From: Verrucomicrobia bacterium LP2A
Lineage (GTDB): Bacteria > Verrucomicrobiota > Verrucomicrobiia > Methylacidiphilales > Methylacidiphilaceae
Direction: 5' to 3'
Length of the DNA: 64,000 bases
Assembly (NCBI GenBank): GCA_000526255.1
Contig: JAFS01000002.1
Span: forward strand, 868,001 to 932,000
Each line of letters opens with the position of its first letter. The first letter of the stretch is position 1. Below the pieces are notes generated by a model, which ran no database searches, was not told the DNA's origin, and worked only from the letters and a program-made list of their open reading frames with translations. Shown here in pieces: positions 1 to 64,000 of this stretch. The translations under genes and the position numbers were made by a program.

Positions 1-1181
1 CGGATGAGGGCTCGGGTCTGTCGGGCGATCATCAGCTCCTCGTCGGTGGGGACGACTCGAATCTCGACGGGGCTTGCTTCGGAAGAGATGACCGGCTCGT
101 TCTTCCGGTTCCTCTCGGGATCGAGCTTGAGGCCAAGGAAACCGAGCGGGGAGCAGATCCGCTCGCGGATCTCGGGCGCATGTTCGCCGATTCCGCCCGA
201 GAAGACCAGGAGGTCGAGTCCTCCCAGTGCGGCGGCCAAGGAGCCGAGGAACTTGCGAGCCTGATAACAAAAGATTTCGACCGCGGCGGCCGCCTTCTCG
301 TCGTTTGCTTCGGCGGAGAGGAGGTCGCGCATCTCGCCCGAGGACTCGGAGAGGGCGAGGAGTCCCGACTCTTCGGAAAGCAGCCGCGCGACCGTGGTCA
401 GGCGAAGGCCCCGCTCGCGCAGCAGGTAGAGGACGATCCCCGGGTCTAGATCGCCGCAGCGGGTGCCCATCACGAGTCCCGACGTTGGCGTGAAGCCCAT
501 CGTGGTGTCGACGCTCTTTCCTTCGCGCACAGCGGTCATGCTCGCTCCTCCGCCGAGATGGGCGAGCACGATGCGGCCTCGCGCCCGCTCCGGCGGCAGG
601 ATCGTTTGGAGGACGGAGAGGAGATATTCGCAGGAGATCCCGTGGAAGCCGTAACGCACTAGACCCTCCTGCCGAAGAGAGAGGGGTAGGGCGTAGGTGC
701 GCGCCCAAGGAGGCATCGACCGGTGGAAGGCCGTGTCGAAGCAGCCGACCTGGGGAAGGTCCGGTTTGAGCTTCCGAATGGAACGGACCGCCTCGAGCTC
801 GTGCGGAAGATGTTCGGGGGCTAACCCAGAGAGATCCTGAAGGCTCTGCAGGACGGGGGAGGTGAGAAGGCGGGGAGCGCCGAAAGCGGGGCCGCCGTGG
901 ACGAGCCGGTGGCCGACGGAGTCGAGGCCGCCCGTCGGAGAGACCGATTCGAGCCAGGAAAAGAAGCGGGCGAGCCCAGCCCGGTGATCGGGGAGAGGAA
1001 TGCGTTCCTGCCAGACCGCGGTTCCTTCCGCATCCTTGGCTTCGCAGAGCCCCTCACCGGCTCCAATGTGTTCGAGCTTCCCGGAAAAAAGTCGCCTCTC
1101 CAAGAAAGCCATCTGGAAAAGAGCGAACTTGAGGCTCGTCGACCCGCTGTTGATCGTGAGGATCTTGTCAGGATCAGCCAT
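1..1181 (-). CDS. ackA: Acetate kinase, 3' end cut by window edge
   Basis: Converts acetate and ATP to acetyl phosphate and ADP (reversible) in the cytoplasm, linking acetyl-CoA overflow to ATP synthesis. Read on the minus strand from an ATG at 1181, with GGAAG just upstream, the frame is open to the window edge for about 393 codons; acetate kinases are usually near 400 residues, so only a few residues and the stop are missing. Visible family motifs are the N-terminal INSGSTSLKF nucleotide/phosphate loop, VGHRLVHGGP in the middle, VRYGFHGIS before the ATPase core and VPTDEELMIARQT near the C-terminus. It is the last gene seen of a six-gene minus-strand run, 34 bp after the site-2 protease gene. 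No phosphotransacetylase gene is in the window. Identification is firm. Confidence 0.93.
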   Translation of the reverse strand, partial: MADPDKILTINSGSTSLKFALFQMAFLERRLFSGKLEHIGAGEGLCEAKDAEGTAVWQERIPLPDHRAGLARFFSWLESVSPTGGLDSVGHRLVHGGPAFGAPRLLTSPVLQSLQDLSGLAPEHLPHELEAVRSIRKLKPDLPQVGCFDTAFHRSMPPWARTYALPLSLRQEGLVRYGFHGISCEYLLSVLQTILPPERARGRIVLAHLGGGASMTAVREGKSVDTTMGFTPTSGLVMGTRCGDLDPGIVLYLLRERGLRLTTVARLLSEESGLLALSESSGEMRDLLSAEANDEKAAAAVEIFCYQARKFLGSLAAALGGLDLLVFSGGIGEHAPEIRERICSPLGFLGLKLDPERNRKNEPVISSEASPVEIRVVPTDEELMIARQTRALI

Positions 1182-1215
1182 CGCACTTCCTTCGACACCC
1201 GCCGCGGCTGCGGCG

Positions 1216-2331
1216 TTACGGACCCTGGAAAATGGTCCGGCCTCTCCGCTTGCGCTGATCGAGGGCCCCGTGGATCAGCAGAAACTCTCCGATGTTCTCC
1301 AAGGAGAGGAGGCCCGCGAGCTCCCCGTTGCGCATGACGACCGCTGAGCGTTGCCCCTGCTGCTGGAGGCGGGCGATCGCCACATCCGCCATTTCCGCTG
1401 CGTCCACCGTGAGGAAGTCTCGATTCATGACCCCTTCTACGGAAGACTCTTCGCCGAAGCGGGAGAGCCCTTCCACGAGATTGTTTCGGGTGAGGATGCC
1501 GACGACGGTGCGGTCGGAGACTACGGGGAAGTCGAGGTGGTAGCCGGCCAGGAGGTGATGGACGGCCGTCCGGAGGGGGTCATCGGGCCCGAGCGTATGA
1601 AACTCGGTCATCATCAGGTGGCTGACCGAAATGGCACCGAGGACCGATTTTACCTGGACGAGGCTCGCTTCCTGGGCGGCTCCCATCCAGACGAATAGGG
1701 CGATGAAGAGCAGGAAAGGATTATGGCCGAAGAAGCCGTAGATGCCGAAAAAGAGAGCCATTCCCTGCCCGACCGTTGCGGCGATCTGGGTCGCTCGAAC
1801 GGCGTCCATCCGGGAAGCGAGCAGGGCTCGCAGCACGCGGCCGCCGTCCATCGGGAACGCGGGCAGAAGGTTGAATCCGGCCAGGACAACGTTGATCCAA
1901 AAGAGGTTGAGCAAAAGGTTTCCGCTCATCCAGCGGAGGTCGGTCCACGATTCGACGTGTCCACCGAGGAGCAGGATCGCATAGAGGAGAATGGCAAGGA
2001 CGACGTTTACCGCGGGTCCGGCCAGAGCCACCAGCAGCTCTTGCCGGGGATCGTCTGGCATCCGCTCGAGCCGAGCGACCCCTCCGATCGGATAGAGCGT
2101 GATGTTGCGCGTCTGGATGCCGAACCGCTGGGCCGTCAAGGCGTGGCCGAGCTCATGGAGCACGATGATGGCGAAGAGCGGAATCAGGAAAAGGACGGAG
2201 GAGACGACGTCGGAAAAGCTCCCCTTCGACGCATAGGCGCCGACCGCCACCCAGACCACGAGGAGGAGGAAGGTGACGTGAACATAGATGCCGATTCCCC
2301 GGACGACACCGATTTTCCATGCCCATCGCAT
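1216..2331 (-). CDS. Site-2-type (M50) membrane zinc protease with CBS pair
   Basis: A 371-residue polytopic inner-membrane metalloprotease of the S2P/SpoIVFB group, which cleave substrates inside the membrane during regulated proteolysis. The zinc motif HELGH is at residues 59-63 in a hydrophobic helix and the third ligand motif is in NLLPAFPMDGGR. Several transmembrane helices fill residues 15-215, and the C-terminal 140 residues look like two CBS domains, which in this family bind adenine nucleotides and tune activity. The start is 6 bp after the rtcB stop, so the two are almost certainly cotranscribed. The substrate is unknown; no anti-sigma factor gene is seen nearby. Confidence 0.88.
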   Translation of the reverse strand: MRWAWKIGVVRGIGIYVHVTFLLLVVWVAVGAYASKGSFSDVVSSVLFLIPLFAIIVLHELGHALTAQRFGIQTRNITLYPIGGVARLERMPDDPRQELLVALAGPAVNVVLAILLYAILLLGGHVESWTDLRWMSGNLLLNLFWINVVLAGFNLLPAFPMDGGRVLRALLASRMDAVRATQIAATVGQGMALFFGIYGFFGHNPFLLFIALFVWMGAAQEASLVQVKSVLGAISVSHLMMTEFHTLGPDDPLRTAVHHLLAGYHLDFPVVSDRTVVGILTRNNLVEGLSRFGEESSVEGVMNRDFLTVDAAEMADVAIARLQQQGQRSAVVMRNGELAGLLSLENIGEFLLIHGALDQRKRRGRTIFQGP

Positions 2332-2336
2332 AAGCG

Positions 2337-3767
2337 CTAGCCTTTCACGCAGATCAGCGGCTCGAGTCGAGCCACCCTATGGGCCAGCCCAGCCCCCTCG
2401 GCCGCCTCGACGACGGCTGAGACATCCTTATACGCTCCGGGGGCCTCTTCGGCTACTCCGCGGTGAGATCGGGCTCGGATGAGGATGCCTCGGCGCTCCA
2501 GCTCTCCCAGGAGCTCCTTCCCTTCCCAAGTCCGGGCCGCCTGGTTGCGGCTCATCCGGCGGCCGGCCCCGTGGACTGCCGAGGAGAAGGCTCTTGCCTC
2601 ACTTTCCTGAGCCCCGGCGAGGATGTAGGAGCAGGTCCCCATGCTCCCTCCGACGAGAATGGGCTGTCCCCAAGCAGCGAAATCGTCGGGAAGATCGGGG
2701 TGGCCCGGGCCTAGCGCCCTCGTCGCTCCCTTCCGATGGACAAAGAGCCGAAGGGGTTTTGCCTCGACGGAATGGATCTCCTCCTTGCAGGTGTTGTGGG
2801 AGACGTCGTAGAGGAGGGCGAGGTGGCGATCGGGGAAAAATCGCCCAAAGACCTTCCGGATCAGATCGGTGAGAATCTGCCGGTTGGCCAGGGCGCAGTT
2901 GATGCCGGCGCGCATCGCTCGAAGATAGCGCTGGCCCAGCTCGGAAGAAAGGGGGGCGGAAGCGAGCTCCCGCTCCGGCTGCAGAAGCCCGAAAGCTTCC
3001 GCAGCGGCCGCCATCTCGCGCAGGAAGTCGGTGCCAATCTGGTGGCCCAGCCCTCGGGAGCCGCAGTGGAGGGAGATCACGAGATTGCCCGACTCGAGGC
3101 CGTAGGCCCGGGCGATCTCCTGCTGATAGAGCTCCGTTACTTCCTGGATTTCGGCGTAATGGTTTCCCGAGCCGAGCGTTCCCATCTCATCCCGCCCTCG
3201 TCTCTTGGCTTCCCGAGAGACCGCGGCGGGATCGGCCCCATTCATGCAGCCCCGTTCTTCGATCCGATCGAGGTCCTCAGGCTCGCCGAAGCCCGATTCG
3301 ACCGCCCAGCGCGCCCCGCCCCGGAGCATCGCGTCCATTTGGGAATCGTCCAGGTGGATCTTCCCGCAGGCCCCGACTCCCGCCGGGATCTCCCGGGCCA
3401 GCGCCGCGGCGAGCTCCTCCTCCCGGCCGGTGATCGATCCTCTTGGCAGGCCTGTCAAGAGGGTTCGGACCCCGCAGGAGATGTCAAAGCCGACTCCTCC
3501 CGCCGAGATGACCCCTCCTTGCTCCGGGTCGAACGCAGCCACCCCGCCAATGGGGAACCCGTAACCCCAATGCGCGTCGGGCAGCGCGTAGGCCGCCCGA
3601 ACGATCCCCGGAAGCGAGGCGACGTTCGCGACCTGCTCGGCAACCTTGTCGTCCATCTGCTCGAGGAGCGACCGGCTACCGTAGAAGAGTGCGGGAACCC
3701 GCATCGTCCCCTGCGGGGGAAGCTCCCAGGCGGTCTCGGAGAGTTTCTGGAGGCGAGCAAGGTCCAT
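2337..3767 (-). CDS. rtcB: RNA-splicing ligase RtcB
   Basis: GTP- and manganese-dependent RNA ligase joining 2',3'-cyclic phosphate or 3'-phosphate ends to 5'-OH ends, used in RNA repair. Family motifs are all present: DAHWGYGFPIGGVA, GVGFDISCGVR, the metal ligands in LGSGNHYAEIQ and HCGSRGLGHQ, DVSHNTCKEE, VHRKGATRA, GGSMGTCSYIL and VHGAGRRMSR, which in my recollection holds the histidine that becomes guanylylated. About 476 residues, normal for the longer RtcB forms. The frame is open further upstream, but MDLARLQKLS at 3767 is the natural start because the archease gene ends 27 bp upstream. Archease is its known activator, so the pair is functional by context. Confidence 0.93.
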   Translation of the reverse strand: MDLARLQKLSETAWELPPQGTMRVPALFYGSRSLLEQMDDKVAEQVANVASLPGIVRAAYALPDAHWGYGFPIGGVAAFDPEQGGVISAGGVGFDISCGVRTLLTGLPRGSITGREEELAAALAREIPAGVGACGKIHLDDSQMDAMLRGGARWAVESGFGEPEDLDRIEERGCMNGADPAAVSREAKRRGRDEMGTLGSGNHYAEIQEVTELYQQEIARAYGLESGNLVISLHCGSRGLGHQIGTDFLREMAAAAEAFGLLQPERELASAPLSSELGQRYLRAMRAGINCALANRQILTDLIRKVFGRFFPDRHLALLYDVSHNTCKEEIHSVEAKPLRLFVHRKGATRALGPGHPDLPDDFAAWGQPILVGGSMGTCSYILAGAQESEARAFSSAVHGAGRRMSRNQAARTWEGKELLGELERRGILIRARSHRGVAEEAPGAYKDVSAVVEAAEGAGLAHRVARLEPLICVKG

Positions 3768-3793
3768 GAGAAAGCGGAGGTGACTCTCCTGCT

Positions 3794-4243
3794 CTAGACA
3801 TCGACAACGCACTGCGCGACCCACTCGCCGGCTGGGTTCCGGAAGAGCCGCAGCTCGGTGTAGGTGGCTCCCTTCGCTTCGACGACCGGTTCGTGGCGTT
3901 CGGGGTCGAGGGGCTCTCCCCATGCCTCGGCTTCGAGGCGATGGTCGAGGAGTTGAACCGAAAACCGGGAAAAGAGCATCCGGCGGGTAGCCATCTCAAA
4001 AATTATGGCGTTGAGCCAATCGAAGAGCAGGGACTCTCCGCTCGGAGCGGTGCAGGAGATGGGAACCGGCTCCTGCGGCGTTACCCGCTGCGGATCGGTG
4101 ATGACCGCCGTCAAGGCAACCGCGATTTGGGCAAAGGCTTCCTCGCGGGAAGAGCCGATGCCGCGAATGCCGACGTCAGCAATGTGGGCGAAGTGCTCCC
4201 AGCGCGCGCGGGAGGCAGCGTGCGGAGGTTCGGCGGTCGCCAC
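3794..4243 (-). CDS. Archease, RtcB activator
   Basis: A 149-residue archease-family protein. Archease accelerates the guanylylation step of RtcB and allows multiple turnover and alternative NTP use. The sequence shows the expected pattern: EHFAHIADVGIRGIGSS near the N-terminus, with the metal-binding aspartate, a central ESLLFDWLNAIIFE segment and the C-terminal GATYTELRLF region ending in a hydrophobic VDV tail typical of the family. It lies 24 bp after the stress-protein gene and 26 bp before rtcB on the same strand, so it is in one transcript with its partner. Confidence 0.9.
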   Translation of the reverse strand: MATAEPPHAASRARWEHFAHIADVGIRGIGSSREEAFAQIAVALTAVITDPQRVTPQEPVPISCTAPSGESLLFDWLNAIIFEMATRRMLFSRFSVQLLDHRLEAEAWGEPLDPERHEPVVEAKGATYTELRLFRNPAGEWVAQCVVDV

Positions 4244-4267
4244 GGGCGCGAGTCTCCCGCTTTCCTC

Positions 4268-5080
4268 TTAGGGTAGCAAGAGAATCGGGCAGAGGGCCTT
4301 TGCGCAGATTGATTCGATCTCCTCGGGAGGGAGGGGCGAGTCTCCGATCGAAAGCGCCAGGAGGCCAAGCCCTTCGCACGCCGCCGCCCTCAAGATCCGT
4401 TGGGCCTTCGGAGCGATGCCGGTAAGGAGGGTCGAGGAGGGGGCGTCTTGGAGAAGCTCCTGGACTTCGGGATCGAGGGAGACCCCTCCGCCCGAATCCA
4501 GCGAGAGGACGACGAGCTTTCCGGGAAAGTCACGGGCCAGGGCTGCGACCAGCCGCAAGGTCGGGATTTCTGAAGCTTTTCCCGAAAAGACGACCCCAAA
4601 GGGCGATTGGACCGGGGTCCCATCGGAGAGATAGAGAACGGCGGCTCCCGAGCGGGAGACGATTTCTCGGGCGAGAGCTTCTCCCCGCGTCGGGATGCCA
4701 ACATAGGGCTGGGAGCGGACGAGAAGAATCAGGTCGGTTGAGGAGGCGGCTTCCGAAAGGGCCTGAGAGGGGATGCCGCGGAGCACCTGAAAGGACCAGG
4801 GGATGCGCAGGCGCCGCGCCACGCTGCTGACCGCCTCCTGGGCCTGAGATGCCAACGTGCGCAATGTTCGCTCAATCGTGGAGAGCTCGAGCTCGTGCCA
4901 GCAGGCGGTGTCGATCCCGATTTCGGAAGCGAAGGGAAGGCCAGCCAACCGGAGAAGGTTGCTATCCTCCAGGAACAGATAGGCGAGCTTAGCTTCAAGG
5001 CGCGCGGCGAGATCGGCGGCCGCCTCCGCTCCCCCTTCGGAGAAGGCTTGCCCGAACAAGACGATCCGCTCGATCCTCAC
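4268..5080 (-). CDS. Universal-stress-like protein, tandem Usp-type folds
   Basis: A 270-residue soluble protein that looks like two UspA-type alpha/beta domains in tandem. The first half runs from RIERIVLFGQAFSEGGAEAAADLAARL through STDLILLVRS to SGAAVLYLS; the second starts near FGVVFSGKASEIPTLRLVAALA and ends with CPILLLP, the usual last strand of a Usp fold. Clear ATP-loop motifs are not obvious, so nucleotide binding is uncertain. Its ATG overlaps the stop of the Lon-like gene by an ATGA, so translation is probably coupled. A role as stress adaptor to the protease or RNA-repair genes is inference. It could also be a cation/proton antiporter regulatory-type domain protein. Confidence 0.6.
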   Translation of the reverse strand: MRIERIVLFGQAFSEGGAEAAADLAARLEAKLAYLFLEDSNLLRLAGLPFASEIGIDTACWHELELSTIERTLRTLASQAQEAVSSVARRLRIPWSFQVLRGIPSQALSEAASSTDLILLVRSQPYVGIPTRGEALAREIVSRSGAAVLYLSDGTPVQSPFGVVFSGKASEIPTLRLVAALARDFPGKLVVLSLDSGGGVSLDPEVQELLQDAPSSTLLTGIAPKAQRILRAAACEGLGLLALSIGDSPLPPEEIESICAKALCPILLLP

Positions 5081-7497
5081 GTCTTTGCCTCGCCGGACGA
5101 AAGGGAGCGTGCCCTGCGGGCAAACTCGCCGAGCTTCCGTTCCACCCGTCCGTTGATGCTCTCTTCTGGATAGCGGCCCTCCGGGCTCCGTTCACCCGCG
5201 GGAATGCCTGTCAAGAGTTCCATGGCTTGGTCAACCGTCTGCACGGCGTAGAGGTGAAAAAAACCCTGCTCGACCTTTTCGAGCAGCTCCCGGCGGAGGA
5301 CCAGGTGGTCGACGTTGGCTGCTGGGATGATTACTCCCTGGCGACCCGTGAGAGAGCGCGCGCGGCAGATGTCGAAAAAAGCCTCTACCTTTTCGTTGAC
5401 GCCTCCGATCGCCTGCACCCGCCCTTTCTGATTGATCGATCCCGTGATTGCCAGCGACTGCCGGATCGGGAGTTCGGCCAGCGTCGAAAGAAGAGCGCAG
5501 AGCTCCGCGCAGGAAGCGCTGTCCCCTTCGATCATCCCATAGGACTGCTCGAAGACGAGGGTCGCTGCGAGCGAGAGTGGCTCCTCCGGCACGTAGCGGC
5601 CAGCCAGGAATCCCGAAAGGATGAGGAACCCTTTGGAGTGAATCGGACCCCCAAGCTTGGCTTCGCGCTCGATGTCCACCACCTTCCCGCTGCCGAAGCG
5701 CACACGTGCGGTGATTCGGTTGGGATGGCCGATGAGTACGCCTCCCGCTTCGAGGACGGCCAAGCCGTTGACTTGGCCTACGCTCTCTCCCTCGCTGTCG
5801 ACCAAAAGGGTGCCACGCAGCACCTCTTCCCGCAGGCGCTCCCGGATCCGGCCCGAGCGCGCCTCCGCAGCGGCTATCGCCTTCTCGACGTGGGCTTCGG
5901 TGATGATCGGCGCCGAAGCGTCCCGGGCCCAAAAGTCGGCTTCCTGGAGGAAATCGGTCATGGTTCGTCCGCGCAGCGAAAGTTTCTTGGCATCCGCGGC
6001 GATCCGGCTCCCTTCCTCCAGCAGGCGGGCCACCGCCCGGCGGTCCAGAGGCAGGAGCTTCCCCTTACGAGCCTCGTCCGCCAGGAACTGTGCGTAGGGC
6101 ACCACGATCGCCTCGCTCCGATCGACGTCTTCCTCGAAGTCGACGACGACCTTGAACAGCTCGGAGAACTCGGGGTCGAACTCGTGCAGCAGATAGTAGA
6201 GCGACCGCTCTCCCAGCAGGATCACTTTCAGGTCGAGCGGAATCGGTTCGGGCTCCAGCGAAACCGTGCTGAGGATCCCGAGAGCCTCGCCCAGCGGCTC
6301 GATCCGGATCTGCCGGCTGCGGAGAGCCCGTTTGATCCCTTCCCAGGAAAAGGGGTGGGAGAGGAGACGGAGGGCGTCGATGGCCAGATAGCCCCTGTTG
6401 GCCTTGTGGAGCGAGCCCGGACGAATGAGGGAGAAGTCGGTGACCAGCGCTCCCATTTGCGCGATGTGCTCGACCGTGCCGAAGAGGTTGGAAAAGGTTG
6501 GATTCTCTTCCAGGACCACGGGAGAGCCTTTGGCCCCGCATTGATCGACGACGACGTTCACTCGGTAGCGGCGGAGGAAGGCGTCGACCGCATCGGGGCC
6601 GATGCCGGAAAGGATCATCCCCGGAGGCAGGGCGTCGGCTTCCTTGGGAAGACGGAAGCTTTCGGCGTTCTTGAGCGCATCCCTTTCGACCGACTCCAAG
6701 TGGGCGCAGATGGCTGGCATCTCCGCATACTTGGCCTTGAGCTCCTCGAGCAGGTTCGAAACCGTCGAGCGGACGAGCGAGCGGTTGAGCTCGCGTAGCT
6801 TGCCCTGCGCTTCCCTCCGCCACTTGGGAATCTCCCGGATCACCTTGGTCAGCTCTTCCTGCAGAGCGGAGACCCGCGACTGGATTTTCTCCTTTTCCTC
6901 GTCCGGCAGCTTGGAGAAGCTTTCCGGGTCGAGCACCTCCCCGTTCTTGAGCGGGGCAAACGCGAAGCCAGCCGGCGTCTGGAGAAGGGCGATCGCGTCC
7001 TTTAGTGCGCGCTCCCGGAGCTCCGAGAAGGCCTGCTCCCGCCGCTCATGGAAGCTCTGCTCGATGTCCTGTGTGCGCGCTCGGTATTCGTCGCTGTCAA
7101 AAACTGCGGGAATGCCGACACGGAGATCCTCTACGAAGCGATCCATGTCCTCGGCGAACTCCCCCGCCTTCCCGGGCGGAAACGCCAGCGCCCTGGGCCG
7201 CCGCTCGTTCTCGAAGGCAAACACGTAAGCCCAATCTCGGGGAACGGTCCGACCCGCCGACCATTCCTCGAGGAAGCGGAGGATCAGAGAGCGCTTTCCG
7301 ATCCCGCTCGGCCCCATGACGAAGAGGTTATAGCCCGGCTGCTCCATGGCGACGCCGAAGCGTACCGACTCCATGGCTCGTGCCTGGCCCAGCACACCCG
7401 GACTCTCGTTCAGCTCCGCCGTCGTCTCGAAGGGAAGCCGGCTTGGGTCGATGCGGCGATCGAGAGTCTTGGCGTCCAGGCGGAGATCGGATCTCAC
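5077..7497 (-). CDS. Lon-like ATP-dependent protease, AAA_32 type
   Basis: An 806-residue protein of the Lon-related family in which an unusual AAA+ domain is joined to a C-terminal Lon (S16) peptidase domain. The Walker A motif is GPSGIGKRS near residue 65, followed by a helical insert rich in charged residues at about 150-270. The catalytic serine lies in EGDSASCAEL and the lysine partner in GGVNEKVEAFF, together the Ser-Lys dyad. There is no N-terminal substrate-recognition domain of classical Lon. It probably degrades misfolded or regulatory proteins in the cytoplasm. It is the first gene of the minus-strand operon leading to archease and rtcB; a 140 bp intergenic gap upstream should hold the promoter. 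Confidence 0.88.
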   Translation of the reverse strand: MRSDLRLDAKTLDRRIDPSRLPFETTAELNESPGVLGQARAMESVRFGVAMEQPGYNLFVMGPSGIGKRSLILRFLEEWSAGRTVPRDWAYVFAFENERRPRALAFPPGKAGEFAEDMDRFVEDLRVGIPAVFDSDEYRARTQDIEQSFHERREQAFSELRERALKDAIALLQTPAGFAFAPLKNGEVLDPESFSKLPDEEKEKIQSRVSALQEELTKVIREIPKWRREAQGKLRELNRSLVRSTVSNLLEELKAKYAEMPAICAHLESVERDALKNAESFRLPKEADALPPGMILSGIGPDAVDAFLRRYRVNVVVDQCGAKGSPVVLEENPTFSNLFGTVEHIAQMGALVTDFSLIRPGSLHKANRGYLAIDALRLLSHPFSWEGIKRALRSRQIRIEPLGEALGILSTVSLEPEPIPLDLKVILLGERSLYYLLHEFDPEFSELFKVVVDFEEDVDRSEAIVVPYAQFLADEARKGKLLPLDRRAVARLLEEGSRIAADAKKLSLRGRTMTDFLQEADFWARDASAPIITEAHVEKAIAAAEARSGRIRERLREEVLRGTLLVDSEGESVGQVNGLAVLEAGGVLIGHPNRITARVRFGSGKVVDIEREAKLGGPIHSKGFLILSGFLAGRYVPEEPLSLAATLVFEQSYGMIEGDSASCAELCALLSTLAELPIRQSLAITGSINQKGRVQAIGGVNEKVEAFFDICRARSLTGRQGVIIPAANVDHLVLRRELLEKVEQGFFHLYAVQTVDQAMELLTGIPAGERSPEGRYPEESINGRVERKLGEFARRARSLSSGEAKT

Positions 7498-7591
7498 AAT
7501 GGCTTTTTCGGGAACAATCCTCTTCCTGTAAAGGGTTTTTGCAGTGAGGGAGATCCGGAAGAGTGGAAATTTTCCTTCGAAAAAGACCGCG

Positions 7592-7621
7592 CCATCGCCT
7601 TCCTCGGGCGATATGGTTTTT
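7592..7621 (+). terminator. GC-rich stem with T-run in a gene leader
   Basis: On the plus strand CCATCGCC (7592-7599) can pair with GGCG and ATGG (7607-7616, two-base bulge), followed directly by five T residues. This is terminator-like, but the only plus-strand gene nearby starts 17 bp downstream, so it would act as an attenuator or be coincidental. Confidence 0.25.
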
Positions 7622-7637
7622 CGATTAGGCCCGCGAC

Positions 7638-8291
7638 ATGGAACGAGTCATCCATTCAGCCATTCTCGGCCGGCTTCTGCCGGATAGCTCCGAGGCGGAG
7701 CGGAGGCGGCGGGAGCTTCGCCGGATCCATCGTCTCATGGGGAACCTGAGCTGGTTCCGCCGTCAGGTGCGTCGGCGCGTAAAGGAGTTTACTCGCGGCA
7801 TCGAAATCGGCCCCGGCGACGGTGCGCTGGCTCGACTGCTCTACTTGGACCCTAAGCTTCGGGACAAGCTGGCTTTGACGGGGCTCGATCGGAGCGCCCG
7901 TCCGGCAGCCTGGCCGCTCCCCTGGGAGTGGCGGCGGGAAGACGTGCGGGAGTTTGCCGGATGGGGAGACTACCCCTTGGTGGTAGCGAACCTCGTCTTC
8001 CACCGGTTCGCCGATGAGGACTTGGGGAAGATCGGCAAGGCGCTCGATCAGTCCTGCCGGCTCCTGCTGGCGGTCGAGCCGGCTCGGCGCGGATTGCATT
8101 TGGCCGAGCTCCGTCTCCTCCGCCTCTTTGGCGTAAGCCGAACTGTCTATGAGGAGAGCCGGGCCGCTATCCACGCGGGCTTCCTGGGGAGTGAGCTCGT
8201 GGAGGCCCTGGGGCTCTCGGCCCGGCGGTGGAAGTTCGATGTGGAGGGCACCTTCCGCGGAGCCTATCGGCTGATCGCCGAGCGCCATTGA
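7638..8291 (+). CDS. Class I SAM-dependent methyltransferase
   Basis: A 217-residue protein with a recognisable SAM-binding motif I (GIEIGPGDGALARLL, around residues 54-68), a motif II acidic residue in TGLDRSARP and a motif IV-like YPLVVANLVFHRF. After a basic N-terminal helix (RRRRELRRIHRLMGN) the fold looks like a compact class I methyltransferase. The substrate cannot be told: residues after the core do not resemble a named family I recognise. It is a lone plus-strand gene, divergent from the Lon-like operon and 84 bp ahead of the Uma2 gene. Confidence 0.65.
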   Translation: MERVIHSAILGRLLPDSSEAERRRRELRRIHRLMGNLSWFRRQVRRRVKEFTRGIEIGPGDGALARLLYLDPKLRDKLALTGLDRSARPAAWPLPWEWRREDVREFAGWGDYPLVVANLVFHRFADEDLGKIGKALDQSCRLLLAVEPARRGLHLAELRLLRLFGVSRTVYEESRAAIHAGFLGSELVEALGLSARRWKFDVEGTFRGAYRLIAERH

Positions 8292-8374
8292 GGCGAGGGA
8301 GCAGGATGGGGGGAAGGTCTCGGCCTTGCCGTGGAATCGAGGCGCTAGTATCGTCGAAAGGGAAGGAGACGGAC

Positions 8375-8965
8375 ATGACGACGACTCTCGGACCCTACAC
8401 CGTGAAAGAGTGGCTTGCGACTCCCGTGGGAGAACATTGGCAGCTGATCGGTGGGAATCTGATCATCACCGAAGAAAGTTACGGGAATAGCCGGTTGGCA
8501 AAGGAGATCGAGCTCGAGATCGGATTTTATCTTCGCCAGCAGCCTTTGGGAACGATCGAGCGCAACGTCGCGTTTCGTTTTCCTGAGATCGCAAATGCCG
8601 ACCGCGAAGGAGTGGTTCCCGACCTGTGCTACATCCCGAGCGACGAGCTGAAAAAGGCCAATCTCAAAGCGAACGTCCAGGAAGGAGTTGTTCCGGCTCT
8701 TGTGATCGAAATTCTCTCTCCGTCGACCGAGAAGATCGACCTGGGACCCAAGGTGGCGATTTACCGGGAAGCCAGGGTTCAAGAATATTGGATTCTCGAT
8801 TGGGAAGAGGAAACGGTGCTGATCTATCGTTTTGCGGAAGCCGGCGAGAAGCCCGTCGCCGTTAAGAGCTTCGACGACACCTTGACTACGCCTCTGCTTC
8901 CCGGATTCTCCTTGGAGCTGCCCAAGATGCGAGAGGCGCTCGATGCCATACGGCGGCAAGGGTAA
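8375..8965 (+). CDS. Uma2-family PD-(D/E)XK nuclease-fold protein
   Basis: A 196-residue protein of the Uma2 family (restriction-endonuclease-like fold), widespread in Cyanobacteria and some other phyla and of unproven cellular role. The start MTTTLGPYTVKEWL at 8375 follows a good GGAAGGAGA site. Diagnostic residues are visible: acidic PDLCYI, VIEILSPST with the catalytic glutamate, then the lysine in KVAIYREARVQEYWILDW. The C-terminal LPGFSLELPKM closes the fold as in relatives. Such genes often occur in dispersed copies; here it sits next to an IS element, which fits an accessory gene. Confidence 0.85.
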   Translation: MTTTLGPYTVKEWLATPVGEHWQLIGGNLIITEESYGNSRLAKEIELEIGFYLRQQPLGTIERNVAFRFPEIANADREGVVPDLCYIPSDELKKANLKANVQEGVVPALVIEILSPSTEKIDLGPKVAIYREARVQEYWILDWEEETVLIYRFAEAGEKPVAVKSFDDTLTTPLLPGFSLELPKMREALDAIRRQG

Positions 8966-9568
8966 GCTTCCCCTCGTTCGCCGCCGTCGTCGCGCATCCG
9001 AGCCGGAGAGGGACTCAGATTGAAAAGGCGGGAACCGTCCTGGGCGATGCGCTTGGCAAAGCCCGAAACCGTCCAGCAGAGCCGACTAGTGGCTCGATGG
9101 TGGTAGTTCATGAAGTTCCGATTCCGCTCGGTTTGCTTCGAGTGGGGACGCTGCTCTGGGCCATCTCGGTCAAAAGGAAGACCGAACGGATGTCGACCCG
9201 GATCCACCGGAGCGCGGCTGCAGGCGGAAACTTGGGCTTGTCTTCGCCCCGGCCGGTTGCCCGTGGCCCTCCGCGAATGGCCGCCCGGCAGGATTCGATG
9301 CGAGAGGAGAGGTGGGCTTCCCGTTTCCCACTCAAGCCCTAGCCGCCATTTCTCACCAACGCGAGCTTTCGCGCAAGAAAGGAAGGGCCGAGTCGATTGC
9401 GAGGATGTTCGGCGAGGAAAGGGTCTTCGTGAGTGGGGATGGAGCAAGATTTTTGCTCGATTTGGCTTAATGCGAGCTCTGTAAAGGGCAAAAATCCGCT
9501 TTGGGAACAAGGCTCCGCCCGATGGGAGGCTCTACTGCAGGGGGAAGCGCTCTGGTTTTCAGGGATGC
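8966..9568. other. 600 bp without a recognisable gene
   Basis: Between the Uma2 gene and the transposase. Short open frames exist on both strands but none has a plausible start with family resemblance. A stem GAGCAA/TTGCTC occurs near 9442-9460. This is probably decayed or IS-flanking sequence. Confidence 0.5.
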
Positions 9569-10918
9569 TCAGCAACGCAGCATCTGGAAGACGTGGGTGA
9601 AGAGGTGCTTCCAAGGATAGGCGCTGCTCATCGACAAGAGGACGCGTCGGACGCTGACACGGACCAGCGTGCCGATCTTGACGAGCTTGAGCCGGAGGGT
9701 GTCGACCTGGGCGTTGGCCCACTCCGTTCCTTGCAGAGCCAGCCGTCGCAGCGCTTCGACCAGGGCATAGGCCAAAGCCGAAAAGTAGAGGCGAAGCTGA
9801 TTGCTGGCCATTTGCGCGGTCGAGAGGCGCTCGGCAAAGAGGTAGAGCTGTTCCTTGATCCGATTCTCCATCTCTCCGCGCGCGCAGTAGAGCTTCTCGT
9901 AGAGGGCCTGGGCGGGCCACTCCTCGGTGGAGAGAGAGGTGACGACAAAGCGCGGATTCTTTCCTTTCTCCAAGTACTCAGCTTTGGAGACCACTCGGCG
10001 CTCCCTCGACCAGCTACTCAAGGTGCGATAGGCAAACTCGGAAAAGACGCGAGCCGGTTTGCCCGTGGACTCGTGCAGACGACGGGCCTGCTTCATCGAC
10101 GCCTCAATGGGTCGGCACAAGCGCTCGTTGCGAATCAGGCCGAAGAGGAAGTCGACCTGATTGGCTTCGCACCAGGCCATGATCTCTTCCCGGCAGAAGC
10201 CCGAGTCGGCCCGGAGCACGATCTTGACCTCGGGCCAATGGGTGCGGAGTTGTCCCACGATCCGGATGATCTCGGCAAGGGATCCCTCCGCCGCATCCTG
10301 GTTCGATGGCCGAAGCCGCACGCCGAGGAGCTGATCTTCGGCGAAGATGTAGAGCGGCAAATAACAATACGCATCATAATAGCCATGGAAGAAGCGCTCG
10401 GGCTGATGGCCGTAAAGAGGGATGTCGGTCGCATCCAGATCGAGCACCACCTCCTTGGGAGCCTGGGGATGCGATTCAAGGTAGAGATCGACCAACAGCC
10501 GGTCGATCGCTTCGGCCGAGTAGTCGATCTTGTGGTAGCGTTCGCTTCGACCTACCAGTTCCAGGCGGTTGAGCGTACTCTTGCCCGCCAGATCCGCTTC
10601 CAGATCCCTTTTACCGCTTAGGAGAGCCACCAAAGGATCGGTACGCAGCTGCTCGTGGTCATTGAGATCCTCGTAGCCCAGCGCAATCCCGAAGATGCGC
10701 TGCGCTAGCATCTCCCGCACCCGATGCACAATGCGCCCCGGATGGCGTCGATCCCGGAAGCAACGCTCCAGCCGTCTTAACAACCCGATCTTCCGATCCG
10801 CTTCTCGTAAGAGGATCGCGCCCCCATCACTCGAAACCCGACCCGCGGTAAATCCCGCTTCCACCCGACGCGAAAAATGGGCTGTAAATCCAAAAGTCTC
10901 TTGGCTACACTCTGTCAT
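9569..10918 (-). CDS. IS1380-family transposase
   Basis: A 449-residue intact DDE transposase of the IS1380 family. Characteristic segments are FTAGRVSSDGGAILLRE at the N-terminus, QRIFGIALGYEDLNDHEQLR, the first catalytic aspartate in VVLDLDATDIPLYGHQ, the second in VKIVLRADSGFCREE, and the glutamate in YCARGEMENRIKEQLY. There is no frameshift or internal stop, so the enzyme could be active. A stem GATGCT/AGCATC (9564-9585) overlaps the stop codon and may end the transcript. The ATG at 10918 lies close to an inverted repeat. Confidence 0.93.
   Translation of the reverse strand: MTECSQETFGFTAHFSRRVEAGFTAGRVSSDGGAILLREADRKIGLLRRLERCFRDRRHPGRIVHRVREMLAQRIFGIALGYEDLNDHEQLRTDPLVALLSGKRDLEADLAGKSTLNRLELVGRSERYHKIDYSAEAIDRLLVDLYLESHPQAPKEVVLDLDATDIPLYGHQPERFFHGYYDAYCYLPLYIFAEDQLLGVRLRPSNQDAAEGSLAEIIRIVGQLRTHWPEVKIVLRADSGFCREEIMAWCEANQVDFLFGLIRNERLCRPIEASMKQARRLHESTGKPARVFSEFAYRTLSSWSRERRVVSKAEYLEKGKNPRFVVTSLSTEEWPAQALYEKLYCARGEMENRIKEQLYLFAERLSTAQMASNQLRLYFSALAYALVEALRRLALQGTEWANAQVDTLRLKLVKIGTLVRVSVRRVLLSMSSAYPWKHLFTHVFQMLRC
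9569..10918 (-). mobile_element. IS1380-type insertion sequence, minimal extent
   Basis: The minimal element is the transposase frame; the true ends lie outside it. I could not match a convincing pair of terminal inverted repeats between the left flank (9430-9568) and right flank (10919-11040), so the boundaries and target-site duplication are unresolved. Confidence 0.7.
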
Positions 10919-10920
10919 CG

Positions 10921-10989
10921 AAGGCCGCTTTCCTTCCTGGTTGTAATTACGTATCGTTCACGCACTTTATACCAGGGAAAGGCGGCCTT
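10921..10989. repeat. Imperfect inverted repeat upstream of the transposase
   Basis: AAGGCCGCTTTCCTTCCTGG at 10921-10940 is nearly the reverse complement of CCAGGGAAAGGCGGCCTT at 10972-10989, separated by a short AT-richer spacer. It could be the promoter-proximal end of the IS, a transposase-binding structure or a structure limiting read-through. The right arm lies inside the last codons of the neighbouring methyltransferase frame. Confidence 0.6.
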
Positions 10990-11995
10990 TCCTATGCTCT
11001 TTTGCAGGCTTTTTGCTTCCCGTTTTGGTCGGCCTTCGTGAGAAATGGCGGCTAGGATCGATTCGCAGCCAGAGGGTGGCGGGTCCAGTTCCTTCGGGCA
11101 GATCCACGGGACGCGCCAAGGCGGGCAGGCGCCCGATCCTCGCTCCCGCCTGGTGACAGTCGCGGGACACTTCGCGGAAGAGGTCGTCTGGCTGCCACGG
11201 CTGGTAGTTGGTCGAGAGCAGGAGAAGAGCGCCGGGCTCGCAGAGCGGGAAAAGCCCCGAGAGGAGCCCCCCGAGATCGCGGGGAAGGGAGAAGTCGCCG
11301 CCCTTCCGGCCATGGGCGTAGGTCGGAGGATCGATCACCAAGGCATCGAAGCGCAACCTTCGCCGGAAGAGATAGGGGACGATCTCCCGAGCATCCCGCG
11401 CGAGAAACCAGTGAGCGTTGGGGTCGAGGCCATTCAAGCGGTAGTTTTCTTTGCCCCATTCGAGGACGCGGGGGGAGAGATCGACATTCCAAGTTTGGGC
11501 GCCCGCGGAGGCCGCCGCGACGCCGAAGGAGCAGGTGTAGGCGAAGAGGTTGAGGAGCCGCGCCGGCTTCGATATTCGGAGAAAGGCGCGGTTCTCCCGC
11601 TGGTCGAGAAAGAAGCCGACTGAATCTCCGGCGTCGAAGCGGAGACGGTAGGTGAGCCCGCTTTCCTTGGCCGTCGTGGTCATCGGGAGAGCTGGGTCGC
11701 CGGAAAGAAGGGTCAGCTTGGGGCTTCCCTGTCTTTCCCACCGCTTACGCAGGAAGATCCGGTCGATCGGCAGAGCAAGCCGGCTCCGCCGACCTTCGAG
11801 CTCGGCCAAAAGAGAAGGGAGGGTTTTGTGGGAGCTCCAGGAAATCAGAAGATCTCGGCCCAGCTGTTCAATCCAGCCACCGGGGCCCGAAAAGAGCCGA
11901 TACATGGTCGTGCCGCTCGCCGCGAAGGCCGCGATCTGCTCTGGCCCGACCCAACCGGGTTCGGCTTCCGATAGGCGGGAAGGAGGCATGGCCAC
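10967..11995 (-). CDS. Class I SAM methyltransferase, RlmI/RlmK-like
   Basis: A 342-residue protein resembling the large-subunit rRNA cytosine/guanine methyltransferases of the RlmI/RlmK group. Motifs: FFLDQRENRAFL, then LLNLFAYTCSFGVAAASAGA (SAM site), NVDLSPRVLEW, and the catalytic-type DPPTYAHG followed by LLLLSTNYQ. The first codon is either GTG at 11995, overlapping the oppF stop by one base, or ATG at 11989 preceded by AGG; both leave the protein essentially unchanged. The last residues, rich in K and R, end inside the inverted repeat by the IS, so the natural C-terminus may have been replaced. It is at the tail of the opp operon. Confidence 0.75.
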   Translation of the reverse strand: MAMPPSRLSEAEPGWVGPEQIAAFAASGTTMYRLFSGPGGWIEQLGRDLLISWSSHKTLPSLLAELEGRRSRLALPIDRIFLRKRWERQGSPKLTLLSGDPALPMTTTAKESGLTYRLRFDAGDSVGFFLDQRENRAFLRISKPARLLNLFAYTCSFGVAAASAGAQTWNVDLSPRVLEWGKENYRLNGLDPNAHWFLARDAREIVPYLFRRRLRFDALVIDPPTYAHGRKGGDFSLPRDLGGLLSGLFPLCEPGALLLLSTNYQPWQPDDLFREVSRDCHQAGARIGRLPALARPVDLPEGTGPATLWLRIDPSRHFSRRPTKTGSKKPAKEHRKGRLSLV

Positions 11996-12831
11996 TAGAG
12001 AGAGGGAACGGCTGCGAGGAGCTTCCTCGTGTACTCGTTCTTGGGATTCCGGTAGAGCTCTTCGGGCGGTGCCGCCTCGACGATTCTGCCCTCGTTGAGT
12101 ACCAGCACCTCGTCGCTCATGTGCTCGACGACCGCCAGGTCGTGGGAGATGAAGAGGTAGGCGAGGCCGAGCTCTTGCTGGAGGTCCTGGAGGAGATTCA
12201 CGATTTGCGCCTGGATGGAGACATCGAGAGCGCTGACCGGCTCGTCGCAGACGATGAGCTCGGGCTCGACCGCAAGCGCGCGGGCGATGCCGATCCGTTG
12301 CCTCTGGCCTCCGGAGAACTCGTGCGGGAAGCGGTCTAGGGAGTCGGAGGGAAGCCCTACGCGCCGGAGCAGGTCGGCCGCCCGAGACCGCCGCTCCTGC
12401 GCACGAAGGGCGGGAAAGTGGATCTCGAGGGGCTCTCCGAGGATGCGGGCGATCGAAAGCCGGGGATTGAGGGAGTTGTGCGGGTCCTGGAAGATCATCT
12501 GGACGCGTTTCCGGTAGGGATGGAGCCGGGCGCCCGAGAGGCCATCGATCCTCTCCTGCCGGTAGCGGATCTCCCCCGAGTGGGGCGCGATCAGCCGGAC
12601 GACCGCCTTCCCGATCGTCGTCTTCCCGCTTCCGCTCTCGCCCACGAGGCCGACTGTGCGGCCGGCCCGGATGCGGAACGAGACCCCCTTGACGGGCTCG
12701 ACGAAACGGCGGGAGCGGAAAAAGAGGCCGCCGGGCAGTGGGTAGCGCACGACGAGGTTGGCGACTTCGAGCAGCATCGGGGAGCGGTCCGCCGAATCAG
12801 GAAGGGGTGAGGAGGCTATCGAGTCTGGCAT
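11995..12831 (-). CDS. oppF: Oligopeptide ABC transporter ATPase (OppF/DppF type)
   Basis: Cytoplasmic ATPase subunit of a peptide importer, 278 residues. Walker A GESGSGKTT, Q-loop FQDPHNSLNPRLS, signature EFSGGQRQRIGIARAL and Walker B LIVCDEPVSALD are intact, as is the switch histidine in FISHDL. The LFFRSRRFVEPVKGVSF insert near the N-terminus and the C-terminal NPKNEYTRKLLAAVP are typical of the OppF rather than OppD subunit. It overlaps the oppD end by 35 bp, so they are translationally coupled. Confidence 0.92.
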   Translation of the reverse strand: MPDSIASSPLPDSADRSPMLLEVANLVVRYPLPGGLFFRSRRFVEPVKGVSFRIRAGRTVGLVGESGSGKTTIGKAVVRLIAPHSGEIRYRQERIDGLSGARLHPYRKRVQMIFQDPHNSLNPRLSIARILGEPLEIHFPALRAQERRSRAADLLRRVGLPSDSLDRFPHEFSGGQRQRIGIARALAVEPELIVCDEPVSALDVSIQAQIVNLLQDLQQELGLAYLFISHDLAVVEHMSDEVLVLNEGRIVEAAPPEELYRNPKNEYTRKLLAAVPSL

Positions 12832-13663
12832 AGTCGATCGTGGCGAGCCGTTTCTTGGAGTCTCCGAGGCGGGGGACGCAGGCGATCAGCGCCTGCGTAT
12901 AGGGATGACGAGGACTGGCGAGAAGGGAATCGGTGGGACCCTGCTCGACGATTTTCCCCCGGAACATGACGACGACATGATCCGCGAATCCCTTGACGAG
13001 GCCGAAATTGTGGGTGATGAGCAGGATCGCCATCCCGAAGCGGCTGCGAATCTCGCGCAGCAGACCCAGGATTTGGGCTTGAATGGTGACATCGAGGGCG
13101 GTGGTCGGTTCGTCGGCGACAAGAAGCCGCGGCCGACAGACCAGTGCCATGGCGATCATCACGCGCTGCTGCATCCCGCCCGAGAGCTCGTGCGGATAGC
13201 TCCTCCAGCACCGTTCGGGGTCCCGGATGCCCACCTCGGTCAGTGCCGCGAGCCCCGCTCCGCGCCGATCCGCGAGATCGTGCCGGTGCAGCGCCATCGC
13301 TTCGCTCAGTTGGAAGCCCACCGAAAAAACCGGGTTGAGCGAGGTGGAGGGCTCTTGGAAGACGTAGGCGATCTTCCCTCCCCGGTAGTGGCGGAGAGCC
13401 GGCTCGGGGAGGGTCAGGAGGTCGATTCCCTCGAAGACGACCCTTCCCGAGCGGATGCGGGCCGGCGGCGAGGGAAGGAGCCGGCCGAGCGAGAGAGCGG
13501 TGACACTCTTGCCGCTGCCGCTTTCTCCAACGACGGCGAGGGTCGAGCCGGCTGCCATGGAGAAGGAGACGCCGTCGACCGCGACGACCGTCCGTTCCGC
13601 GCTCTCGAACTCGATCGAGAGATCGGAAACCTCCAAAAGGGGTGTGGCATTTGGGTCGGGCAT
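12797..13663 (-). CDS. oppD: Oligopeptide ABC transporter ATPase (OppD/DppD type)
   Basis: The second ATPase subunit, 288 residues. Walker A GESGSGKSV, Q-loop FQEPSTSLNPVF, signature ELSGGMQQRVMIAMAL and Walker B LLVADEPTTALD are all present, with the switch histidine in LITHNFG. The C-terminal SPRHPYTQALIACVP motif is typical of OppD. It starts 14 bp after the oppC stop and overlaps oppF. OppD and OppF form the ATPase heterodimer under OppB and OppC. Confidence 0.92.
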   Translation of the reverse strand: MPDPNATPLLEVSDLSIEFESAERTVVAVDGVSFSMAAGSTLAVVGESGSGKSVTALSLGRLLPSPPARIRSGRVVFEGIDLLTLPEPALRHYRGGKIAYVFQEPSTSLNPVFSVGFQLSEAMALHRHDLADRRGAGLAALTEVGIRDPERCWRSYPHELSGGMQQRVMIAMALVCRPRLLVADEPTTALDVTIQAQILGLLREIRSRFGMAILLITHNFGLVKGFADHVVVMFRGKIVEQGPTDSLLASPRHPYTQALIACVPRLGDSKKRLATIDYARLDSLLTPS

Positions 13664-13676
13664 GGCGAGGAAAGGG

Positions 13677-14747
13677 TTATCGATTGCCGGTGCGAAAATG
13701 GGGGTCGATCACGTCCCGGAGAGTATCCCCGAGCAGGTTGAAGGCGGCCACCGTCAGGAAAACCGCTGCCCCAGGTGTGAGGAGCCACCAGAAGTTACAC
13801 ATGAAGACCTTCATCTCCTGCGCTTGTGCGAGCATCAGACCCCAGGAAGCTGCTGGCTCCTGAATGCCGATGCCGAGGAAGCTCAAGGCTGCTTCCCCTA
13901 AGATGTACCCGGGAATGCTCAGCGCCGAGGCGACCAGGAGGTAACTCGCCAGATTGGGGAGCAGGTGCCTCCAAAGAATACGCCAGGGCGAGAGACCCGT
14001 CACGATCGCTGCGTCGACAAAGGTCTGTGCCCGTAGGGAGAGAGCCAGCCCGCGGATGACCCGAGCCGCGCCTGACCAGCCGAGGAAGCTCAGGATGATC
14101 ACGATCAGCAGATAGACCTCGCCCGAGCTGAATTGGCTCGCAAAGGCTCCCCGGAGGGCCAGGAGCAGGTAAAGCCCCGGAATCGCCATCAAGAGCTCGG
14201 TCGTGCGCATGACGAGCGAGTCGAACCAACCGCCGAAGTATCCAGCGAGGCCTCCGGCGATCAGACCCACGCCCAGGCTGATCGAAATCCCGATCAAGCC
14301 GATGCTCAGCGAGACCTGCGCCCCGTAGAGCAGGCGGGAGAAGACATCCCGGCCGGTGCTGTCGCTGCCCAGAAGATAGATCTTTTGCTTGGATTCGACT
14401 CCGAAGAGATGCCGGCGGCAGGGGAAGAGGCCGAAAAGGCGGTAGGGATGGCCGAGCGGCAGCCAGCGGACGACGGCTGTCTTTCCGGGGATCGGCTGGT
14501 AGAGCGCCTGGGTGGGATCGGAATTCTTGTAGAGGCGGACAGAGAGGCCTTCCCGCGTCCAGGTCAAGGCCGTCGGGGGATGGTAGGTCCTTTGGAGATC
14601 CTGGTCGCTGGGACCGTAGGGGGCCAGAAAGGGGGCGAAGAGGGCGCAGAGGTAGAGAAAGGCGAGCAGTCCGAGGGCTAAGGCTCCCTGCGGGCGGGAG
14701 ATCACCTGACGCCAGAGACCGGAGCTTTTTGCGGGAAGAGAGCTCAT
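13677..14747 (-). CDS. oppC: Oligopeptide ABC transporter permease (OppC type)
   Basis: Inner-membrane permease of about 356 residues. The start MSSLPAKSS at 14747 overlaps the oppB stop as ATGA, which decides between it and an upstream in-frame ATG at 14780. After the first helix there is a long periplasmic loop (about residues 45-130, longer than in many OppC proteins), then LGSDSTGRDVFSRLLYGAQVSL and five more helices with the permease EAA motif around DAAIVTGLSPWRILWRHLLPN. Confidence 0.9.
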   Translation of the reverse strand: MSSLPAKSSGLWRQVISRPQGALALGLLAFLYLCALFAPFLAPYGPSDQDLQRTYHPPTALTWTREGLSVRLYKNSDPTQALYQPIPGKTAVVRWLPLGHPYRLFGLFPCRRHLFGVESKQKIYLLGSDSTGRDVFSRLLYGAQVSLSIGLIGISISLGVGLIAGGLAGYFGGWFDSLVMRTTELLMAIPGLYLLLALRGAFASQFSSGEVYLLIVIILSFLGWSGAARVIRGLALSLRAQTFVDAAIVTGLSPWRILWRHLLPNLASYLLVASALSIPGYILGEAALSFLGIGIQEPAASWGLMLAQAQEMKVFMCNFWWLLTPGAAVFLTVAAFNLLGDTLRDVIDPHFRTGNR

Positions 14748-15715
14748 CGGGAGGGGAGACGGACGCGGGGATCGACCCACGCGAGCAGGATGTCGGAGAA
14801 GAGGTTCCCCAAGACGAGCAGGATGCAGCTTAGGACGACCGAGGCGAGGACCACGAACTGATCCTGGCGAATGAAGGCCGAATAGATGAGCTGCCCCAGG
14901 CCGGGATAGCTCATGACGTTTTCCACGAGCAAGGAGCCGCTCAAGAGTCCTGCGACGACGTAGCCGAGCGTGCTCAAGAGTGGATTGACCGCGTTCCGGA
15001 AGACATGTCGCCAGATCACGACATTTTCCGGGAGCCCTTTGGCCCGTGCGGCGGTGACATATTCAGCGCGGATGACGTCGAGGAAGTTGGCGCGCAGAAT
15101 GCGCATCAAGGTGGCGACTCCGCCGAGGCCGAGGACGAAGGTTGGGAGTACCAGATGGTAGGCGATGTCGGCGACGCGGCCGACGGGGGAAAAAAACTCA
15201 TGTTCGATCGACATGAGGCCCCCGAGCGGAAACCAGCCTGTACGTGCGGCGAAATAGATGGCGAGAAGGGCGAGGAAGAACTCCGGGATCGAGAGGGAAG
15301 CGTAGGCCAGGAAAGAGGTCAGGCGATCCCACCAGGAGTTTCGATGAACGGCCGCGAGGACTCCGAGAGGGATCGCGACCGTCCAGGCGAAGGCGAAGCT
15401 CGTCAGATTGAGGAGGAGAGTCGCAGGGACCCGTTGCCAGAGCAGATCGATTACAGCAACCTTATAGGTCCAGGAATAGCCGAAGTCCCCGTGCAGCACG
15501 TTGCGCAACCAGAGGAGATAACGGGTGTACCAGGGCTGGTCGAGCCCAAAGCTCTTCTCGAGAGCGGCGAGAAACTCGGGGCTGATGTCGCGCTGAGCCT
15601 TGATCGGGGTAAGAAAGTTTCCTGGTGTGAGCGACATGAGGAAAAACACCAGCAAAGTTACGCCGAGGAGCAGGGGGATTAAAAAAAGCAGCCGCCGGAG
15701 AACGAAGAGAACCAT
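14744..15715 (-). CDS. oppB: Oligopeptide ABC transporter permease (OppB type)
   Basis: A 323-residue inner-membrane permease that starts with a hydrophobic helix (VLRRLLFLIPLLLGVTLLVF), continues with SFGLDQPWYTRYLLWL and GDFGYSW, both typical of OppB/DppB, and holds the ATPase-contact EAA motif in YVTAARAKGLPENVVIWRHV. It is the first gene of the oppBCDF run. Unusually, the binding-protein gene is not directly upstream: an AsmA-like gene on the opposite strand starts 120 bp away, so oppB must have its own promoter in that gap. Confidence 0.91.
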   Translation of the reverse strand: MVLFVLRRLLFLIPLLLGVTLLVFFLMSLTPGNFLTPIKAQRDISPEFLAALEKSFGLDQPWYTRYLLWLRNVLHGDFGYSWTYKVAVIDLLWQRVPATLLLNLTSFAFAWTVAIPLGVLAAVHRNSWWDRLTSFLAYASLSIPEFFLALLAIYFAARTGWFPLGGLMSIEHEFFSPVGRVADIAYHLVLPTFVLGLGGVATLMRILRANFLDVIRAEYVTAARAKGLPENVVIWRHVFRNAVNPLLSTLGYVVAGLLSGSLLVENVMSYPGLGQLIYSAFIRQDQFVVLASVVLSCILLVLGNLFSDILLAWVDPRVRLPSR

Positions 15716-15835
15716 CGGAAAGAGGCTGGTCGCCTTTCGGGTTTTGCCTCTTGATAAGGGGTCGGAAGTGGGGGAAAGACAATACTTTTCCTCGGGCGGG
15801 AAGCGGGCCGGAGCTGATCGCGGGAGGGGAGAGGA

Positions 15836-17215
15836 TTGAATCTTTCGGAAGGTTGGGGAAACGCGGGCGGTAAAAAGATGGCGAAGAAAATTGTTGGGCT
15901 ACTGGGATTGGTCTTCCTGGGGGCCTTGGCTATCGTCTTTTGCGTGGTGGCGGCCTACTGGAACGGAGAGGGCTTGCGCTCCTCCCTCTCCCGGGCGGTG
16001 GCGAAGGCGATCGGGGTCGAGGGGCGGTTTGCTCCGCTTCGGTTTCAGGGCCTTGCGGTCGGCAGCGACGAGTTTTCCGGGGTCGGCGGCTCCGGCTCCC
16101 CGATCGCGGAGCTCCGGGCTGAACGTCTGCGGGCCTGCGTTCCCCTCTCCGCGCTGGCCCGGGGAATCTGGCGGATCGATCCGCTCCGGATCGGCCATCT
16201 GCAGCTTGCCTTCCGCTCCGCGGGGCCGGAGGAAAAGCCCATGCCCGCCGGCGCCCGGCCAGGCGCGCGGCAAGAAGCGAGCGGAGCGCCGGAGGTGTCG
16301 GCGAGGCTCAGCCGGGTGAGCCTCGATCGGGGAGAAATCGAAACGGCGGATCTCCGCTGGCCCGCGTCCATCCTTGGCGGGGGAGCCTTGACGGGAACCC
16401 GCGTGGCGCTTGAGGCGGACGCGTCGGCGTGGAACGGGAGGGCGAGAGGAGGCAGGCTCGCCTGCGCCTCATTACCGAGCCTCGCCATCGAAGAGCTCCG
16501 GTTTCGCCTCGACTCCGGAGCGGTATCCTTGGAGGAGGGAAGGCTCCGCCCCGAGGCCTCGGGATTGATTCGCCTCGCCGGGAGCTTTCGATGGGAAGAG
16601 GCGGAGGGTGGCGAGCTCCATTTTTTGTCCTCGGGAGTCGCGCTTTCCCCCTGGCTGCCCCAGGCGTGGCGGAATCGGGTCGAGGGAGATTTAGAGGCCA
16701 AAGGGGAGCTGCACGCCGCCCGCGGGCGGCCTTGGAATGTAGAGGCCGATCTGTCCTTGTTGCACGGAAAGCTCGAGGATCTCCCCTGGCTCGTGGGGCT
16801 GGCGCTCAAGAGCGGAGCGGCGGAGGCGCTTCCCCTCGAACAAGCAGAGGCGCATCTGAGGGCGGGACCCGAGGAGCTCGCCCTCGAGCGGATTGCGATC
16901 GAATCCAAGGGGCGGCTGCGGATCGAGGGGGACCTCCGGGTCCAAGGGGAGCAGCTCCATGGCAGCTTGATGGTGGGGCTCTCCCCGGAGCGGGTGGCCC
17001 TCTTGCCGGGCGCCCGGGAAAAGATCTTTTCCGAGGAGCGGGGCGGATATCTCTGGGCCCCGGTGGCCGTGACCGGCACGGTCCGGGATCCCCAGGAGGA
17101 CCTCAGTCCGCGGGTCGCCGCCCTCGCGAGGGAAGCGGTGAAGGCCGGAGTCGAGAGGGCGATCCGCTCGGCCTTGGACTTCCTGCGGCGCTCCCAGGGG
17201 CCGCCCAATCCCTAG
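15836..17215 (+). CDS. AsmA-like envelope protein
   Basis: Up to 459 residues: a short N-terminus, one signal-anchor helix (KIVGLLGLVFLGALAIVFCVV) and a long beta-rich periplasmic part with repeated patterns such as RIDPLRIGHLQLAF, LSLLHGKLEDLPWL and RLRIEGDLRVQGEQLHGSLMVG. This is the architecture of AsmA-family proteins, which are implicated in phospholipid transfer to and assembly of the outer membrane. The start is either TTG at 15836, preceded by GGGAGAGG, or ATG at 15878. The assignment is by pattern, not a clear motif. The gene separates oppBCDF from the opp-type binding protein. Confidence 0.55.
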   Translation: MNLSEGWGNAGGKKMAKKIVGLLGLVFLGALAIVFCVVAAYWNGEGLRSSLSRAVAKAIGVEGRFAPLRFQGLAVGSDEFSGVGGSGSPIAELRAERLRACVPLSALARGIWRIDPLRIGHLQLAFRSAGPEEKPMPAGARPGARQEASGAPEVSARLSRVSLDRGEIETADLRWPASILGGGALTGTRVALEADASAWNGRARGGRLACASLPSLAIEELRFRLDSGAVSLEEGRLRPEASGLIRLAGSFRWEEAEGGELHFLSSGVALSPWLPQAWRNRVEGDLEAKGELHAARGRPWNVEADLSLLHGKLEDLPWLVGLALKSGAAEALPLEQAEAHLRAGPEELALERIAIESKGRLRIEGDLRVQGEQLHGSLMVGLSPERVALLPGAREKIFSEERGGYLWAPVAVTGTVRDPQEDLSPRVAALAREAVKAGVERAIRSALDFLRRSQGPPNP

Positions 17216-17269
17216 CCGCGTTTTCTCGTGCGCCCTCACTCATGGTGGTCACCCGGGAAGGGAGAGTGA

Positions 17270-17383
17270 TTCCCAGGTGCGCGGGAGGCAGTCGAGTGGT
17301 TGAACCGGGCCGCGGAGCAGGGACACCCGGAGGTGAGGCTCGACCTCGTTTGGATCGCCACCGGTTCTTCCGGTGGGGTGTGA
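17270..17383 (+). pseudogene. Decayed Sel1-repeat fragment
   Basis: One plus-strand frame between two stops reads EAVEWLNRAAEQGHPEVRLD from 17285, an excellent match to the Sel1 repeat (a TPR-like unit with the consensus ...AxxWxxKAAEQGHAxAQ...). No start codon, no second repeat and no signal sequence remain, so it is a relic of a Sel1-repeat protein. It lies in the 250 bp gap between the AsmA-like and sulfotransferase genes; the rest of that gap shows nothing. Confidence 0.55.
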
Positions 17384-17463
17384 CGCAGGATTGGTCATCG
17401 GCTGCGGGCTTTCACTCATGGCTACCGCTCGAAATCCCCGATGCAGGGAAGTCTCGAGCCTTG

Positions 17464-18522
17464 TCAATTGCCTGCGGGCAGCCGCCGAAATCGACGGAAC
17501 GATCGTTCGGTCTCTCGGAGGTGGCGGAAGAATCTCCATGTGCGCGACTTTTCCTGTCGAGCCCATAAGATGGTGTGCTTCGTTTCCGCTTCGACTGCCC
17601 GGAGCAGGGGAATGACTCGATGGAATTCGGTGTGGAGGGCGAGCATTCGGGAGCTGGCCGAGCGGGGATCCCGATCGACACAGAGATCCTCGAGCGCCGC
17701 AAAGGTTTCGACGACTAGCGGCCAAAGGTTCGTTCGGTTCGTGAGCTCCTCTGGCTTTCCCCGGGCATGGCGCAGGGTGGGGGCCAAAAAGCTGCAAGCC
17801 GCAGCCAGTGCTTGCGGATTCCAGGGGAGCCCCAGCCGACCGGTCAATCGCCGCAACTCGGCCTCCGGACGGTCGATCAGCCGGTCGTAATCGATTACGA
17901 CGAGCGGCTGGGCAGCGATCCGTGGCCAGTGACCGAGGTAGTGCGCAGCCCAGATCAGGGTAGATCGATCTTCTGGCAGGTGGTCACGCAGCCCGATCGA
18001 GCGCGCGCAGGCCAGGGGGTGGCGGACGACGACGACTGGGTGAATCGAGATTCCTGCCTGCGTCAAGGCCTTCTCCCAGAAGGGTAATGCCCGTAGGGTC
18101 CTGGGATCCTTGAAGGCCCACCACGGGAGGGAGCCGAAGTGGGTGCGGATCGTTTCGATCGCCTCGGAGAGAAGAGAGCGGATGGGAGGGGAATCGAGCG
18201 GGATCTCGAGGGGAAGGAAATGCTCCCACCAGTGATCGTCCTTCTCTCCCAGGGCCTTGGCGAGCCGCTGGTTGAGGCTCAGCATGCGGAGGTCTTCCCA
18301 ATAGCCGGAGGGATTGGCGGCGTCGGGCGGCAAGAGCTCGGTACCCAACTCTGCGCCGAACAAACCGACGCACCGGGCCACAGCACTTGTTCCGCAGCGG
18401 TGCATCCCGAGGATCAAAGCCGCCTGTGAATCCACTTCAGAGGGAGAAACCCGAGGAGCGCCCCATTGTCTCGACCTTTTTAGCCGCCAATCCGTCCAAG
18501 GGTTCTGCCGCGGCGCGTGCAT
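17464..18522 (-). CDS. Sulfotransferase-family protein
   Basis: A 352-residue protein with the PAPS-binding P-loop LILGMHRCGTSAVARC (residues 36-51) and the 3'-phosphate motif VVVVRHPLACARSIGLRDHL, the two hallmarks of bacterial sulfotransferase-fold proteins. LPWWAFKDPRTLRALPFW is also family-like. Relatives are often found in polysaccharide or glycan modification loci, but the substrate cannot be told here and some members may not transfer sulfate. It starts 25 bp after the stop of the opp-type binding protein on the same strand, so the two are likely cotranscribed; no functional link is evident. Confidence 0.75.
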   Translation of the reverse strand: MHAPRQNPWTDWRLKRSRQWGAPRVSPSEVDSQAALILGMHRCGTSAVARCVGLFGAELGTELLPPDAANPSGYWEDLRMLSLNQRLAKALGEKDDHWWEHFLPLEIPLDSPPIRSLLSEAIETIRTHFGSLPWWAFKDPRTLRALPFWEKALTQAGISIHPVVVVRHPLACARSIGLRDHLPEDRSTLIWAAHYLGHWPRIAAQPLVVIDYDRLIDRPEAELRRLTGRLGLPWNPQALAAACSFLAPTLRHARGKPEELTNRTNLWPLVVETFAALEDLCVDRDPRSASSRMLALHTEFHRVIPLLRAVEAETKHTILWARQEKSRTWRFFRHLRETERSFRRFRRLPAGN

Positions 18523-18547
18523 CTCCGAAAGGGGTGAAAAGGTGGGC

Positions 18548-20329
18548 CTAGGGGCACCAGACCTCTTCCAGATTCCAGACGACCGAGCCGATCTTTGGAA
18601 TCTGGACGTTGCGCCATTTGTCGCGCAGCCCCGCGTAGATGTTGGGTGTGACTAAATAGATGTAGGGAACTTCTTCGCTGAGGATCTGCTGGACCTCGTC
18701 CCAATCGCGCTTGCGGAGCGTTTCGTCGAGGGTCGTGAGTTGGGCGAGCATGAGGGAGTCGATCCGGGCCTCCCACGGAGTGGCGGGAACGGGCTCGCTC
18801 GGGTACCACTGATGCAGCCGTCCCTTGCTCATGAAGACCGACATGCCGTCGGCGGGGTCTCCCCCTCCCGTCAAGCCGAGCAGACAGGCCTCATAGTCGA
18901 AGGAGTCGCTGATCTTGGTCACCAGCGCGCCGAAGTCGAGGAATTGGAGCCGCGCATCGATGCCCAACGCCTTCATGTTCTGTTGAAAGACCGTCGCCAT
19001 CGCCGTGCGCAGGGAGTTTTCCTGGTTGGTCAGGAGGGTGAAGCCCACCAGATGCCCCTCTGCATCCTCGAGCGTGCCATCTCCCCGGCGATGGAAGCCC
19101 GCCTCGGTCAGCAGCTGCAAGGACCGTGCGGGATCAAAGGGATACTGGCGGATTCGCGGGTTGAACCACTTGGTGTTGGCCGGACTTTCCGGTCCCCAGA
19201 GGGGCTGCCCGCGGCCGAAGAGGATGCCCTTGACCATGCCTTCCCGGTCGATCCCATAGGAGATCGCCTGTCGGAAGCGGCGGTCCTGGAACCAACGGAG
19301 CTTGTAGGGGGTCACGAAGGGCTTGTCGCTCTTGTCGCGACCCGGATTCTGGTTGAACCAGAGGAAGGTCGAAGCGGTGGAGGGGCCCCGGTCGTGCATG
19401 GTGTAGTGGTAGATCCGCTCCCCGCGACGGACCCAGGCGACGTCGTCGGGAGGAATCGTGTCGGCGTCGGTCTGCCCGGAGGCGAAGGCGACCACGCTGG
19501 CGTTCTGGTCCTTCACGAACTTGACGATCAGAAAGTCGACGTAGGGGAGTCGGCGACCTCCCGAATCGACCCGCCAATAGCGGGGATTGGCATCGAGAAT
19601 GATGAGCTGGCCGGGTCGGTAGCTGTGCAAGCGGAAGGCGCCGCTGCTCGCAATCGCCCCGGGCGTCTTTTGCGCGGTAAAGATGCTCCAGGCACGGAGC
19701 AGGGTTCCGTCCTTGTAGGCCGCTTGGAGGAGATGCTTCGGCATGATCGTCACCCCGGACATGTAGCGCAGGAAGGGGGCGAAGATCTCTGGGGTGCGGA
19801 TCCGCACGGTGTTGCGGTCGAGCTTCTCGACCAGGAAGGGCTTGCCGTTGACCGAAAGATCGTAGGAATTCCGGTTGGGATACCGGGGGTCGTAGGCGCA
19901 TTGAAAGGTGAAGAGAACATCATCGGCGGTCAGCGGGACGCCGTCGCTCCAAGTCAGGCCTTCGCGGAGGTGAAAGGTGAAGGTGCGGCTATCCGCCTCG
20001 ACCTCCCACGATTTGGCCAGTGCCGGAACAACTTCTTCCCGAATCGGGTTGTACGAGGTGAGCCCATCGAAGAGGAGGCCGAGAAAGGAGGCCGAGGAGG
20101 CGTCTTCGGCGACAAGCCAGTTGAAGGTATTGGGCTCGCCGGGGCTGACCTCGACGAAGAGGCCGCCCCGTTTTCCCGGCTGAGCCTTGGAGATGTCGGC
20201 ATCCTTGGGAATCGGGAAGCTCGGCCGTTCTCCGACGGTGGCCGGCCGGGAGCAGGAGAGGGTTGCCAGCGCCATGCCGACCGAGAGAAGCGCATGGAGG
20301 AGGGGAAAGCTTGTCTTCTGGTCGATCAT
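18548..20329 (-). CDS. Peptide ABC transporter substrate-binding lipoprotein
   Basis: A 593-residue extracytoplasmic solute-binding protein of family 5 (OppA/DppA). The N-terminus has a hydrophobic signal ending at LATLSC, probably a lipoprotein signal though the -3 residue is not the usual leucine. Family motifs: SWEVEADSRTFTFHLREGLTWSDG (shortened here), PLTADDVLFTFQ, RFRQAISYGIDREGMV and the C-terminal DWDEVQQILSEEVPYIYL. It most likely feeds the oppBCDF permease encoded 3 kb downstream on the same strand. The distance and intervening opposite-strand gene are unusual. Confidence 0.88.
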   Translation of the reverse strand: MIDQKTSFPLLHALLSVGMALATLSCSRPATVGERPSFPIPKDADISKAQPGKRGGLFVEVSPGEPNTFNWLVAEDASSASFLGLLFDGLTSYNPIREEVVPALAKSWEVEADSRTFTFHLREGLTWSDGVPLTADDVLFTFQCAYDPRYPNRNSYDLSVNGKPFLVEKLDRNTVRIRTPEIFAPFLRYMSGVTIMPKHLLQAAYKDGTLLRAWSIFTAQKTPGAIASSGAFRLHSYRPGQLIILDANPRYWRVDSGGRRLPYVDFLIVKFVKDQNASVVAFASGQTDADTIPPDDVAWVRRGERIYHYTMHDRGPSTASTFLWFNQNPGRDKSDKPFVTPYKLRWFQDRRFRQAISYGIDREGMVKGILFGRGQPLWGPESPANTKWFNPRIRQYPFDPARSLQLLTEAGFHRRGDGTLEDAEGHLVGFTLLTNQENSLRTAMATVFQQNMKALGIDARLQFLDFGALVTKISDSFDYEACLLGLTGGGDPADGMSVFMSKGRLHQWYPSEPVPATPWEARIDSLMLAQLTTLDETLRKRDWDEVQQILSEEVPYIYLVTPNIYAGLRDKWRNVQIPKIGSVVWNLEEVWCP

Positions 20330-20473
20330 CCCCTATGGCATACCGCAATCTGCGCGCTTCTCGCCAGCCGAGTCTTGCCTCCGTCGGATGGCAGGCCGCT
20401 GGGAGCAAGCCGGGATGAGAAGAAGCTTTTCGTTTCCTGGATCCCAGGTTAGACGAAGCAGGAGGAGAAGGGA

Positions 20474-21787
20474 GTGATTCGACAAAAGACCTTGCGGGAG
20501 CCCGTTCGGATCGAAGGCAGCTCCCTGCACACGGGCCAGCCGGTGACCTTGGTGTTGCGTCCAGCTCCGCCCGACACGGGTTACCTGTTCAAGCGGATCG
20601 ATCTGCCTGATGAGCCCACGGTCGCCGCCCGCATCGAGCATGTGCGGCAGACGGAGCGGGCCACGACCTTGGGGGAAGGCAACGTGAAGATCCACACGGT
20701 CGAGCACGTGTTGGCGAGCCTGCGGGGAAGCGGGGTCGACAACGCCCTCATCGAGCTCAGCGCCAACGAGCCGCCGATCGGGGACGGCAGCGGAAGGATC
20801 TACGTTGAGGCGATCGGGCGCGTGGGCCTTGTTGAGCAGGATCGCCCGGTCTCATTCTTCGAGTTGCGGGATCCTCTCCATGTCCAGGGCGAGGATGGAG
20901 CCTACCTCGTCGCTTGGCCGAGCTCGTCCTTCTCTCTCACCTGTACCCAGGTGACGCATACCGGAAAGTTTACGCAATTCCTCCATTGGGAGCACGACTC
21001 CAAGCGCTTTGCCGAGGAGATTGCTCCCGCCAGGACCTTTGTCTTTTACGAGGAGGTGCAGCCTCTGATGGAAAAAGGATTGATCAAGGGGGGGAGTCTC
21101 GAAAATGCGATCGTGATTCGCGGAGACACCGTCTTTTGTCAGGAGCCGCTCCGGTTCGAGGATGAGTTCGTCCGCCATAAGATCTTCGATATGATTGGGG
21201 ATCTCGCCCTTTTCCCGCACCGGCTCAAAGCGCATGTCATCGCGGCAAAGCCGAGCCACACCCTGAATGTGGAGATGGCGCGGGCGCTCCAAAAGGCGCA
21301 TCGGGATTACGTCTCGCAGCTCATGCCGCTCGAGAATATTCCCACCGGCGAAGGCGCCTTGGACATCCGGGAGGTCCTCAAGATCCTTCCGCACCGCTAC
21401 CCTTTTCTCATGATCGACCGTGTCCTCCGGTTCGAAGGAAACGCCAAGGCGGTCGGGCAGAAGGCGGTGACCATGAACGAGCCCTACTTTCAAGGCCACT
21501 TCCCCGGACATCCGATCATGCCGGGTGTGTTGCAGCTCGAGGCCATGGCTCAGTTGGCCAGCATCCTCTTGCTCCGTCAGGCGGGCAATGCGGGGAAGCT
21601 CGGATTCTTCATGAGCGCAGACAAGGTGAAGTTCCGCCGGCCGGTGATGCCGGGGGACACTCTCATCGTCGAAGCGGAGCTAATCAGCTTCCGGGGCAAG
21701 ATCGGCCGGGCTTCGGGAAGGTGCCTGGTCAACGACCAGGTATCCTGCGAAGGGGATCTCCTCTTCGCGCTGGTCGACTCGATTTGA
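20474..21787 (+). CDS. lpxC-fabZ: Fused UDP-acyl-GlcNAc deacetylase / (3R)-hydroxyacyl-ACP dehydratase
   Basis: Bifunctional protein of 437 residues. The N-terminal 285 residues are LpxC, the zinc deacetylase committing to lipid A: zinc ligands lie in HTVEHVLASL and in FVRHKIFDMIGDL, with the base histidine in AKPSHTLN. The C-terminal 140 residues are FabZ, with LPHRYPFLMIDRVL and the catalytic GHFPGHPIMPGVLQLEAMAQ. Such fusions occur in Bacteroidota and relatives of Verrucomicrobia. The start is GTG at 20474 after a strong AGGAGGAGAAGGG site. lpxA begins 6 bp after the stop, so lipid A genes form an operon. Confidence 0.95.
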   Translation: MIRQKTLREPVRIEGSSLHTGQPVTLVLRPAPPDTGYLFKRIDLPDEPTVAARIEHVRQTERATTLGEGNVKIHTVEHVLASLRGSGVDNALIELSANEPPIGDGSGRIYVEAIGRVGLVEQDRPVSFFELRDPLHVQGEDGAYLVAWPSSSFSLTCTQVTHTGKFTQFLHWEHDSKRFAEEIAPARTFVFYEEVQPLMEKGLIKGGSLENAIVIRGDTVFCQEPLRFEDEFVRHKIFDMIGDLALFPHRLKAHVIAAKPSHTLNVEMARALQKAHRDYVSQLMPLENIPTGEGALDIREVLKILPHRYPFLMIDRVLRFEGNAKAVGQKAVTMNEPYFQGHFPGHPIMPGVLQLEAMAQLASILLLRQAGNAGKLGFFMSADKVKFRRPVMPGDTLIVEAELISFRGKIGRASGRCLVNDQVSCEGDLLFALVDSI

Positions 21788-21793
21788 CGGCGG

Positions 21794-22573
21794 ATGATGG
21801 CGACCTCGGTCCATCCCACGGCGATCCTGGAGCCTGGGGCCCTGCTGGCAGACGGCGTTGAGGTGGGACCCTACGCCTTCGTCGGCGCGGAGGTGCGCCT
21901 GGGGGAGGGATGCCTCCTCCACCACCACGCGTCGGTGGCGGGAAGAACGGAGGTCGGGCCCGACAACGAGTTTTTCCCCTTCGCCTCGATCGGCCAGAAG
22001 AGCCAGGATCTCAAGTATCGCGGTGAGCCGACCTTCCTCTCGATCGGCTCGGGCAATCGATTCCGGGAATTCGTGACCGTCAATCGAGCGACGGGCGCGG
22101 GTGGGCGAACGGTAATCGGCTCGGACAACGTTTTTCTTGCCTATGCCCATGTTGCCCATGATTGCGTCGTCGGAAGCGGCTGCGTCTTCTCCAATAACGC
22201 CACCCTGGCCGGTCATGTGCAGGTCGGGGATCATGTGACCATCGGCGGGTTGACGGCGGTCCACCAGTTCTGCCGGCTCGGTGCGCACTCGATGTTGGGA
22301 GGCTGCACCAAGGTCGTTCAGGATGTGCCGCCCTATTGCCTGGTCGATGGAAATCCGGCGCGCCTTCGTGCCCTCAACCTGATTGGGCTCAGGCGCCGCG
22401 GGTTTGTCGAAGAGACGGTGCAGAGCCTGCGCCGGGCCTACCGGCTCCTTTTCGAAGAGGGCAAGAACCTGAGCCAGGGGATCGAGGCCGTGGAGGCGAG
22501 CGGAGAATCGACCGCGGAGGTCGCGATCCTTCTCGCGTTCTTGCGCTCCTCCGAGCGGGGCGTGACTCGCTGA
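21794..22573 (+). CDS. lpxA: Acyl-ACP--UDP-GlcNAc O-acyltransferase
   Basis: First enzyme of lipid A synthesis, 259 residues, cytoplasmic trimer. The N-terminal two thirds is a left-handed beta-helix of hexapeptide repeats starting at VHPTAILEPGALLADGVEVG; the catalytic histidine is in LAYAHVAHDCVVG and the family segment GLTAVHQFCRLGAHSMLGG follows. The C-terminal helical domain has NLIGLRRRGF. Two adjacent ATG codons (21794, 21797) are possible starts. It is directly downstream of lpxC-fabZ and probably coupled to it. Confidence 0.95.
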   Translation: MMATSVHPTAILEPGALLADGVEVGPYAFVGAEVRLGEGCLLHHHASVAGRTEVGPDNEFFPFASIGQKSQDLKYRGEPTFLSIGSGNRFREFVTVNRATGAGGRTVIGSDNVFLAYAHVAHDCVVGSGCVFSNNATLAGHVQVGDHVTIGGLTAVHQFCRLGAHSMLGGCTKVVQDVPPYCLVDGNPARLRALNLIGLRRRGFVEETVQSLRRAYRLLFEEGKNLSQGIEAVEASGESTAEVAILLAFLRSSERGVTR

Positions 22574-22575
22574 AC

Positions 22576-22589
22576 GGGCTCCCGAGCCC
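22576..22589. other. Short perfect hairpin after lpxA
   Basis: GGGCTCCCGAGCCC immediately after the lpxA stop can fold into a tight stem but is not followed by a T-run, so it is not a classical intrinsic terminator. It could stabilise the 3' end or be chance. Confidence 0.3.
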
Positions 22590-22706
22590 ATCTCGCGCCG
22601 GTCTTGCCAAGCCGGTACGGCGTCGCTAAGCTGATTCTCATCCAATCCCGCCAGCCCAAGGCGAACCCGCCCCAGGGCATAGCCGGGCCAACCCCCAGGA
22701 GGAACC

Positions 22707-23648
22707 ATGAGTCTATCGCCCATCCAAAAAGCGCCGCTCGATGTCCCGAGCGATCTGCGGCGGCTCTATGAGCAGAACTTCGAGGAGATGACCCGAGGAA
22801 CGGGGCGGCTCATGATGATGGCCGCCGACCAGAAGGTCGAGCATTTGAACGACGACTTCTACGGGCGCGGCATCTCCGAGGACGATGCCGACCCCGAGCA
22901 TCTCTTCCGGATCGCCTCTCGCGCTCGAATCGGGGTCATGGCGACCCAGCTCGGCTTGATCGCTCGCTATGGAGCGGACTACCCGGGCATTCGCTATGTG
23001 GTCAAGCTCAACAGCAAAACGCATCTGATCCCCACCAAGCTGGGCGATCCGGAGAGCTACCAATGGCTTGATTTCGAGCAGCTCGACCGGTTTCGAGAAA
23101 GCTCTTCCCTGCCCGTTTTGGGTGTCGGCTATACGATCTATCCCGGCAGCCGAGCGGAGCCGGAAATGCTGCAGGAGGCGGCTCGCCTCGTTTTTGAGGC
23201 GCACCAGCGCGGCCTGCTGGCCATCCTTTGGGCCTATCCCCGGGGGGAGGCTGTCTTAAGCGAGCGAGACCCTCACCTGATCGCCGGAGTGGCCGGACTC
23301 GCCGCTTGCCTGGGAGCCGATTTTGTGAAGGTTAATGAGCCGAAGGCGGAGGACGGCCGGAACGCGGCGGCACTCCGGGAGGCGGTCCGCGCTGCGGGGC
23401 GGACTCGCCTGATTTGTGCCGGAGGCAAAGAAGAGAGCGTGCCCGACTTCCTGGCGCGGCTCCATGCACAGATCCACGAGGCGGGAGCTTCGGGTAGCGC
23501 GACAGGCAGGAACATCCATCAACGGACCCTGTCGGAAGCTGTGGGGTTCTGTAACGCGATCTCGGCGATTACCCTGGACGGGGCGAGCGTGGAGGAGGCG
23601 ACGGCCTTGTATGAGAAGGAGCTCGCTCACGCTTCTGCTGTCGGATAG
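22707..23648 (+). CDS. Class I fructose-bisphosphate aldolase (DhnA/FbaB type)
   Basis: A 313-residue Schiff-base aldolase of the archaeal/DhnA type, expected to cleave fructose 1,6-bisphosphate in glycolysis or run in reverse in gluconeogenesis. MMAADQKVEHLN, the VGYTIYPGS segment, LLAILWAYPRG and the GADFVKVNEP strand with the likely Schiff-base lysine are visible, as is the phosphate-binding end ATGRNIHQR. The last 22 bp overlap the convergent symporter gene. A DeoC/LsrF-like aldolase is the alternative. Confidence 0.83.
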   Translation: MSLSPIQKAPLDVPSDLRRLYEQNFEEMTRGTGRLMMMAADQKVEHLNDDFYGRGISEDDADPEHLFRIASRARIGVMATQLGLIARYGADYPGIRYVVKLNSKTHLIPTKLGDPESYQWLDFEQLDRFRESSSLPVLGVGYTIYPGSRAEPEMLQEAARLVFEAHQRGLLAILWAYPRGEAVLSERDPHLIAGVAGLAACLGADFVKVNEPKAEDGRNAAALREAVRAAGRTRLICAGGKEESVPDFLARLHAQIHEAGASGSATGRNIHQRTLSEAVGFCNAISAITLDGASVEEATALYEKELAHASAVG

Positions 23649-25219
23649 AGGCGCGCAGAGGAGCGGAAGCAGAGCCCGACCAGGAAGGTCGAGGAGCTTC
23701 CTACGAAGACCCGCCAAGGGAAGGAGACGCTGGGGAACCAGGCCAGCCGGGCCGCGTCCGCATGCGAAACGATGCCCAGGAGGGCCTGCGGCGCCCCGCT
23801 GAGCAGGGCGACCACCGTTAGGCCGCAACTCATCGCCAGGCAGTTCCCGAAGTCGCTTCCCCGGCTTCGGGTGAGAACTCCGAGGAGAAAGACGCCCAAA
23901 AGAGGGCCGTAGGTGTATCCGAAGAGCCCGAGGACGATCGGAAGGATACGGGATTTCGGGGAGTGGAGGGCGAAGAAGGCGGTCGCGCAAGCGATCGCAA
24001 CGCTCAGCAGAGCGAAGAGCACCGTAGAGCCCCGGAGAAGACGCACCCGCGCCTTCTCGTCGGAGGCAACGGGAAGGAATCGGAAGGCCCAGTCTTCGCA
24101 AAAGGAGGTCGCCAGAGCATTCAACGCGGCCGAGAGCGAGCCCATGGCGGTCGCGAAGATTGCCGCCACCAGGAGGCCGCGCACGCCCGGAGGGGTTTGG
24201 CAGAGGATGAAATAGGGAAAGACCTCGTTTGCCTGCGCAGGGAGATGGGGATCGCTTGCGGAGCGCGCCAGGAGGCCGAGAAAGATTCCGATCGTCAGGA
24301 AGAGGAAGACCAGTGGTACGTCGGTCAGCCCGGAAAGGATCAGCGAGAGCCGGCTCCGGTGATGGTTCTTGGCCGTGAGAAGGCGCTGCACCAGGTCCTG
24401 GTCGGCTCCGTGAGTCGCCATCGTAATGAAGGTGGAGCCGATCAGTGCGGCCCAGATCGTATAGTCGGAAGAGAGCACGAAACCGAGGTTCTCCCAGAGG
24501 TTTCGGTGGGGGTCGATTCCCGTTTCTGCCCAAGGAAGGGCGGCCAGGAGGTGAGCGGCTTCGGTGAGCGGAGAGCTCGATCCCCACGGGATCTTTTGGA
24601 AGAGAAGCAAGAGAGTCAGGATGCCGCCGGAAAGCATGAGGCCTGCCTGGAGCAGATCGGTCCAGATCACCGCGCGAATCCCTCCGGCGACCGTGTAGAG
24701 CGTTGTGAAGAGAGTGAGCAGCAGGACCGAGGCGGCATAGATCGAGAGCTCCTGTCCGGGGGAGAGGCTACTTCCCCAAAGCAGCTTAACGGCGAGCACG
24801 GGCAAGATGGCGGCTACGTAAAGGCGGGCGCCCGAGGCGAGCAGCCGGGTCAGGAGAAAGGTCGCGGATGCGGCCGACTTGGTCTTTGGGCCAAAACGGA
24901 GATCGAGGAACTGGTAGATCGAGGTGACACGGTAGGTGAAATAGGGCTTGACGAACAGGTAGGCGACCAGGACGCGGGCGAGGACCGTTCCCAGCGAGAG
25001 CTGAAGATATTCATAATTTCCGAGCGCGTAACCTTCCGCAGGGGTTCCCAGGAAAAAGGCCGCGCTGGTCTCCGCGGCGATCAGGGAGCCGAGAACCGCC
25101 CACCACGGCATCTTGTGCCCGCCGAGCGCGAACTGCTCGACCGTCTTCGGTCGCTTCCCCGCCCGGAGTCCTATCCAGAGGACGGCGATCAGGTAGAGGA
25201 GGAGAACGGCGGCATCCAT
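23627..25219 (-). CDS. Sodium/solute symporter (SSS family)
   Basis: About 530 residues with 13 or so transmembrane helices from DAAVLLLYLIAVLWIGL to SSTFLVGLCF. SSS signatures include FALGGHKMPWWAVLGSLIAAETS in the first two helices (broken here: SLIAAETSAAFFLGTP), GPKTKSAASATFLLTRLLASGARLY and YTVAGGIRAVIWTDLLQ. Substrate unknown; it could be a sugar, amino acid or carboxylate. The start MDAAVLL at 25219 fits the usual short N-terminus; a second ATG at 25252 overlaps the phosphohexomutase stop as ATGA and would add 11 residues. The C-terminal end overlaps the aldolase gene tail to tail. Confidence 0.85.
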   Translation of the reverse strand: MDAAVLLLYLIAVLWIGLRAGKRPKTVEQFALGGHKMPWWAVLGSLIAAETSAAFFLGTPAEGYALGNYEYLQLSLGTVLARVLVAYLFVKPYFTYRVTSIYQFLDLRFGPKTKSAASATFLLTRLLASGARLYVAAILPVLAVKLLWGSSLSPGQELSIYAASVLLLTLFTTLYTVAGGIRAVIWTDLLQAGLMLSGGILTLLLLFQKIPWGSSSPLTEAAHLLAALPWAETGIDPHRNLWENLGFVLSSDYTIWAALIGSTFITMATHGADQDLVQRLLTAKNHHRSRLSLILSGLTDVPLVFLFLTIGIFLGLLARSASDPHLPAQANEVFPYFILCQTPPGVRGLLVAAIFATAMGSLSAALNALATSFCEDWAFRFLPVASDEKARVRLLRGSTVLFALLSVAIACATAFFALHSPKSRILPIVLGLFGYTYGPLLGVFLLGVLTRSRGSDFGNCLAMSCGLTVVALLSGAPQALLGIVSHADAARLAWFPSVSFPWRVFVGSSSTFLVGLCFRSSARLYPTAEA

Positions 25220-25248
25220 TGCGGGGACGCCGCCGGAGAAAGGAGGCC

Positions 25249-27147
25249 TCATCGGGAAAGGCGCGACTCCACCTCCGCCTTGATGGTTTGCCACCAAGAG
25301 GAGAGGCGCGCCTCCGCCCGCTTTTCCTGAGCGCGGAGGTCGTCTTCCGCCTCGGCCCGGTGGAAGAGATAGAACTTGATCTTGGGCTCAGTACCCGAGC
25401 ACCGGATCGCCAGACGCTCTTCCCCGGGAAAGGAGAAGCGCAGAAAAGCTTCTCTGGGCAGGAGATCTCCGTCGGCATCCCAATGGTTCTCCCGGTCGAA
25501 GTCCTCCGTGTCCACGGGGGGGCCGCCGGCGGTTCCGACGGGAGGTGTCTGCCGAAACGACAGCAGAAGCCGGTTTCTCCGCTCGGATCCGTCGGCGCTT
25601 TCCAGCGTCAGGCTCTCCAGCCTTTCGGCGAAGAAGCCGAAGCGTCGGTAGAGGGAGTCCAAGAGGCCCAGGAGGGTCTTCCCCTCTCTGGCAGCCCATC
25701 CCGCCGCCTCGACGAGCTGAAGAGCCGCAGCGTTGCCGTCTTTCTCGCGCACGCGATCGGTCGCCAGGCTGCCGTGGCTCTCTTCGCCTCCAAAGACAAG
25801 CCAGCGGCGGTCCTGCGGATCGCCTGCCGCAATCTCCTCGTACCGCCGGAGCTTCGCCGCGATATACTTGAATCCGGTCAGCGTCTCCACGCAGCGGACC
25901 TCAAAGGCCTCGGCGATCGCGCGGAGTAGGTCGGTCGTCACGAAGGTCTTGAGCAGCACGGGCGTTCCGGGGATCCGACCCCTTCCGCTTCGGCTGAAGG
26001 TTCGCTCGCATCGGTGGTAGGCGAGCAAGGCCGCGATCTGATTGCCAGTCAGGATGCGCCATCCGGCGGCGGGATCGAAGGCCGCGGCACCCAGACGATC
26101 GGCGTCCGGATCGGTGCCCAGGACGAGATTGGCTCCCTCCGCTTCCGCTTGCCGGATCGCCTGTGCGAGCGACCGTGGATCCTCGGGGTTCGCCGAAGAG
26201 ACGCCAGGAAATCGTCCATCCGGTGTTTCCTGGCCGGCCACAAGGGAGCAGGCAATCCCTTGGCGGGCGAGGAGAGCGGGAACCGCGTGGAGCCCGACCC
26301 CGTGCAAGGGCGTATAGACGATCCGGATCGACCGCCGAGCGGTCCCGATGGCATCCGGCTCCAGAATCGTCGATTCGATCGCCTCAAAGTAGGCCTGGTC
26401 GCAATCGGCTCCGAGGTAGCAAAGGGTTCCGGGTGCTTCTCCTTCCGGCATTGGGGTAGCGAGGGAGATCGCATCGATGGAGCGGCTCACTTCTTCGGCG
26501 GCCTCGGCCGTAATCTGGCTGCCGTCGGAGAGATAGACCTTGAGTCCGTTATCCCAAGGCGGGTTGTGGCTCGCCGTCACCATGATGCCGGCGTCAGCGG
26601 CGAGCCGGCGGATCGCAAAGGAGAGCTCCGGGGTGGGGCGCTCCTCGGGAAAGAGCCAGATTCGGAAGCCGAGCTTTCGGAGGGTCTCGGCGCAGACATG
26701 AGCGAACGCGGCCGAGAAGAGTCGGGTGTCCCGAGCGATTACGACAGAGAGATGCCGTTTGCCCGACGCGCGGCGCAGATACTCTCCGAACCCGAGGGCG
26801 GTTCGGCGGACCGTTCTCTCGTTGAGCATCGCGCTTCCGACCGCTGGGAAGCGCGGGGGATCGTCGGGAAGGGCGCCTCCTCGCTCCGCCACCGTGGGAA
26901 AGCGGCCGATCGTCCTGCTGCGAATGCCGCCGGTTCCAAAGAACAGGTGTCTCCCAAACCGGTGCTCGATCTCCTCCCATCGCTCGTCGCCGAGCAATTC
27001 GGCGATGCTCCCCGCCTCGACAAAGGAAAGATCGGGAAGGGCGAGAAAGCCGAGGAGAAGCGCTGCGGTATCCGGCGAAAGCTTATCCTGCGCCCGCTCG
27101 GGTAACCGGAATGAGGTGGGGGAATGAGAGGTTTCGAGCGGCCGCAC
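25249..27147 (-). CDS. Phosphoglucomutase/phosphomannomutase family
   Basis: A 632-residue alpha-D-phosphohexomutase, longer than most. It shows FGTGGIRSRTIGRFP, the active-site phosphoserine loop GIMVTASHNPPWDNG, the metal loop LGTDPDADRLG, the sugar loop FGGEESHG, and a C-terminal phosphate-binding RCSGTEPKIKFYL. The order and length match type-2 phosphoglucomutases that interconvert glucose-1- and glucose-6-phosphate. The start is GTG at 27147. It sits upstream of the symporter and overlaps or nearly overlaps it, so the two are cotranscribed. Confidence 0.88.
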   Translation of the reverse strand: MRPLETSHSPTSFRLPERAQDKLSPDTAALLLGFLALPDLSFVEAGSIAELLGDERWEEIEHRFGRHLFFGTGGIRSRTIGRFPTVAERGGALPDDPPRFPAVGSAMLNERTVRRTALGFGEYLRRASGKRHLSVVIARDTRLFSAAFAHVCAETLRKLGFRIWLFPEERPTPELSFAIRRLAADAGIMVTASHNPPWDNGLKVYLSDGSQITAEAAEEVSRSIDAISLATPMPEGEAPGTLCYLGADCDQAYFEAIESTILEPDAIGTARRSIRIVYTPLHGVGLHAVPALLARQGIACSLVAGQETPDGRFPGVSSANPEDPRSLAQAIRQAEAEGANLVLGTDPDADRLGAAAFDPAAGWRILTGNQIAALLAYHRCERTFSRSGRGRIPGTPVLLKTFVTTDLLRAIAEAFEVRCVETLTGFKYIAAKLRRYEEIAAGDPQDRRWLVFGGEESHGSLATDRVREKDGNAAALQLVEAAGWAAREGKTLLGLLDSLYRRFGFFAERLESLTLESADGSERRNRLLLSFRQTPPVGTAGGPPVDTEDFDRENHWDADGDLLPREAFLRFSFPGEERLAIRCSGTEPKIKFYLFHRAEAEDDLRAQEKRAEARLSSWWQTIKAEVESRLSR

Positions 27148-27316
27148 GCAATGGACACCCTACCGAGCGAGAGAGCGGCTGACAAGAGAGCCGGCGGGAG
27201 AACTTGCCCTGCTTCGGGCCTGTCCGCCGCAGCAGCGGGCCTGCATCAAGCTCGACCGGAAGCCCGCATTTCCTGCTTTCCCGAGGCGAACGCATGCTAG
27301 CGTGAGAAAACAATTG

Positions 27317-27346
27317 GCCAAGCGGAACCTTTTTGATTACCTTGGC
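27317..27346 (+). promoter_or_regulatory. Inverted repeat in the rpsO leader
   Basis: GCCAAG (27317-27322) and CTTGGC (27341-27346) flank a T-rich spacer and end 20 bp before the rpsO start. S15 binds structured rpsO leaders in several bacteria, so this is a candidate autoregulatory element. The stem is short and the claim is weak. Confidence 0.25.
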
Positions 27347-27366
27347 TACAAAAAGAAGAAAAAGCG

Positions 27367-27633
27367 ATGCTCGATCAGGAGAAGAAACAAGCAATCATCA
27401 CCGGGTTTCGTTGTCACGATGGCGACACGGGATCGGCAACTGTACAGGTTGCCCTCCTTACCCAAAGAATCCAGCAACTCACCGATCACCTTCGACAGAA
27501 CCAAAAGGATCATAGCTCGAGGCGCGGACTATTGCGGATGGTGAGTCGTCGGCGCAAGCTGCTGGATTACTTGAATCGGACGGAGCCTGTCAGCTACCGC
27601 GACCTGATTGGTCGGTTGTCGTTGCGCAAGTAG
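27367..27633 (+). CDS. rpsO: 30S ribosomal protein S15
   Basis: An 88-residue primary 16S rRNA-binding protein of the small subunit. Length and the motifs [41 protein letters not shown] and the terminal [12 protein letters not shown] are diagnostic of S15 (given here in parts of 20 residues or fewer). The rpsO-pnp gene order is widely conserved in bacteria and is kept here with a 70 bp gap. A stem GTAGC/GCTAC overlaps the stop codon and could be a processing site between the two messages. Confidence 0.95.
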
Positions 27634-27703
27634 CCGTTGCTACTGGAGCAGCGGGGCCCTGCATTTTGGGCTTCCACGTATCGCAGAGAAGAAAGGATTA
27701 GGA

Positions 27704-29845
27704 ATGGAACTTCCAGTACGCGTATCGGTCGCTTGTGGCGAATCACCGATCACATTGCAAACAGGGGAATTGGCCAAGCTCGCGGACGGCGCAGCTGTGG
27801 TCAGTTGCGGAGAGACCGTGGTCTTGGCGACCGTGGTTTCCACAAAATCGGTCAAGCCGGAGCAGGACTTCTTGCCTCTCCAGGTAGAATATCGGGAGCG
27901 GGCGGCCGCCGCAGGTCGGATTCCGGGAAGTTATTTTCGGCGGGAGGGGCGTCCGAGCGAAAAGGAGATTCTTACGGCGCGGATGATCGACCGGCCGCTA
28001 CGACCTCTCTTTCCCAAAGGATATTTTTACGAAACACAGGTCATTATCGCGCTGCTCTCGGCGGATGCCCAAAACGACCCGGACATCCTGGCGATCAATG
28101 CCGCTTCTCTTTCCCTGATGGTATCGGACATTCCTTTTGCCGGTCCCGTGGGTGCGGTCCGCTTGGGCCGACTGGAGGGGAAATGGGTGGTCAATCCTAC
28201 CCACCGGGACCGCGAGTTCAGCGATCTCGATCTGGTCTACGTGGGAACGGAGACCGAGGCGCTCATGATCGAAGGGAGCGCTCGGGAGCTGCCGGAGGCC
28301 GACTTCCAGCGCGCTCTCGAGGTAGCGCAAGAGGCCATCGAGGGGTTGATCCAGGGTCAAAAGGAGATCGCGGCCAAGGTCGGCCGGCCAAAGAGGAGTT
28401 ATTCTTGTTATCTGGCGGATCCGCAGATCGTCGCATTCTCCACCGAGCAGATGGGCAGCCGGCTGGAAGAAGCGCTCTACCTTCCTCAAAAGCAGGATCG
28501 GGAGAATGCACTGGATCGCCTGAATGCCGAACTGGCCGAAAAGATCCGCGAGCGTTTCCCGACGGCTTCGGACGCCGACATCGCCAGGGCGTTCACAAAG
28601 CTCCAAGTGCAGATGTTCCGCCACCGGGTCTTGGAAGAAGGCAAGCGGTGCGACGCGCGAAGATTTGACGAGGTGAGGCCTCTATCGGCCCAGACCGGGA
28701 TCCTTCCGCGTGTCCACGGAGCGGCCCTCTTCTCCCGCGGGGAGACCCAGGCGCTCTGCATGGCGACCCTGGCTTCGCTGAGCGAGGCACAGGAGATTGA
28801 CGCCTACGGGGGTGGGGAGACGACCAAGCGATTCCTCCTCCATTACAACTTTCCCCCGTTCAGCGTCGGGGAGGTGGGGCGAATCGGAGGGCAGAGCCGA
28901 CGGGAGATCGGCCACGGCGCGCTGGCGGAGCGCTCCATTTTGCAGGTCGTCCCTCCCGAGTCGAGCTTCCCCTACGCCATTCGGGTGAACTCGGAGGTTC
29001 TCGAATCGAACGGTTCGACCTCCATGGCTTCGGTCTGCGGAGGCACGCTCTCCCTCATGGACGCCGGGGTGCCTCTGAAAGCTCCCGTTGCCGGGATTTC
29101 CGTGGGGCTGGTGACTGAGCCGGACGATGCTGGCGGCATCCGGCGTTACGTGCTCCTCACCGACATCCTTGGCTTGGAGGATCACTACGGCGATATGGAT
29201 TTCAAGCTGGCGGGCAGCGAGCAGGGGGTCACGGGGTTTCAGCTCGACCTGAAGCTTCCGGGGATTCCGATCCGGCTTTTGCAGGAGGCGATCGGGCGCG
29301 CCGCCGAAGCCCGGCGCCAGATCCTGGCCTTCATGCAGCAGGTCTTGCAGGCGCCACGCAAGGAGCTTTCCAAGCATGCGCCTCGTATCGACACGCTCAA
29401 GATTCATCCGGACAAGATTGGGCTGTTGATCGGACCGGGTGGCAAGAACATCAAGCGGATTACCGCCGAAAGCGGAGCGGAGCTCAGCGTGGAAGACGAC
29501 GGGACCGTCCGCATCTATTCGCCGGATGGCAATGCGATGGCGCTCGCCCGGGAGATGGTGGAGGAGCTGGTCGGCGAGCTGGTCGTGGGGGGGCTCTACC
29601 GGGGACGCGTGAGCGGGATCAAGGACTTCGGCTGCTTCGTCGAGATTCGTGGAAAGGGAGAGGGCCTGGTCCACATATCGGAGCTTGCGGAGACAGCCGT
29701 CCGCCGGGTGGAGGAAGTCGTCCGCATGGGAGAAGAGGTCTGGATCAAGTGCATCGGGATTGACGAGCGCGGGCGGTATAAGTTCAGCCGCAAGGCAGCT
29801 CTGCGCGACAAGCGTCTGGAGGAGGAGCAGGCGACCCCGCAGTAA
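27704..29845 (+). CDS. pnp: Polyribonucleotide nucleotidyltransferase (PNPase)
   Basis: A 713-residue 3'-5' phosphorolytic exoribonuclease of RNA turnover, a trimer in the degradosome. Two RNase PH domains (roughly residues 1-220 and 310-550, the second with YGDMDFKLAGSEQGVT), an alpha-helical linker, a KH domain with IGPGGKNIKRI and a C-terminal S1 domain with RVSGIKDFGCFVEI are all seen. The start MELPVRVSVACGE at 27704 is preceded by GAAAGGA and gives the standard length; the frame is open 96 bp further upstream with no sense. It follows rpsO in the classic order. Confidence 0.96.
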   Translation: MELPVRVSVACGESPITLQTGELAKLADGAAVVSCGETVVLATVVSTKSVKPEQDFLPLQVEYRERAAAAGRIPGSYFRREGRPSEKEILTARMIDRPLRPLFPKGYFYETQVIIALLSADAQNDPDILAINAASLSLMVSDIPFAGPVGAVRLGRLEGKWVVNPTHRDREFSDLDLVYVGTETEALMIEGSARELPEADFQRALEVAQEAIEGLIQGQKEIAAKVGRPKRSYSCYLADPQIVAFSTEQMGSRLEEALYLPQKQDRENALDRLNAELAEKIRERFPTASDADIARAFTKLQVQMFRHRVLEEGKRCDARRFDEVRPLSAQTGILPRVHGAALFSRGETQALCMATLASLSEAQEIDAYGGGETTKRFLLHYNFPPFSVGEVGRIGGQSRREIGHGALAERSILQVVPPESSFPYAIRVNSEVLESNGSTSMASVCGGTLSLMDAGVPLKAPVAGISVGLVTEPDDAGGIRRYVLLTDILGLEDHYGDMDFKLAGSEQGVTGFQLDLKLPGIPIRLLQEAIGRAAEARRQILAFMQQVLQAPRKELSKHAPRIDTLKIHPDKIGLLIGPGGKNIKRITAESGAELSVEDDGTVRIYSPDGNAMALAREMVEELVGELVVGGLYRGRVSGIKDFGCFVEIRGKGEGLVHISELAETAVRRVEEVVRMGEEVWIKCIGIDERGRYKFSRKAALRDKRLEEEQATPQ

Positions 29846-29920
29846 GGCTCGGGCGCCTGATCGCTTTTTCTTTCGGCGGAAGAAGACCAAGCAAGTTTAG
29901 GGAGGGGGAAGGAGGAGCCG

Positions 29921-30397
29921 ATGACGCCACCTGTGGGAACAGCAGCACCCGACTTTGCGCTCAAGAGCAAGACACCAGAAGGACTCGTAGAGGTGTGCCT
30001 GAGCGCCTTTCGCGGGAGAAAGGTCGTCCTTCTCTTCTTTCCTCTTGCGTTCACGAGCGTCTGTACCGAGGAGATGTGCCGCATGACCGAGGGGCTCAAG
30101 GCCTACGAACGCCTTGAGGCATCGATCCTCGCCGTAAGCGTGGACAGCCCGTTCGCGCAGGAAGCGTGGGCACAGCGGGAAGGAATCCGGATTCCTCTTC
30201 TTTCCGATCTCAACAAGGAGGTTGCCAGGGCCTACGGGGTCCTGCTTCCCGGGGTTCTGGGCATCGGCGATGTGGCCGCCCGGGCGGCCTTCGTAATCGA
30301 CCGGCAGGGGAAGATTGCCTATGGGGAAGTGACCGCCAATCCGACTATTCTGCCCCGGTTTTCCGCGATCGAAGAGGCCGTGGGGAGTCTCGACTGA
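29921..30397 (+). CDS. Thiol peroxidase, AhpE/BCP-like peroxiredoxin
   Basis: A 158-residue peroxiredoxin reducing hydrogen peroxide and organic peroxides with thiols. The peroxidatic cysteine is C48 in PLAFTSVCTEEMC, with a second cysteine at 53 that could resolve it; the TxxC context and the VSVDSPFAQEAWA strand fit AhpE-type enzymes. No reductase gene is adjacent. It stands 75 bp after pnp and 46 bp before the phosphofructokinase gene, with which it may be cotranscribed. Confidence 0.87.
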   Translation: MTPPVGTAAPDFALKSKTPEGLVEVCLSAFRGRKVVLLFFPLAFTSVCTEEMCRMTEGLKAYERLEASILAVSVDSPFAQEAWAQREGIRIPLLSDLNKEVARAYGVLLPGVLGIGDVAARAAFVIDRQGKIAYGEVTANPTILPRFSAIEEAVGSLD

Positions 30398-30443
30398 AAA
30401 GCTGACGAGAGGAAGAGACGGGGGACGCGGGCAATAGGGCGGT

Positions 30444-31538
30444 ATGGCGGCGTTCCGTGTCGGAATCCTCACGAGCGGCGGAGACTGCCCGGGTCTCAAT
30501 GCGGTGATCCGTGCTGTGGTTGCGGCCTCCTCTCAGCGCGGCTGGGAGGTCTTCGGGTTTATCGATGGCTTCGAGGGGCTCCTCTCTCCGGTCCGCTATC
30601 GAGTCCTCGAGGATGCCGCGACCGTGGGGATCGCGAGCCTCGGCGGCACCATCCTGGGCACGACCAACCGCGGCCGATTTGCGACCCGAGTTGGGCTTGG
30701 CGAAATCCACCAGATTCCCAAGGCGGTGCTCGACGAGGTGTGGGAGACGGTCGAGGGTCTGGAAATTGGAGGACTGATTTGCATCGGAGGGGATGGCTCG
30801 CTCACCGCCGCCCAGCAACTCTTCGAGGCGAAGCTACCGATCGTCGGCGTTCCCAAGACGATCGATAACGACATCTCGGCCACCTCGATCTCCTTTGGCT
30901 TCTACTCGGCCGTCGAGTTTGTCACTCAGGCTCTTGACCGCCTGCGTTCGACGGCGGTCAGCCACAAGCGGGTCATGGTCGTCGAGGTCATGGGAAGGTA
31001 TGCAGGTTGGATCGCGCTCTTTGGCGGCCTGGCAGGGGGTGCGGACGTGATCCTTTTGCCGGAGATCCCCTTCCACTATGAAAAGATCGCCCATGAGGTG
31101 CGCAAGCGCGTCGCGGAAGGGGCGCTGCAGACGATGATCGTCGTTGCGGAGGGGGCTCGTCCGAGTCACGGCCAGTTTGTGACGCAAGACGACGAGACGG
31201 AGAAGGGATTCCTGGGGGAAATTCGGCTGGGAGGAATAGGCCGGCATGTAGCCAAGATGGTCGAGCAGATGACCGGCCGGGAGAGCCGGGAGGTCGTGCT
31301 CGGACATCTCCAGCGAGGCGGTCCTCCCACGGCGCTCGATCGGAATCTCGGAATGCTCTTCGGGGTCGCCGCCGTGAAACTTGTAGAGCAGAAACGCTTT
31401 GGAGAGATGGTCGCCTTTCAGAACGAGCGCGTGGGGTCGGTGCCGATTCAGGATGCGATCCGGCAAAACAAGACCGTTCCGCTCGATTGCGAGGAGATCG
31501 CCGCCGCGCGCGCGGTCGGCATCGCGTTCGGGGATTGA
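30444..31538 (+). CDS. 6-phosphofructokinase (PfkA family, probably ATP type)
   Basis: A 364-residue phosphofructokinase of the PfkA superfamily. TSGGDCPGLNAVIR binds phosphate, PKTIDNDI and MVVEVMGRYAGW are active-site loops, and VLGHLQRGGPPTALDR binds fructose phosphate. The glycine of IGGDGS (G118 here, equivalent to G104 of E. coli) favours ATP as donor, whereas PPi enzymes have aspartate there. The lysine of PKTIDND (K138, equivalent to position 124) is the residue seen in PPi enzymes and in the mixed long PFK group that includes ATP-using actinobacterial enzymes. ATP use is therefore likely but not certain. Confidence 0.9.
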   Translation: MAAFRVGILTSGGDCPGLNAVIRAVVAASSQRGWEVFGFIDGFEGLLSPVRYRVLEDAATVGIASLGGTILGTTNRGRFATRVGLGEIHQIPKAVLDEVWETVEGLEIGGLICIGGDGSLTAAQQLFEAKLPIVGVPKTIDNDISATSISFGFYSAVEFVTQALDRLRSTAVSHKRVMVVEVMGRYAGWIALFGGLAGGADVILLPEIPFHYEKIAHEVRKRVAEGALQTMIVVAEGARPSHGQFVTQDDETEKGFLGEIRLGGIGRHVAKMVEQMTGRESREVVLGHLQRGGPPTALDRNLGMLFGVAAVKLVEQKRFGEMVAFQNERVGSVPIQDAIRQNKTVPLDCEEIAAARAVGIAFGD

Positions 31539-31590
31539 CCGGAGCGCATGCATGCGACGCGCTGACCGGGCATCCGCAACGGAAGCCTGA

Positions 31591-32160
31591 TCATTGAGGA
31601 ACGGTCATCGGAGGAACCGAGCCCCAGGTATTGCTCCAGCCCCTCCAGGGATAACCCCAGACCCAATCTCGCCTTGGGTAGCCCGCAGAGTCGCGTTGCC
31701 CTCCGTATTGGGGCCACAAGTGGATCTCCGTCGCGGCGATCAGGGGGTAGGTGTAGGGCCGATCGCCGATCTGCCCCGCCTGTGCACCAACGACGTGCCC
31801 CAAAACCGTGACATCGCGTCCCTTGCGATAGACGGACGGATCCAGGAAAGTCGAGCTCCTTGCGAGGAAACGGCCGCCGATCCGGTCGGAGGTGATCGGT
31901 CGATCGGAGCCGTCAAGCCGCTCCTGGAGAACTTCGAGCAGTGTACCCGCCTCGAGGTTCGTCGTTCGCGTGATCGCACCTCCGAGCATGACGATGCGGC
32001 CCTGGTAGGAAGAGGGCTTCTGCACAAGCGCGCTGAAGGAAGGCTGATCGTGGATCCGCTTCTTCTCTTCGCCGGCAAATGGGCTGCCGCAGCCGGCAAG
32101 AAGTACCGCAAGAGCAAGGCAACCGATTGCCCTCCCCTCGCCTTCGAAGAGCCGATTCAT
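31591..32160 (-). CDS. Slp-family outer-membrane lipoprotein, copy A
   Basis: A 189-residue lipoprotein of the Slp family (E. coli starvation lipoprotein). MNRLFEGEGRAIGCLALA leads to the lipobox LLAGC. Conserved core: QPSFSALVQKPSSYQGRIVM, GGRFLARSSTFLDPSVYRKGRD and the end PYTYPLIAATEIHLWPQYGG, followed by a W/Y/P/G-rich tail. The function of Slp proteins is not defined; E. coli slp is induced in starvation and acid stress. This is the most downstream of four tandem copies (54 bp after copy B), all on the minus strand. The frame is open far upstream, but the signal sequence fixes the start. Confidence 0.85.
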   Translation of the reverse strand: MNRLFEGEGRAIGCLALAVLLAGCGSPFAGEEKKRIHDQPSFSALVQKPSSYQGRIVMLGGAITRTTNLEAGTLLEVLQERLDGSDRPITSDRIGGRFLARSSTFLDPSVYRKGRDVTVLGHVVGAQAGQIGDRPYTYPLIAATEIHLWPQYGGQRDSAGYPRRDWVWGYPWRGWSNTWGSVPPMTVPQ

Positions 32161-32213
32161 CGACGCAGTTCCTCTTCCGATCCCTACGAACGCCGCTCCC
32201 TTCGAGCCTCCGC

Positions 32214-32774
32214 TTACCAGAAGGTCATCGGGGGCATCATGGGCCAGCCCATGCCCCAATCCATCCCGGGATAGCCCCAGCCCCACTCCACCCGTGGATC
32301 GTTCCAGTGGTCGTCCTCCACGTGCTCGCGCCACAGATGGATGCCTGTCGCGGCGATCAGGGGATAGGTGTAGGGTCTCTCCCCGATTCGGCCCGGCTGG
32401 CGCCCGACTACGCGTCCGACGATCGTGACCTCGCGGCCCTTGCCATAGACCTTGAGGTTGAGAATGGTCGAGGTACCCGCCACGAAGCGGCCTCCCGTCT
32501 GATCGGAGGCGATCGGTCGGTCGTAGGCATTGAGCGCCTTCTCGAGCACTTCCAGATAGGTGCCGCGGTTGCGATGTTTGGCGTAGAGGATAGTTCCGCC
32601 GAACATCACCGTTCGGCCCCGGTAGGCAGAAGGATTGCCTCGAATCACCGCGAAGGAGGGTTGATTCTGGACCTCCTGCTTCACCTCGTTGGGAAATGGG
32701 CTGCAGCCGACGCCGACCAGGGCGAGGAGAGCGAGAACAAACCGCCCCTCCCTCCTCCGGAAGAACGAGTTCAT
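32214..32774 (-). CDS. Slp-family outer-membrane lipoprotein, copy B
   Basis: A 186-residue paralog. The start MNSFFRRREG at 32774 has a GGGGAGGAT site; a hydrophobic helix ends in VGVGC, an acceptable but non-ideal lipobox. Core motifs match the other copies: QPSFAVIRGNPSAYRGRTVM, GGRFVAGTSTILNLKVYGKG and PYTYPLIAATGIHLW. It diverges most at YGKGREVTIVGRVVGRQPGRI. The tail ends WGWGYPGMDWGMGWPMM. It has its own 351 bp upstream gap, so it may be transcribed separately from copies C and D. Confidence 0.85.
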   Translation of the reverse strand: MNSFFRRREGRFVLALLALVGVGCSPFPNEVKQEVQNQPSFAVIRGNPSAYRGRTVMFGGTILYAKHRNRGTYLEVLEKALNAYDRPIASDQTGGRFVAGTSTILNLKVYGKGREVTIVGRVVGRQPGRIGERPYTYPLIAATGIHLWREHVEDDHWNDPRVEWGWGYPGMDWGMGWPMMPPMTFW

Positions 32775-33125
32775 CGATTTCGATCCTCCCCGGGGGATTT
32801 GGATCGGCACGCGGAGCCGGCTTCGGCATTCACGGATCGCCAAGCGGCATTCTACCCGCTCTTTCTTGCCGGTGCGAGCTTTCGTGCATGGGAAAGCCGA
32901 GAAAGGCAGATAGGCTCGCTAAAGAGAATCTTCGGCGGGCAGGGGGAGTTTCTTCGAGTATGCGGACGGGGGATTTAGATTTTAGGAAAGGAAAGGGATG
33001 AGGTGCGGAGCGCAGCCGGTTTCGTTGTGTGCGTTACCTGCCGGGTCGCGGTGATACCGGAGCTGCGGACGGGCGGCAGCTGGGAGGCGATGCAAGGCTC
33101 AATGGGACTACTCCCACCAAGAGGA
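32775..33125. other. Gap between Slp copies B and C
   Basis: No gene is seen. On the minus strand a TAAAAT hexamer occurs near 32975-32985 and could be a -10 element for copy B, but there is no convincing -35 partner. The stretch probably holds the copy B promoter and the end of the copy C transcript. Confidence 0.35.
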
Positions 33126-33680
33126 CTACCACCAAGGGCCGAAGCCCCACCCCATGCCCATTCCCATCCCCGGGTAGCCCCAGCCCCACCCCATGCCGGG
33201 ATAGCCCCAGTAGGAGTCGCCGGCCGTGTATTGCGGCCACAAGTGGATGTGAGTCGCGGCGACCACGGGATAGGTGTAGGGCTTTTCGCCGATCACCCCC
33301 GGCTGGGGCGCGGCTAGGCGTCCGACGACCGTGACGTCGCGTCCCTTGCTGTAGACTGACGGGTCGAGAAAGGTCGAGGTTCGTACAAGGAAGCGCCCGC
33401 CGATCTTATCCGAATCGATCGGTTGATCGGAGCTGTCGAGCTTTTCTTGGAGTACTTCGATCAGGGTGATGTCCTTGAGGTTCTTCGTTTGGGCGATCGT
33501 CCCTCCGAGCATGACCATTCGACCCCGGAAGGCGGAAGGGTTGTGCCGAATCGCGGCAAAGGACGGCTGACCTTTCACCTCCTCTTTCACTTCGCTCGAG
33601 AACGGGCTGCAGCTGGACAGGAGCGTCGCAAGAATCAGGCAAGCGACAGACCGCGGCCACTCCTGAAATCGCGGATCCAT
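33126..33680 (-). CDS. Slp-family outer-membrane lipoprotein, copy C
   Basis: A 184-residue paralog, with MDPRFQEWPRSVACLILATLL then the lipobox LSSC. Conserved QPSFAAIRHNPSAFRGRMVM, GGRFLVRTSTFLDPSVYSKG and KPYTYPVVAATHIHLW are present. The last 25 residues form a striking W/G/M/Y-rich tail (YPGMGWGWGYPGMGMGMGW is part of it) that no housekeeping Slp protein has to my knowledge. It begins 22 bp after copy D stops and is likely cotranscribed with it. Confidence 0.85.
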   Translation of the reverse strand: MDPRFQEWPRSVACLILATLLSSCSPFSSEVKEEVKGQPSFAAIRHNPSAFRGRMVMLGGTIAQTKNLKDITLIEVLQEKLDSSDQPIDSDKIGGRFLVRTSTFLDPSVYSKGRDVTVVGRLAAPQPGVIGEKPYTYPVVAATHIHLWPQYTAGDSYWGYPGMGWGWGYPGMGMGMGWGFGPWW

Positions 33681-33702
33681 ACAAGCAAATCCCTTCTGCC
33701 GT

Positions 33703-34269
33703 TCACCACATGCCGAAACCCGGCATCCCGAAGCCCATCCCCGACCCCCACATGCCCGGCTCGTAGCCCCAATTCATCATCGCCCAGTCGTAATCCGACC
33801 CCACGCTGCTCTCGGGCTGCCAGAGATGGATCTGGGAAATCGAGACGACAGGGTAGGAGTAGCTTCTCTTCCCGATGGTTCCCGGCTGAATGCCGCTGAC
33901 GCGGCCGGCCACGGTGACCTCGCGGCCACGCTTGTAAATGGAAGGATCGAGGAACTTGGGAGTCACGGCGAGAAAACGCCCGCCCGATTGGTTGGTCGAG
34001 CTTGGGCGTTCGTCGCCTCCCAAGGGCCTTTGGACGATTTCCAGGACAGTCGCATTCTTCCGGTTCTGGATTTGGGCGATTTTCCCACCGAAGATCACAA
34101 GCCGATTCTTGTAGGCGGCGGGATCCTGACGGAGGGCTCCGAAGGAGGGCTGGTCCTTAGCGGCCTCCACGGTGGATTCGGAAAAGGGCCCGCCACATCC
34201 CGCGAGGCTGCTGAGCAGAACTACCGCCAGAGCCACGCCGAGAGGAAACCGCACTTGTATGCTTCTCAT
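33703..34269 (-). CDS. Slp-family outer-membrane lipoprotein, copy D
   Basis: A 188-residue paralog, first of the tandem set in transcription order. MRSIQVRFPLGVALAVVL leads to the classic lipobox LAGC. The core has QPSFGALRQDPAAYKNRLVI, GGRFLAVTPKFLDPSIYKRG and SYPVVSISQIHLW. It is the least W-rich at the tail but still ends MGFGMPGFGMW. The start at 34269 is chosen for the signal; the open frame extends 45 bp upstream. Divergent from the TonB-like gene, with the promoters in the 180 bp between. Confidence 0.85.
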   Translation of the reverse strand: MRSIQVRFPLGVALAVVLLSSLAGCGGPFSESTVEAAKDQPSFGALRQDPAAYKNRLVIFGGKIAQIQNRKNATVLEIVQRPLGGDERPSSTNQSGGRFLAVTPKFLDPSIYKRGREVTVAGRVSGIQPGTIGKRSYSYPVVSISQIHLWQPESSVGSDYDWAMMNWGYEPGMWGSGMGFGMPGFGMW

Positions 34270-34448
34270 CGTGATTGACCTATGGGCGATCGGCGGTCCC
34301 TCCGTCAAGGCCAAAGCGGCCTTCCGCGAGCATGGACGAGCTCATCCTTCGAGCGGCAAAAATGTCTTTGGCGGCAACCGGATCCGTGCGAATGTATGCC
34401 GTTGCCAAACGGTTGCCTACGGGCGGTGGGACAGGAAAAGATCAGGGG

Positions 34449-35096
34449 ATGGAACGGAGAAGGTGGATCGCTCTTTTGGCCTCCGTGGCGCTTCATGCGG
34501 GCATCCTGCTCGGATCCGATGCCTGGGTCGTCAAACGGGCCGAGTATGGGATGGCGCTGGGGCAGAACTCGGTCGCCGTCGACCTGGTAGAAGGGGCGGC
34601 CGAACCGGAAGCAACACCGCAACCGCTTCCGCAGCCCGAACCGTTGGTTAAGCCAACGCCCGAGGAGATGGCGCAGGCGGTCGAGCAGAAGCCCACTCCC
34701 GTGGCCGCGATGCCCAAGGAGCCGGAAAAGGCTGCGCGCAAGTCCCATTCAGTGGCTGCGCGAGGGAAGGGCGTTTCGGGAGCGGGGCAGGACGCGATTA
34801 CCTTGAGGCGCGCAAGCGGCACCAGCGCCCAGCCGGACTATCTCAACAACCCGCCCCCTCCTTATCCCGAGGAGTGCCGCTGTCGGGGGCAGCAGGGAAC
34901 GGTGGTGGTGAAGGTCCTGGTCTCTCCTCGCGGAATGGCGCAATCGGTCGCGCTGAGCCGAAGCTCGGGGTTCGGCCCGCTCGATCGCGCCGCGCTTGAG
35001 GCGGTCCGGCGGTGGCGGTTTCGGGCGGCAACGATGGGAGGGCTCCCCATCGAGTCCTATGTGATGGTTCCGATTCGCTTCGTCCTCGAGAATTAG
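34449..35096 (+). CDS. TonB-like periplasm-spanning protein
   Basis: A 215-residue TonB-family protein: a short cytoplasmic end, one N-terminal helix (WIALLASVALHAGILLGS) with the conserved histidine, a proline-rich linker (QPLPQPEPLVKPTPEE), and a C-terminal TonB domain ending with SSGFGPLDRAALEAVRRWRF and YVMVPIRFVLEN. TonB transmits proton-motive force from ExbBD to outer-membrane receptors; no exbB or exbD is near. The start MERRRWIAL at 34449 is chosen because of the AGGGG site and the helix; the frame is open 174 bp upstream. It could serve any receptor in the cell. Confidence 0.8.
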   Translation: MERRRWIALLASVALHAGILLGSDAWVVKRAEYGMALGQNSVAVDLVEGAAEPEATPQPLPQPEPLVKPTPEEMAQAVEQKPTPVAAMPKEPEKAARKSHSVAARGKGVSGAGQDAITLRRASGTSAQPDYLNNPPPPYPEECRCRGQQGTVVVKVLVSPRGMAQSVALSRSSGFGPLDRAALEAVRRWRFRAATMGGLPIESYVMVPIRFVLEN

Positions 35097-35122
35097 CGTG
35101 GATATCCTCCGGGCAGGCCGCA

Positions 35123-35899
35123 TCAGGTCCTGACCTGGATGTCCTCGTAGGCGGCCCAGCCGATGAGAGTAAAGGGAACCGATTGGACAGCGAAGAAAAG
35201 CAGCAAAAGGAAGAGCCGTAGGCGGGGAACGAGCTTCGGTGTCTGCTCATCGAGCTCCCGCTTGATGTAGTTGGCGACAATCTCGATTGCCCGACTGCTC
35301 GGATAGATCGATGACACACCGGACCAAAAGTATCGCTGTACGTCCCGGGAGACGGCCTCTTCCGCCGCGCCAGTCCGTACGGAGAGAATCCAGCTCAGGA
35401 AGGGATGCATCCGCTGGAAGTTCCGAGCGGCACTCTTCGCGTAGATTTTGGCGACGACGAACTTCGTATTTGGGTTATTGAGCGGGACGACCGGGGCTCC
35501 ACTCTGATCTTGCCAGAGGGCCGGGGTGTGCGGCTCCTGGCCAAACTGCCAGACGGTCTTCCGAGCCTCCTGGAAGGTGCTGTCTGCCCAGGCTTGGTCG
35601 ACCTGAAGTGAGGTGGCCCAATGATTGACGAACTGCTCACCGGCTGTCTTTGCATGACTGAGGGCGAAATAGAGGAGTACGCCCAGTAAGGTGGCCAGTG
35701 CGGCGACACCGCAAAACATGTGGTGAATCGGGCTCGCGTGAAAGAGGAGATTCCAGAGCTTGGTGTAGTTACTCGCCAGCCACCAACAGCCGCCCGCCAG
35801 GAGAACGGCGATCACACAGGCCAGCACGAACTGCCCCGTTGCCTCGAGCAGGAAAAGAAGGATGCAGGAGCTGGTTACGGTGATCAGATCTCCGATCAT
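35123..35899 (-). CDS. Membrane protein of unknown function beside the tubulin-like operon
   Basis: A 258-residue protein I do not recognise. Predicted transmembrane helices are near residues 8-45 (two), 62-85 and 225-250, with a soluble central domain (about 90-220) containing AGEQFVNHWATSLQVDQAW and YFWSGVSSIYPSSRAIEIV. It shares a 320 bp divergent intergenic region with the tubulin-like gene, which suggests a functional link, but no motif confirms it. There is no signal peptide or lipobox. Confidence 0.6.
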   Translation of the reverse strand: MIGDLITVTSSCILLFLLEATGQFVLACVIAVLLAGGCWWLASNYTKLWNLLFHASPIHHMFCGVAALATLLGVLLYFALSHAKTAGEQFVNHWATSLQVDQAWADSTFQEARKTVWQFGQEPHTPALWQDQSGAPVVPLNNPNTKFVVAKIYAKSAARNFQRMHPFLSWILSVRTGAAEEAVSRDVQRYFWSGVSSIYPSSRAIEIVANYIKRELDEQTPKLVPRLRLFLLLLFFAVQSVPFTLIGWAAYEDIQVRT

Positions 35900-36218
35900 A
35901 GGGAGGCCTTCGGGTTGTAAGGAGAGGGAGAGGGGCGAGTCAAGACGCAGGGTAGCCGCTCGATGCGTTCTTGATCGGTGTTTCCCCGGCGTCTTTCCAG
36001 GAGAAGAGACGCTCGCAAGGCTTCAAAGCAAAAGGGATTGCTTTTTTTTCCTGCGCGGGTAATCCGATTCAGGATAGCTCTCGATCGCAATCGATTTTTC
36101 TGGAGCGGAGGAAGTTTCCCCAGTTGACGCGAAAAGGGGAGAATCGGTCGGCGAAAGCATCGGCAAGGGGAGGGTCGGACGGTTTGAATCAAAGCAGGAT
36201 ACCAGGCGAATTGGATTG
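35900..36218. promoter_or_regulatory. Divergent intergenic region with leader structures
   Basis: It separates the membrane-protein gene from the tubulin-like gene and must hold promoters for both. On the plus strand it shows a stem GCGTCT (35989-35994) with AGACGC (36007-36012) enclosing an AGGAG, and the same GCGTCT could alternatively pair with AGACGC at 35943-35948. A T-tailed stem follows at 36025. A TTGACG at about 36124 resembles a -35 hexamer but has no clear -10. Confidence 0.4.
36025..36049 (+). terminator. T-tailed stem inside the tubulin-operon leader
   Basis: AAAGCAA (36025-36031) pairs with TTGCTTT (36038-36044) across a six-base loop and is followed by five more T residues. 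The shape is that of a plus-strand intrinsic terminator, though the stem has only two G-C pairs. No plus-strand gene precedes it within 900 bp, so it may be an attenuator of the downstream operon, end a small RNA, or stop read-through from the TonB-like gene. Confidence 0.45.
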
Positions 36219-39200
36219 ATGAATCCCAACCACATGATTATCGGCCTCGGCGGAACGGGAGGCAAAATCATCCGCGCCGTCCGAAAGACTATCTTTCAGG
36301 AATTTCGAAGCTTGAGCCCGGAAGAGGTGAGCGTCGGGTATCTCTACGTCGATTCGAGCGATGAGTTGATGCGCCTCGACGATCCGACCTGGAAGATCCT
36401 GGGGCAGAGCGTTCAGCTGGGCCCGAGCAGCCAGCTTCACATTCGGTGCGCCAACCTCTCGTCCATTCTGGAAAACCTGACCAACTACCCGGGAATCCGC
36501 CCGTGGATCGGCGATCGCGCGATCTGGAACGATATCTTGGGAGGGATCGTGGGTGATGCGATCGGCGGACAGAAACGGAGGCTCGGCCGATTCCTCTTCG
36601 CCAACCATGCGACCGAGTTTTGCGATCGGCTGACCGCGCAGGTGCGCGAGCTCCAATCCGGCGGGGAGGCCAGCGTTACCTTTCACGTCTGCACCGGTCT
36701 TGCGGGAGGGACGGGAAGCGGGACGATCGTTGACACCCTTTGTCAGATTCGGCGCCTCTATCCCGATTCGCTGCAATATCGCATCATCGGGTATCTCCTC
36801 CTTCCCGAAGAGCATCCGAAGCCCAATTGGAACACCGGGAACTACCATGCCAACGGCTATGCGGCGCTGGCGGAGCTCAACGCGCTGAGCATCGGGAAGT
36901 TCGTTCCCTGCAACATTGCGGGCAACGGCGGCAAGATGACTGATCTGCAGACGCCGTTCAACGGCGCCTATCTCTTTACGACTCACAACGAGAACGGGCT
37001 CGCGCTCGGCGTCGACGACATTCCGAACGTGGTCGCGGATTTTCTCTATCAGAAGATCGTCACAGTCCGAAAGGTGAACTGGGCGAGCCTTGCCCGGCAG
37101 GAAAATGCGGAAAATGGAGACGGGATGCCCGAAACCGTCCCGGGAACCAATAGCGGCGTCCGATCCAAAAGGTGGCTCACCTTCGGCGTGAAGAGGATCG
37201 CCGTGCCGGAGGAAGAGATCGCCGAATATCTCGCCTACCAGTTTGCCCGGCAGGCGGCCCTGCAGCTCCGCTACAACAACTGGTCGGAGACCGAAGGCTA
37301 CCTCCCCAACGCGAAGAACGTCGATCTGATGAGCTACGTCGCCGCCCCGGAACAGCTCGAGCGGTGGCTCCTTTCCGATGAGCACCTGATTTTATCGGCC
37401 GCCGTCCTGGAGGCGGATGGAACGCAGGGCCGATGGCAGCCGATCACTCGGTACTGGACGACCGTTGCCGGGGCTTTTAAGCGGGAGATCGAGGAGAGGG
37501 AGGAGGGAGCCAAGTGGCTCGACAGCCTAAAGGGGAGGCTCGAGGTCCGTTTCAGCGATCAATACCGCGGGCACGGCGTAAAAGCCTTCTATCAGACCGT
37601 GTCGGCCTCCGCTCGGGAGCGGGCGCGTGAGATCCGGCAGAAGCTCGAAAGAGAGCTTTTCGGCAACTGGCGCGATGGCATTCGGTCCGTTCATGAGATC
37701 AGCGGCCTGGTCGGTGCTGTGATCATCTATTTACGCAACCGCTTCGAGCGCTTCGACGACGATGTGACGAAAGCGAAGTCGCAGGAGGAGGCTCTCGCCA
37801 AGAAACTCAAGGATCAAGAGAAGGAGTGGGTGAAGGTCGGCGTCATTTCCGACATGTTCGGGAAACGGAAGCGGATCTTCGACACCTGTGCTTTGACGCT
37901 CCAGGACCTCTACGCCGCCCGGACCCGCATCGAAGGCTGGCAGTTCGCCAAGAAGTTTACCCCGGTTCTCATCGAAGAGATCACCCAATTGAAAGCCGAG
38001 CTCGACCGAAGCTCGGCGATGATCTCGGAGGCGGTCAAGAGTTTCGAGGAGCAGATCGCCGAGCGTTGCATCGACGAGGGTGGGGAGGTCGACTATCGCA
38101 ACCAGATCATCCGATTCTATGACCCGGACCTGGTCCGGACGGTGACGCGAAGGTTGACCAAGGACGCACGAGAGCAGCTCACGCAGACGCAGCGCGTGCG
38201 CTCCGCGCTCGTGGCCATGCTCGGCGACAAGCTCGATTTCCGCACCTTCAACGAGCGAATCAACCGAACGACCTTCTTGGACGTGCTCGAAAACCAGTGC
38301 ATGGAGAATGCGAAGATCTCTCACAACAACCTCATCGAAAGCAGCAAGGAGAAGCTGATCGGTGTCAGCATCATCGACAAGCTGCGCGACCGGTATGGCG
38401 ATCGGCAGGCGCTCCGGCTCTTTATCGACGGAATCGTCAAGGCCGCCGGCAACTACTTGATTTTCAGCCCGGACGAGATCAAGAGATCGGCCCCCGGAAT
38501 CAATCCGGGAGCGCAAGTCTGTGTCTCGACCTTCACGGTGATCCTTCCCAGAGCGCCAGAAGCGGAGGATTTCGTGAAGATGCTGCGGGAGGTCTTTTGG
38601 GAGTGCGTGCAGACGACGGCTCGGGAGTTTCTGGATGGTAGCCGACCCAACGAGATCATCTTGACTAGCGTCACGAATCTTTTTCCGCTTCGCGTCGTCC
38701 AGCTGCTCTCCTTTCTCCGGGCTCGCTATCTTGAGCGGGTGAATGGTCCCAATCCGGCGCGGGCCCGGATGGAGATTCATATCGAGGATGACGGGCAAAC
38801 CCTTCCGAGCGTCTTCCTCCCGAGCCGGGGGGAGCTCCAGGACCGCGTTGCGCCCTGTCTGCTTCTCGGCAGCGCCTTGGGGCTGGTGGCCGATCGGGAA
38901 AACGAGCGGGGTGTGAAGGAGCTGGCGATGATCGTGAAAGACGAATTTGGGATCGAAACGCCGGTCTTCCTGGAAGGAGCGACGATTCCCGAAACGTTAG
39001 TCAACCTTCCCGAACCGAAGGCTCTCGTCTTAGAAGAAACGGTGGGCAAGCAGCTCGCCGATCCGGAGCTGCGTCGGGAGCCGAGGCGTACCGAGCTGAC
39101 CCAGAGGTTAGCCGCCATGGTCAATGAGCTCTCGCGTCAGCTTCCTCCTTCGGATCCCCGGACCAAGCTTTTTCCGGACTGGGGGCGGAGGGCGATCAAG

Positions 39201-39221
39201 CTTCTCCGCGGGGAGGGATAG
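36219..39221 (+). CDS. Large tubulin/FtsZ-like protein (Tubulin_2 type)
   Basis: A 1000-residue protein. The N-terminal 300 residues look like a tubulin/FtsZ GTPase fold of the Tubulin_2 type: GLGGTGGKIIRAVRK (residues 9-23) is the first nucleotide loop and GLAGGTGSGT (160-169) is the tubulin signature that binds the nucleotide phosphates. A charged, probably coiled-coil segment (REIEEREEGAKWL and KSQEEALAKKLKDQEKEW) lies at about 420-560 and a long uncharacterised helical C-terminal part follows. No transmembrane helix. Family members have been suggested to remodel membranes; the role here is unknown. The start ATG at 36219 follows a TTG at 36216. It heads a three-gene plus-strand cluster. 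Confidence 0.82.
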   Translation: MNPNHMIIGLGGTGGKIIRAVRKTIFQEFRSLSPEEVSVGYLYVDSSDELMRLDDPTWKILGQSVQLGPSSQLHIRCANLSSILENLTNYPGIRPWIGDRAIWNDILGGIVGDAIGGQKRRLGRFLFANHATEFCDRLTAQVRELQSGGEASVTFHVCTGLAGGTGSGTIVDTLCQIRRLYPDSLQYRIIGYLLLPEEHPKPNWNTGNYHANGYAALAELNALSIGKFVPCNIAGNGGKMTDLQTPFNGAYLFTTHNENGLALGVDDIPNVVADFLYQKIVTVRKVNWASLARQENAENGDGMPETVPGTNSGVRSKRWLTFGVKRIAVPEEEIAEYLAYQFARQAALQLRYNNWSETEGYLPNAKNVDLMSYVAAPEQLERWLLSDEHLILSAAVLEADGTQGRWQPITRYWTTVAGAFKREIEEREEGAKWLDSLKGRLEVRFSDQYRGHGVKAFYQTVSASARERAREIRQKLERELFGNWRDGIRSVHEISGLVGAVIIYLRNRFERFDDDVTKAKSQEEALAKKLKDQEKEWVKVGVISDMFGKRKRIFDTCALTLQDLYAARTRIEGWQFAKKFTPVLIEEITQLKAELDRSSAMISEAVKSFEEQIAERCIDEGGEVDYRNQIIRFYDPDLVRTVTRRLTKDAREQLTQTQRVRSALVAMLGDKLDFRTFNERINRTTFLDVLENQCMENAKISHNNLIESSKEKLIGVSIIDKLRDRYGDRQALRLFIDGIVKAAGNYLIFSPDEIKRSAPGINPGAQVCVSTFTVILPRAPEAEDFVKMLREVFWECVQTTAREFLDGSRPNEIILTSVTNLFPLRVVQLLSFLRARYLERVNGPNPARARMEIHIEDDGQTLPSVFLPSRGELQDRVAPCLLLGSALGLVADRENERGVKELAMIVKDEFGIETPVFLEGATIPETLVNLPEPKALVLEETVGKQLADPELRREPRRTELTQRLAAMVNELSRQLPPSDPRTKLFPDWGRRAIKLLRGEG

Positions 39222-39280
39222 AGATATGTCTTGCAGGCCAAGAGGGCCGCTGCGTCGGGCGGGCAGCCGCAGGAGAAAGC

Positions 39281-40909
39281 TTGGGAGATATGCCGGGTAG
39301 ACGAGGCCTTTGTCAGAATTACGGAAATTGTCCGACGCGCGCGGATACGCGCGAGGTCATGGAAATTCCCGAAGGCAAGGAGTTTGTCTGCCCGGACTGT
39401 GGGAGCCCTCTGGTGCCGGAAGAAGAGGCCAATCGCCGTCCGAGGAGGAGGAGAAAGCGAGGAGTCGTGCTCTTCCTGCTGCTCCCGCTGTTGGTTTTCG
39501 GCGGGAGCGTGCTCTGGCTCATTCTTCGCGGGCATCCGCAACCTGCTGTCGCTCCGGCTCCCCAATCCTTGCCCCCGTCCCGGAAGGTCCCTCCCGCGGC
39601 CGAGCGGACGCTCTTTACGATTGCCGGCTCGCGCATCTTGGGGGGCAAGCTTGTTCCTGATCTGGTGAGGGCTTTTCTCTCGGACGAGCTTCGAGCGGAC
39701 GGAGTCACCATGCGGCGGGAAAAAGACGGACAGTCCCTTGCGGTCGTGGGGAAGGTGCCCGACGGGAAGGAAGAGATTGCTGTCCGGATCGTTTGCTCGA
39801 GCACTTCTGACGGATGGAAAGATCTGGCGGGCGATGGGGCGCAGATCGCGATGGCCTTTCGCAAGATTACTCCGGAGGAGGCGGCGCTCTGCGGCAAGAC
39901 GGTCAACCTCACGGCTCCGGATTCCGAGCATGTCATCGGGGTCAGCGGTGTCGTGGCCGTCGTTTCGGCCGCCAATCCGGTTTCGAAGATCTCTTTGGCC
40001 GAGCTGCGCAAGATCTTCGGAGGACCAGTGGCAGACGGCAAGGCGGTTGGCTTCCCTCCGGGAAAAATCGTCCTCTATGCTTCTCCGTCCGCCTCGGGGA
40101 GCTGGCAGCTCTTTTCCCGACACGTGCTGGAGGGTTCTCCCGGATCGGCCGACATCATCCGCCTGGAAAACGGAGCGGAGATCTCCTCTCGAGTCTCGGC
40201 CGACGCGCACGCCCTGGGAATCGTTGACTTTCCTCACGTCGGGAGTTGTAAGCCCTTGGCCCTTTACGAGAAGGGAACCATGCCTCTTGCCCCGACTTTC
40301 GTATCGCTCGAGTCGGAGGCCTACCTCCTTTCGACCCGACTCTACCTCTACACCAAGGGGAGCGGACAAAATCCCGATGTCGACGCCTTCATTCAATTCG
40401 TTCTCTCCGATCGAGGGCAGCAGGAGGTGCAGAAGGCGGGCTTCGTTGGGGCGGCGACGAAGTCCGGCAACGGGGCCGAGTCCTTGATTCAACCGGAAAC
40501 GGCAATCCCGCACGATGCTCCCGCAGGGTACCGGGAGCTCGTCAAGGGGGGAAACCGAGTCGCCTTCGACGTCCGTTTTCGGACCGGGAGTGCGGAGTTG
40601 GACAACAAGGCACTCGTCGACATCCGGCGTCTGGCGAAGCTGATGGGCGAAAGGGAAGAGAAGAGCCAAGCGGTTCTCCTGATCGGGTTTACGGACAACG
40701 TGGGGGATCGCGCCTATAACCTACCCCTTTCGGTCGAACGGGCGCAGAGCGTCGGGCAGGCGCTTCGTGTCCTGGGCATCCCCGTTGCGGCGACCGCGGG
40801 AGAGGGAGACCAGATGCCCGTAGCCTCGAACGGCACTCCGGAAGGCCGGGAGAAGAATCGCCGCGTCGAGCTTTGGATCGTCCGCGGGAAGGCTTCCGAG
40901 AAGCCTTGA
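39281..40909 (+). CDS. Zinc-ribbon / TM / PstS-like binding domain / OmpA fusion
   Basis: A 542-residue protein with an unusual domain order. Cytoplasmic ribbon: C11, C17, C37, C40 (CQNYGNC ... CPDC). Then a basic stretch RRPRRRRKR, one helix (61-83), a proline linker, a periplasmic-binding-protein-like domain (about 108-400; PstS-type with FTIAGSRILGGKLVPDLV and SLESEAYLLSTRLYLYT) and a C-terminal OmpA/peptidoglycan-binding domain (about 420-535; FDVRFRTGSAELDNKALVDI and GFTDNVGDRAYNLPLSVERA, ending REKNRRVELW). The protein probably anchors in the inner membrane and contacts the cell wall. The start is TTG at 39281 (AGGAG five bases upstream) or ATG at 39290. It begins 60 bp after the tubulin-like gene. 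Confidence 0.8.
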   Translation: MGDMPGRRGLCQNYGNCPTRADTREVMEIPEGKEFVCPDCGSPLVPEEEANRRPRRRRKRGVVLFLLLPLLVFGGSVLWLILRGHPQPAVAPAPQSLPPSRKVPPAAERTLFTIAGSRILGGKLVPDLVRAFLSDELRADGVTMRREKDGQSLAVVGKVPDGKEEIAVRIVCSSTSDGWKDLAGDGAQIAMAFRKITPEEAALCGKTVNLTAPDSEHVIGVSGVVAVVSAANPVSKISLAELRKIFGGPVADGKAVGFPPGKIVLYASPSASGSWQLFSRHVLEGSPGSADIIRLENGAEISSRVSADAHALGIVDFPHVGSCKPLALYEKGTMPLAPTFVSLESEAYLLSTRLYLYTKGSGQNPDVDAFIQFVLSDRGQQEVQKAGFVGAATKSGNGAESLIQPETAIPHDAPAGYRELVKGGNRVAFDVRFRTGSAELDNKALVDIRRLAKLMGEREEKSQAVLLIGFTDNVGDRAYNLPLSVERAQSVGQALRVLGIPVAATAGEGDQMPVASNGTPEGREKNRRVELWIVRGKASEKP

Positions 40910-41045
40910 GAGAGCGGCCGACAGGGCGAGGAGAGGGTGCAGGAGAGAAGGGGCCACGGCCCGTGCAATCTGGTCTTTCGGTCTTACTTTGACAGAGCTG
41001 CGGAAATGAGAGAAGATGCAAGAGAGGGAAAGGGCCAGGAGACGC

Positions 41046-42728
41046 ATGAGCGATCTTGTTGATCCCGATGCGGATGTAAAGCCGAGAAGTCGGCCGGCGG
41101 ATCCGGGGGCGAATGGATACGCCAACGGAGCCCCCCCGCGCTCGGGGGGCGCTTCCGGACGGACCCAGAAGGGGAGATGCCCCAATGTAGGAGAGTGCCC
41201 GAACGGCGGAATGGTCGTCGAGGTACCGAAGGGGGCGTCATTTTCCTGTCCGGAATGCGGCAGCGAGCTTCTGCCGGAGCGAAGCCGCGGAGCCAGAAGC
41301 CGCAAGAAGCTTCTGGCGTTGTTTGTGCTCGTGGGAGCACTCTGCCTTTTGGGGGCCGTCTCCTATTTTGCCCTGTTGCCGTTCGTCGTCAGCCTGACCG
41401 GGAAAAAGACGGCCGACAGTTCCGGGAGAATGGTCGGAAGCGATGGGCCTCCTTCCGGCTCTCAGAAGAGCGAACCTCCTCCGCCTGCTCCTCCGGAGAA
41501 AAAGCCGACCCTCACCGAGGCGGAAGCGGCCTTGCGGAAGGATCTGCCCAAGGGAATCGAGCTCGTCTCTCTCAAGCCGGGCGAGGGACAGAAAAACCCG
41601 GATGGCTCTTGGAACCTCGCCTACGATGCGACCGTCGTGGCCGAGAATGGCCAATATTGGGTCCCCATCGCCGACCTCGATGCGGCCAACCTCACGAAGC
41701 GCTTGAACGAAGTTCCCTCTCCCGAGCGCTCCTGGGCGCGTCGGCACTTGAAAGATCTGGTGCTGACGCAGGATCAGGCTCCCGGGCAGCAGTATCTCTT
41801 CAGCCGGAAGAAGCCGCTTGCTTCTCTGACCCCGGGCACCCCATTCCCGTTTGCCTGGAAGGTAGTGGCGACGCCAAGGGAGGTTGGAAGCTGGAAATTC
41901 GTCCCGACCGCCCCGCTGCCTTTCACGGCACCCGCCCCGAGCGAGGGGGGAGCAGACACGCGGGTCGTTCTGCGGAGCAGCTCTGAGCTCGAACAGGCGC
42001 AAGTGCTCGATGAGCAGCGCTGGAATCGATTCGTCCAGCGCCTCAAGGGGATTGAGCGGGAGGCCCAGAACCGATACCGGGAAGTCATAGATAATGCGCC
42101 CGCTCGAGTCCGGAAAGCCGATGTCTTCCGTGCGGGCAGCGGCGGACCGACGACCATGGGGGAAGGAGCTGGGATCGGTGCTGCCGGTGGAGCCCTGGGA
42201 GGAGCGATGTTTGGCGGCGGGGAGGGAGCGGCGATCGGTGCAGGGGTCGGCGCCGTCTTGGGAGCGCTGGGCGGAGGAATCTACTCGCATCAGAAGCAGC
42301 AGAAGCAATACGAGGCGGCACTGGCCGAGCGAAAGACGTACGAGCGACGGGCGGCCTCCGCCGAGCGCGAAGCGCGGGAGCAGCTGCTCTCCCAATATGG
42401 ACAAGATCTGGAGGAGCAGGCACAGCGGCAGCTCGCGCAGTTGGCGGGAGGAACGACCGGGGCTACCAATCCGTCGTCTTCCGGGGGAAGCACGGCTAGT
42501 CCGGCGAATCCTCCTTACTCACCCTATGGTTCCTCACCATCGAGCTCGGGGCCTCCACCCATGCCTCCGTTGCCGCCGCAACAACCGTATGGAGCTTCTC
42601 CGGAGTCAACGCAAGCCCCTGATTATGGTGGACCGCCCCCGGGGCAGAACCCGTTTGGCGGCGCTTCCTCGCTGCCTCCAGCGGGTGATGGGCCTCCACC
42701 GCCGCCTCCCCCTCCCCCGCCTAATTAA
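41046..42728 (+). CDS. Zinc-ribbon / TM / glycine-zipper / Pro-rich protein
   Basis: A 560-residue protein sharing its N-terminal plan with the preceding gene: ribbon cysteines C45, C51, C68 and C71 (CPNVGEC ... CPEC), then a basic stretch and one helix at about 88-117. The outside part has a proline linker, an uncharacterised domain (about 150-340), and a glycine zipper (GAGIGAAGGALGGAMFGGG and GAGVGAVLGALGGGIYSHQ, about 370-415) typical of membrane-inserting or oligomerising segments. A coiled helix (SHQKQQKQYEAALAERKTYE) and a proline/serine/glycine-rich tail ending in a run of prolines follow. The start ATG at 41046 has AGGAG four bases upstream. No known function. Confidence 0.75.
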   Translation: MSDLVDPDADVKPRSRPADPGANGYANGAPPRSGGASGRTQKGRCPNVGECPNGGMVVEVPKGASFSCPECGSELLPERSRGARSRKKLLALFVLVGALCLLGAVSYFALLPFVVSLTGKKTADSSGRMVGSDGPPSGSQKSEPPPPAPPEKKPTLTEAEAALRKDLPKGIELVSLKPGEGQKNPDGSWNLAYDATVVAENGQYWVPIADLDAANLTKRLNEVPSPERSWARRHLKDLVLTQDQAPGQQYLFSRKKPLASLTPGTPFPFAWKVVATPREVGSWKFVPTAPLPFTAPAPSEGGADTRVVLRSSSELEQAQVLDEQRWNRFVQRLKGIEREAQNRYREVIDNAPARVRKADVFRAGSGGPTTMGEGAGIGAAGGALGGAMFGGGEGAAIGAGVGAVLGALGGGIYSHQKQQKQYEAALAERKTYERRAASAEREAREQLLSQYGQDLEEQAQRQLAQLAGGTTGATNPSSSGGSTASPANPPYSPYGSSPSSSGPPPMPPLPPQQPYGASPESTQAPDYGGPPPGQNPFGGASSLPPAGDGPPPPPPPPPPN

Positions 42729-42840
42729 ATTGGGGATGTTCGAGGAGGAAGCGAGGTCCGGCGGAGAACCGAGGGAGCGGCTTGCATCCAGATACCCTCT
42801 GCGGGGCATCGGAAATACCGAATATTGTGAAAAATGGGGC

Positions 42841-43053
42841 CTATCCGCCGGCGACGACGTGCAGGATCTCCACGCGGTCTTCTGGCTGAAGCCGGCGTTC
42901 AGCCCATTCTCTCCTGGGAAGGACCTCTTTGTTCAGCTCGACGAGCACCATCTTGACGGGATAGCCGAGCAGGTGCAGGAGATCCGAGACGGAGCTCCCG
43001 GCTGCGACCGCCCGCTCTTTCCCGTTTACGTAGATGCGGCACTCGTCAGGCAT
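42841..43053 (-). CDS. thiS: Sulfur carrier protein ThiS
   Basis: A 70-residue ubiquitin-like sulfur carrier for the thiazole of thiamine. It ends in the required diglycine (EILHVVAGG) and shows the fold: RIYVNGKERAVAAGSSVSDL then VLVELNKEVLPRREW. The start MPDECRIY at 43053 overlaps the thiH 3' end by 28 bp and gives the usual length; an upstream ATG at 43071 would add six residues. It is encoded just after thiH in the same direction. thiG, thiF and thiC are not in the window. Confidence 0.88.
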   Translation of the reverse strand: MPDECRIYVNGKERAVAAGSSVSDLLHLLGYPVKMVLVELNKEVLPRREWAERRLQPEDRVEILHVVAGG

Positions 43054-44156
43054 TCGTCCCAATCCTTCCATACGGGCTCATAGCCGAGCTCGCGAATCCG
43101 ATCGGCGATCGCGCGTGGAGACCGTTCATCGGAAAGCGCGAATTGCTCCTCGGCCTTCTCGGCCGATTCCATGGGATTCGGAGGCTCCGAGCGACCGCCG
43201 ATCGTCCGATGAAGCCGCTCCCTTCCCGCGCCGGTGTAGCCCCCGGGATCGGTACGCGATCCCGCGCTCACGAGCGTGACACCCAGAGGGATCAGCCGAT
43301 CCCGCAGTGAAGGGGATTCACGGGTCGAGAGGACGAGTCCCACCTGAGGGAAAAGAATCCGGAGGGCGCAGTGGAGCTGAGCAAACTCTCGATCGGAGAG
43401 GGGATATTCTGGAGAAAAGCCGCCGGCAGCTGGCCGCAGGCGGGGGAGCGAGATCGTCAAATAGGATCGCCAAGCATGCTTGAGAAGCCATGCGGTATGC
43501 GCCGCCAAGGCGAAGGCATCCTCGCGCCAGGGAGCCAACCCGAGGAGAGCCCCGATCCCGATCCGGCGAAACCCGGCGCGATAGGCCCTTTCCGGCGCCT
43601 GGAGGCGCCAGGCAAAGTCGCGCTTGGGTCCGGAAAGATGAAGGGAGGAGTAGGCTTGAGGGAGATAGGTCTCCTGGTAGACGACGACTCCCTCGGCTCC
43701 GGAGTCGACGATTTCCCGATATTCCTCGGTTTCCAGAGGAGCAATCTCGATGGAGATCGAAGGGAAATAGGGGCGAATTCTCCGTATGCAAGAGGCCACA
43801 TAACCGGGGGAGACCCATTTGGGGTGCTCTCCGGCGACGAGGAGAAGCGATCGGAACCCTTGCTCGGCCAAGCAGCGTGCTTCCTGCTCCGCCTCCTCTG
43901 GGCTCAAGGTAAGCCGAAGAATCGGGTTGGATCGGGAGAAGCCGCAGTAGCGGCAGACATTGATACACTCGTTGGAGAGGTAGAGAGGAGCGAAGACCCG
44001 GACGGTCTTCCCGTAGAACTGGATGGTCTGCGCATGTGCCGCCTGCGCCATGGCCTCCAGCTCAGGCGGCGTCTTGGGTTCCAAGAGAGAGCGAAAGCGA
44101 TCTTGCTCGTGAAAAAAGGGGAAGGTTCCCGCCTGAAGCGCTTCGAGAAAGGACAT
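43026..44156 (-). CDS. thiH: 2-iminoacetate synthase ThiH (radical SAM)
   Basis: A 376-residue radical SAM enzyme that splits tyrosine to dehydroglycine and p-cresol for thiazole synthesis in anaerobic-type pathways. The iron-sulfur motif CINVCRYCGF (CxxxCxxC) lies in LYLSNECINVCRYCGF. YQETYLPQAYSSLHLSGPKR and the ISLPRLRPA segment match ThiH rather than HydG or CofG. Length equals E. coli ThiH (377). It overlaps thiS, so both are in one transcript. Confidence 0.9.
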   Translation of the reverse strand: MSFLEALQAGTFPFFHEQDRFRSLLEPKTPPELEAMAQAAHAQTIQFYGKTVRVFAPLYLSNECINVCRYCGFSRSNPILRLTLSPEEAEQEARCLAEQGFRSLLLVAGEHPKWVSPGYVASCIRRIRPYFPSISIEIAPLETEEYREIVDSGAEGVVVYQETYLPQAYSSLHLSGPKRDFAWRLQAPERAYRAGFRRIGIGALLGLAPWREDAFALAAHTAWLLKHAWRSYLTISLPRLRPAAGGFSPEYPLSDREFAQLHCALRILFPQVGLVLSTRESPSLRDRLIPLGVTLVSAGSRTDPGGYTGAGRERLHRTIGGRSEPPNPMESAEKAEEQFALSDERSPRAIADRIRELGYEPVWKDWDECLTSAAST

Positions 44157-44249
44157 AGTGAACCCTAGCGCAGGCGGGAAGCGGCCACAAGAGACTGAGT
44201 CGGAATCGTCGATCGAGAAAATCCTCTCTCTTGCGCCATCCGGAGCCTA

Positions 44250-45410
44250 TTGTTCCCTGTGCTCTCCGATCGCCTCCCCTCGTCCCGGCGGGAGCCGATC
44301 GCCCTGCGGGCTGGCTCGAAGCCGATTCGGCACCTCTATGTGCATACTCCGTTTTGCGCGACGGTCTGTCCCTATTGCGCCTTTTATGTCCACACCGGAT
44401 CGGCGGGGGAGATGCGTTCCTTTGTCAACGCCCTCTTGTGCGAATGGGAGAGGCTCAGATGGAGCTACCGGGTCGAAATCGAAACCCTCTATCTGGGTGG
44501 AGGCACTCCCTCTCTCCTCCCCCTCGATGCCTTCCGCCGGCTGGCGGACGTTTTTCGTCCCTGGGAGAGCGTTGAGGCGACTCTCGAGGCAAACCCCCGA
44601 ACGGTGACTCGGGAGAAAGCGGCGGCATGGCGAGAGCTTGGGATCGGGCGGGTAAGCCTTGGGGTTCAGTCGCTTGATCCTGCCGTGCTCCGCACGCTCG
44701 GACGCCGGCATGCTCCGCAGGACGTGGAGAGGACGGTGGCGACCCTTCGGGAGGCGGGGTTTGGGAACATCAACATGGATCTGCTCTTCGGGGTCCCCGG
44801 TCAGTCGCTGGCTTCTTGGGAGGAGACTCTGGCGCGAGTCATTGCGCTCGGGCCTGAGCACGTTTCCGCCTACGAGCTCACCTATGAGGAGGATACGCCC
44901 TTTTTCGAAGCGCGAGCGGCGGGAATGTGGCGCGAGGACGAGAATCTCTCGATTGCCATGTATCAGACGGCTGGGAGGCTTTTGGAGGGTGCGGGGTATC
45001 GGCAGTACGAGGTTTCCAATTATGCGCGGCCGGGCTGGGCGTCCCTGCATAACCAAGGATATTGGAAGGGGAACGACTATCTTGGACTCGGTCCGGGCGC
45101 TTGCTCGACGGTCGGCTTCCGCCGCTGGCAGAACCGGCGGGATACCGGCGACTACATCGCCGCGCTTTCCGCCGGCCAAGATCCTCCGAGAGAGGAGGAA
45201 GCGCTCTCCAAGGAAGTGCGGCAGAGAGAGCGGCTGCTGCTGGGTCTCCGGACGAGCTGCGGCATTCCCGCGTCCTGGATCAAGGGGGAGGAGGAAGAGG
45301 CGCGCGCTCTGATCGGACAAGGTTTGGCCGAACTCTCGGACGGAACATTCCGGCTTACCGCCGAGGGGAGGCTCTTGGCCGATGGAATTGCCGGTCTTTT
45401 CCTCGGATAG
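44250..45410 (+). CDS. hemW: HemW-type heme chaperone / HemN-like radical SAM protein
   Basis: A 386-residue protein of the HemN-like HemW family, thought to insert heme into respiratory enzymes rather than to be coproporphyrinogen oxidase. The cluster motif is CATVCPYCAFY (CxxxCxxCxxY) in YVHTPFCATVCPYCAFY. ETLYLGGGTPSLLP, NMDLLFGVPGQSLASWEETL and GLGPGACSTV are family signatures. HemW differs from HemN by lacking a fourth cysteine after the motif; here the residue after C-A-F is tyrosine. The start is TTG at 44250 with GGAG four bases upstream, or GTG at 44259. It stands divergent from thiH. Confidence 0.85.
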   Translation: MFPVLSDRLPSSRREPIALRAGSKPIRHLYVHTPFCATVCPYCAFYVHTGSAGEMRSFVNALLCEWERLRWSYRVEIETLYLGGGTPSLLPLDAFRRLADVFRPWESVEATLEANPRTVTREKAAAWRELGIGRVSLGVQSLDPAVLRTLGRRHAPQDVERTVATLREAGFGNINMDLLFGVPGQSLASWEETLARVIALGPEHVSAYELTYEEDTPFFEARAAGMWREDENLSIAMYQTAGRLLEGAGYRQYEVSNYARPGWASLHNQGYWKGNDYLGLGPGACSTVGFRRWQNRRDTGDYIAALSAGQDPPREEEALSKEVRQRERLLLGLRTSCGIPASWIKGEEEEARALIGQGLAELSDGTFRLTAEGRLLADGIAGLFLG

Positions 45411-45444
45411 TCAGGGCAGCCGTTGTTCCGCAGGGAAATCCTAT

Positions 45445-45774
45445 TTAATCTCTGGCCACCTCTCGATCGGAGGGGAGAGGGAAGGGGTCGAAGCGGAAGA
45501 TCATCTCTCCCTTCTTCCCCATGCTCAGCCGATCTCGGGCGATTCGCGTAAGATAATTTGGGTCTGACTGGAGAAGCTCGAGCTGGAGATTGAGATCCCG
45601 ATTGCGACCCTGTTCGTCCGCGACTTGGTGTAGGATCTGCTCCTTCTGGCGCTCCAAGCGGTCGATCTGCTGGACCAGCGGCCAGAATGCCGTCAAAAGG
45701 AGGCCTCCCCCGGCGAGCAGGATACCGATTCCGAGCAGATGACTCAACTTTGCCCAAACCGTGCCGCTCTTCAT
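45445..45774 (-). CDS. ftsB: FtsB/DivIC-like cell division protein
   Basis: A 109-residue small membrane protein of the FtsB/DivIC (septum formation initiator) family: MKSGTVWAKLSHLL, one helix (GIGILLAGGGLLLTAFWPL), then a coiled coil (QQIDRLERQKEQILHQVAD) and the conserved DPNYLTRIARDRLSMGKKGE segment. These proteins link early and late divisome proteins in the periplasm. It follows the enolase gene by 79 bp; the eno-ftsB order is also seen in many Proteobacteria. The start at 45774 is chosen because the longer ORF has a non-family leader. Confidence 0.85.
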   Translation of the reverse strand: MKSGTVWAKLSHLLGIGILLAGGGLLLTAFWPLVQQIDRLERQKEQILHQVADEQGRNRDLNLQLELLQSDPNYLTRIARDRLSMGKKGEMIFRFDPFPLPSDREVARD

Positions 45775-45853
45775 GTGTCGTTCCCCCCTACGGGCATCCC
45801 CCCCCAACGGCAGAGGCTCGGCGACTCAAGCCGACGGACTGCCCAGAGCGAGA

Positions 45854-47161
<1,308 letters not shown>

Positions 47162-47192
47162 TCAACACAAGCCAATTCTTGGAATCGGCCGG

Positions 47193-48779
47193 TCAGTGCA
47201 TCATTCCCTCGCTCGACGGCTTGGCCCCCTTGGCGGGAGCGAGGAAGATGACCAGCGGCAGCGACGCCAAGCAGATCCAGCCCGACCACTGGAAGATGTC
47301 GACGTAGGCCCAGAGGCTCGCTTGATTGGTGAGGGTCCGGTAGAGCACGCCGAGCGCCTGCTCCGCCCCCGGGACCGTTCCGGATTGGCTTGCGAGATAG
47401 CCTTGGACCGCGGCAAGGGTGTCCCGGTAGTTCGGGTTTTCCGGGGTATAGTAGCCCGCCAGGAAATTCTGATGAAGCTGGGCGAATCTCTGGGAATAGG
47501 TGGCGATGAGCGAGGTGCCGACACTGCCGCCGATGTTTCGGAAGAGATTGAAGAGCCCGGTGGCGTTTCCCATCTGTTCCCGACGCAGGGTCACGACGGC
47601 CGCCGTGGTCAACGGGACGAAAACCAACGGGGCTCCGAAGCCGTTGAGGAGGTTAGGGATCACCACGTTGAATTGACCAATCTCGATGTCGAAGTTTCCC
47701 ATGAGGAACGAAGAGGCGGCCAGGAGGAGGAAGCCGAGGGCGACCAGGGTGCGGGCGCTCATGACACCGAGCATCCTTCCGGCGAAGATCGCTCCGGCCA
47801 CGGCACCAATTCCGCGCGGGCTTACGGCGAGCCCGCTCTGGAACGCCGTATAGGAGATCAGCGTCTGGAGAAAGAGCGGAAGAGCGGCCAGGGTTCCGTA
47901 GAGGACGATGCCGATCAGAAAGACGAGGCTGACTCCGGTGGCGAAGCTCCTGTCCTTGAGGATGCGGAGATCGACCAGCGGCTCGCGCACGGAGAGCTGC
48001 CGCATCACGAAGCAGATCAGCCCGACAACGGAGAAGAGGGCCATCCAGCGGAGCCAGACCGCTCCGAACCAGTCGTCCTCCTGCCCCTTGTCCAGAAGCA
48101 CCTGCAGGCAGCCAAGCCAGACGGTGAGGAAGAAGAGCCCCCAGACGTCGACCATTCTTGGACGATTGTTGCGGAGATAGGGCGGATCTTCGACGAAGAG
48201 GCCCGACAAGAGCATCGCCAAAAGGCCTACAGGCAGGTTGATGTAAAAGCACCAGCGCCAGTTGGCGTTGTCGGTCAACCATCCGCCGAGGACGGGCCCG
48301 AGGATCGGCGCGACCACGACCCCGAGTGCAAAGAGGCCCATGGCCTGGCCCCGTTTGGAAGGGGGAAAGCTCTCCAGGAGGATCGCTTGCGAGATCGGCT
48401 GGAGCCCTCCTCCGCCGACACCTTGGAGGATGCGGAAGAGGATCAGGGAGCCGAGATTGGAAGCGGCGCCGCAGAGGGCCGAGCTCACGGTGAAGAGGGC
48501 GATGCAGGCGAGGAGAAGGTTTCTTCGGCCGAAACGCCTGCCGAGCCAGTCGGTGAGCGGCAGGACCACTGCGTTGGAGACGAGGTAGCTGGTCAGGACC
48601 CAGGTAGCCTGCGAATTGCTTGCCGCCATCCCCCCCGCAATATAGGGGAGGGCCACGTTGAGAATGGTCGTGTCGAGCACCTCCATGAAGGTGGCCAACA
48701 TGACGGACAGAGCGACGACCCAAGGGTTGTGCTTCGGGTGCCAGCCGGCGTCGGGATTGTTCGCGGGGCTTCCGTCCAT
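47193..48779 (-). CDS. DHA2-family drug/efflux MFS transporter
   Basis: A 528-residue major facilitator of the 14-helix DHA2 (EmrB/QacA) type. Signature regions are MLATFMEVLDTTILNVALPYIAGG (helix 1, here in part: FMEVLDTTILNVALPYIAGG), WVLTSYLVSNAVVLPLTDWL, GRRFGRRNLLLACIALFT and LQGVGGGGLQPISQAILLE, plus the motif C ALGVVVAPILGPVLGGWL. In E. coli, EmrB works with the adaptor EmrA; no such gene is next to it here, though it could be elsewhere. The C-terminal GWICLASLPLVIFLAP closes the protein. Substrates unknown, likely multidrug or an organic acid. Confidence 0.88.
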   Translation of the reverse strand: MDGSPANNPDAGWHPKHNPWVVALSVMLATFMEVLDTTILNVALPYIAGGMAASNSQATWVLTSYLVSNAVVLPLTDWLGRRFGRRNLLLACIALFTVSSALCGAASNLGSLILFRILQGVGGGGLQPISQAILLESFPPSKRGQAMGLFALGVVVAPILGPVLGGWLTDNANWRWCFYINLPVGLLAMLLSGLFVEDPPYLRNNRPRMVDVWGLFFLTVWLGCLQVLLDKGQEDDWFGAVWLRWMALFSVVGLICFVMRQLSVREPLVDLRILKDRSFATGVSLVFLIGIVLYGTLAALPLFLQTLISYTAFQSGLAVSPRGIGAVAGAIFAGRMLGVMSARTLVALGFLLLAASSFLMGNFDIEIGQFNVVIPNLLNGFGAPLVFVPLTTAAVVTLRREQMGNATGLFNLFRNIGGSVGTSLIATYSQRFAQLHQNFLAGYYTPENPNYRDTLAAVQGYLASQSGTVPGAEQALGVLYRTLTNQASLWAYVDIFQWSGWICLASLPLVIFLAPAKGAKPSSEGMMH

Positions 48780-48886
48780 GGCGAGCGCTGAAGCGTACCC
48801 CTCTTCGGAGGGGGAGCCAAGGACAAGATCCTCCCCCGCGCCCTTTCTGCCTGGATGAGGTGGCTTCCTCTGGTATCGTCTCTCCG

Positions 48887-49375
48887 GTGAATCTCTATCT
48901 GGTGGCGCATGGAAGTGCTGTATCGGCCGAGAAAGATCCGGAACGGCCCCTTTCCGAGGCGGGAATCGCCGAATCTTCCCGTCTGGCCCAGATGGTGCGA
49001 AGCTGTGGGGTTCGCGTCCAGCTCCTCGCCCACTCCTCCAAGACGCGGAGCCGACAGACCGCTCAAATCCTCTTACCGGCCGTTCATCCGGGCGGGCGCC
49101 TGACTTTGTGGGAAAGCCTCGATCCCGATGATTCCGTCGGCCAAGCTCTGAGGGCGATCAAGAAGGAGCGGGCCGATCTTCTCCTCGTCGGGCACGAACC
49201 GAGCCTGGCCAAGATCGCCACCCGGCTTCTCGTCCCCGAGAAGGTCCCGCCCCTGCTCTCGCTCTCGCCCGGCAGCCTGCTCTGGCTTCAACGTCAACGG
49301 ACCGAAGAGGGAAAGGTCTGGCGCCTGTTCGGAATGTTCCGGGCGGAAGCGCTGCGGGCCTGGGAGCGGAGATGA
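48887..49375 (+). CDS. SixA-like phosphohistidine phosphatase, altered RHG motif
   Basis: About 162 residues of the histidine phosphatase superfamily. SixA removes phosphate from HPt histidines of phosphorelay sensors; relatives are small single-domain phosphatases like this. The N-terminal motif is VNLYLVAHGSAV: the catalytic histidine remains but the arginine of RHG is alanine (GCG). The second histidine is in LLLVGHEPSL and SKTRSRQTAQIL carries the second arginine region. The start GTG at 48887 gives the family-typical first strand; the open frame extends to GTG at 48860. The missing arginine may reduce activity or change ligand. Confidence 0.72.
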   Translation: MNLYLVAHGSAVSAEKDPERPLSEAGIAESSRLAQMVRSCGVRVQLLAHSSKTRSRQTAQILLPAVHPGGRLTLWESLDPDDSVGQALRAIKKERADLLLVGHEPSLAKIATRLLVPEKVPPLLSLSPGSLLWLQRQRTEEGKVWRLFGMFRAEALRAWERR

Positions 49376-49456
49376 ATGCTCCGCCGGCTGCGTTCAGAAG
49401 CGGTACGTCCGGCGGGGAACCGTGCGGCGAGTGGCCACTCCATCCAGCAACGGCGA

Positions 49457-49531
49457 TGGCTCCGGAGGTAGGATTCGAACCTACGACCAAGCGGTTAACA
49501 GCCGCTCGCTCTACCACTGAGCTACTCCGGA
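49457..49531 (-). tRNA. tRNA-Asn (GUU)
   Basis: A complete cloverleaf on the minus strand: acceptor TCCGGAG paired with CTCCGGA, D stem GCTC/GAGC, anticodon stem AGCGG/CCGCT with loop CTGTTAA (anticodon GUU, asparagine), T stem GTAGG/CCTAC with TTCGAAT, discriminator G and an encoded CCA end. It lies between the SixA-like and exonuclease genes. Confidence 0.97.
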
Positions 49532-49646
49532 GTGAGAATGACAAATCTAGTAAGTCGTGGGGCATCTTTCCAAGGAAAAACGGTGGCAGACAGCGATGGC
49601 TCGGGATCGTCTCGATTCCGCAATCAGGGCGAGTTAAGAAGAAGAA

Positions 49647-50531
49647 ATGCGCCTGCTTCTCGTCGATGGTAGCTACTATGCCTACCGCTCCTTTTATGCG
49701 ATGCCCGCCTTGCAGACGAGCGTGGGGCAGCCGACGAATGCCCTCTACGGACTGACCGTGGTGCTCCGGCGGATGCTCGCCGACCTGCGTCCGACTCTGG
49801 CCGGCTGGGCGGTCGACGATGGTCTCTGCGCGGAACGGGTGGCGCTCTGCCCGGAATACAAGGAGAATCGGCCCGCGATGCCCGAGGCGTTGTCGGTCCA
49901 GCTCGACCAGGTCGAGGAGCTGATGGCGGCCCTCGGGTTCCCGGTGCTGCGCGTCGCCGGAGAGGAGGCCGACGACGTAATGGCCAGCTACACCGCCGCC
50001 GCAAGGCAAGAGGGCGAGGTTGTCCTGGCGACGAACGACAAGGATCTCCTGGCGCTGGTCTCTCCCCGCGTTACGATCTACCAGACGAACGGCAAGGGTT
50101 TCCATCTTCTCACGGAGCAGGAGGTCGCCGAAAAGTGGGGAGTTGCGCCCGCGCAGATCCCCGATCTGCTCGCCTTGATCGGCGATTCGGTGGACAACAT
50201 CGCCGGGGTTCCGGGGGTCGGCAAGGTCACGGCGGCTCAATGGCTTCGCCGCTACGGCTCTCTGGAGGAGCTTCTTCGAGCGGCTCCCCAGGCGAGCGGG
50301 GCAAAGTTGCGGCAGCTTTTGGGCGCCCAGCGGGAGCGGGTTCTCCGCAACCGGAGGATGATCGAGTTGCGCACAAACCTCCCTCTGCCGATCCCGCTGA
50401 AGGAATTGACGATTCGCCCCGATTTGGCGAGGCAGGTCGAGCTGTTTGGCCGGTGGGAATTTCGGAAGCTTTCCAAGGAAGCGGAAGAGAGCCTGGCGAG
50501 CGAGCGGGGCCAGCCCGAGCTCTTTTCCTGA
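49647..50531 (+). CDS. 5'-3' exonuclease (Pol I N-domain-like)
   Basis: A 294-residue free-standing 5'-3' exonuclease/flap endonuclease of the Pol I N-terminal-domain type, expected to act on DNA flaps and RNA primers. Active-site acidic residues sit in LLVDGSYYAYRSFY, GEEADDVMASY, TNDKDLLALV and IGDSVDNIAGVPGVGKVTA; the latter includes the helix-hairpin-helix. The conserved arginine and lysine region EYKENRPAMPEAL is present. No polymerase domain follows. It starts with MRLLLVDG at 49647, near the tRNA-Asn, and continues into the Fe-S carrier gene. Confidence 0.88.
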   Translation: MRLLLVDGSYYAYRSFYAMPALQTSVGQPTNALYGLTVVLRRMLADLRPTLAGWAVDDGLCAERVALCPEYKENRPAMPEALSVQLDQVEELMAALGFPVLRVAGEEADDVMASYTAAARQEGEVVLATNDKDLLALVSPRVTIYQTNGKGFHLLTEQEVAEKWGVAPAQIPDLLALIGDSVDNIAGVPGVGKVTAAQWLRRYGSLEELLRAAPQASGAKLRQLLGAQRERVLRNRRMIELRTNLPLPIPLKELTIRPDLARQVELFGRWEFRKLSKEAEESLASERGQPELFS

Positions 50532-50588
50532 CCGAGGGGCTTGACCCGGTTGGACAAGCGGGGGAACATTTCGGCGGGCATAAGAATT

Positions 50589-50957
50589 ATGGAAGGGGCA
50601 TCTTCGGTTCCCTACACGGTTGGCAACGAGAAGCTCTGCCGAATCACGAGCGAGGCGGCACGGGAGCTTTCCCGGCTTCTCCAGGATTCGGAGAAGCCGG
50701 GGGGAGCGCTGCGGATCGCCGTGGTGGGGGGCGGCTGCTCCGGACTCCAATATCAGATGGATCTGGTCGATCGACTTCGGGAGAAGGATATTCTGATCGA
50801 AGCAGGCGAGGCGCGGCTGATTGTCGATCCGAGAAGTGCTCTCTTTCTCGCCGGCTCGATCTTGGATTATTCGGAAGATCTTCAAAACCGGGGATTTGTT
50901 GTGAGAAATCCGAACGCATCCTCGCACTGCTCTTGCGGGAAGAGCTTTGCGGTATAG
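50589..50957 (+). CDS. A-type iron-sulfur carrier (IscA/ErpA-like)
   Basis: A 122-residue A-type carrier that delivers Fe-S clusters to apoproteins. The three conserved cysteines are present: one in VGGGCSGLQYQ and two in SSHCSCGKSF. ALRIAVVGGGCSGLQYQMDL and GARLIVDPRS-like DVDPRSALFL spacing fit the fold (the observed segment is EARLIVDPRSALFLAGSILD). The start MEGASSVPY at 50589 is chosen because the conserved domain starts soon after; the open frame runs 48 bp upstream. It precedes the MFS gene by 12 bp. Confidence 0.86.
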   Translation: MEGASSVPYTVGNEKLCRITSEAARELSRLLQDSEKPGGALRIAVVGGGCSGLQYQMDLVDRLREKDILIEAGEARLIVDPRSALFLAGSILDYSEDLQNRGFVVRNPNASSHCSCGKSFAV

Positions 50958-50969
50958 CCCGCCGCCTCC

Positions 50970-52202
50970 ATGAGCGCAGGCGCCCGGAGCCAGCCCTCTT
51001 CCGAAGGTGCCGTTCTGCGCGTCATCCTGCTCTTCGGAGCGGTCAGCCTCTTTGCCGATATGACCTACGAAGGGGCGCGGTCGATCCTCGGCCCCTTTCT
51101 GGGCAGCTTGGGCGCAACCGGAGCCACCGTGGGCCTGGTTGCTGGCATGGGGGAGCTTGCAGGCTATGGGCTCCGACTTTTTTCGGGGGTGCTGGCCGAT
51201 CGAACGCGCTCCTTTTGGCGGCTGACCTTTTTGGGGTATGGTGTCAACCTCCTGGCCGTGCCGCTTCTGGGCTTGGCATCCGCTTGGCCTGCGGCGGCCG
51301 CTCTGGTGGTCGCCGAGCGGTTGGGAAAGGCGATCCGAACGCCCGCTCGGGATGTCCTGCTCGCGATTGCGACGCGGGACTTCGGGCGGGGACGGGGCTT
51401 CGGAATCCACGAAGCGATGGACCAGATCGGCGCCGTTCTCGGTCCCCTGTCGGTCGCTCTGGCCTTGGCCTGCCACGGAGGCTACCGGAAGAGCTTCCTT
51501 TTGCTCGCTCTGCCCGCACTCCTTTCGTTTCTGGCGCTCGGGTTCGCTCGGAGCTCCTATGGGCGGTGGAAGAGCGCGCAAGGGGAGAGCCACCGCGCGC
51601 AAGAAGAGGTCGAGAGCGGCTCACGGCCCTTGCCCCCTGCTTTCTGGAGCTATCTCGCGGCGGTCGGCTGCGTCGCGGCGGGCTACGCCGACTTCGCCCT
51701 GGTCGCCTTCCATGCGGCGAAGACGGGAGTGGTCGCCCCACAGGGCGTTCCCTTGCTCTACGCCCTGGCGATGGGGATCGATGCGGGTGCGGCATTATTG
51801 GCCGGCAGGCTCTTCGATCGGAAAGGGTTCGAAGCGCTCCGATGGCTGGTGGTTCTCGGGGCTCTGGCAGCGCCGTTCCTTTTTCTGGGGCGCGGGATGG
51901 AATTTGTCCTGGCCGGAGTCCTTTTTTGGGGAATCGGGATGGGTGTCCAGGAGTCGGTGATTCGGGCGGCCGTAGCGGAGCTCGTCCCGCACGGGAGAAC
52001 GGGAACCGGATACGGGATTTTCAATATGGTTTACGGCTTTGCTTGGTTCGGGGGGAGTTCTTTGATGGGCCTCCTCTACGACCACTCGCCGAGGCTGCTG
52101 GTCGCCTTCTCCTGCGGAGCGCAACTTCTTTCCCTGCCCCTGTTGGTGCGAACCCAGAGGCGGTTCGCCGCGAGCCGGGCCGCCCGCGCCGGTAGCGGAT
52201 AA
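50970..52202 (+). CDS. MFS transporter
   Basis: A 410-residue major facilitator with about 12 helices: VILLFGAVSLFADMTYEGAR (helix 1), GLVAGMGELAGYGLRLFSG, then the loop LADRTRSFWRLTFLGYGVNL and a cytoplasmic central loop (GRWKSAQGESHRAQEEVESG) splitting two six-helix halves. VVAERLGKAIRTPARDVLLA resembles the MFS loop-A variant of a family often linked to efflux or uptake of small solutes. Substrate cannot be predicted. It sits between the Fe-S carrier gene and ruvC, 12 bp and 66 bp away. Confidence 0.8.
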   Translation: MSAGARSQPSSEGAVLRVILLFGAVSLFADMTYEGARSILGPFLGSLGATGATVGLVAGMGELAGYGLRLFSGVLADRTRSFWRLTFLGYGVNLLAVPLLGLASAWPAAAALVVAERLGKAIRTPARDVLLAIATRDFGRGRGFGIHEAMDQIGAVLGPLSVALALACHGGYRKSFLLLALPALLSFLALGFARSSYGRWKSAQGESHRAQEEVESGSRPLPPAFWSYLAAVGCVAAGYADFALVAFHAAKTGVVAPQGVPLLYALAMGIDAGAALLAGRLFDRKGFEALRWLVVLGALAAPFLFLGRGMEFVLAGVLFWGIGMGVQESVIRAAVAELVPHGRTGTGYGIFNMVYGFAWFGGSSLMGLLYDHSPRLLVAFSCGAQLLSLPLLVRTQRRFAASRAARAGSG

Positions 52203-52268
52203 GGCCAGGAAGCCTTGGGAAGGATTCCTTGACCCTTTGTGGCGAGTGCCTTTGAATACGGAGGTCAC

Positions 52269-52763
52269 GTGCGGATCATGGGGATCGATCCTTCCCTGCG
52301 GCGAACGGGCTACGGCGTCCTCGAGCTGCTTCCTGGAAGTGAGCGGCTGCTCGATTTCGGAGTCGTCGCCATCGGCCCCAAGGAGTCCGAGCTCGACTGC
52401 CTCCGGGAGATCTATCGGGTCATCAGCCGGGTCCTCGTGGAGCAGAAGGCGGAGGAGATCGCGATTGAGACGGTGATCTACGTGCAGAACCATCGAACCG
52501 CGATCCAGTTGGGAGGTGCCCGAGGGGTGGCGCTTCTGGCTGCCGGGAATGCCGAGGTGCCCGTATTTGAATATCCCCCGCGCCGGGCAAAGGCGGCGGC
52601 CACGGGTTACGGAGGCAGCCGAAAGGCGCAGGTGGCCTTTATGATCCGTAGTCTGCTTGGGTTGCGGCAGAATCTTCCGCCCGATGCCGCCGACGCGGTG
52701 GCCGTGGCCCTGGCGCATGCTGCCGCGCGGAGACATTCCCTTGTCACGCGGAGACCCCTGTGA
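52269..52763 (+). CDS. ruvC: Holliday junction resolvase RuvC
   Basis: A 164-residue endonuclease that resolves Holliday junctions. The RNase H fold's acidic residues are in IMGIDPSLRRTGYGVLE, EIAIETVIYVQNH and NLPPDAADAVAVALAH. The start is GTG at 52269, with GGAGG four bases upstream; the resulting VRIMGID start has family spacing, and the longer open frame from 52239 gives no family match. The stop overlaps ruvA by GTGA. Confidence 0.92.
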   Translation: MRIMGIDPSLRRTGYGVLELLPGSERLLDFGVVAIGPKESELDCLREIYRVISRVLVEQKAEEIAIETVIYVQNHRTAIQLGGARGVALLAAGNAEVPVFEYPPRRAKAAATGYGGSRKAQVAFMIRSLLGLRQNLPPDAADAVAVALAHAAARRHSLVTRRPL

Positions 52764-53371
52764 TCGGATACGTGCGAGGCCGGCTCATTCATGCTTCTCC
52801 CGCCAAGGTCTGCCTCGAGGTTCAGGGAGTGGGCTTCGATCTCTTCATCTCCTTGATCTCCTATCAAAAGCTTCCCGCCCCTCCGGCCGAGGTGCAGCTC
52901 TTCACTCGTCTTCAGGTCCAGGAGAAGGGTGTCGAGCTCTACGGCTTTGCCGGGGAAGAGGAGCGGGCGCTTTTCAGCCTGCTCGTCGATCACGTTCCCG
53001 GCATCGGGCCGAGAACGGCTCTTTCCGTTCTCGGCGCTGCCCCTCCAGAGGAGCTCCGAGGCGCGGTCGCACGGGGCGATCTGGCGTGGCTTTCGCGGAT
53101 CAAAGGGGTGGGGAAGAAAACGGCGGAACGGTTGATCGTAGAGCTGCGCGATCGCTTTCCAGGGGTCGATGCGGAGCTTGGCTCAGCCGGAAGACCGGCC
53201 CGCGACGATTCGGTCGGCAGAGATGCTCGTTTGGCCCTCCTCGCCTTGGGCTACCGGGAGCCCGAAGCGGACAAAGCGGTGTGTCTGGCGCGGGAGAAGC
53301 TGCCGGCTGCAGGGGTTGAGGAGCTCATTCGAGAGGCGCTGCGGGGAGCGGGAGGAAAGGCGGTCCGGTGA
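52760..53371 (+). CDS. ruvA: Holliday junction branch-migration subunit RuvA
   Basis: A 203-residue DNA-binding tetramer subunit of Ruv[22 protein letters not shown] is the OB-fold N-terminus; the helix-hairpin-helix motifs are [13 protein letters not shown] and [18 protein letters not shown]; the C-terminal domain III (about 150-203) contacts RuvB. The start is GTG at 52760, overlapping the ruvC stop. Its own stop overlaps the GTG start of ruvB, so the three genes are coupled. Confidence 0.94.
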
Positions 53372-54396
53372 AAGAGGTTCAGGACGCACAGATTCGCGGT
53401 CGTCCGGACGAGCGCTTGGAGGAGGTCTTGCGCCCCTCGTCGCTCGATGCCTTTGTCGGTCAACCGCGCATCAAGGAACGGCTGGCGGTCCTGGTGGAAG
53501 CGGCCAGGCGGAGGCAGGAGCCGCTGCCCCATCTTCTCTTCAGCGGACCCCCGGGGCTGGGAAAGACGACACTCGCCCATATCCTGGCCAAGGAGATGGG
53601 GGCCAACCTCCGTTTGACCTCGGGCCCCTCCCTTGAGAAGGCGGCCGATCTCGCCGGGCTGTTGAGCGGCCTTGAGCCGGGAGACATCCTCTTCGTGGAC
53701 GAGATTCACCGTTTGAGTCGAGCGGTGGAAGAGTACCTCTACCCGGCGATGGAGGATTTTCGAATTGATATTGTGATCGACCAGGGGCCTGCCGCCCGAA
53801 GTGTCTGCTTGAGCCTGCCCCATTTCAGTCTCTTCGGGGCGACGACCCGGGCGGGCATGTTGACGGCCCCGCTGCGCGGCCGGTTCGGGCTCGTCAATCG
53901 CGTCGAGTATTATGCGACGGAGGACCTCGTCCGGGTGGTTCGGCGCTCTGCGCGGATCTTGGGGGTGGAGACGGCGGAGTCGGGGGCCTGGGAAATCGCG
54001 CGACGCTCCCGCGGCACTCCTCGCCTGGCCAACAACTTGATCCGCTGGGTCCGGGACTATGCCGCGGTGCGCGCAGAGGGTGAGGAGATCTCGGAGGCCG
54101 TGGTGCATCATGCCTTGGAGATGCTCGACATCGACGCGGACGGCCTGGACGAGATGGACAAGAAGCTCCTGCAAGCCATCGTCTACAAGTTCGAGGGGGG
54201 GCCCGTGGGATTGAGCAGCCTCGCGGTCGCCGTGGGGGAAGACGCGGGGACGATCGAGGAGGTGCACGAGCCGTACTTGATTCTCGAAGGTTTTCTCCAG
54301 CGTACTCCGCAAGGGCGGGTGGCGACCGGGAGGGCCTATCGGAAGCTCGGTGTTTCGGGAGGAGGGGAGAAAGGGGAGCAATCGGAGCTCTTTTGA
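53368..54396 (+). CDS. ruvB: Holliday junction branch-migration ATPase RuvB
   Basis: A 342-residue AAA+ motor. Motifs: [19 protein letters not shown] at the N-terminus, Walker [12 protein letters not shown], Walker [13 protein letters not shown], sensor 1 [20 protein letters not shown] and arginine finger, then the winged-helix C-domain with [20 protein letters not shown]. The start GTG at 53368 overlaps the ruvA stop; the stop overlaps the TTG start of the serine hydrolase gene. Confidence 0.95.
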
Positions 54397-55520
54397 ACGC
54401 TTGCCGCGCACCAACGGGCGCATGCCGTTCTCTGCATCTACTGGTAGCGCTCGCGATCTACGGAGCGGGGCTCGTTTGCCCGACCGCCCAAGGACGGGCT
54501 GAACGGGAAGGGCCGGGCTTCGCGGCGGCATCGGCTTATTCTGCTCGGCATGGCGGATCGGCCCTGCTCGTGCTCGAACGGGGCAAGGTCCGCTGGGAAG
54601 AAGACGGGGAAGGGCCGCCTTGGGACGGCAGACGAAGAATCTTCAGCGGCACCAAGGGGTTCTGGATCCTCGCGGCGTTGCGCGCGGTCCAGGATGGGCT
54701 TTTCTCGCTGGACACACCCGTTTCGGAAACCTTGGTGGAGTGGCGGAGCGATCCTGCCAAGAGGCGGATCAGCGTCCGGGAGCTCTTGAACTTCACCAGC
54801 GGCCTTGATCCCGCCTTCTTCCTCCATGCCGACGGCCTTTACAATCGAAACGCCCGTGCCCTCTTTCTGCCGCTTCTGGCCCGTCCGGGGCAGGTCTTCC
54901 TCTATGGCCCGGCGTCGCTCCAGGTGTTTCACGAGTTCTTTCGAAGGCGCCTGTTGCCGCGCCGGGAGACGCCGACCCATTTCCTGGAAACCCATGTGCT
55001 CTACCCGATGGGGCTTGGGCGACAGCGCTATTTAGAAGATGGTTCCGGGAACCCGCTCCTGGCGACCGGTTTTCTCCTGCGCACGCGGCAATGGGCCGCG
55101 ATCGGTGAGGTCCTCGCCCATCATGGGATGCCCATCGTCGAGCCTGATGTCCTGGAGGAAGCGCTGTGCGGCTCCGCTGTCAACTCGGCCTTCGGCATGG
55201 GGTTTTGGAACAATCGCGCCGCCTCTTTTCCCGGAGCCCGAGAGGTCGATGTGGAGACGATGCTTTCCCGGCCCTGGCGAAGCCAGGACTGGCGGAATGC
55301 GTGCCTTTGGCGCGGCGGGCCGACGGATCTGGTGGCGGCGATCGGCTCGCACGGTCAGCGGCTCTACGTCATCCCATCCCGCGGGCTGATCGTCGTGCGC
55401 CAAGGGTTCAGCGATGCCTTTTCTGACGGGGATTTCTTGCGGCTTCTCTTTCGCGGCTCTTACGAGCCCCATCCGGTCACTGCGGCCGGCTCGGATTCGC
55501 CTGATCCCTCGGAAAGGTAG
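54393..55520 (+). CDS. Secreted serine hydrolase, beta-lactamase/class C fold
   Basis: A 375-residue protein of the serine beta-lactamase-like (class C/esterase) superfamily. A signal region ([20 protein letters not shown]) precedes the domain. The SxxK motif is SGTKGFW, with nucleophile serine and lysine; the second motif is YGPASLQVF, where YxN is expected, so it differs from true Amp[14 protein letters not shown] is a usual fourth segment. Resistance function is unlikely; hydrolysis of esters or D-amino-peptides is possible. The start is TTG at 54393, overlapping the ruvB stop. The last 44 bp overlap a convergent gene. Confidence 0.78.
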
Positions 55521-56586
55521 GCGGAGGATGTGGGGCTCGGGTCGCCACGATCAGGGAGGCTTCCTCCCGTTTCCATCGGTAGCCGAAACCAAAGGGGAGG
55601 GGGGAGGGGTGGGCGTTGACGGTCAGGGCCGCCAGATCGGGCTGGTCAAACTCCCGGAAGATCTGAATGGGGCCCTGGTAGAGGCCGAAAAAGCGGAGAT
55701 TCCATCCACTGGAGAAGAAGCGGACGGGGATTCCCGAGTCGTCCTGGAGAACCAGCGTGCTCCGGGTAAGGATGAGTCGGCGCAGTTCGGAGAAACCGCT
55801 GCCGTGCAGCAGATAGGAAGCGGCTTTGATCAAGGTCGGACCGCCGGGAAGGTGTCTCAGGTACGTGGGCAGGCCGGAAGCGGAGATCGCCCCGTCCTCC
55901 AGGTTGACCGAAAAGTAGCAGAGGCGCTGCTCTCTTCCTTCGGGTCCCTGGAACAGAAGGCAGGTTCCTCGACCGGAGGGACCGCGCTCGATCGAGAGCA
56001 GGCGGCAGCCGTCCCGGACGAGGAGCAGCGAGTAGAGGGGGAGCATGCCGCCCAGCACGGACGAGGCTGTCAGGCGGCGCGTCTCCTTCGTCACGGAAAA
56101 GCTCCATTGGAGAAGCCATTGGAGGGACTGGCGCATTCGAGGGAGCTCCGAGTCGAGGTTGGCCGAGAGCAGGCTGGCGAACGAAGGAGGAAGGCCCGCT
56201 TCCTCCCGGGAGGCGAGCAGATAGATCGAGGCGTAAGGGAAGAAGGAGCGAGGGTAGATCGCATCGGGTCCGCTGAAGGGATAAAAGACCGGATCGGTCG
56301 ATGAGGAGGAAGCTTCGAGGAACTCGGCCGACCACTGGCGGATCGGGTCGAGCTGGAAGTGGCGGAAATATTCCCAGAGCTTCTCCATCTCCTTGGCGTG
56401 CTCTTGCCAGGCGGGACGCGCGGCGAGGCTCTCCAGAGGGGAGCCGGGAAGAGGGGGCAGGCCAGCCAGGAAGCGGGCGGCCTCGTCGAGCTCGGTCAGC
56501 GGCTCCCGGGGTTGCGCAAAAGACCCGAGCGCAGAAATCAGGCTCAGGGCCGTGGCGAGAGGAAGAAGGAGGAGGCGGGATTTCAT
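55477..56586 (-). CDS. Secreted protein of unknown function, YPFSGPD family
   Basis: A 369-residue protein with a signal peptide (MKSRLLLLPLATALSLISAL, then GSFAQ). It contains a conserved-looking DPVFYPFSGPDAIYPRSFFP motif and a YASIYLLASREEAGLPPSF segment, also found in uncharacterised proteins of Bacteroidota and Cyanobacteria as far as I recall. No catalytic motif is seen; a serine in YPFSGPD could be a nucleophile. The start at 56586 overlaps the permease stop as ATGA, so it is translated with the permease. The 3' end overlaps the convergent serine hydrolase gene by 44 bp. Confidence 0.6.
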   Translation of the reverse strand: MKSRLLLLPLATALSLISALGSFAQPREPLTELDEAARFLAGLPPLPGSPLESLAARPAWQEHAKEMEKLWEYFRHFQLDPIRQWSAEFLEASSSSTDPVFYPFSGPDAIYPRSFFPYASIYLLASREEAGLPPSFASLLSANLDSELPRMRQSLQWLLQWSFSVTKETRRLTASSVLGGMLPLYSLLLVRDGCRLLSIERGPSGRGTCLLFQGPEGREQRLCYFSVNLEDGAISASGLPTYLRHLPGGPTLIKAASYLLHGSGFSELRRLILTRSTLVLQDDSGIPVRFFSSGWNLRFFGLYQGPIQIFREFDQPDLAALTVNAHPSPLPFGFGYRWKREEASLIVATRAPHPPPTFPRDQANPSRPQ

Positions 56587-57896
56587 GATGGGGTCGAGGA
56601 AGCGCTCGGCGGGGTGCTTGACCGCTGGACCAGCGCGTAAATCGGCAGGCCGAGGAGTAGAGTGCCGAGTCCGGCCAGGGATTCTCGGGGCATGACCCGG
56701 AAGAGATCCCAGAGCATCCAGAGGCAGACGGCGAGAAAGAACAGAGGCGTCCACGGATAGCCCCAGGCGCGATAGGGCCTGGGCAAGGAGGGCTCTCTCC
56801 AACGGAGGACAAAGATGCCGAGGACGGTGGCGAACCAGGAGAGGGTGAGGGTGAACTGGATATAGGTCAGAATTTGGGCAAAAGTTCCCGTCGCCAGGAG
56901 GAGCACGACCACCCCGTACTGAAAGAGGAGGGCACGCGAGGGAACGCCCTGCCGATTGCGTCGGGAGAGCCAGCGCAGAGCGGGATAGTCCTCTCCCACC
57001 GCCATGGCGACGCGCGGTCCCATCCAGGTCATCGCCGCGATCGAGGAGAGGAGCCCGAGAGCAATGGCGCCGGCGACGATCCGTCCCCCGGCCTCGCCGA
57101 AGATATGGCGCCCGGCGATCATTCCGACTTCAATGATCCCACGCATCTGAGCCATGGGAGCCGCATGGAGGAAAGAGACGTTGAGAGCGACATAGAGGCC
57201 GGTCACGATCGCGGAGCCGATCGCCAGCGAAAGAGGGACGGTTCGCTGCGGATTCCGGATCTCCTCGGCGATGTAGACCGAGGCGTTCCATCCCGAATAG
57301 GAGTACATGACGTAGACAAGGCTCGCGGCAAAGGGGGCTCCCGCCAATTCGTGGAGGGCGGGGAGGGTGGGCGCAAAAGAGATCGCCTGGCCTCGGGCGA
57401 GCAGGAAGCCCGAGGCGGAGAGGAGCAGAATCAAGAGAACCTTCAGTCCGGTCGCCGCTTCCTGAAAGCGAGCGCGAACCTCCACGCGGCCGAGTTGCAA
57501 CAGGCTCAGCAAGGTGGCAACCGTCCAGGCGAGCCAGCTGGGGGAGGAGCCGGGGAAAACAGCGGACGCGTAGGCGCCGAAGGCCATGGAGGCGAGGGCG
57601 ATCGGAGCGGCGAAGCCCACCGTCGATGAGAGGAAGGCGGCGAGGAAGCCGACAATCGGATGGTAGATGCGGCGCAGCAGGCTATATTCTCCTCCGCTCC
57701 GGGGAATGGCGGCGGAGAGCTCTCCGTAGGCCAGCGCTCCGCAGAGGGTGGCCACACCGCCGAGGAACCAAAGCAGAATGATCGAGAATCCCGTAGAAAG
57801 ATGCTCGAGCTGGAATCCGAGGCTGGTAAAGACTCCGGTCCCGACCATATTGCCGATGACGAGAAAGATAGCGGTGCGGAGAGGAAGGCGGCCCAT
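56583..57896 (-). CDS. Amino-acid permease (APC superfamily)
   Basis: A 437-residue permease of the APC superfamily with about 12 transmembrane helices. The first unwound helix GNMVGTGVFTSLG and the helix 2/3 segment LCGALAYGELSAAIPRSGGE are diagnostic, and YSYSGWNASVYIAEEIRNPQ marks the conserved helix 6 region. It is close to serine/threonine exchangers and LAT-type systems; the substrate is not deducible. It overlaps the YPFSGPD protein gene by ATGA and is the first gene in that minus-strand pair. Confidence 0.84.
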   Translation of the reverse strand: MGRLPLRTAIFLVIGNMVGTGVFTSLGFQLEHLSTGFSIILLWFLGGVATLCGALAYGELSAAIPRSGGEYSLLRRIYHPIVGFLAAFLSSTVGFAAPIALASMAFGAYASAVFPGSSPSWLAWTVATLLSLLQLGRVEVRARFQEAATGLKVLLILLLSASGFLLARGQAISFAPTLPALHELAGAPFAASLVYVMYSYSGWNASVYIAEEIRNPQRTVPLSLAIGSAIVTGLYVALNVSFLHAAPMAQMRGIIEVGMIAGRHIFGEAGGRIVAGAIALGLLSSIAAMTWMGPRVAMAVGEDYPALRWLSRRNRQGVPSRALLFQYGVVVLLLATGTFAQILTYIQFTLTLSWFATVLGIFVLRWREPSLPRPYRAWGYPWTPLFFLAVCLWMLWDLFRVMPRESLAGLGTLLLGLPIYALVQRSSTPPSASSTPS

Positions 57897-58079
57897 GCCA
57901 GACAGTCTCCAATTGGCGCTTTCCAGGAAAGAGGCATAAGCGGCTGATCGTCAATCCAAAGCCGATGAGAAACCTTTCCAGAGGCTTGCAATGGCTCGAA
58001 ACGCTGGTAAAAGAGGTTCTCCTATTGGGTCCGCTCAGCCGCCCTCGCCGACGGATGGGAAGCGGCCGATTCCGAATGG

Positions 58080-58496
58080 ATGAAAAGCTTTCGCGAGGAA
58101 CTCTGGTTCGAGCTTCCGGCTCGGCGAGCCTTCGTGAACATCACGGGCCAACTCGAGGAATGTCTCCAAAAAAGCGGCATCCAGGAGGGGCTTCTTCTCT
58201 GCAATGCGATGCATATCACCGCCAGCGTCTTCATCAATGATGACGAGCATGGGCTTCACGAGGATCTGGAGCGTTGGCTGGAGAAGCTCGCACCGGAGAA
58301 CCCTCACTCCCAATATCGGCACAACGTGGGCGAGGACAATGCGGATGCCCATCTCAAGAGGACGATCATGGGGCGAGAGGTGGTCGTCGCCATCACGAGC
58401 GGAGGGCTCGACCTGGGGCCGTGGGAACAGATCTTCTATGGCGAGTTCGACGGGAAGCGGCGCAAGCGCGTCCTCGTAAAGATCGTGGGGGAGTGA
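58080..58496 (+). CDS. YjbQ-family protein (UPF0047, secondary thiamine-phosphate synthase)
   Basis: A 138-residue protein of the YjbQ/UPF0047 family. E. coli YjbQ was reported to have weak thiamine phosphate synthase activity, but the cellular role is not settled. The conserved histidine motifs are [45 protein letters not shown] and the end [17 protein letters not shown]. It is fused in translation to the next gene: the stop TGA overlaps the GTG start of the rhodanese-like gene. Confidence 0.88.
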
Positions 58497-59071
58497 GCGC
58501 GAAACCTCTGGTTCAAGCGGCTTGCTTGCGCTCCGTCTGGCTTGCTCTGGGCATGCTCTTGTGCGGGTGCAGCTTGGTTGGTCCCCCTCCAGAACTTTCT
58601 TGGGAGCGGGTCTTGCCGGCGATCCACGACCGTTTCCCCGACGTTCCCACAATTTCGACGGAAGAGTTGGCCAAGGAGATGGAAAGGCCTCACGGGGAAC
58701 GGCCCCTATTGCTGGATGTGCGGACCGTCGATGAATATGAGGTGAGCCATCTCAAGGGAGCGATTCGCGTCTCGCCCAATGAGCGGATCGGAACTGTCAT
58801 GCGCGGCCTGGGGAAGGACCAGCCGATCGTCGTATATGACTCCGTCGGCTTTCGAGCGGCCTCCTTTGCGCGGCGGCTCCAGCAGGCGGGCTACACGAAT
58901 GCCAAATATCTGGACGGCGGAGTCTTCAAGTGGGCTAACGAAGGGCGATCTCTCTACCGTGGGGAAAAGCCGGTTACGGTCGTCCATCCTTCGGACTCTT
59001 ATTGGGGCCAGCTTCTCAAGAAGGAGCGCCGGTCCGCCTCTCTCTTCGATTTGAGTGGTCCCGTCTTTTGA
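58493..59071 (+). CDS. Rhodanese-like lipoprotein with Cys-to-Asp active site
   Basis: A 192-residue protein with a lipoprotein signal ([13 protein letters not shown]) and one rhodanese domain (about 60-160) with [20 protein letters not shown]. The active-site loop is [13 protein letters not shown]: the catalytic cysteine of rhodaneses (C-S-V-G-x-R) is aspartate, encoded GAC. It is therefore probably not a sulfurtransferase and may bind a ligand or partner. The start GTG at 58493 overlaps the YjbQ stop (GTGA); the frame is open far upstream, but that part lacks a signal. It is encoded with the YjbQ-type gene. Confidence 0.82.
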
Positions 59072-59153
59072 GGAAAGCCGCCGCGCGAAAAGAGAGTTGT
59101 TTTTCTCCTCTCTCTGGTCTACGTCTATCCACGACAAGCTCTCCGCCCAATCT

Positions 59154-59226
59154 GCCTCGGTAGCTCAGTTGGTAGAGCAGGTGACTCTTAATCACTTGGT
59201 CGTAGGTTCGAGTCCTACCCGGGGCA
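59154..59226 (+). tRNA. tRNA-Lys (CUU)
   Basis: Acceptor GCCTCGG pairs with CCGGGGC (one T-G pair), D stem GCTC/GAGC, anticodon stem GTGA/TCAC with loop CTCTTAA (anticodon CUU, lysine), T stem GTAGG/CCTAC with TTCGAGT, discriminator A. The CCA end is not encoded, unlike the tRNA-Asn in this window. Confidence 0.96.
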
Positions 59227-59390
59227 CTTCGCCAAGCTTGGGTGGAGCGCGCGGGAATCTTGCGCTGCACCACGCAATCGGCTACCCCTCTCCTCGAAAG
59301 ATCGGATGGTGAAGCAACTTTGGTTGCGGCCCGAACGGAGCAGAGCGGTCGGAACATCCGTAAAGCGCGGCGGCTTGCGTCGAGAGAGCC

Positions 59391-60860
59391 ATGGTAGCGG
59401 CGAAAGGCGAGAGCAAGCAGGATGGCTTGGGGGGGCACACTCTCCTTCCTTTTCTCTTTCTTCTGATCCTATCCACCTCTTCTTGGGCCCAGGAAGTAAG
59501 CGTCGACGCCATTGGCCGGAGGGTGCAGCCATCGGTGCTGCTGGTCTTGGAAAAGGCGCCTTCGGGCGAGGTCGTGGCTGCCGGATCGGGATTCCTTGTC
59601 TCCCCCGATGGAAAAGTCGTGACGAGCGATCACGGGGAAAAAAAGGCCGAGCAACTTTCCGTTCAGGGATCGGATGGACGGGTCTACCGGGTGGTGAAGA
59701 TCTTGGAGAGAGATCCCCGTGAGGGGAGAGAGTTGCTGCAGCTCGACGCAACCGGCCTGCCCTTTCTTCCCCTCTTCTCTCCAGTCCCGGTTCACGATGG
59801 AGAGCGAGTAGTGATCGTGTCGAGCCGTTTTGCCTGGAATGGCGGAATCTCTTCGGGGAGGGCGATGATCGACAATGGCTTCTTGAGAGCGCCTCGATTG
59901 CAAGTCATCACCGGTGCGGTCTCTCGTCTTTATCCCGGCTCACCCGTCGTCGGAGAACGTGGAGAGGTCTTGGGGGTAGCAAAGGCAAAGCCTCTCATTT
60001 CGAAGCCGGGTAAGCTGGTCATCTTGGTCGCGACCATCGGTGCGCTTTCCGTGGCACCGAAGAGCGATCGTTCCAGGCCGACCGGGACGTCCTCTCCGAA
60101 GGCGACAGCAGAGAAGCCCGTCCGTTCCCTCGGGGTCGACTCCTCGACGGCGCCGATCCCGCTCGCCGAAGAGGAGGGTGATCGGGAGGTTGCCCAACTT
60201 TTCTCCCGGAGCATGAGCGATCAAGAAGCCGCTGCTTGGGCTTCGTTGCAGCACGGCAACGATGCCAATGCCGCCGCGGCTTTCGAGGAGGAGCTCCGCA
60301 AGAGGTCCTCCGAGGCGCGGATCTGGCTAGGCTTTGGCTTGGCGAAACGAGGGCTCGGGCAGGCAGAGGAAGCGAGGATGGGCTTCCAACAGGCGATTCG
60401 TCTCAACCCGGCGATCGAGCTGGCTTGGCGCGAGCTCGGCGAGGTCGATTTGCAGATCAAGCGATATCCGGAAGCCTCCGATTCTTTCGGTCGGGCGGTG
60501 CAGATACGCCCGAAGGATGCTCGCGCATGGTTCGGCGTTGCTGCGGCCGATCTGGCCTTGCAGAAGCGCCGCGAGGCGGGGGAGGCACTCGACCGGGTGT
60601 GCGCTCTCGCTCCTCGGGATGCGGAGCTGTGGATGGGTGTCGCCAAGGCCTATTCTCGGCTCGACAGGCAAGAGGATGCGGCGACCGCCTACCAACATGT
60701 CCTCGACCGCAATCCCAAAGATGCTCGTGCGTTGCTCGGCCTCGGCCTGGTTTCCATCGAGCTTGGGCGGACAGAACGGGCCGAAGAGATTCTCTCGCGG
60801 CTTTTGGAGCTCGACGAGCAGATGGGAATGGAGCTCGTGGAGGCGTTGAAGAAGCGATAG
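59391..60860 (+). CDS. Degenerate HtrA-like protease domain with C-terminal TPRs
   Basis: A 489-residue secreted protein: signal region LLPFLFLLILSTSSWAQ, then a trypsin/HtrA-like domain (about 35-210), a linker, and TPR-type helical repeats (about 280-485; for example AFEEELRKRSSEARIWLGFG). The histidine of the triad is probably kept in VTSDHGEK (H81), but the serine position in the loop ending LYPGSPVVGERGEVLGV is proline (P182) and the aspartate position is unclear. It is likely a pseudo-protease scaffold. It follows tRNA-Lys by 164 bp, and its 3' neighbour is convergent. Confidence 0.72.
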   Translation: MVAAKGESKQDGLGGHTLLPFLFLLILSTSSWAQEVSVDAIGRRVQPSVLLVLEKAPSGEVVAAGSGFLVSPDGKVVTSDHGEKKAEQLSVQGSDGRVYRVVKILERDPREGRELLQLDATGLPFLPLFSPVPVHDGERVVIVSSRFAWNGGISSGRAMIDNGFLRAPRLQVITGAVSRLYPGSPVVGERGEVLGVAKAKPLISKPGKLVILVATIGALSVAPKSDRSRPTGTSSPKATAEKPVRSLGVDSSTAPIPLAEEEGDREVAQLFSRSMSDQEAAAWASLQHGNDANAAAAFEEELRKRSSEARIWLGFGLAKRGLGQAEEARMGFQQAIRLNPAIELAWRELGEVDLQIKRYPEASDSFGRAVQIRPKDARAWFGVAAADLALQKRREAGEALDRVCALAPRDAELWMGVAKAYSRLDRQEDAATAYQHVLDRNPKDARALLGLGLVSIELGRTERAEEILSRLLELDEQMGMELVEALKKR

Positions 60861-60957
60861 ACGAAAGAGAAGCCCTCCCAGGCGCTTGTTGCCCCCTGGC
60901 AAGTCGGTTGTACCCCATCCTCGGGGAATCGCCTTCGCTCCCGGAGGCGGGTCGAGC

Positions 60958-61926
60958 CTATTCGACGGGCCGGCCGGGCGAGGAACGGAGCATCTGGGTG
61001 CCTTCTTGCCTTCCCTCCGGGCCTGTCGCTTCAGGCGCTGTCGATGGCTCCCCGATCCCATGCAGGAGCTCGTTTTCCAGCTCCCGAGCGAGGGAGACCA
61101 GAGGAATCGAATCCATGCTATGGTCGAAGGGATTTTCCAGATTACGGCCGATCTGATTGAGCATCAGCAGGACCAAGCCGACCAAGGGAGCGGCGATCAT
61201 GGAGAGCGGACCGGTTTCGTCTGCGATGGCGATTGGAAGAAGCAGGCAGTAGGCGTAGGTGAGGATCTGCAGGTAGCCATCATACTCCCAAGGGAAGGGG
61301 GTGCTCCGAATCCGTTCGCAGCCTCCCTTCGCGTCGGTCAGGGCGGTCAGGGTAAGATCGAGCGCGCGCATCTCCACCTCCGAGACCATCTCCCGCCGAC
61401 GGAGAGCAGCCGCTCCGCGACCCAGAAGGATCAGGAGGCTGTTGCTCACCTGCGTCCCTTTCCCGACGATCTCGCTGGTTGCGGTCGGGGGAAGAAAGCG
61501 GAGAATTTCGGGCAGGGCCTCTTTCCCGCGCAACTCCGCACTCATCGCGTGAACGAAAGCGACTTGGAGATGAACGAGTCTTCGTTGCATGGGCTGCGCT
61601 TCCAAGGAAGAGGAAGGGTCCACGAAGCTCTTGATCTGGCGGAGCCAGGTTCGCGAGGCGCTGGCGAGATTTCCCCAGAGAGTGCGCGCTTCCCACCACC
61701 GGGCGTAGGCGAGATTGGTGCGGAAGGCCAAGACGACGCCGATCAAGGCGCCCATCAAAGCGAGGGGCTGATCCGGAATGGAAATCGCGCGCAATACGTG
61801 AGTGGGCAGGTCGGCAAGGGTGGCGAGAAGGGAGACCAAGAGGATCAGCAAGACCGGTCGGGCGATCGGCGAAAAAGCTCGCCGAAAGGTCGGGATGAGG
61901 CCGCGCGCTTTCGAAGGGCTCTTCAT
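60958..61926 (-). CDS. Bestrophin-like (UPF0187) chloride/anion channel
   Basis: A 322-residue protein of the bacterial bestrophin-like family (YneE). Conserved parts: PLALMGALIGVVLAFRTNLA, YARWWEARTLWGNL, and a pore-lining region PIAIADETGPLSMIAAPLVG followed by LLMLNQIGRNLENPFD; bestrophin-type proteins usually have an N-terminal helix and several others. The start is ATG at 61926 (MKSPSKARG) with GGG upstream; the ORF extends 66 bp further. In some bacteria members of this family pass anions. It is convergent with the pseudo-protease gene. Confidence 0.8.
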   Translation of the reverse strand: MKSPSKARGLIPTFRRAFSPIARPVLLILLVSLLATLADLPTHVLRAISIPDQPLALMGALIGVVLAFRTNLAYARWWEARTLWGNLASASRTWLRQIKSFVDPSSSLEAQPMQRRLVHLQVAFVHAMSAELRGKEALPEILRFLPPTATSEIVGKGTQVSNSLLILLGRGAAALRRREMVSEVEMRALDLTLTALTDAKGGCERIRSTPFPWEYDGYLQILTYAYCLLLPIAIADETGPLSMIAAPLVGLVLLMLNQIGRNLENPFDHSMDSIPLVSLARELENELLHGIGEPSTAPEATGPEGRQEGTQMLRSSPGRPVE

Positions 61927-62178
61927 CCCAGAACGTTCTATGCGCACCTTATGCGAAAAAGCGAGGGCATGCGATGGAGCAGGAAGAACCATGCTACTGC
62001 GGGGGCGAATCGAGGGAACATTTTTCGGAAGGCCCGAGCTTGCCGAGCGTTCCCGGCCTGCTTCACAAAATCTTTGACAGCGACCGGGGGGGTGTTGAAC
62101 GCTACGGAATCGTAGGGCTCCGAGGCTTGGTTGCAGCAGCGACCTCTCCCTATCGGAACGGAGTTGCCACGCGTTCGG

Positions 62179-63537
62179 ATGAAGCTGCCCTCATTACCCT
62201 CCTGGCAGGCGCGATCCCTCGAAGAGGGGGTGATTGCGGTTGGAATTCTCGCGTTGACGGGGCTCATCGCCACCATTCTGAAGCGCTGGCATCGGCTCCC
62301 GATCCGCTGGCGCGTTCCGGGAGAGGCGGAGGGGTGGAAGGACGCGATCCTCTGCGCGGCCTATCCTCCGCTCCAAGCGGGCCTTCTCGGAACGGCGGCA
62401 CTCCTGGCCGTCCTCGCTCTTTCCGATTATTTTCGTCGAGAAACTGGCTACGGCCCCCCGCGTCTCTCGATCGAGGTGGGACTGGAAATCGTCTGGTCCC
62501 TGGTCTTCTGGTGGTTTCTTGCCCGCTTTGCGGCGATCGGCCTTGGCTGGGTTCATCGGCGCACCGGCATCGGCCGAGGGGATCTGGCCCTTATCGTCTT
62601 TCCGAGGCTGGTCCGTTTTGTCTCTTTCCTTGTCCCCGCGATCGGCCTGCTCGTCGTGGAGAGCTTTCCGCTCGCCCACCTTTATCGCCTGATTCTTCAC
62701 AAGACTCTGGCGATTTATGCCATCGGGTTGGTCGGTCTTGCCGCCGGGCAGACTGTCGCGGCGGGTGCTGACTTGATCTTGGGTCGTCACCCCTTGGGCC
62801 AGTCGGATCCCGCAGCCAGCCTGCGCTCCCGCAAGCTCCATACGCAGGTGCGGGTGGCGGGCCGAGTCCTCTTCTTCCTGATTGGTCTGCTCACCTTTGC
62901 GGCAATGCTGATGCTTTTTTCCGAGGTGCGACACCTGGGAGCAAGCCTACTTGCCTCCGCGGGCATCGTCGGAGTGATCGGTGGCCTTGCTGCGCAGCGG
63001 ACGATCGGCAACATCTTTGCCGGACTGCAGATTGCTTGGACGCAGCCCGTCCGTTTGGGAGATGTCGTGGTGGTCGAGGGGCAGTGGGGAACGATCGAGG
63101 AGATCACGCTCACCTACGTCGTGGTTGCGGTCTGGGACCAGATTCGGCTTGTCCTTCCGATTTCCTACCTGATCGAGCATCCCTTCCAGAATTGGACGCG
63201 AAACTCGAGCGAGCTTCTCGGCACCGCCCACGTCTTTGTCGACTACACCATGCCGGTCGACGAGATGAGGAAGCATCTGCAGGAAATCTGTCGAAACAAT
63301 CCTCTTTGGGACGGGAGGGTCGCGGTCACGCAGGTCACCCACGCCACCGAGCGGACCATGAACGTCCGTCTGTTGGTGAGCGCCCAGGATTCCTCGAAGC
63401 TCTGGGATCTGCGGTGTGCGGTGCGGGAGCAGATGATCGCCTTCGTGCGGGATCGATTTCCGGAATGTCTTCCCAAGATCCGGGCGGAATGGGATGCTCT
63501 TCCTCATACGGCCAGGAGCGACCTTCTTGATGGATAA
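62179..63537 (+). CDS. MscS-type mechanosensitive channel
   Basis: About 452 residues of the small-conductance mechanosensitive channel family, which vents solutes on osmotic down-shock. The pore-lining helix region is visible as HLGASLLASAGIVGVIGGLA followed by QRTIGNIFAGLQIAWTQPVR and the beta-domain sequence GDVVVVEGQWGTIEEITL. Four or more additional N-terminal helices (about 15-250) make it longer than E. coli MscS. The start ATG at 62179 is chosen over an upstream TTG at 62131. The stop overlaps the next gene by eight bases. Confidence 0.88.
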   Translation: MKLPSLPSWQARSLEEGVIAVGILALTGLIATILKRWHRLPIRWRVPGEAEGWKDAILCAAYPPLQAGLLGTAALLAVLALSDYFRRETGYGPPRLSIEVGLEIVWSLVFWWFLARFAAIGLGWVHRRTGIGRGDLALIVFPRLVRFVSFLVPAIGLLVVESFPLAHLYRLILHKTLAIYAIGLVGLAAGQTVAAGADLILGRHPLGQSDPAASLRSRKLHTQVRVAGRVLFFLIGLLTFAAMLMLFSEVRHLGASLLASAGIVGVIGGLAAQRTIGNIFAGLQIAWTQPVRLGDVVVVEGQWGTIEEITLTYVVVAVWDQIRLVLPISYLIEHPFQNWTRNSSELLGTAHVFVDYTMPVDEMRKHLQEICRNNPLWDGRVAVTQVTHATERTMNVRLLVSAQDSSKLWDLRCAVREQMIAFVRDRFPECLPKIRAEWDALPHTARSDLLDG

Positions 63538-64000
63538 GCCAGGGGACCAGCGTCAGGGAAGAACGCTAGCGCCTCGGGCACGACCGGAAATCCACCGAAA
63601 GGTGGGCAAGCTGCTGCACCGATTGAGCCTGCCAAGGGGCGCTCGGGTGCTTGATGTTCCTCTCGGGCCGGGAGCGATGGCGGAGAAGCTGCTCCAGGAA
63701 GGGTTTGCCGTTTGGGGCGCCGATCTCGATTTGGCACAATCGGACGGAATCGCTCCGGCGATTGGGCGGGAGCATGCCGACCTCAACGGCGCCCTGCCCT
63801 TCGCCGACCAGTTCTTCGACCTGGTGCTTTCCCTCGAAGGGATCGAGCATCTCGAAAATCCCTTTCATTTTCTTCGGGAGCTGGCCCGAGTCTGCCGTCC
63901 GGGGGGTTACCTTCTTTTGTCCACTCCCAACATCTGCAACCTCGAGGAACGGTTGAACTTCCTGGTTCGAGGGGCCTTTTATCGCTATATCCCGGCGGGG
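63530..64000 (+). CDS. SAM-dependent methyltransferase, 3' end cut by window edge
   Basis: At least 157 residues, running to the right edge without a stop. It overlaps the MscS stop by eight bases, so it is cotranscribed. The type-11 methyltransferase pattern is seen: ARVLDVPLGPGAMAEKLLQ (motif I, with PLGPG instead of the common GxGxG), WGADLDLAQSDG, LPFADQFFDLVLSLEGIEHL and RPGGYLLLSTPNICNLEERL. The SLEGIEHL and STPN motifs are typical of methyltransferases of ubiquinone/glycan pathways, but no substrate can be assigned. Confidence 0.78.
   Translation, partial: MDKPGDQRQGRTLAPRARPEIHRKVGKLLHRLSLPRGARVLDVPLGPGAMAEKLLQEGFAVWGADLDLAQSDGIAPAIGREHADLNGALPFADQFFDLVLSLEGIEHLENPFHFLRELARVCRPGGYLLLSTPNICNLEERLNFLVRGAFYRYIPAG

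Follow-up and report, generated by a model that had tools for sequence, protein, structure and literature searches.

Four minus-strand genes for Slp-family lipoproteins lie side by side at 31591-34269 of the window, that is, of the whole 64,000-nucleotide stretch of DNA analyzed here, and this array did not come from a recent burst: it is old and occurs throughout the genus. Its members, termed D, C, B, and A in order of transcription, represent four ortholog groups that are older than most of the species splits in the genus. We hold with moderate confidence that they are specialized paralogs, outer-membrane barrier lipoproteins that grew from a tonB-linked ancestor and are not kept for dose. 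Slp expansion as such is already known in these organisms, because copy numbers and duplication have been described (PMC2474590, PMC9543262); as an arrangement of a known family, the array is genuine, conserved, and modestly unusual.

Identity and layout of the array

All four proteins scored above the cut-off of the Pfam model for Slp (PF03843; E values from 3e-38 to 7e-45) and of the NCBIfam model TIGR00752, and this agreement excludes chance for the family assignment. The genome has seven Slp matches in total, four in the array and three dispersed. The profiles and coordinates (Table 1) confirmed the initial annotation in its main points, namely Slp identity, tandem layout, minus strand, and strong divergence of the four copies. 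The motifs that it proposed as common to all copies hold in part: Y/F.GR is present in A, B, and C, and D reads YKNR; the FLDPSVY-type motif occurs as FLDPS[VI]Y in A, C, and D but reads ILNLKVY in B; IHLW is present in all four proteins but is not their C terminus, since about 30 more residues follow it. The longer open reading frame of 412 residues for A is a read-through from upstream, and A likely starts at the ATG at 32160.

Table 1. Slp array and its immediate flanks (coordinates of the window)
Feature	Coordinates	Strand	Remarks
Slp copy D	33703..34269	-	First transcribed, divergent from tonB; lipobox LAGC followed by G; OB-type core; Met/Gly/Trp-rich tail
Slp copy C	33126..33680	-	Lipobox LSSC followed by S; dN/dS 0.08, most constrained; 22 nt after D
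C-B gap, 351 nt	32775..33125	.	Break between two inferred transcription units
Slp copy B	32214..32774	-	ILNLKVY variant; dN/dS 0.17; conserved tail
Slp copy A	31591..32160	-	53 nt after B; core dN/dS 0.35, least constrained; tail strongly conserved; absent in 2 relatives
pfk (phosphofructokinase)	30444..31538	+	PF00365; flanks the array in the genus, in convergent orientation
TonB-type protein	34275..35096	+	PF03544; divergent flank; tonB divergent from Slp in both genera

Canonical lipoboxes have Leu at position -3, and Asp is absent from position +2 in outer-membrane lipoproteins. As read from the sequence, the lipobox Cys is present in all four array proteins and is followed at +2 by Gly (A and D) or Ser (B and C), in no case by Asp; B has Gly instead of the canonical Leu at -3. 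The lipobox and the lack of Asp at +2 suggest an outer-membrane setting: after export and lipidation at the Cys, each protein would be anchored in the outer membrane, its OB-type barrel lying in the periplasm.

The gene spacing (Table 1) suggests that the array looks like two co-transcribed units, D-C and B-A. This reading is based on the gap lengths and on one relative (G004) in which about 2 kb has been inserted at the C-B junction (L038:1381-3330); judging by their sequences, the inserted genes are presumably one MarR-like and two VOC-like. A promoter and terminator scan of the array region was uninformative, with no sigma-70-like site found (0.7 expected), and comparison of the upstream regions of C and B for a common element yielded only loose similarity. 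On the tonB side of the array, a large tubulin-like protein (PF13809) is encoded at 36216-39221 of the window on the plus strand; its identity is 90-97% in the four congeneric relatives with contigs that include it. It is directly followed on the same strand (39281-40909) by a gene for a phosphate-binding-like domain (PF12849) fused with an OmpA domain (PF00691). The interval between tonB and the tubulin-like gene encodes a 258-residue protein without a Pfam match (35123-35899, minus strand), which is conserved in the four congeneric relatives with contigs long enough to include it.

Age and conservation of the array

The host genome belongs to the genus of the acidophilic methanotrophs Methylacidimicrobium cyclopophantes 3B and M. 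tartarophylax 4A; the sister genus includes Methylacidiphilum sp. Yel. The gene order pnp-prx-pfk-[array]-tonB is kept across the host genus: pfk adjoins the array in all six relatives examined, and tonB also does so in the four whose contig reaches that far. In a tree of 70 Slp sequences, each of the four ortholog groups is common to the species of the genus. Copies C and B are present in all seven genomes, and D is whole in six, our own included, and truncated at the edge of a contig in the seventh (G003). Copy A is intact in four genomes and absent in two (G001 and G005), where B directly adjoins pfk. In G003, A is broken by one in-frame TAG, which may be an error; the coverage given in the name of this contig is about 1.9x. 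Because G001 branches outside the other species for both B and C, A may postdate the divergence of G001 and may never have existed there; G005 probably lost it. The 70-row tree left out five fragmentary Slp rows (three from the G003 array locus L037, one from L056, and one from L066), and the trees and dN/dS estimates contain no G003 row for D or A. The G004 rows arr3 and arr4 of the 70-row tree correspond to copies A and B, because they were sorted by ORF start.

The initial annotation had suggested a recent expansion, and a species-specific burst under acid stress is what the tandem layout might bring to mind. We consider this extremely improbable, since it fails the divergence part of the criterion that the initial annotation itself set: these copies are present at the corresponding locus of relatives, and they diverged long ago. 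A tree constrained to group this genome's four copies is worse by 397 log-likelihood units (AU test, P = 9e-30), which rejects species-specific duplication, and forcing copies A-C of two genomes into species-specific groups gave P = 1e-71; these P values and those of the other AU tests below are indicative, because the groups were named after the first tree was seen. Synonymous differences among the copies in this genome, 0.47-0.77 per site, likewise speak against a recent origin.

In a second tree, with outgroups added and tails removed, C is not one clean clade, and the C copy of G001 stands apart; holding C together was not rejected by the AU test (P = 0.39). An origin of the whole array after the split from Methylacidiphilum gave P = 0.21. 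Groupings of D with either of the two Methylacidiphilum copies (D+M1 and D+M2) and of A-D as one clade were neither rejected nor well supported; D may have separated from A-C either before or after the divergence of the two genera. In the five genomes of the sister genus, a tonB has one or two divergently oriented Slp genes next to it; in the two loci inspected, Slp and tonB are separated by a small gene. The array probably grew stepwise from the tonB-linked locus that Methylacidiphilum also has. A sliding comparison revealed patches where two copies from the same genome resemble each other more than at least one of the two resembles its best ortholog; of the 28 such windows listed, 27 involve C, chiefly in G004 and G001. 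Such patches are the expected sign of short gene conversion events, nearly all involving C, that would blend the copies locally. As a result of conversion, duplications can look younger than they really are.

Constraint, tails, and probable roles of the copies

The copies are under unequal purifying selection, as shown by core dN/dS in the same four species, which rises from C through D (0.10) and B to A (Table 1). A second difference among them lies in the tail that follows IHLW, which is about 30 residues long and enriched in Gly, Trp, Tyr, and Met. Between paralogs from the same genome no part of the mature protein differs more than the tail, with 12-46% identity, versus mean core identities of 43-66% (amino acids, four genomes). 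Between species, tail versus core identity is 86% versus 69% for A and 80% versus 77% for B. In a codon-level comparison of four species, pN is 0.174 in the core and 0.086 in the tail of A, and 0.102 and 0.028, respectively, in B. Tail pS is normal (0.46-0.57, from only 15-21 synonymous sites per pair), and thus the constraint in the A and B tails acts on the protein. With all six species included, the contrast in B shrinks (core 0.141 versus tail 0.104). Only 1 of 96 core windows in A, and 8 of 96 in B with six species, are as conserved as the tail. C and D show no contrast between tail and core, as 87 and 48 of 96 core windows, respectively, are as conserved as the tail.

The core is predicted to be a five-stranded OB-type barrel. 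The AlphaFold model (31 rows) has five strands and a pLDDT of 79.7; Foldseek returned 26 OB-fold matches with E values of 0.001 or less, and VIA gave Z scores of up to 10.2 over 103 residues at 3.3 Å. The OB domains of SSB, PriB, and tRNA synthetases top both searches, and sharing a fold says nothing on function. In the model of copy C, pLDDT falls below 50 from residue 150, and the tail is predicted to be disordered. A search for solved structures related by sequence gave none for P0003, and a search with the alignment gave three weak matches, all with E values above 0.2. The one literature match for Slp combined with OB-fold was irrelevant, as SLP there denotes a serine-containing lipobox.

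These observations can be set against two other accounts. The initial annotation had raised dose-dependent use, by which functionally equivalent copies would be kept to raise total Slp at extreme pH. On the one hand, the tandem layout, the three further Slp copies elsewhere in the genome, and local gene conversion that keeps stretches alike all fit this idea. On the other hand, the low identity of both cores and tails within a genome, the unequal constraint, and the conservation of tails within each paralog weaken it, and we judge it unlikely. About equally unlikely, in our judgment, is birth-and-death drift, in which function would rest with C and D, and B and A would be superfluous copies in slow decay. 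The absence of A in G001 and G005, its in-frame TAG in G003, and its high dN/dS are what such decay might look like, but purifying selection still acts on A and B, the protein sequences of their tails are strongly conserved, the stop in G003 may be an error, and A may never have existed in G001.

Under our preferred reading of specialized paralogs, the array and the dispersed copies would together adjust how well the outer membrane withstands protonated acids and related stress at pH 1-5. Specialization of the paralogs would come from their tails, through contact with a partner or with the membrane, with C and D as core copies and A as the most dispensable one. A link of the array to acid is plausible. 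A more specific version, in which a common OB-fold module in these barrier lipoproteins is joined to distinct, conserved, disordered Gly/Trp/Tyr/Met tails that each address a different partner or envelope layer, is a tentative idea that we lean against at present; if true, the tail rather than the fold would be the functional variable of Slp proteins. The tails, being paralog-specific and constrained, are the part of the array worth an experiment. A conserved array with graded constraint offers a natural comparison between copies that matter (C and D) and one that can be spared (A), and it points to the part that sets them apart (the tail).

Slp copy number and comparison with known systems

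Slp was found in all 13 genomes returned for the host family, with two to seven matches each. In the phylum sample it is present in 8 of 387 genomes, 7 of which belong to this acidophile family. The statement of the initial annotation that Slp is usually single or double copy fits the gammaproteobacterial sample, where Slp was detected in 95 of 369 genomes and 90 of these have one or two matches (one match in 36, two in 54, three in 4, and four in 1); it does not extend to Nitrospirota, where 53 of the 146 genomes with Slp (198 sampled) have 3-10 matches. Thus, copy number cannot be taken as acid-specific. Two adjacent Slp genes are present in seven of the eight outgroup loci (L104-L111), and tandem pairs are ordinary outside the phylum. 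Among the 58 genomes with at least three matches, many of them fragmented assemblies, inspection by eye revealed no run of more than two close Slp neighbors on the same strand. A separate clade of dispersed Slp proteins (L047, L051, L052, L057, L060, and L063) is without an obvious lipobox Cys, and several of its members have MGMYGPMG-type repeat tails.

Multicopy Slp in these organisms was published in 2008 and 2022 as a proposed acid-resistance trait. According to the accessible parts of these papers, M. infernorum has six Slp paralogs (PMC2474590, from 2008), slp copies number five to seven, with seven in Methylacidimicrobium, and gain by transfer followed by rampant duplication was proposed (PMC9543262). 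The latter source also proposes the link to acid, while stating that little is known about the Slp mechanism; acidophile papers, in the portions available, invoke Slp as a first line of defense, and a proposed block on the entry of organic acids is cited in PMC7231039. As far as their accessible text goes, PMC2474590 and PMC9543262 give Slp copy number, a tree, and one aguAB context. In the literature searched, supplements aside and some sources available only in part, we found nothing on the four-gene array or on its orthology, constraint, or tails; nor did the searches find papers pairing Slp family lipoprotein with tandem, or expression reports on the array genes. One candidate paper (PMC10260701), judging from its available part, concerns another lipoprotein, not Slp.

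One of the closest known systems is the multicopy Slp of Methylacidiphilum and Methylacidimicrobium: the family and the organisms are the same, and seven copies are found here too. In M. fumariolicum, the available text of PMC10205796 reports 9.7-fold induction by H2S of the Slp-type gene MFUM_v2_1951, which lies beside a gene for an 89-kDa heptahaem protein induced 15.7-fold. In two of the genomes examined (G008 and G010), an ORF of 810-820 residues with seven CxxCH motifs is directly upstream of a dispersed Slp gene (L073:420-3512 and L081:358-3481). This layout matches the H2S-induced pair as described there, whereas the tonB-linked copies are without that neighbor. By analogy, the H2S-induced gene may serve as a precedent for specialization and hints that the copies do not all share one role; it warns that not every Slp copy is an acid gene. 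The carbon-starvation-inducible outer-membrane lipoprotein Slp of E. coli, our control, was matched by the family search and is like the array proteins in belonging to PF03843 and TIGR00752 and in its lipoprotein signal. Its gene is reported to lie in an acid fitness island (PMC9543262 and PMC7231039, in their accessible parts), whereas here a four-gene array sits beside tonB and pfk. Tandem Slp pairs of Proteobacteria and Nitrospirota, such as slp-1/slp-2 of Acidihalobacter (PMC9062700, accessible portion), are arranged head to tail like the array, but they are pairs, and here there are four.

Follow-up and report, generated by a model that had tools for sequence, protein, structure and literature searches.

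A Tubulin_2 gene cluster with a near-constant ribbon-membrane protein neighbor and variable periplasmic parts

Genes and features of the locus

The cluster studied here occupies positions 36219-42728, plus strand, of a 64,000-nucleotide stretch of DNA (the window, at 868001-932000 of its contig) from a methane-oxidizing bacterium with a genome of 2.47 Mb. It consists of three genes, P0001, P0002 and P0003. Since P0001 is 90% identical to homologs in both Methylacidimicrobium tartarophylax and M. cyclopophantes, the host is probably a Methylacidimicrobium. The gene order, cysteines, helices and motifs claimed in the initial annotation are all found in the sequence, and its gaps of 60 and 136 bp between the three genes agree with the coordinates. 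The 60-bp gap implies that P0002 starts at TTG 39281; we favor ATG 39290 as the most likely start, because the relatives begin at the same place. The starts of P0001 (ATG 36219) and P0003 (ATG 41046) were also set by comparison with relatives. Because scans of the locus for promoters and terminators gave sites no more numerous than in shuffled sequences, the operon boundaries are drawn from spacing only.

P0001 (36219-39221, plus strand; 1000 residues) is a Tubulin_2/FtsZl1 protein. It matches the Pfam family Tubulin_2 (PF13809) with an E-value of 7e-62 and 210 bits, against a curated cut-off of 27, and a genome search found it to be the sole Tubulin_2 protein of the host. A separate FtsZ/tubulin-family gene elsewhere in this genome passes the PF00091 cut-off and is presumably the ordinary division FtsZ. 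The GG(G)TG(S/T)G nucleotide loop expected of Tubulin_2/FtsZl1 proteins is present in P0001 as the T4 motif GLAGGTGSG (residues 159-167, numbered without the initial Met; 36696-36722, plus strand), each position of which is 92-100% conserved among 53 relatives.

The AF2 model of P0001, predicted with these 53 relatives, has a pLDDT of 90.9. In VIA-align it matches CetZ (PDB code: 3zid) with a Z-score of 26.9 and an rmsd of 3.7 over 310 residues, spanning model residues 1-846, and it matches BtubA/B and eukaryotic tubulins with Z-scores of about 24, extending to model residue 867. Residue 345 already completes CetZ, so the C-terminal strands of tubulin must come after the helical region of P0001. 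The model thus suggests a complete tubulin fold, including H7 and the C-terminal domain, with a helical insertion of ~400 residues. This mostly helical insertion would lie inside the C-terminal domain, at residues ~353-765 (37278-38516, plus strand) as judged from the model and the aligned range. The long helical region that is expected of FtsZl1 proteins after the tubulin domain is present, with helices at residues 408-614 of the model. In the predicted topology, S6 (248-252), H7 (264-285), S7 (318-327) and H9 (330-350) would precede the insertion, and S8 (768-776), S9 (800-806) and S10 (811-821) would follow it. Residues 286-317 are, by topology only, a candidate T7 catalytic loop. In the aligned relatives, Asn256 at the T6 position is invariant, and Glu297, Asn298 and Glu304 in the T7 stretch are near-invariant.

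P0002 (39290-40909, plus strand) combines a cysteine ribbon and a transmembrane (TM) helix with PstS-like PBP and OmpA domains. The ribbon, C-x5-C...C-x2-C, comprises Cys11, Cys17, Cys37 and Cys40 (39311-39400), and the helix, identified by hydropathy at residues 63-81 (39467-39523), is preceded by the positively charged stretch RRPRRRRKRG. The PBP_like_2 domain spans residues 165-378 (39773-40450) and the OmpA domain residues 433-527 (40568-40879). Most PBP-OmpA proteins from outside the Methylacidimicrobium/Methylacidiphilum family retain the pocket motifs GSNT, D[IV]xMxSR and RxxxSGT; in these two genera they instead read GSRI, AQ[IV]AMAFR and PxxASGS (or worse), and the peptidoglycan-contact motif of the OmpA domain, GF[TA]D...LSxxRA, is intact. 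Because its pocket is eroded and its OmpA motif preserved, the sequence of P0002 in this lineage suggests an anchor to the wall in which ligand sensing has been lost.

P0003 (41046-42728, plus strand) has its ribbon at Cys55, Cys61, Cys78 and Cys81 (41178-41258), recognized by profile and alignment, and its helix, from hydropathy, at residues 99-117 (41310-41366). The remainder is a lineage-specific periplasmic domain, a weak YMGG glycine zipper at residues 382-421, which is under the Pfam cut-off, and a proline-rich tail; a comparison of P0003 with solved structures gave no match. PADLOC matches of P0003 to LeoBC/LeoA were discounted, as they fall on the glycine zipper and low-complexity region. 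P0002 and P0003 therefore share a ribbon and one helix and differ in their periplasmic parts, just as originally described. The charge around the helix, the cytosolic-type cysteines and the periplasmic-type domains fit a topology that runs from the cytoplasm to the periplasm.

The ribbons of P0002 and P0003 match no Pfam or NCBIfam model over its cut-off, and no known zinc-ribbon family is among the 25 commonest Pfam families over the 66 related proteins described below. In searches against the PDB the best matches of the ribbon are zinc fingers, mainly at the CPxC knuckle, which we read as a shared knuckle and not as homology.

A fourth gene, P0004 (35123-35899, minus strand), is transcribed divergently from the other three and encodes a protein with 3-4 TM helices and a helical soluble part. 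About 22 of the 80 related loci described below have a homolog of it next to Tubulin_2, in most cases directly upstream, on the same strand and with almost no gap. P0004 is thus a missed component of the cluster, present in about a quarter of related loci. It matches no Pfam family. Its predicted model is all-helical (pLDDT 85) and resembles nothing significantly in the PDB, the best match being the McpS ligand-binding domain with an E-value of 0.37.

Linkage of the ribbon gene to Tubulin_2, and a natural deletion in the cluster

An alignment of four relatives, used to scan 84,980 species genomes, gave 80 named loci, distributed over Verrucomicrobiota, Pseudomonadota, Bacteroidota, Acidobacteriota and other groups. 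All could be evaluated except two that stop at a contig edge (L072 and L102). Using an iterated ribbon profile, which was built partly from these same loci, we find a ribbon-TM gene next to the tubulin gene in 75 of the 78 evaluable loci. In 69 loci the profile places it immediately downstream and on the same strand; two more have diverged ribbons that were recognized by eye (L081 and L087), and in four Chromatiaceae-type loci the gene lies divergently upstream. The only exceptions are L067, L076 and L086, and the genomes of the first two carry a ribbon gene elsewhere. The initial annotation had proposed that these genes form a system, an idea that rare co-occurrence would have spoken against; the ribbon-TM neighbor is instead near-constant across several phyla. 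The ribbon-TM partner is general in this Tubulin_2 subfamily.

Across an alignment of 52 relatives all four ribbon cysteines are invariant, although the search profile itself selects in part for them. Strong ribbon matches are few: 31 were found in 30 whole genomes with such loci (about 155 Mb), and 28 of these are at a Tubulin_2 locus. Among 289 Verrucomicrobiota genomes only six have a full-length ribbon, namely five with this Tubulin_2 and one Methylacidiphilum (G010) that has lost it (Fisher p about 1e-7, for genomes that are related to one another). Three of 250 Burkholderiales genomes have a Tubulin_2 protein, two of them of another type, about 1450 residues long and without the ribbon; no ribbon partner was found for other Tubulin_2 branches. 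One Burkholderiales genome (G550) encodes a ribbon-PBP-OmpA protein, and no Tubulin_2 was found in it.

The periplasmic parts vary. A Pfam scan of 66 proteins, comprising 62 ribbon proteins and four separate PBPs, gave PBP_like_2 in 16, OmpA in 15, TPR_1 in 13 (so that TPR repeats occur in at least 13), NMT1_3 in four and FGE-sulfatase in four, with single cases of M48, LysM, SBP_bac_3 and Ig domains. In the Polaromonas and Accumulibacter loci, a short ribbon-TM protein is followed by a TAXI/NMT1-type binding protein as the next gene. The connection to the cell wall that was proposed at the outset is thus plausible for P0002, whose peptidoglycan-contact motif is intact, but it is not general, since only about one in four of the scanned ribbon proteins has an OmpA domain and others have TPR or different domains. 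The PBP plus OmpA layout of P0002 is also that of the NCBI "phosphate ABC transporter substrate-binding/OmpA family protein". An example of this family from a Pseudoalteromonas plasmid (P0006) has a TM helix but, unlike P0002, lacks the ribbon, and a search of that plasmid found no Tubulin_2; being one case, it is an illustration and not a test.

A natural deletion provides a further view of the cluster. The Methylacidiphilum-type gene order is P0004-P0001-P0002-P0003-P0004. In G010 there are two separate gaps: P0001, P0002 and one P0004 are gone in one, and the second P0004 is gone in the other, with P0003 still in place between them. Since all genes are kept in the nearest relative by flanking DNA (G012, 84%) and in the more distant G009 and G011, the absence in G010 is a loss. 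A tRNA-Cys gene lies at one deletion boundary. The joint loss links P0004 to the tubulin protein. Because P0003 has been kept, it is not strictly dependent on P0001.

Relation to described tubulin-like systems

The family of P0001 was described as FtsZl1 by Makarova & Koonin in 2010 (PMC2875224), and its members listed there include Methylacidiphilum infernorum and Polaromonas. The passages on FtsZl1 propose a membrane-remodeling system with vWA, GTPase and OmpA-family proteins. The initial annotation, which knew of no described system with this set of parts, was therefore mistaken, as systems of FtsZl1 with OmpA, Methylacidiphilum included, appear in those passages; it had overlooked both this paper and the divergent neighbor P0004. 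P0001 shares with the FtsZl1 proteins described there the PF13809 domain and the arrangement of an N-terminal tubulin domain with a long coiled-coil or helical region, and P0002 is an OmpA protein in the operon, as in that system. For the other parts, we find no VWA match in P0001-P0005, the four Slp proteins or the radical-SAM neighbor, and no diverged P-loop GTPase among the cluster neighbors scanned.

According to the FtsZl1 passages of the 2010 paper, T6-H7 could not be identified and the C-terminal half could not be related to tubulin; filament formation was left open (PMC2875224). The predicted model of P0001 answers the former uncertainty in favor of a full tubulin fold. This placement is part of what is new here, together with the near-constant ribbon-TM neighbor and its varying periplasmic part, P0004, and the loss in G010. 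In the main text of the 2010 paper the words ribbon and zinc are never used, and neither the ribbon-TM partner nor the P0004 family is mentioned (PMC2875224). Our literature search found no experimental function for the family since it was named in 2010.

A second point of comparison is the set of GTPase-centered systems from Firmicutes and Actinobacteria that include tubulin proteins; Kaur et al. (2020; PMC7159879) propose these to be conflict systems. In the passages that describe them, a tubulin domain is fused to a C-terminal helical region with zinc ribbons and TM proteins around it, as in our cluster. However, those systems contain a DO-GTPase plus GAP1, and their zinc ribbons are on GTPases and kinases (PMC7159879), whereas here the ribbon is on a TM adaptor of the tubulin protein. 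DO-GTPase2 is not over its cut-off in the host genome and is over it in one of 21 genomes.

A proposed membrane-tethered scaffold and its alternatives

The reading we favor, with somewhat better than even confidence, is a tubulin scaffold tethered at the membrane, with a ribbon-TM adaptor coupling it to periplasmic domains that can be exchanged. P0001 would be cytoplasmic; its tubulin fold would be complete, and its C-terminal domain would be interrupted by a long helical arm. The adaptors would bring it to the inner membrane; their cytosolic end would be the constant cysteine ribbon, which probably binds zinc, followed by one TM helix, and their periplasmic end would be exchangeable. P0002 would present a PstS-like domain with an eroded pocket and an OmpA wall anchor, P0003 would present a Verrucomicrobia-type domain, and P0004 would be an additional membrane partner. 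At the membrane, the complex may act as a scaffold or switch that is regulated by nucleotide and has a physical link to the envelope. Support comes from the gene linkage, the domain content, the predicted fold and the linked loss; ribbon-tubulin contact, nucleotide hydrolysis, polymerization and a mechanical role would follow if this reading is right, although gene adjacency alone does not prove contact. The arrangement would resemble the anchoring of FtsZ by ZipA/FtsA, where an adaptor with a single TM helix ties a tubulin-family protein to the inner membrane. ZipA is non-homologous, and its FtsZ-binding domain is cytosolic, with no periplasmic sensor or wall domain.

Some of the same observations can be read as transmembrane signaling or transport regulation, in which a periplasmic PBP or TPR domain senses a ligand and the ribbon relays its state to the tubulin-like GTPase, so that filaments have no structural role. 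PBP domains do recur, as part of the ribbon protein or in a neighboring gene (the TAXI/NMT1 type), and most PBP-OmpA members outside the Methylacidimicrobium/Methylacidiphilum family keep the oxyanion motifs GSNT, DIGMASR and RDxxSGT. Transport or signaling was also suggested by one of the reviewers of the 2010 paper (PMC2875224). Against this, many ribbon proteins have no PBP, and in Methylacidimicrobium and Methylacidiphilum it is the pocket that has eroded and the OmpA motif that has been kept, and we regard signaling as unlikely. We give still less weight to a conflict or defense system with an effector under the control of the tubulin-like NTPase. Caspase-like and DUF4384 proteins are encoded upstream in some subtypes, a distant Tubulin_2 occurs with vWA in a BREX-like island of Meiothermus, and the systems of Kaur et al. 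(PMC7159879) offer a precedent in the passages cited above. The window's own cluster, however, contains no effector, and its host genome has no DO-GTPase2 above the cut-off; the locus is chromosomal, between housekeeping genes, and mostly vertically kept in this family. A defense island was rejected, as the tubulin protein has no PADLOC match and its relatives are absent from phage and IMG/VR contigs, with only four plasmid records. Signaling by way of the PBP remains a rival reading, and so does a role in conflict for those subtypes that carry caspase-like proteins.

The persistence of P0003 in G010 and of the ribbon protein in G550 without a tubulin gene counts against the scaffold, as does the lack of a ribbon partner in other Tubulin_2 branches. 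Such persistence would be expected if the operon were one of convenience for envelope proteins, with the tubulin-like protein acting apart from them. Yet in several phyla this ribbon lies next to Tubulin_2 although the other neighbors differ, and few ribbons occur elsewhere in the genomes, which makes such an operon highly improbable.

Returning to the tethered scaffold, a near-constant ribbon neighbor with a species-variable outer part suggests a general means of tying a tubulin-type scaffold to the envelope. A bolder version, which we put forward tentatively and hold to be possible but doubtful, is a widespread transenvelope device: a cytoplasmic tubulin-type polymer would be coupled, through a dedicated cysteine-ribbon/TM adaptor that recognizes the polymer, to interchangeable periplasmic heads (wall anchor, ligand sensor or TPR), such that the state of the envelope controls assembly or assembly acts on the envelope. 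If true, several phyla would share a link from cytoskeleton to envelope whose outer parts can be exchanged. The constant membrane partner and the predicted full fold turn a vague proposal of membrane remodeling into a specific one, in terms of binding, localization and polymerization.

Two subtypes of Tubulin_2 loci in other genomes

In the second subtype of Tubulin_2 loci, Tubulin_2 is paired with a ribbon-TM-TPR protein, and the upstream genes are caspase-like (PF00656), DUF4384, Gly-zipper and TPR lipoprotein genes. This arrangement is found in loci L013 (5198-14546), L059, L061, L066, L069, L074, L075, L083, L089-L101 and L104. In the third subtype, genes for an ABC ATPase and an FtsX-like permease come after those for Tubulin_2 and the ribbon-TM protein (loci L068, L080, L081, L084, L085, L087 and L093). 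FGE-sulfatase-like and vWA-like genes are present in some of these loci.

Distant Tubulin_2, and Tubulin_2 or ribbon proteins found apart

Verrucomicrobiota Tubulin_2 in L136 and L137 is without a ribbon partner; after it come a TM-coiled-coil protein and proteins that, judged by eye, resemble membrane proteins of the MotA/ExbB type. A Burkholderiales Tubulin_2 branch with a 1445-residue open frame is likewise ribbon-less (L147, 4913-16403); a binding protein of the TAXI type and a lipoprotein with a Gly zipper were noticed nearby by eye. On a Meiothermus plasmid (L015, 4546-14316), a BREX-like cluster with BrxL, a DUF1156 protein and HEPN encloses a distant Tubulin_2 and a vWA gene. The Burkholderiales genome G550 carries a ribbon-TM-PBP-OmpA protein (L141, 6387-7952), and Tubulin_2 was not found in this genome.

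Related genomes and the upstream region

The ribbon-TM gene P0003 is duplicated in tandem in the nearest sister genome, G004 (L016, 15175-18627). In the P0002 homolog of genome G007, the first cysteine pair of the ribbon seems to have been lost (L012/L020, start of the homolog). Upstream of the tubulin cluster in the window, the minus strand carries a tandem array of four paralogous genes for outer-membrane lipoproteins of the Slp type (31594-34314; PF03843, E-values between 5e-38 and 7e-45), just upstream of a TonB-like gene on the plus strand (34275-35096).
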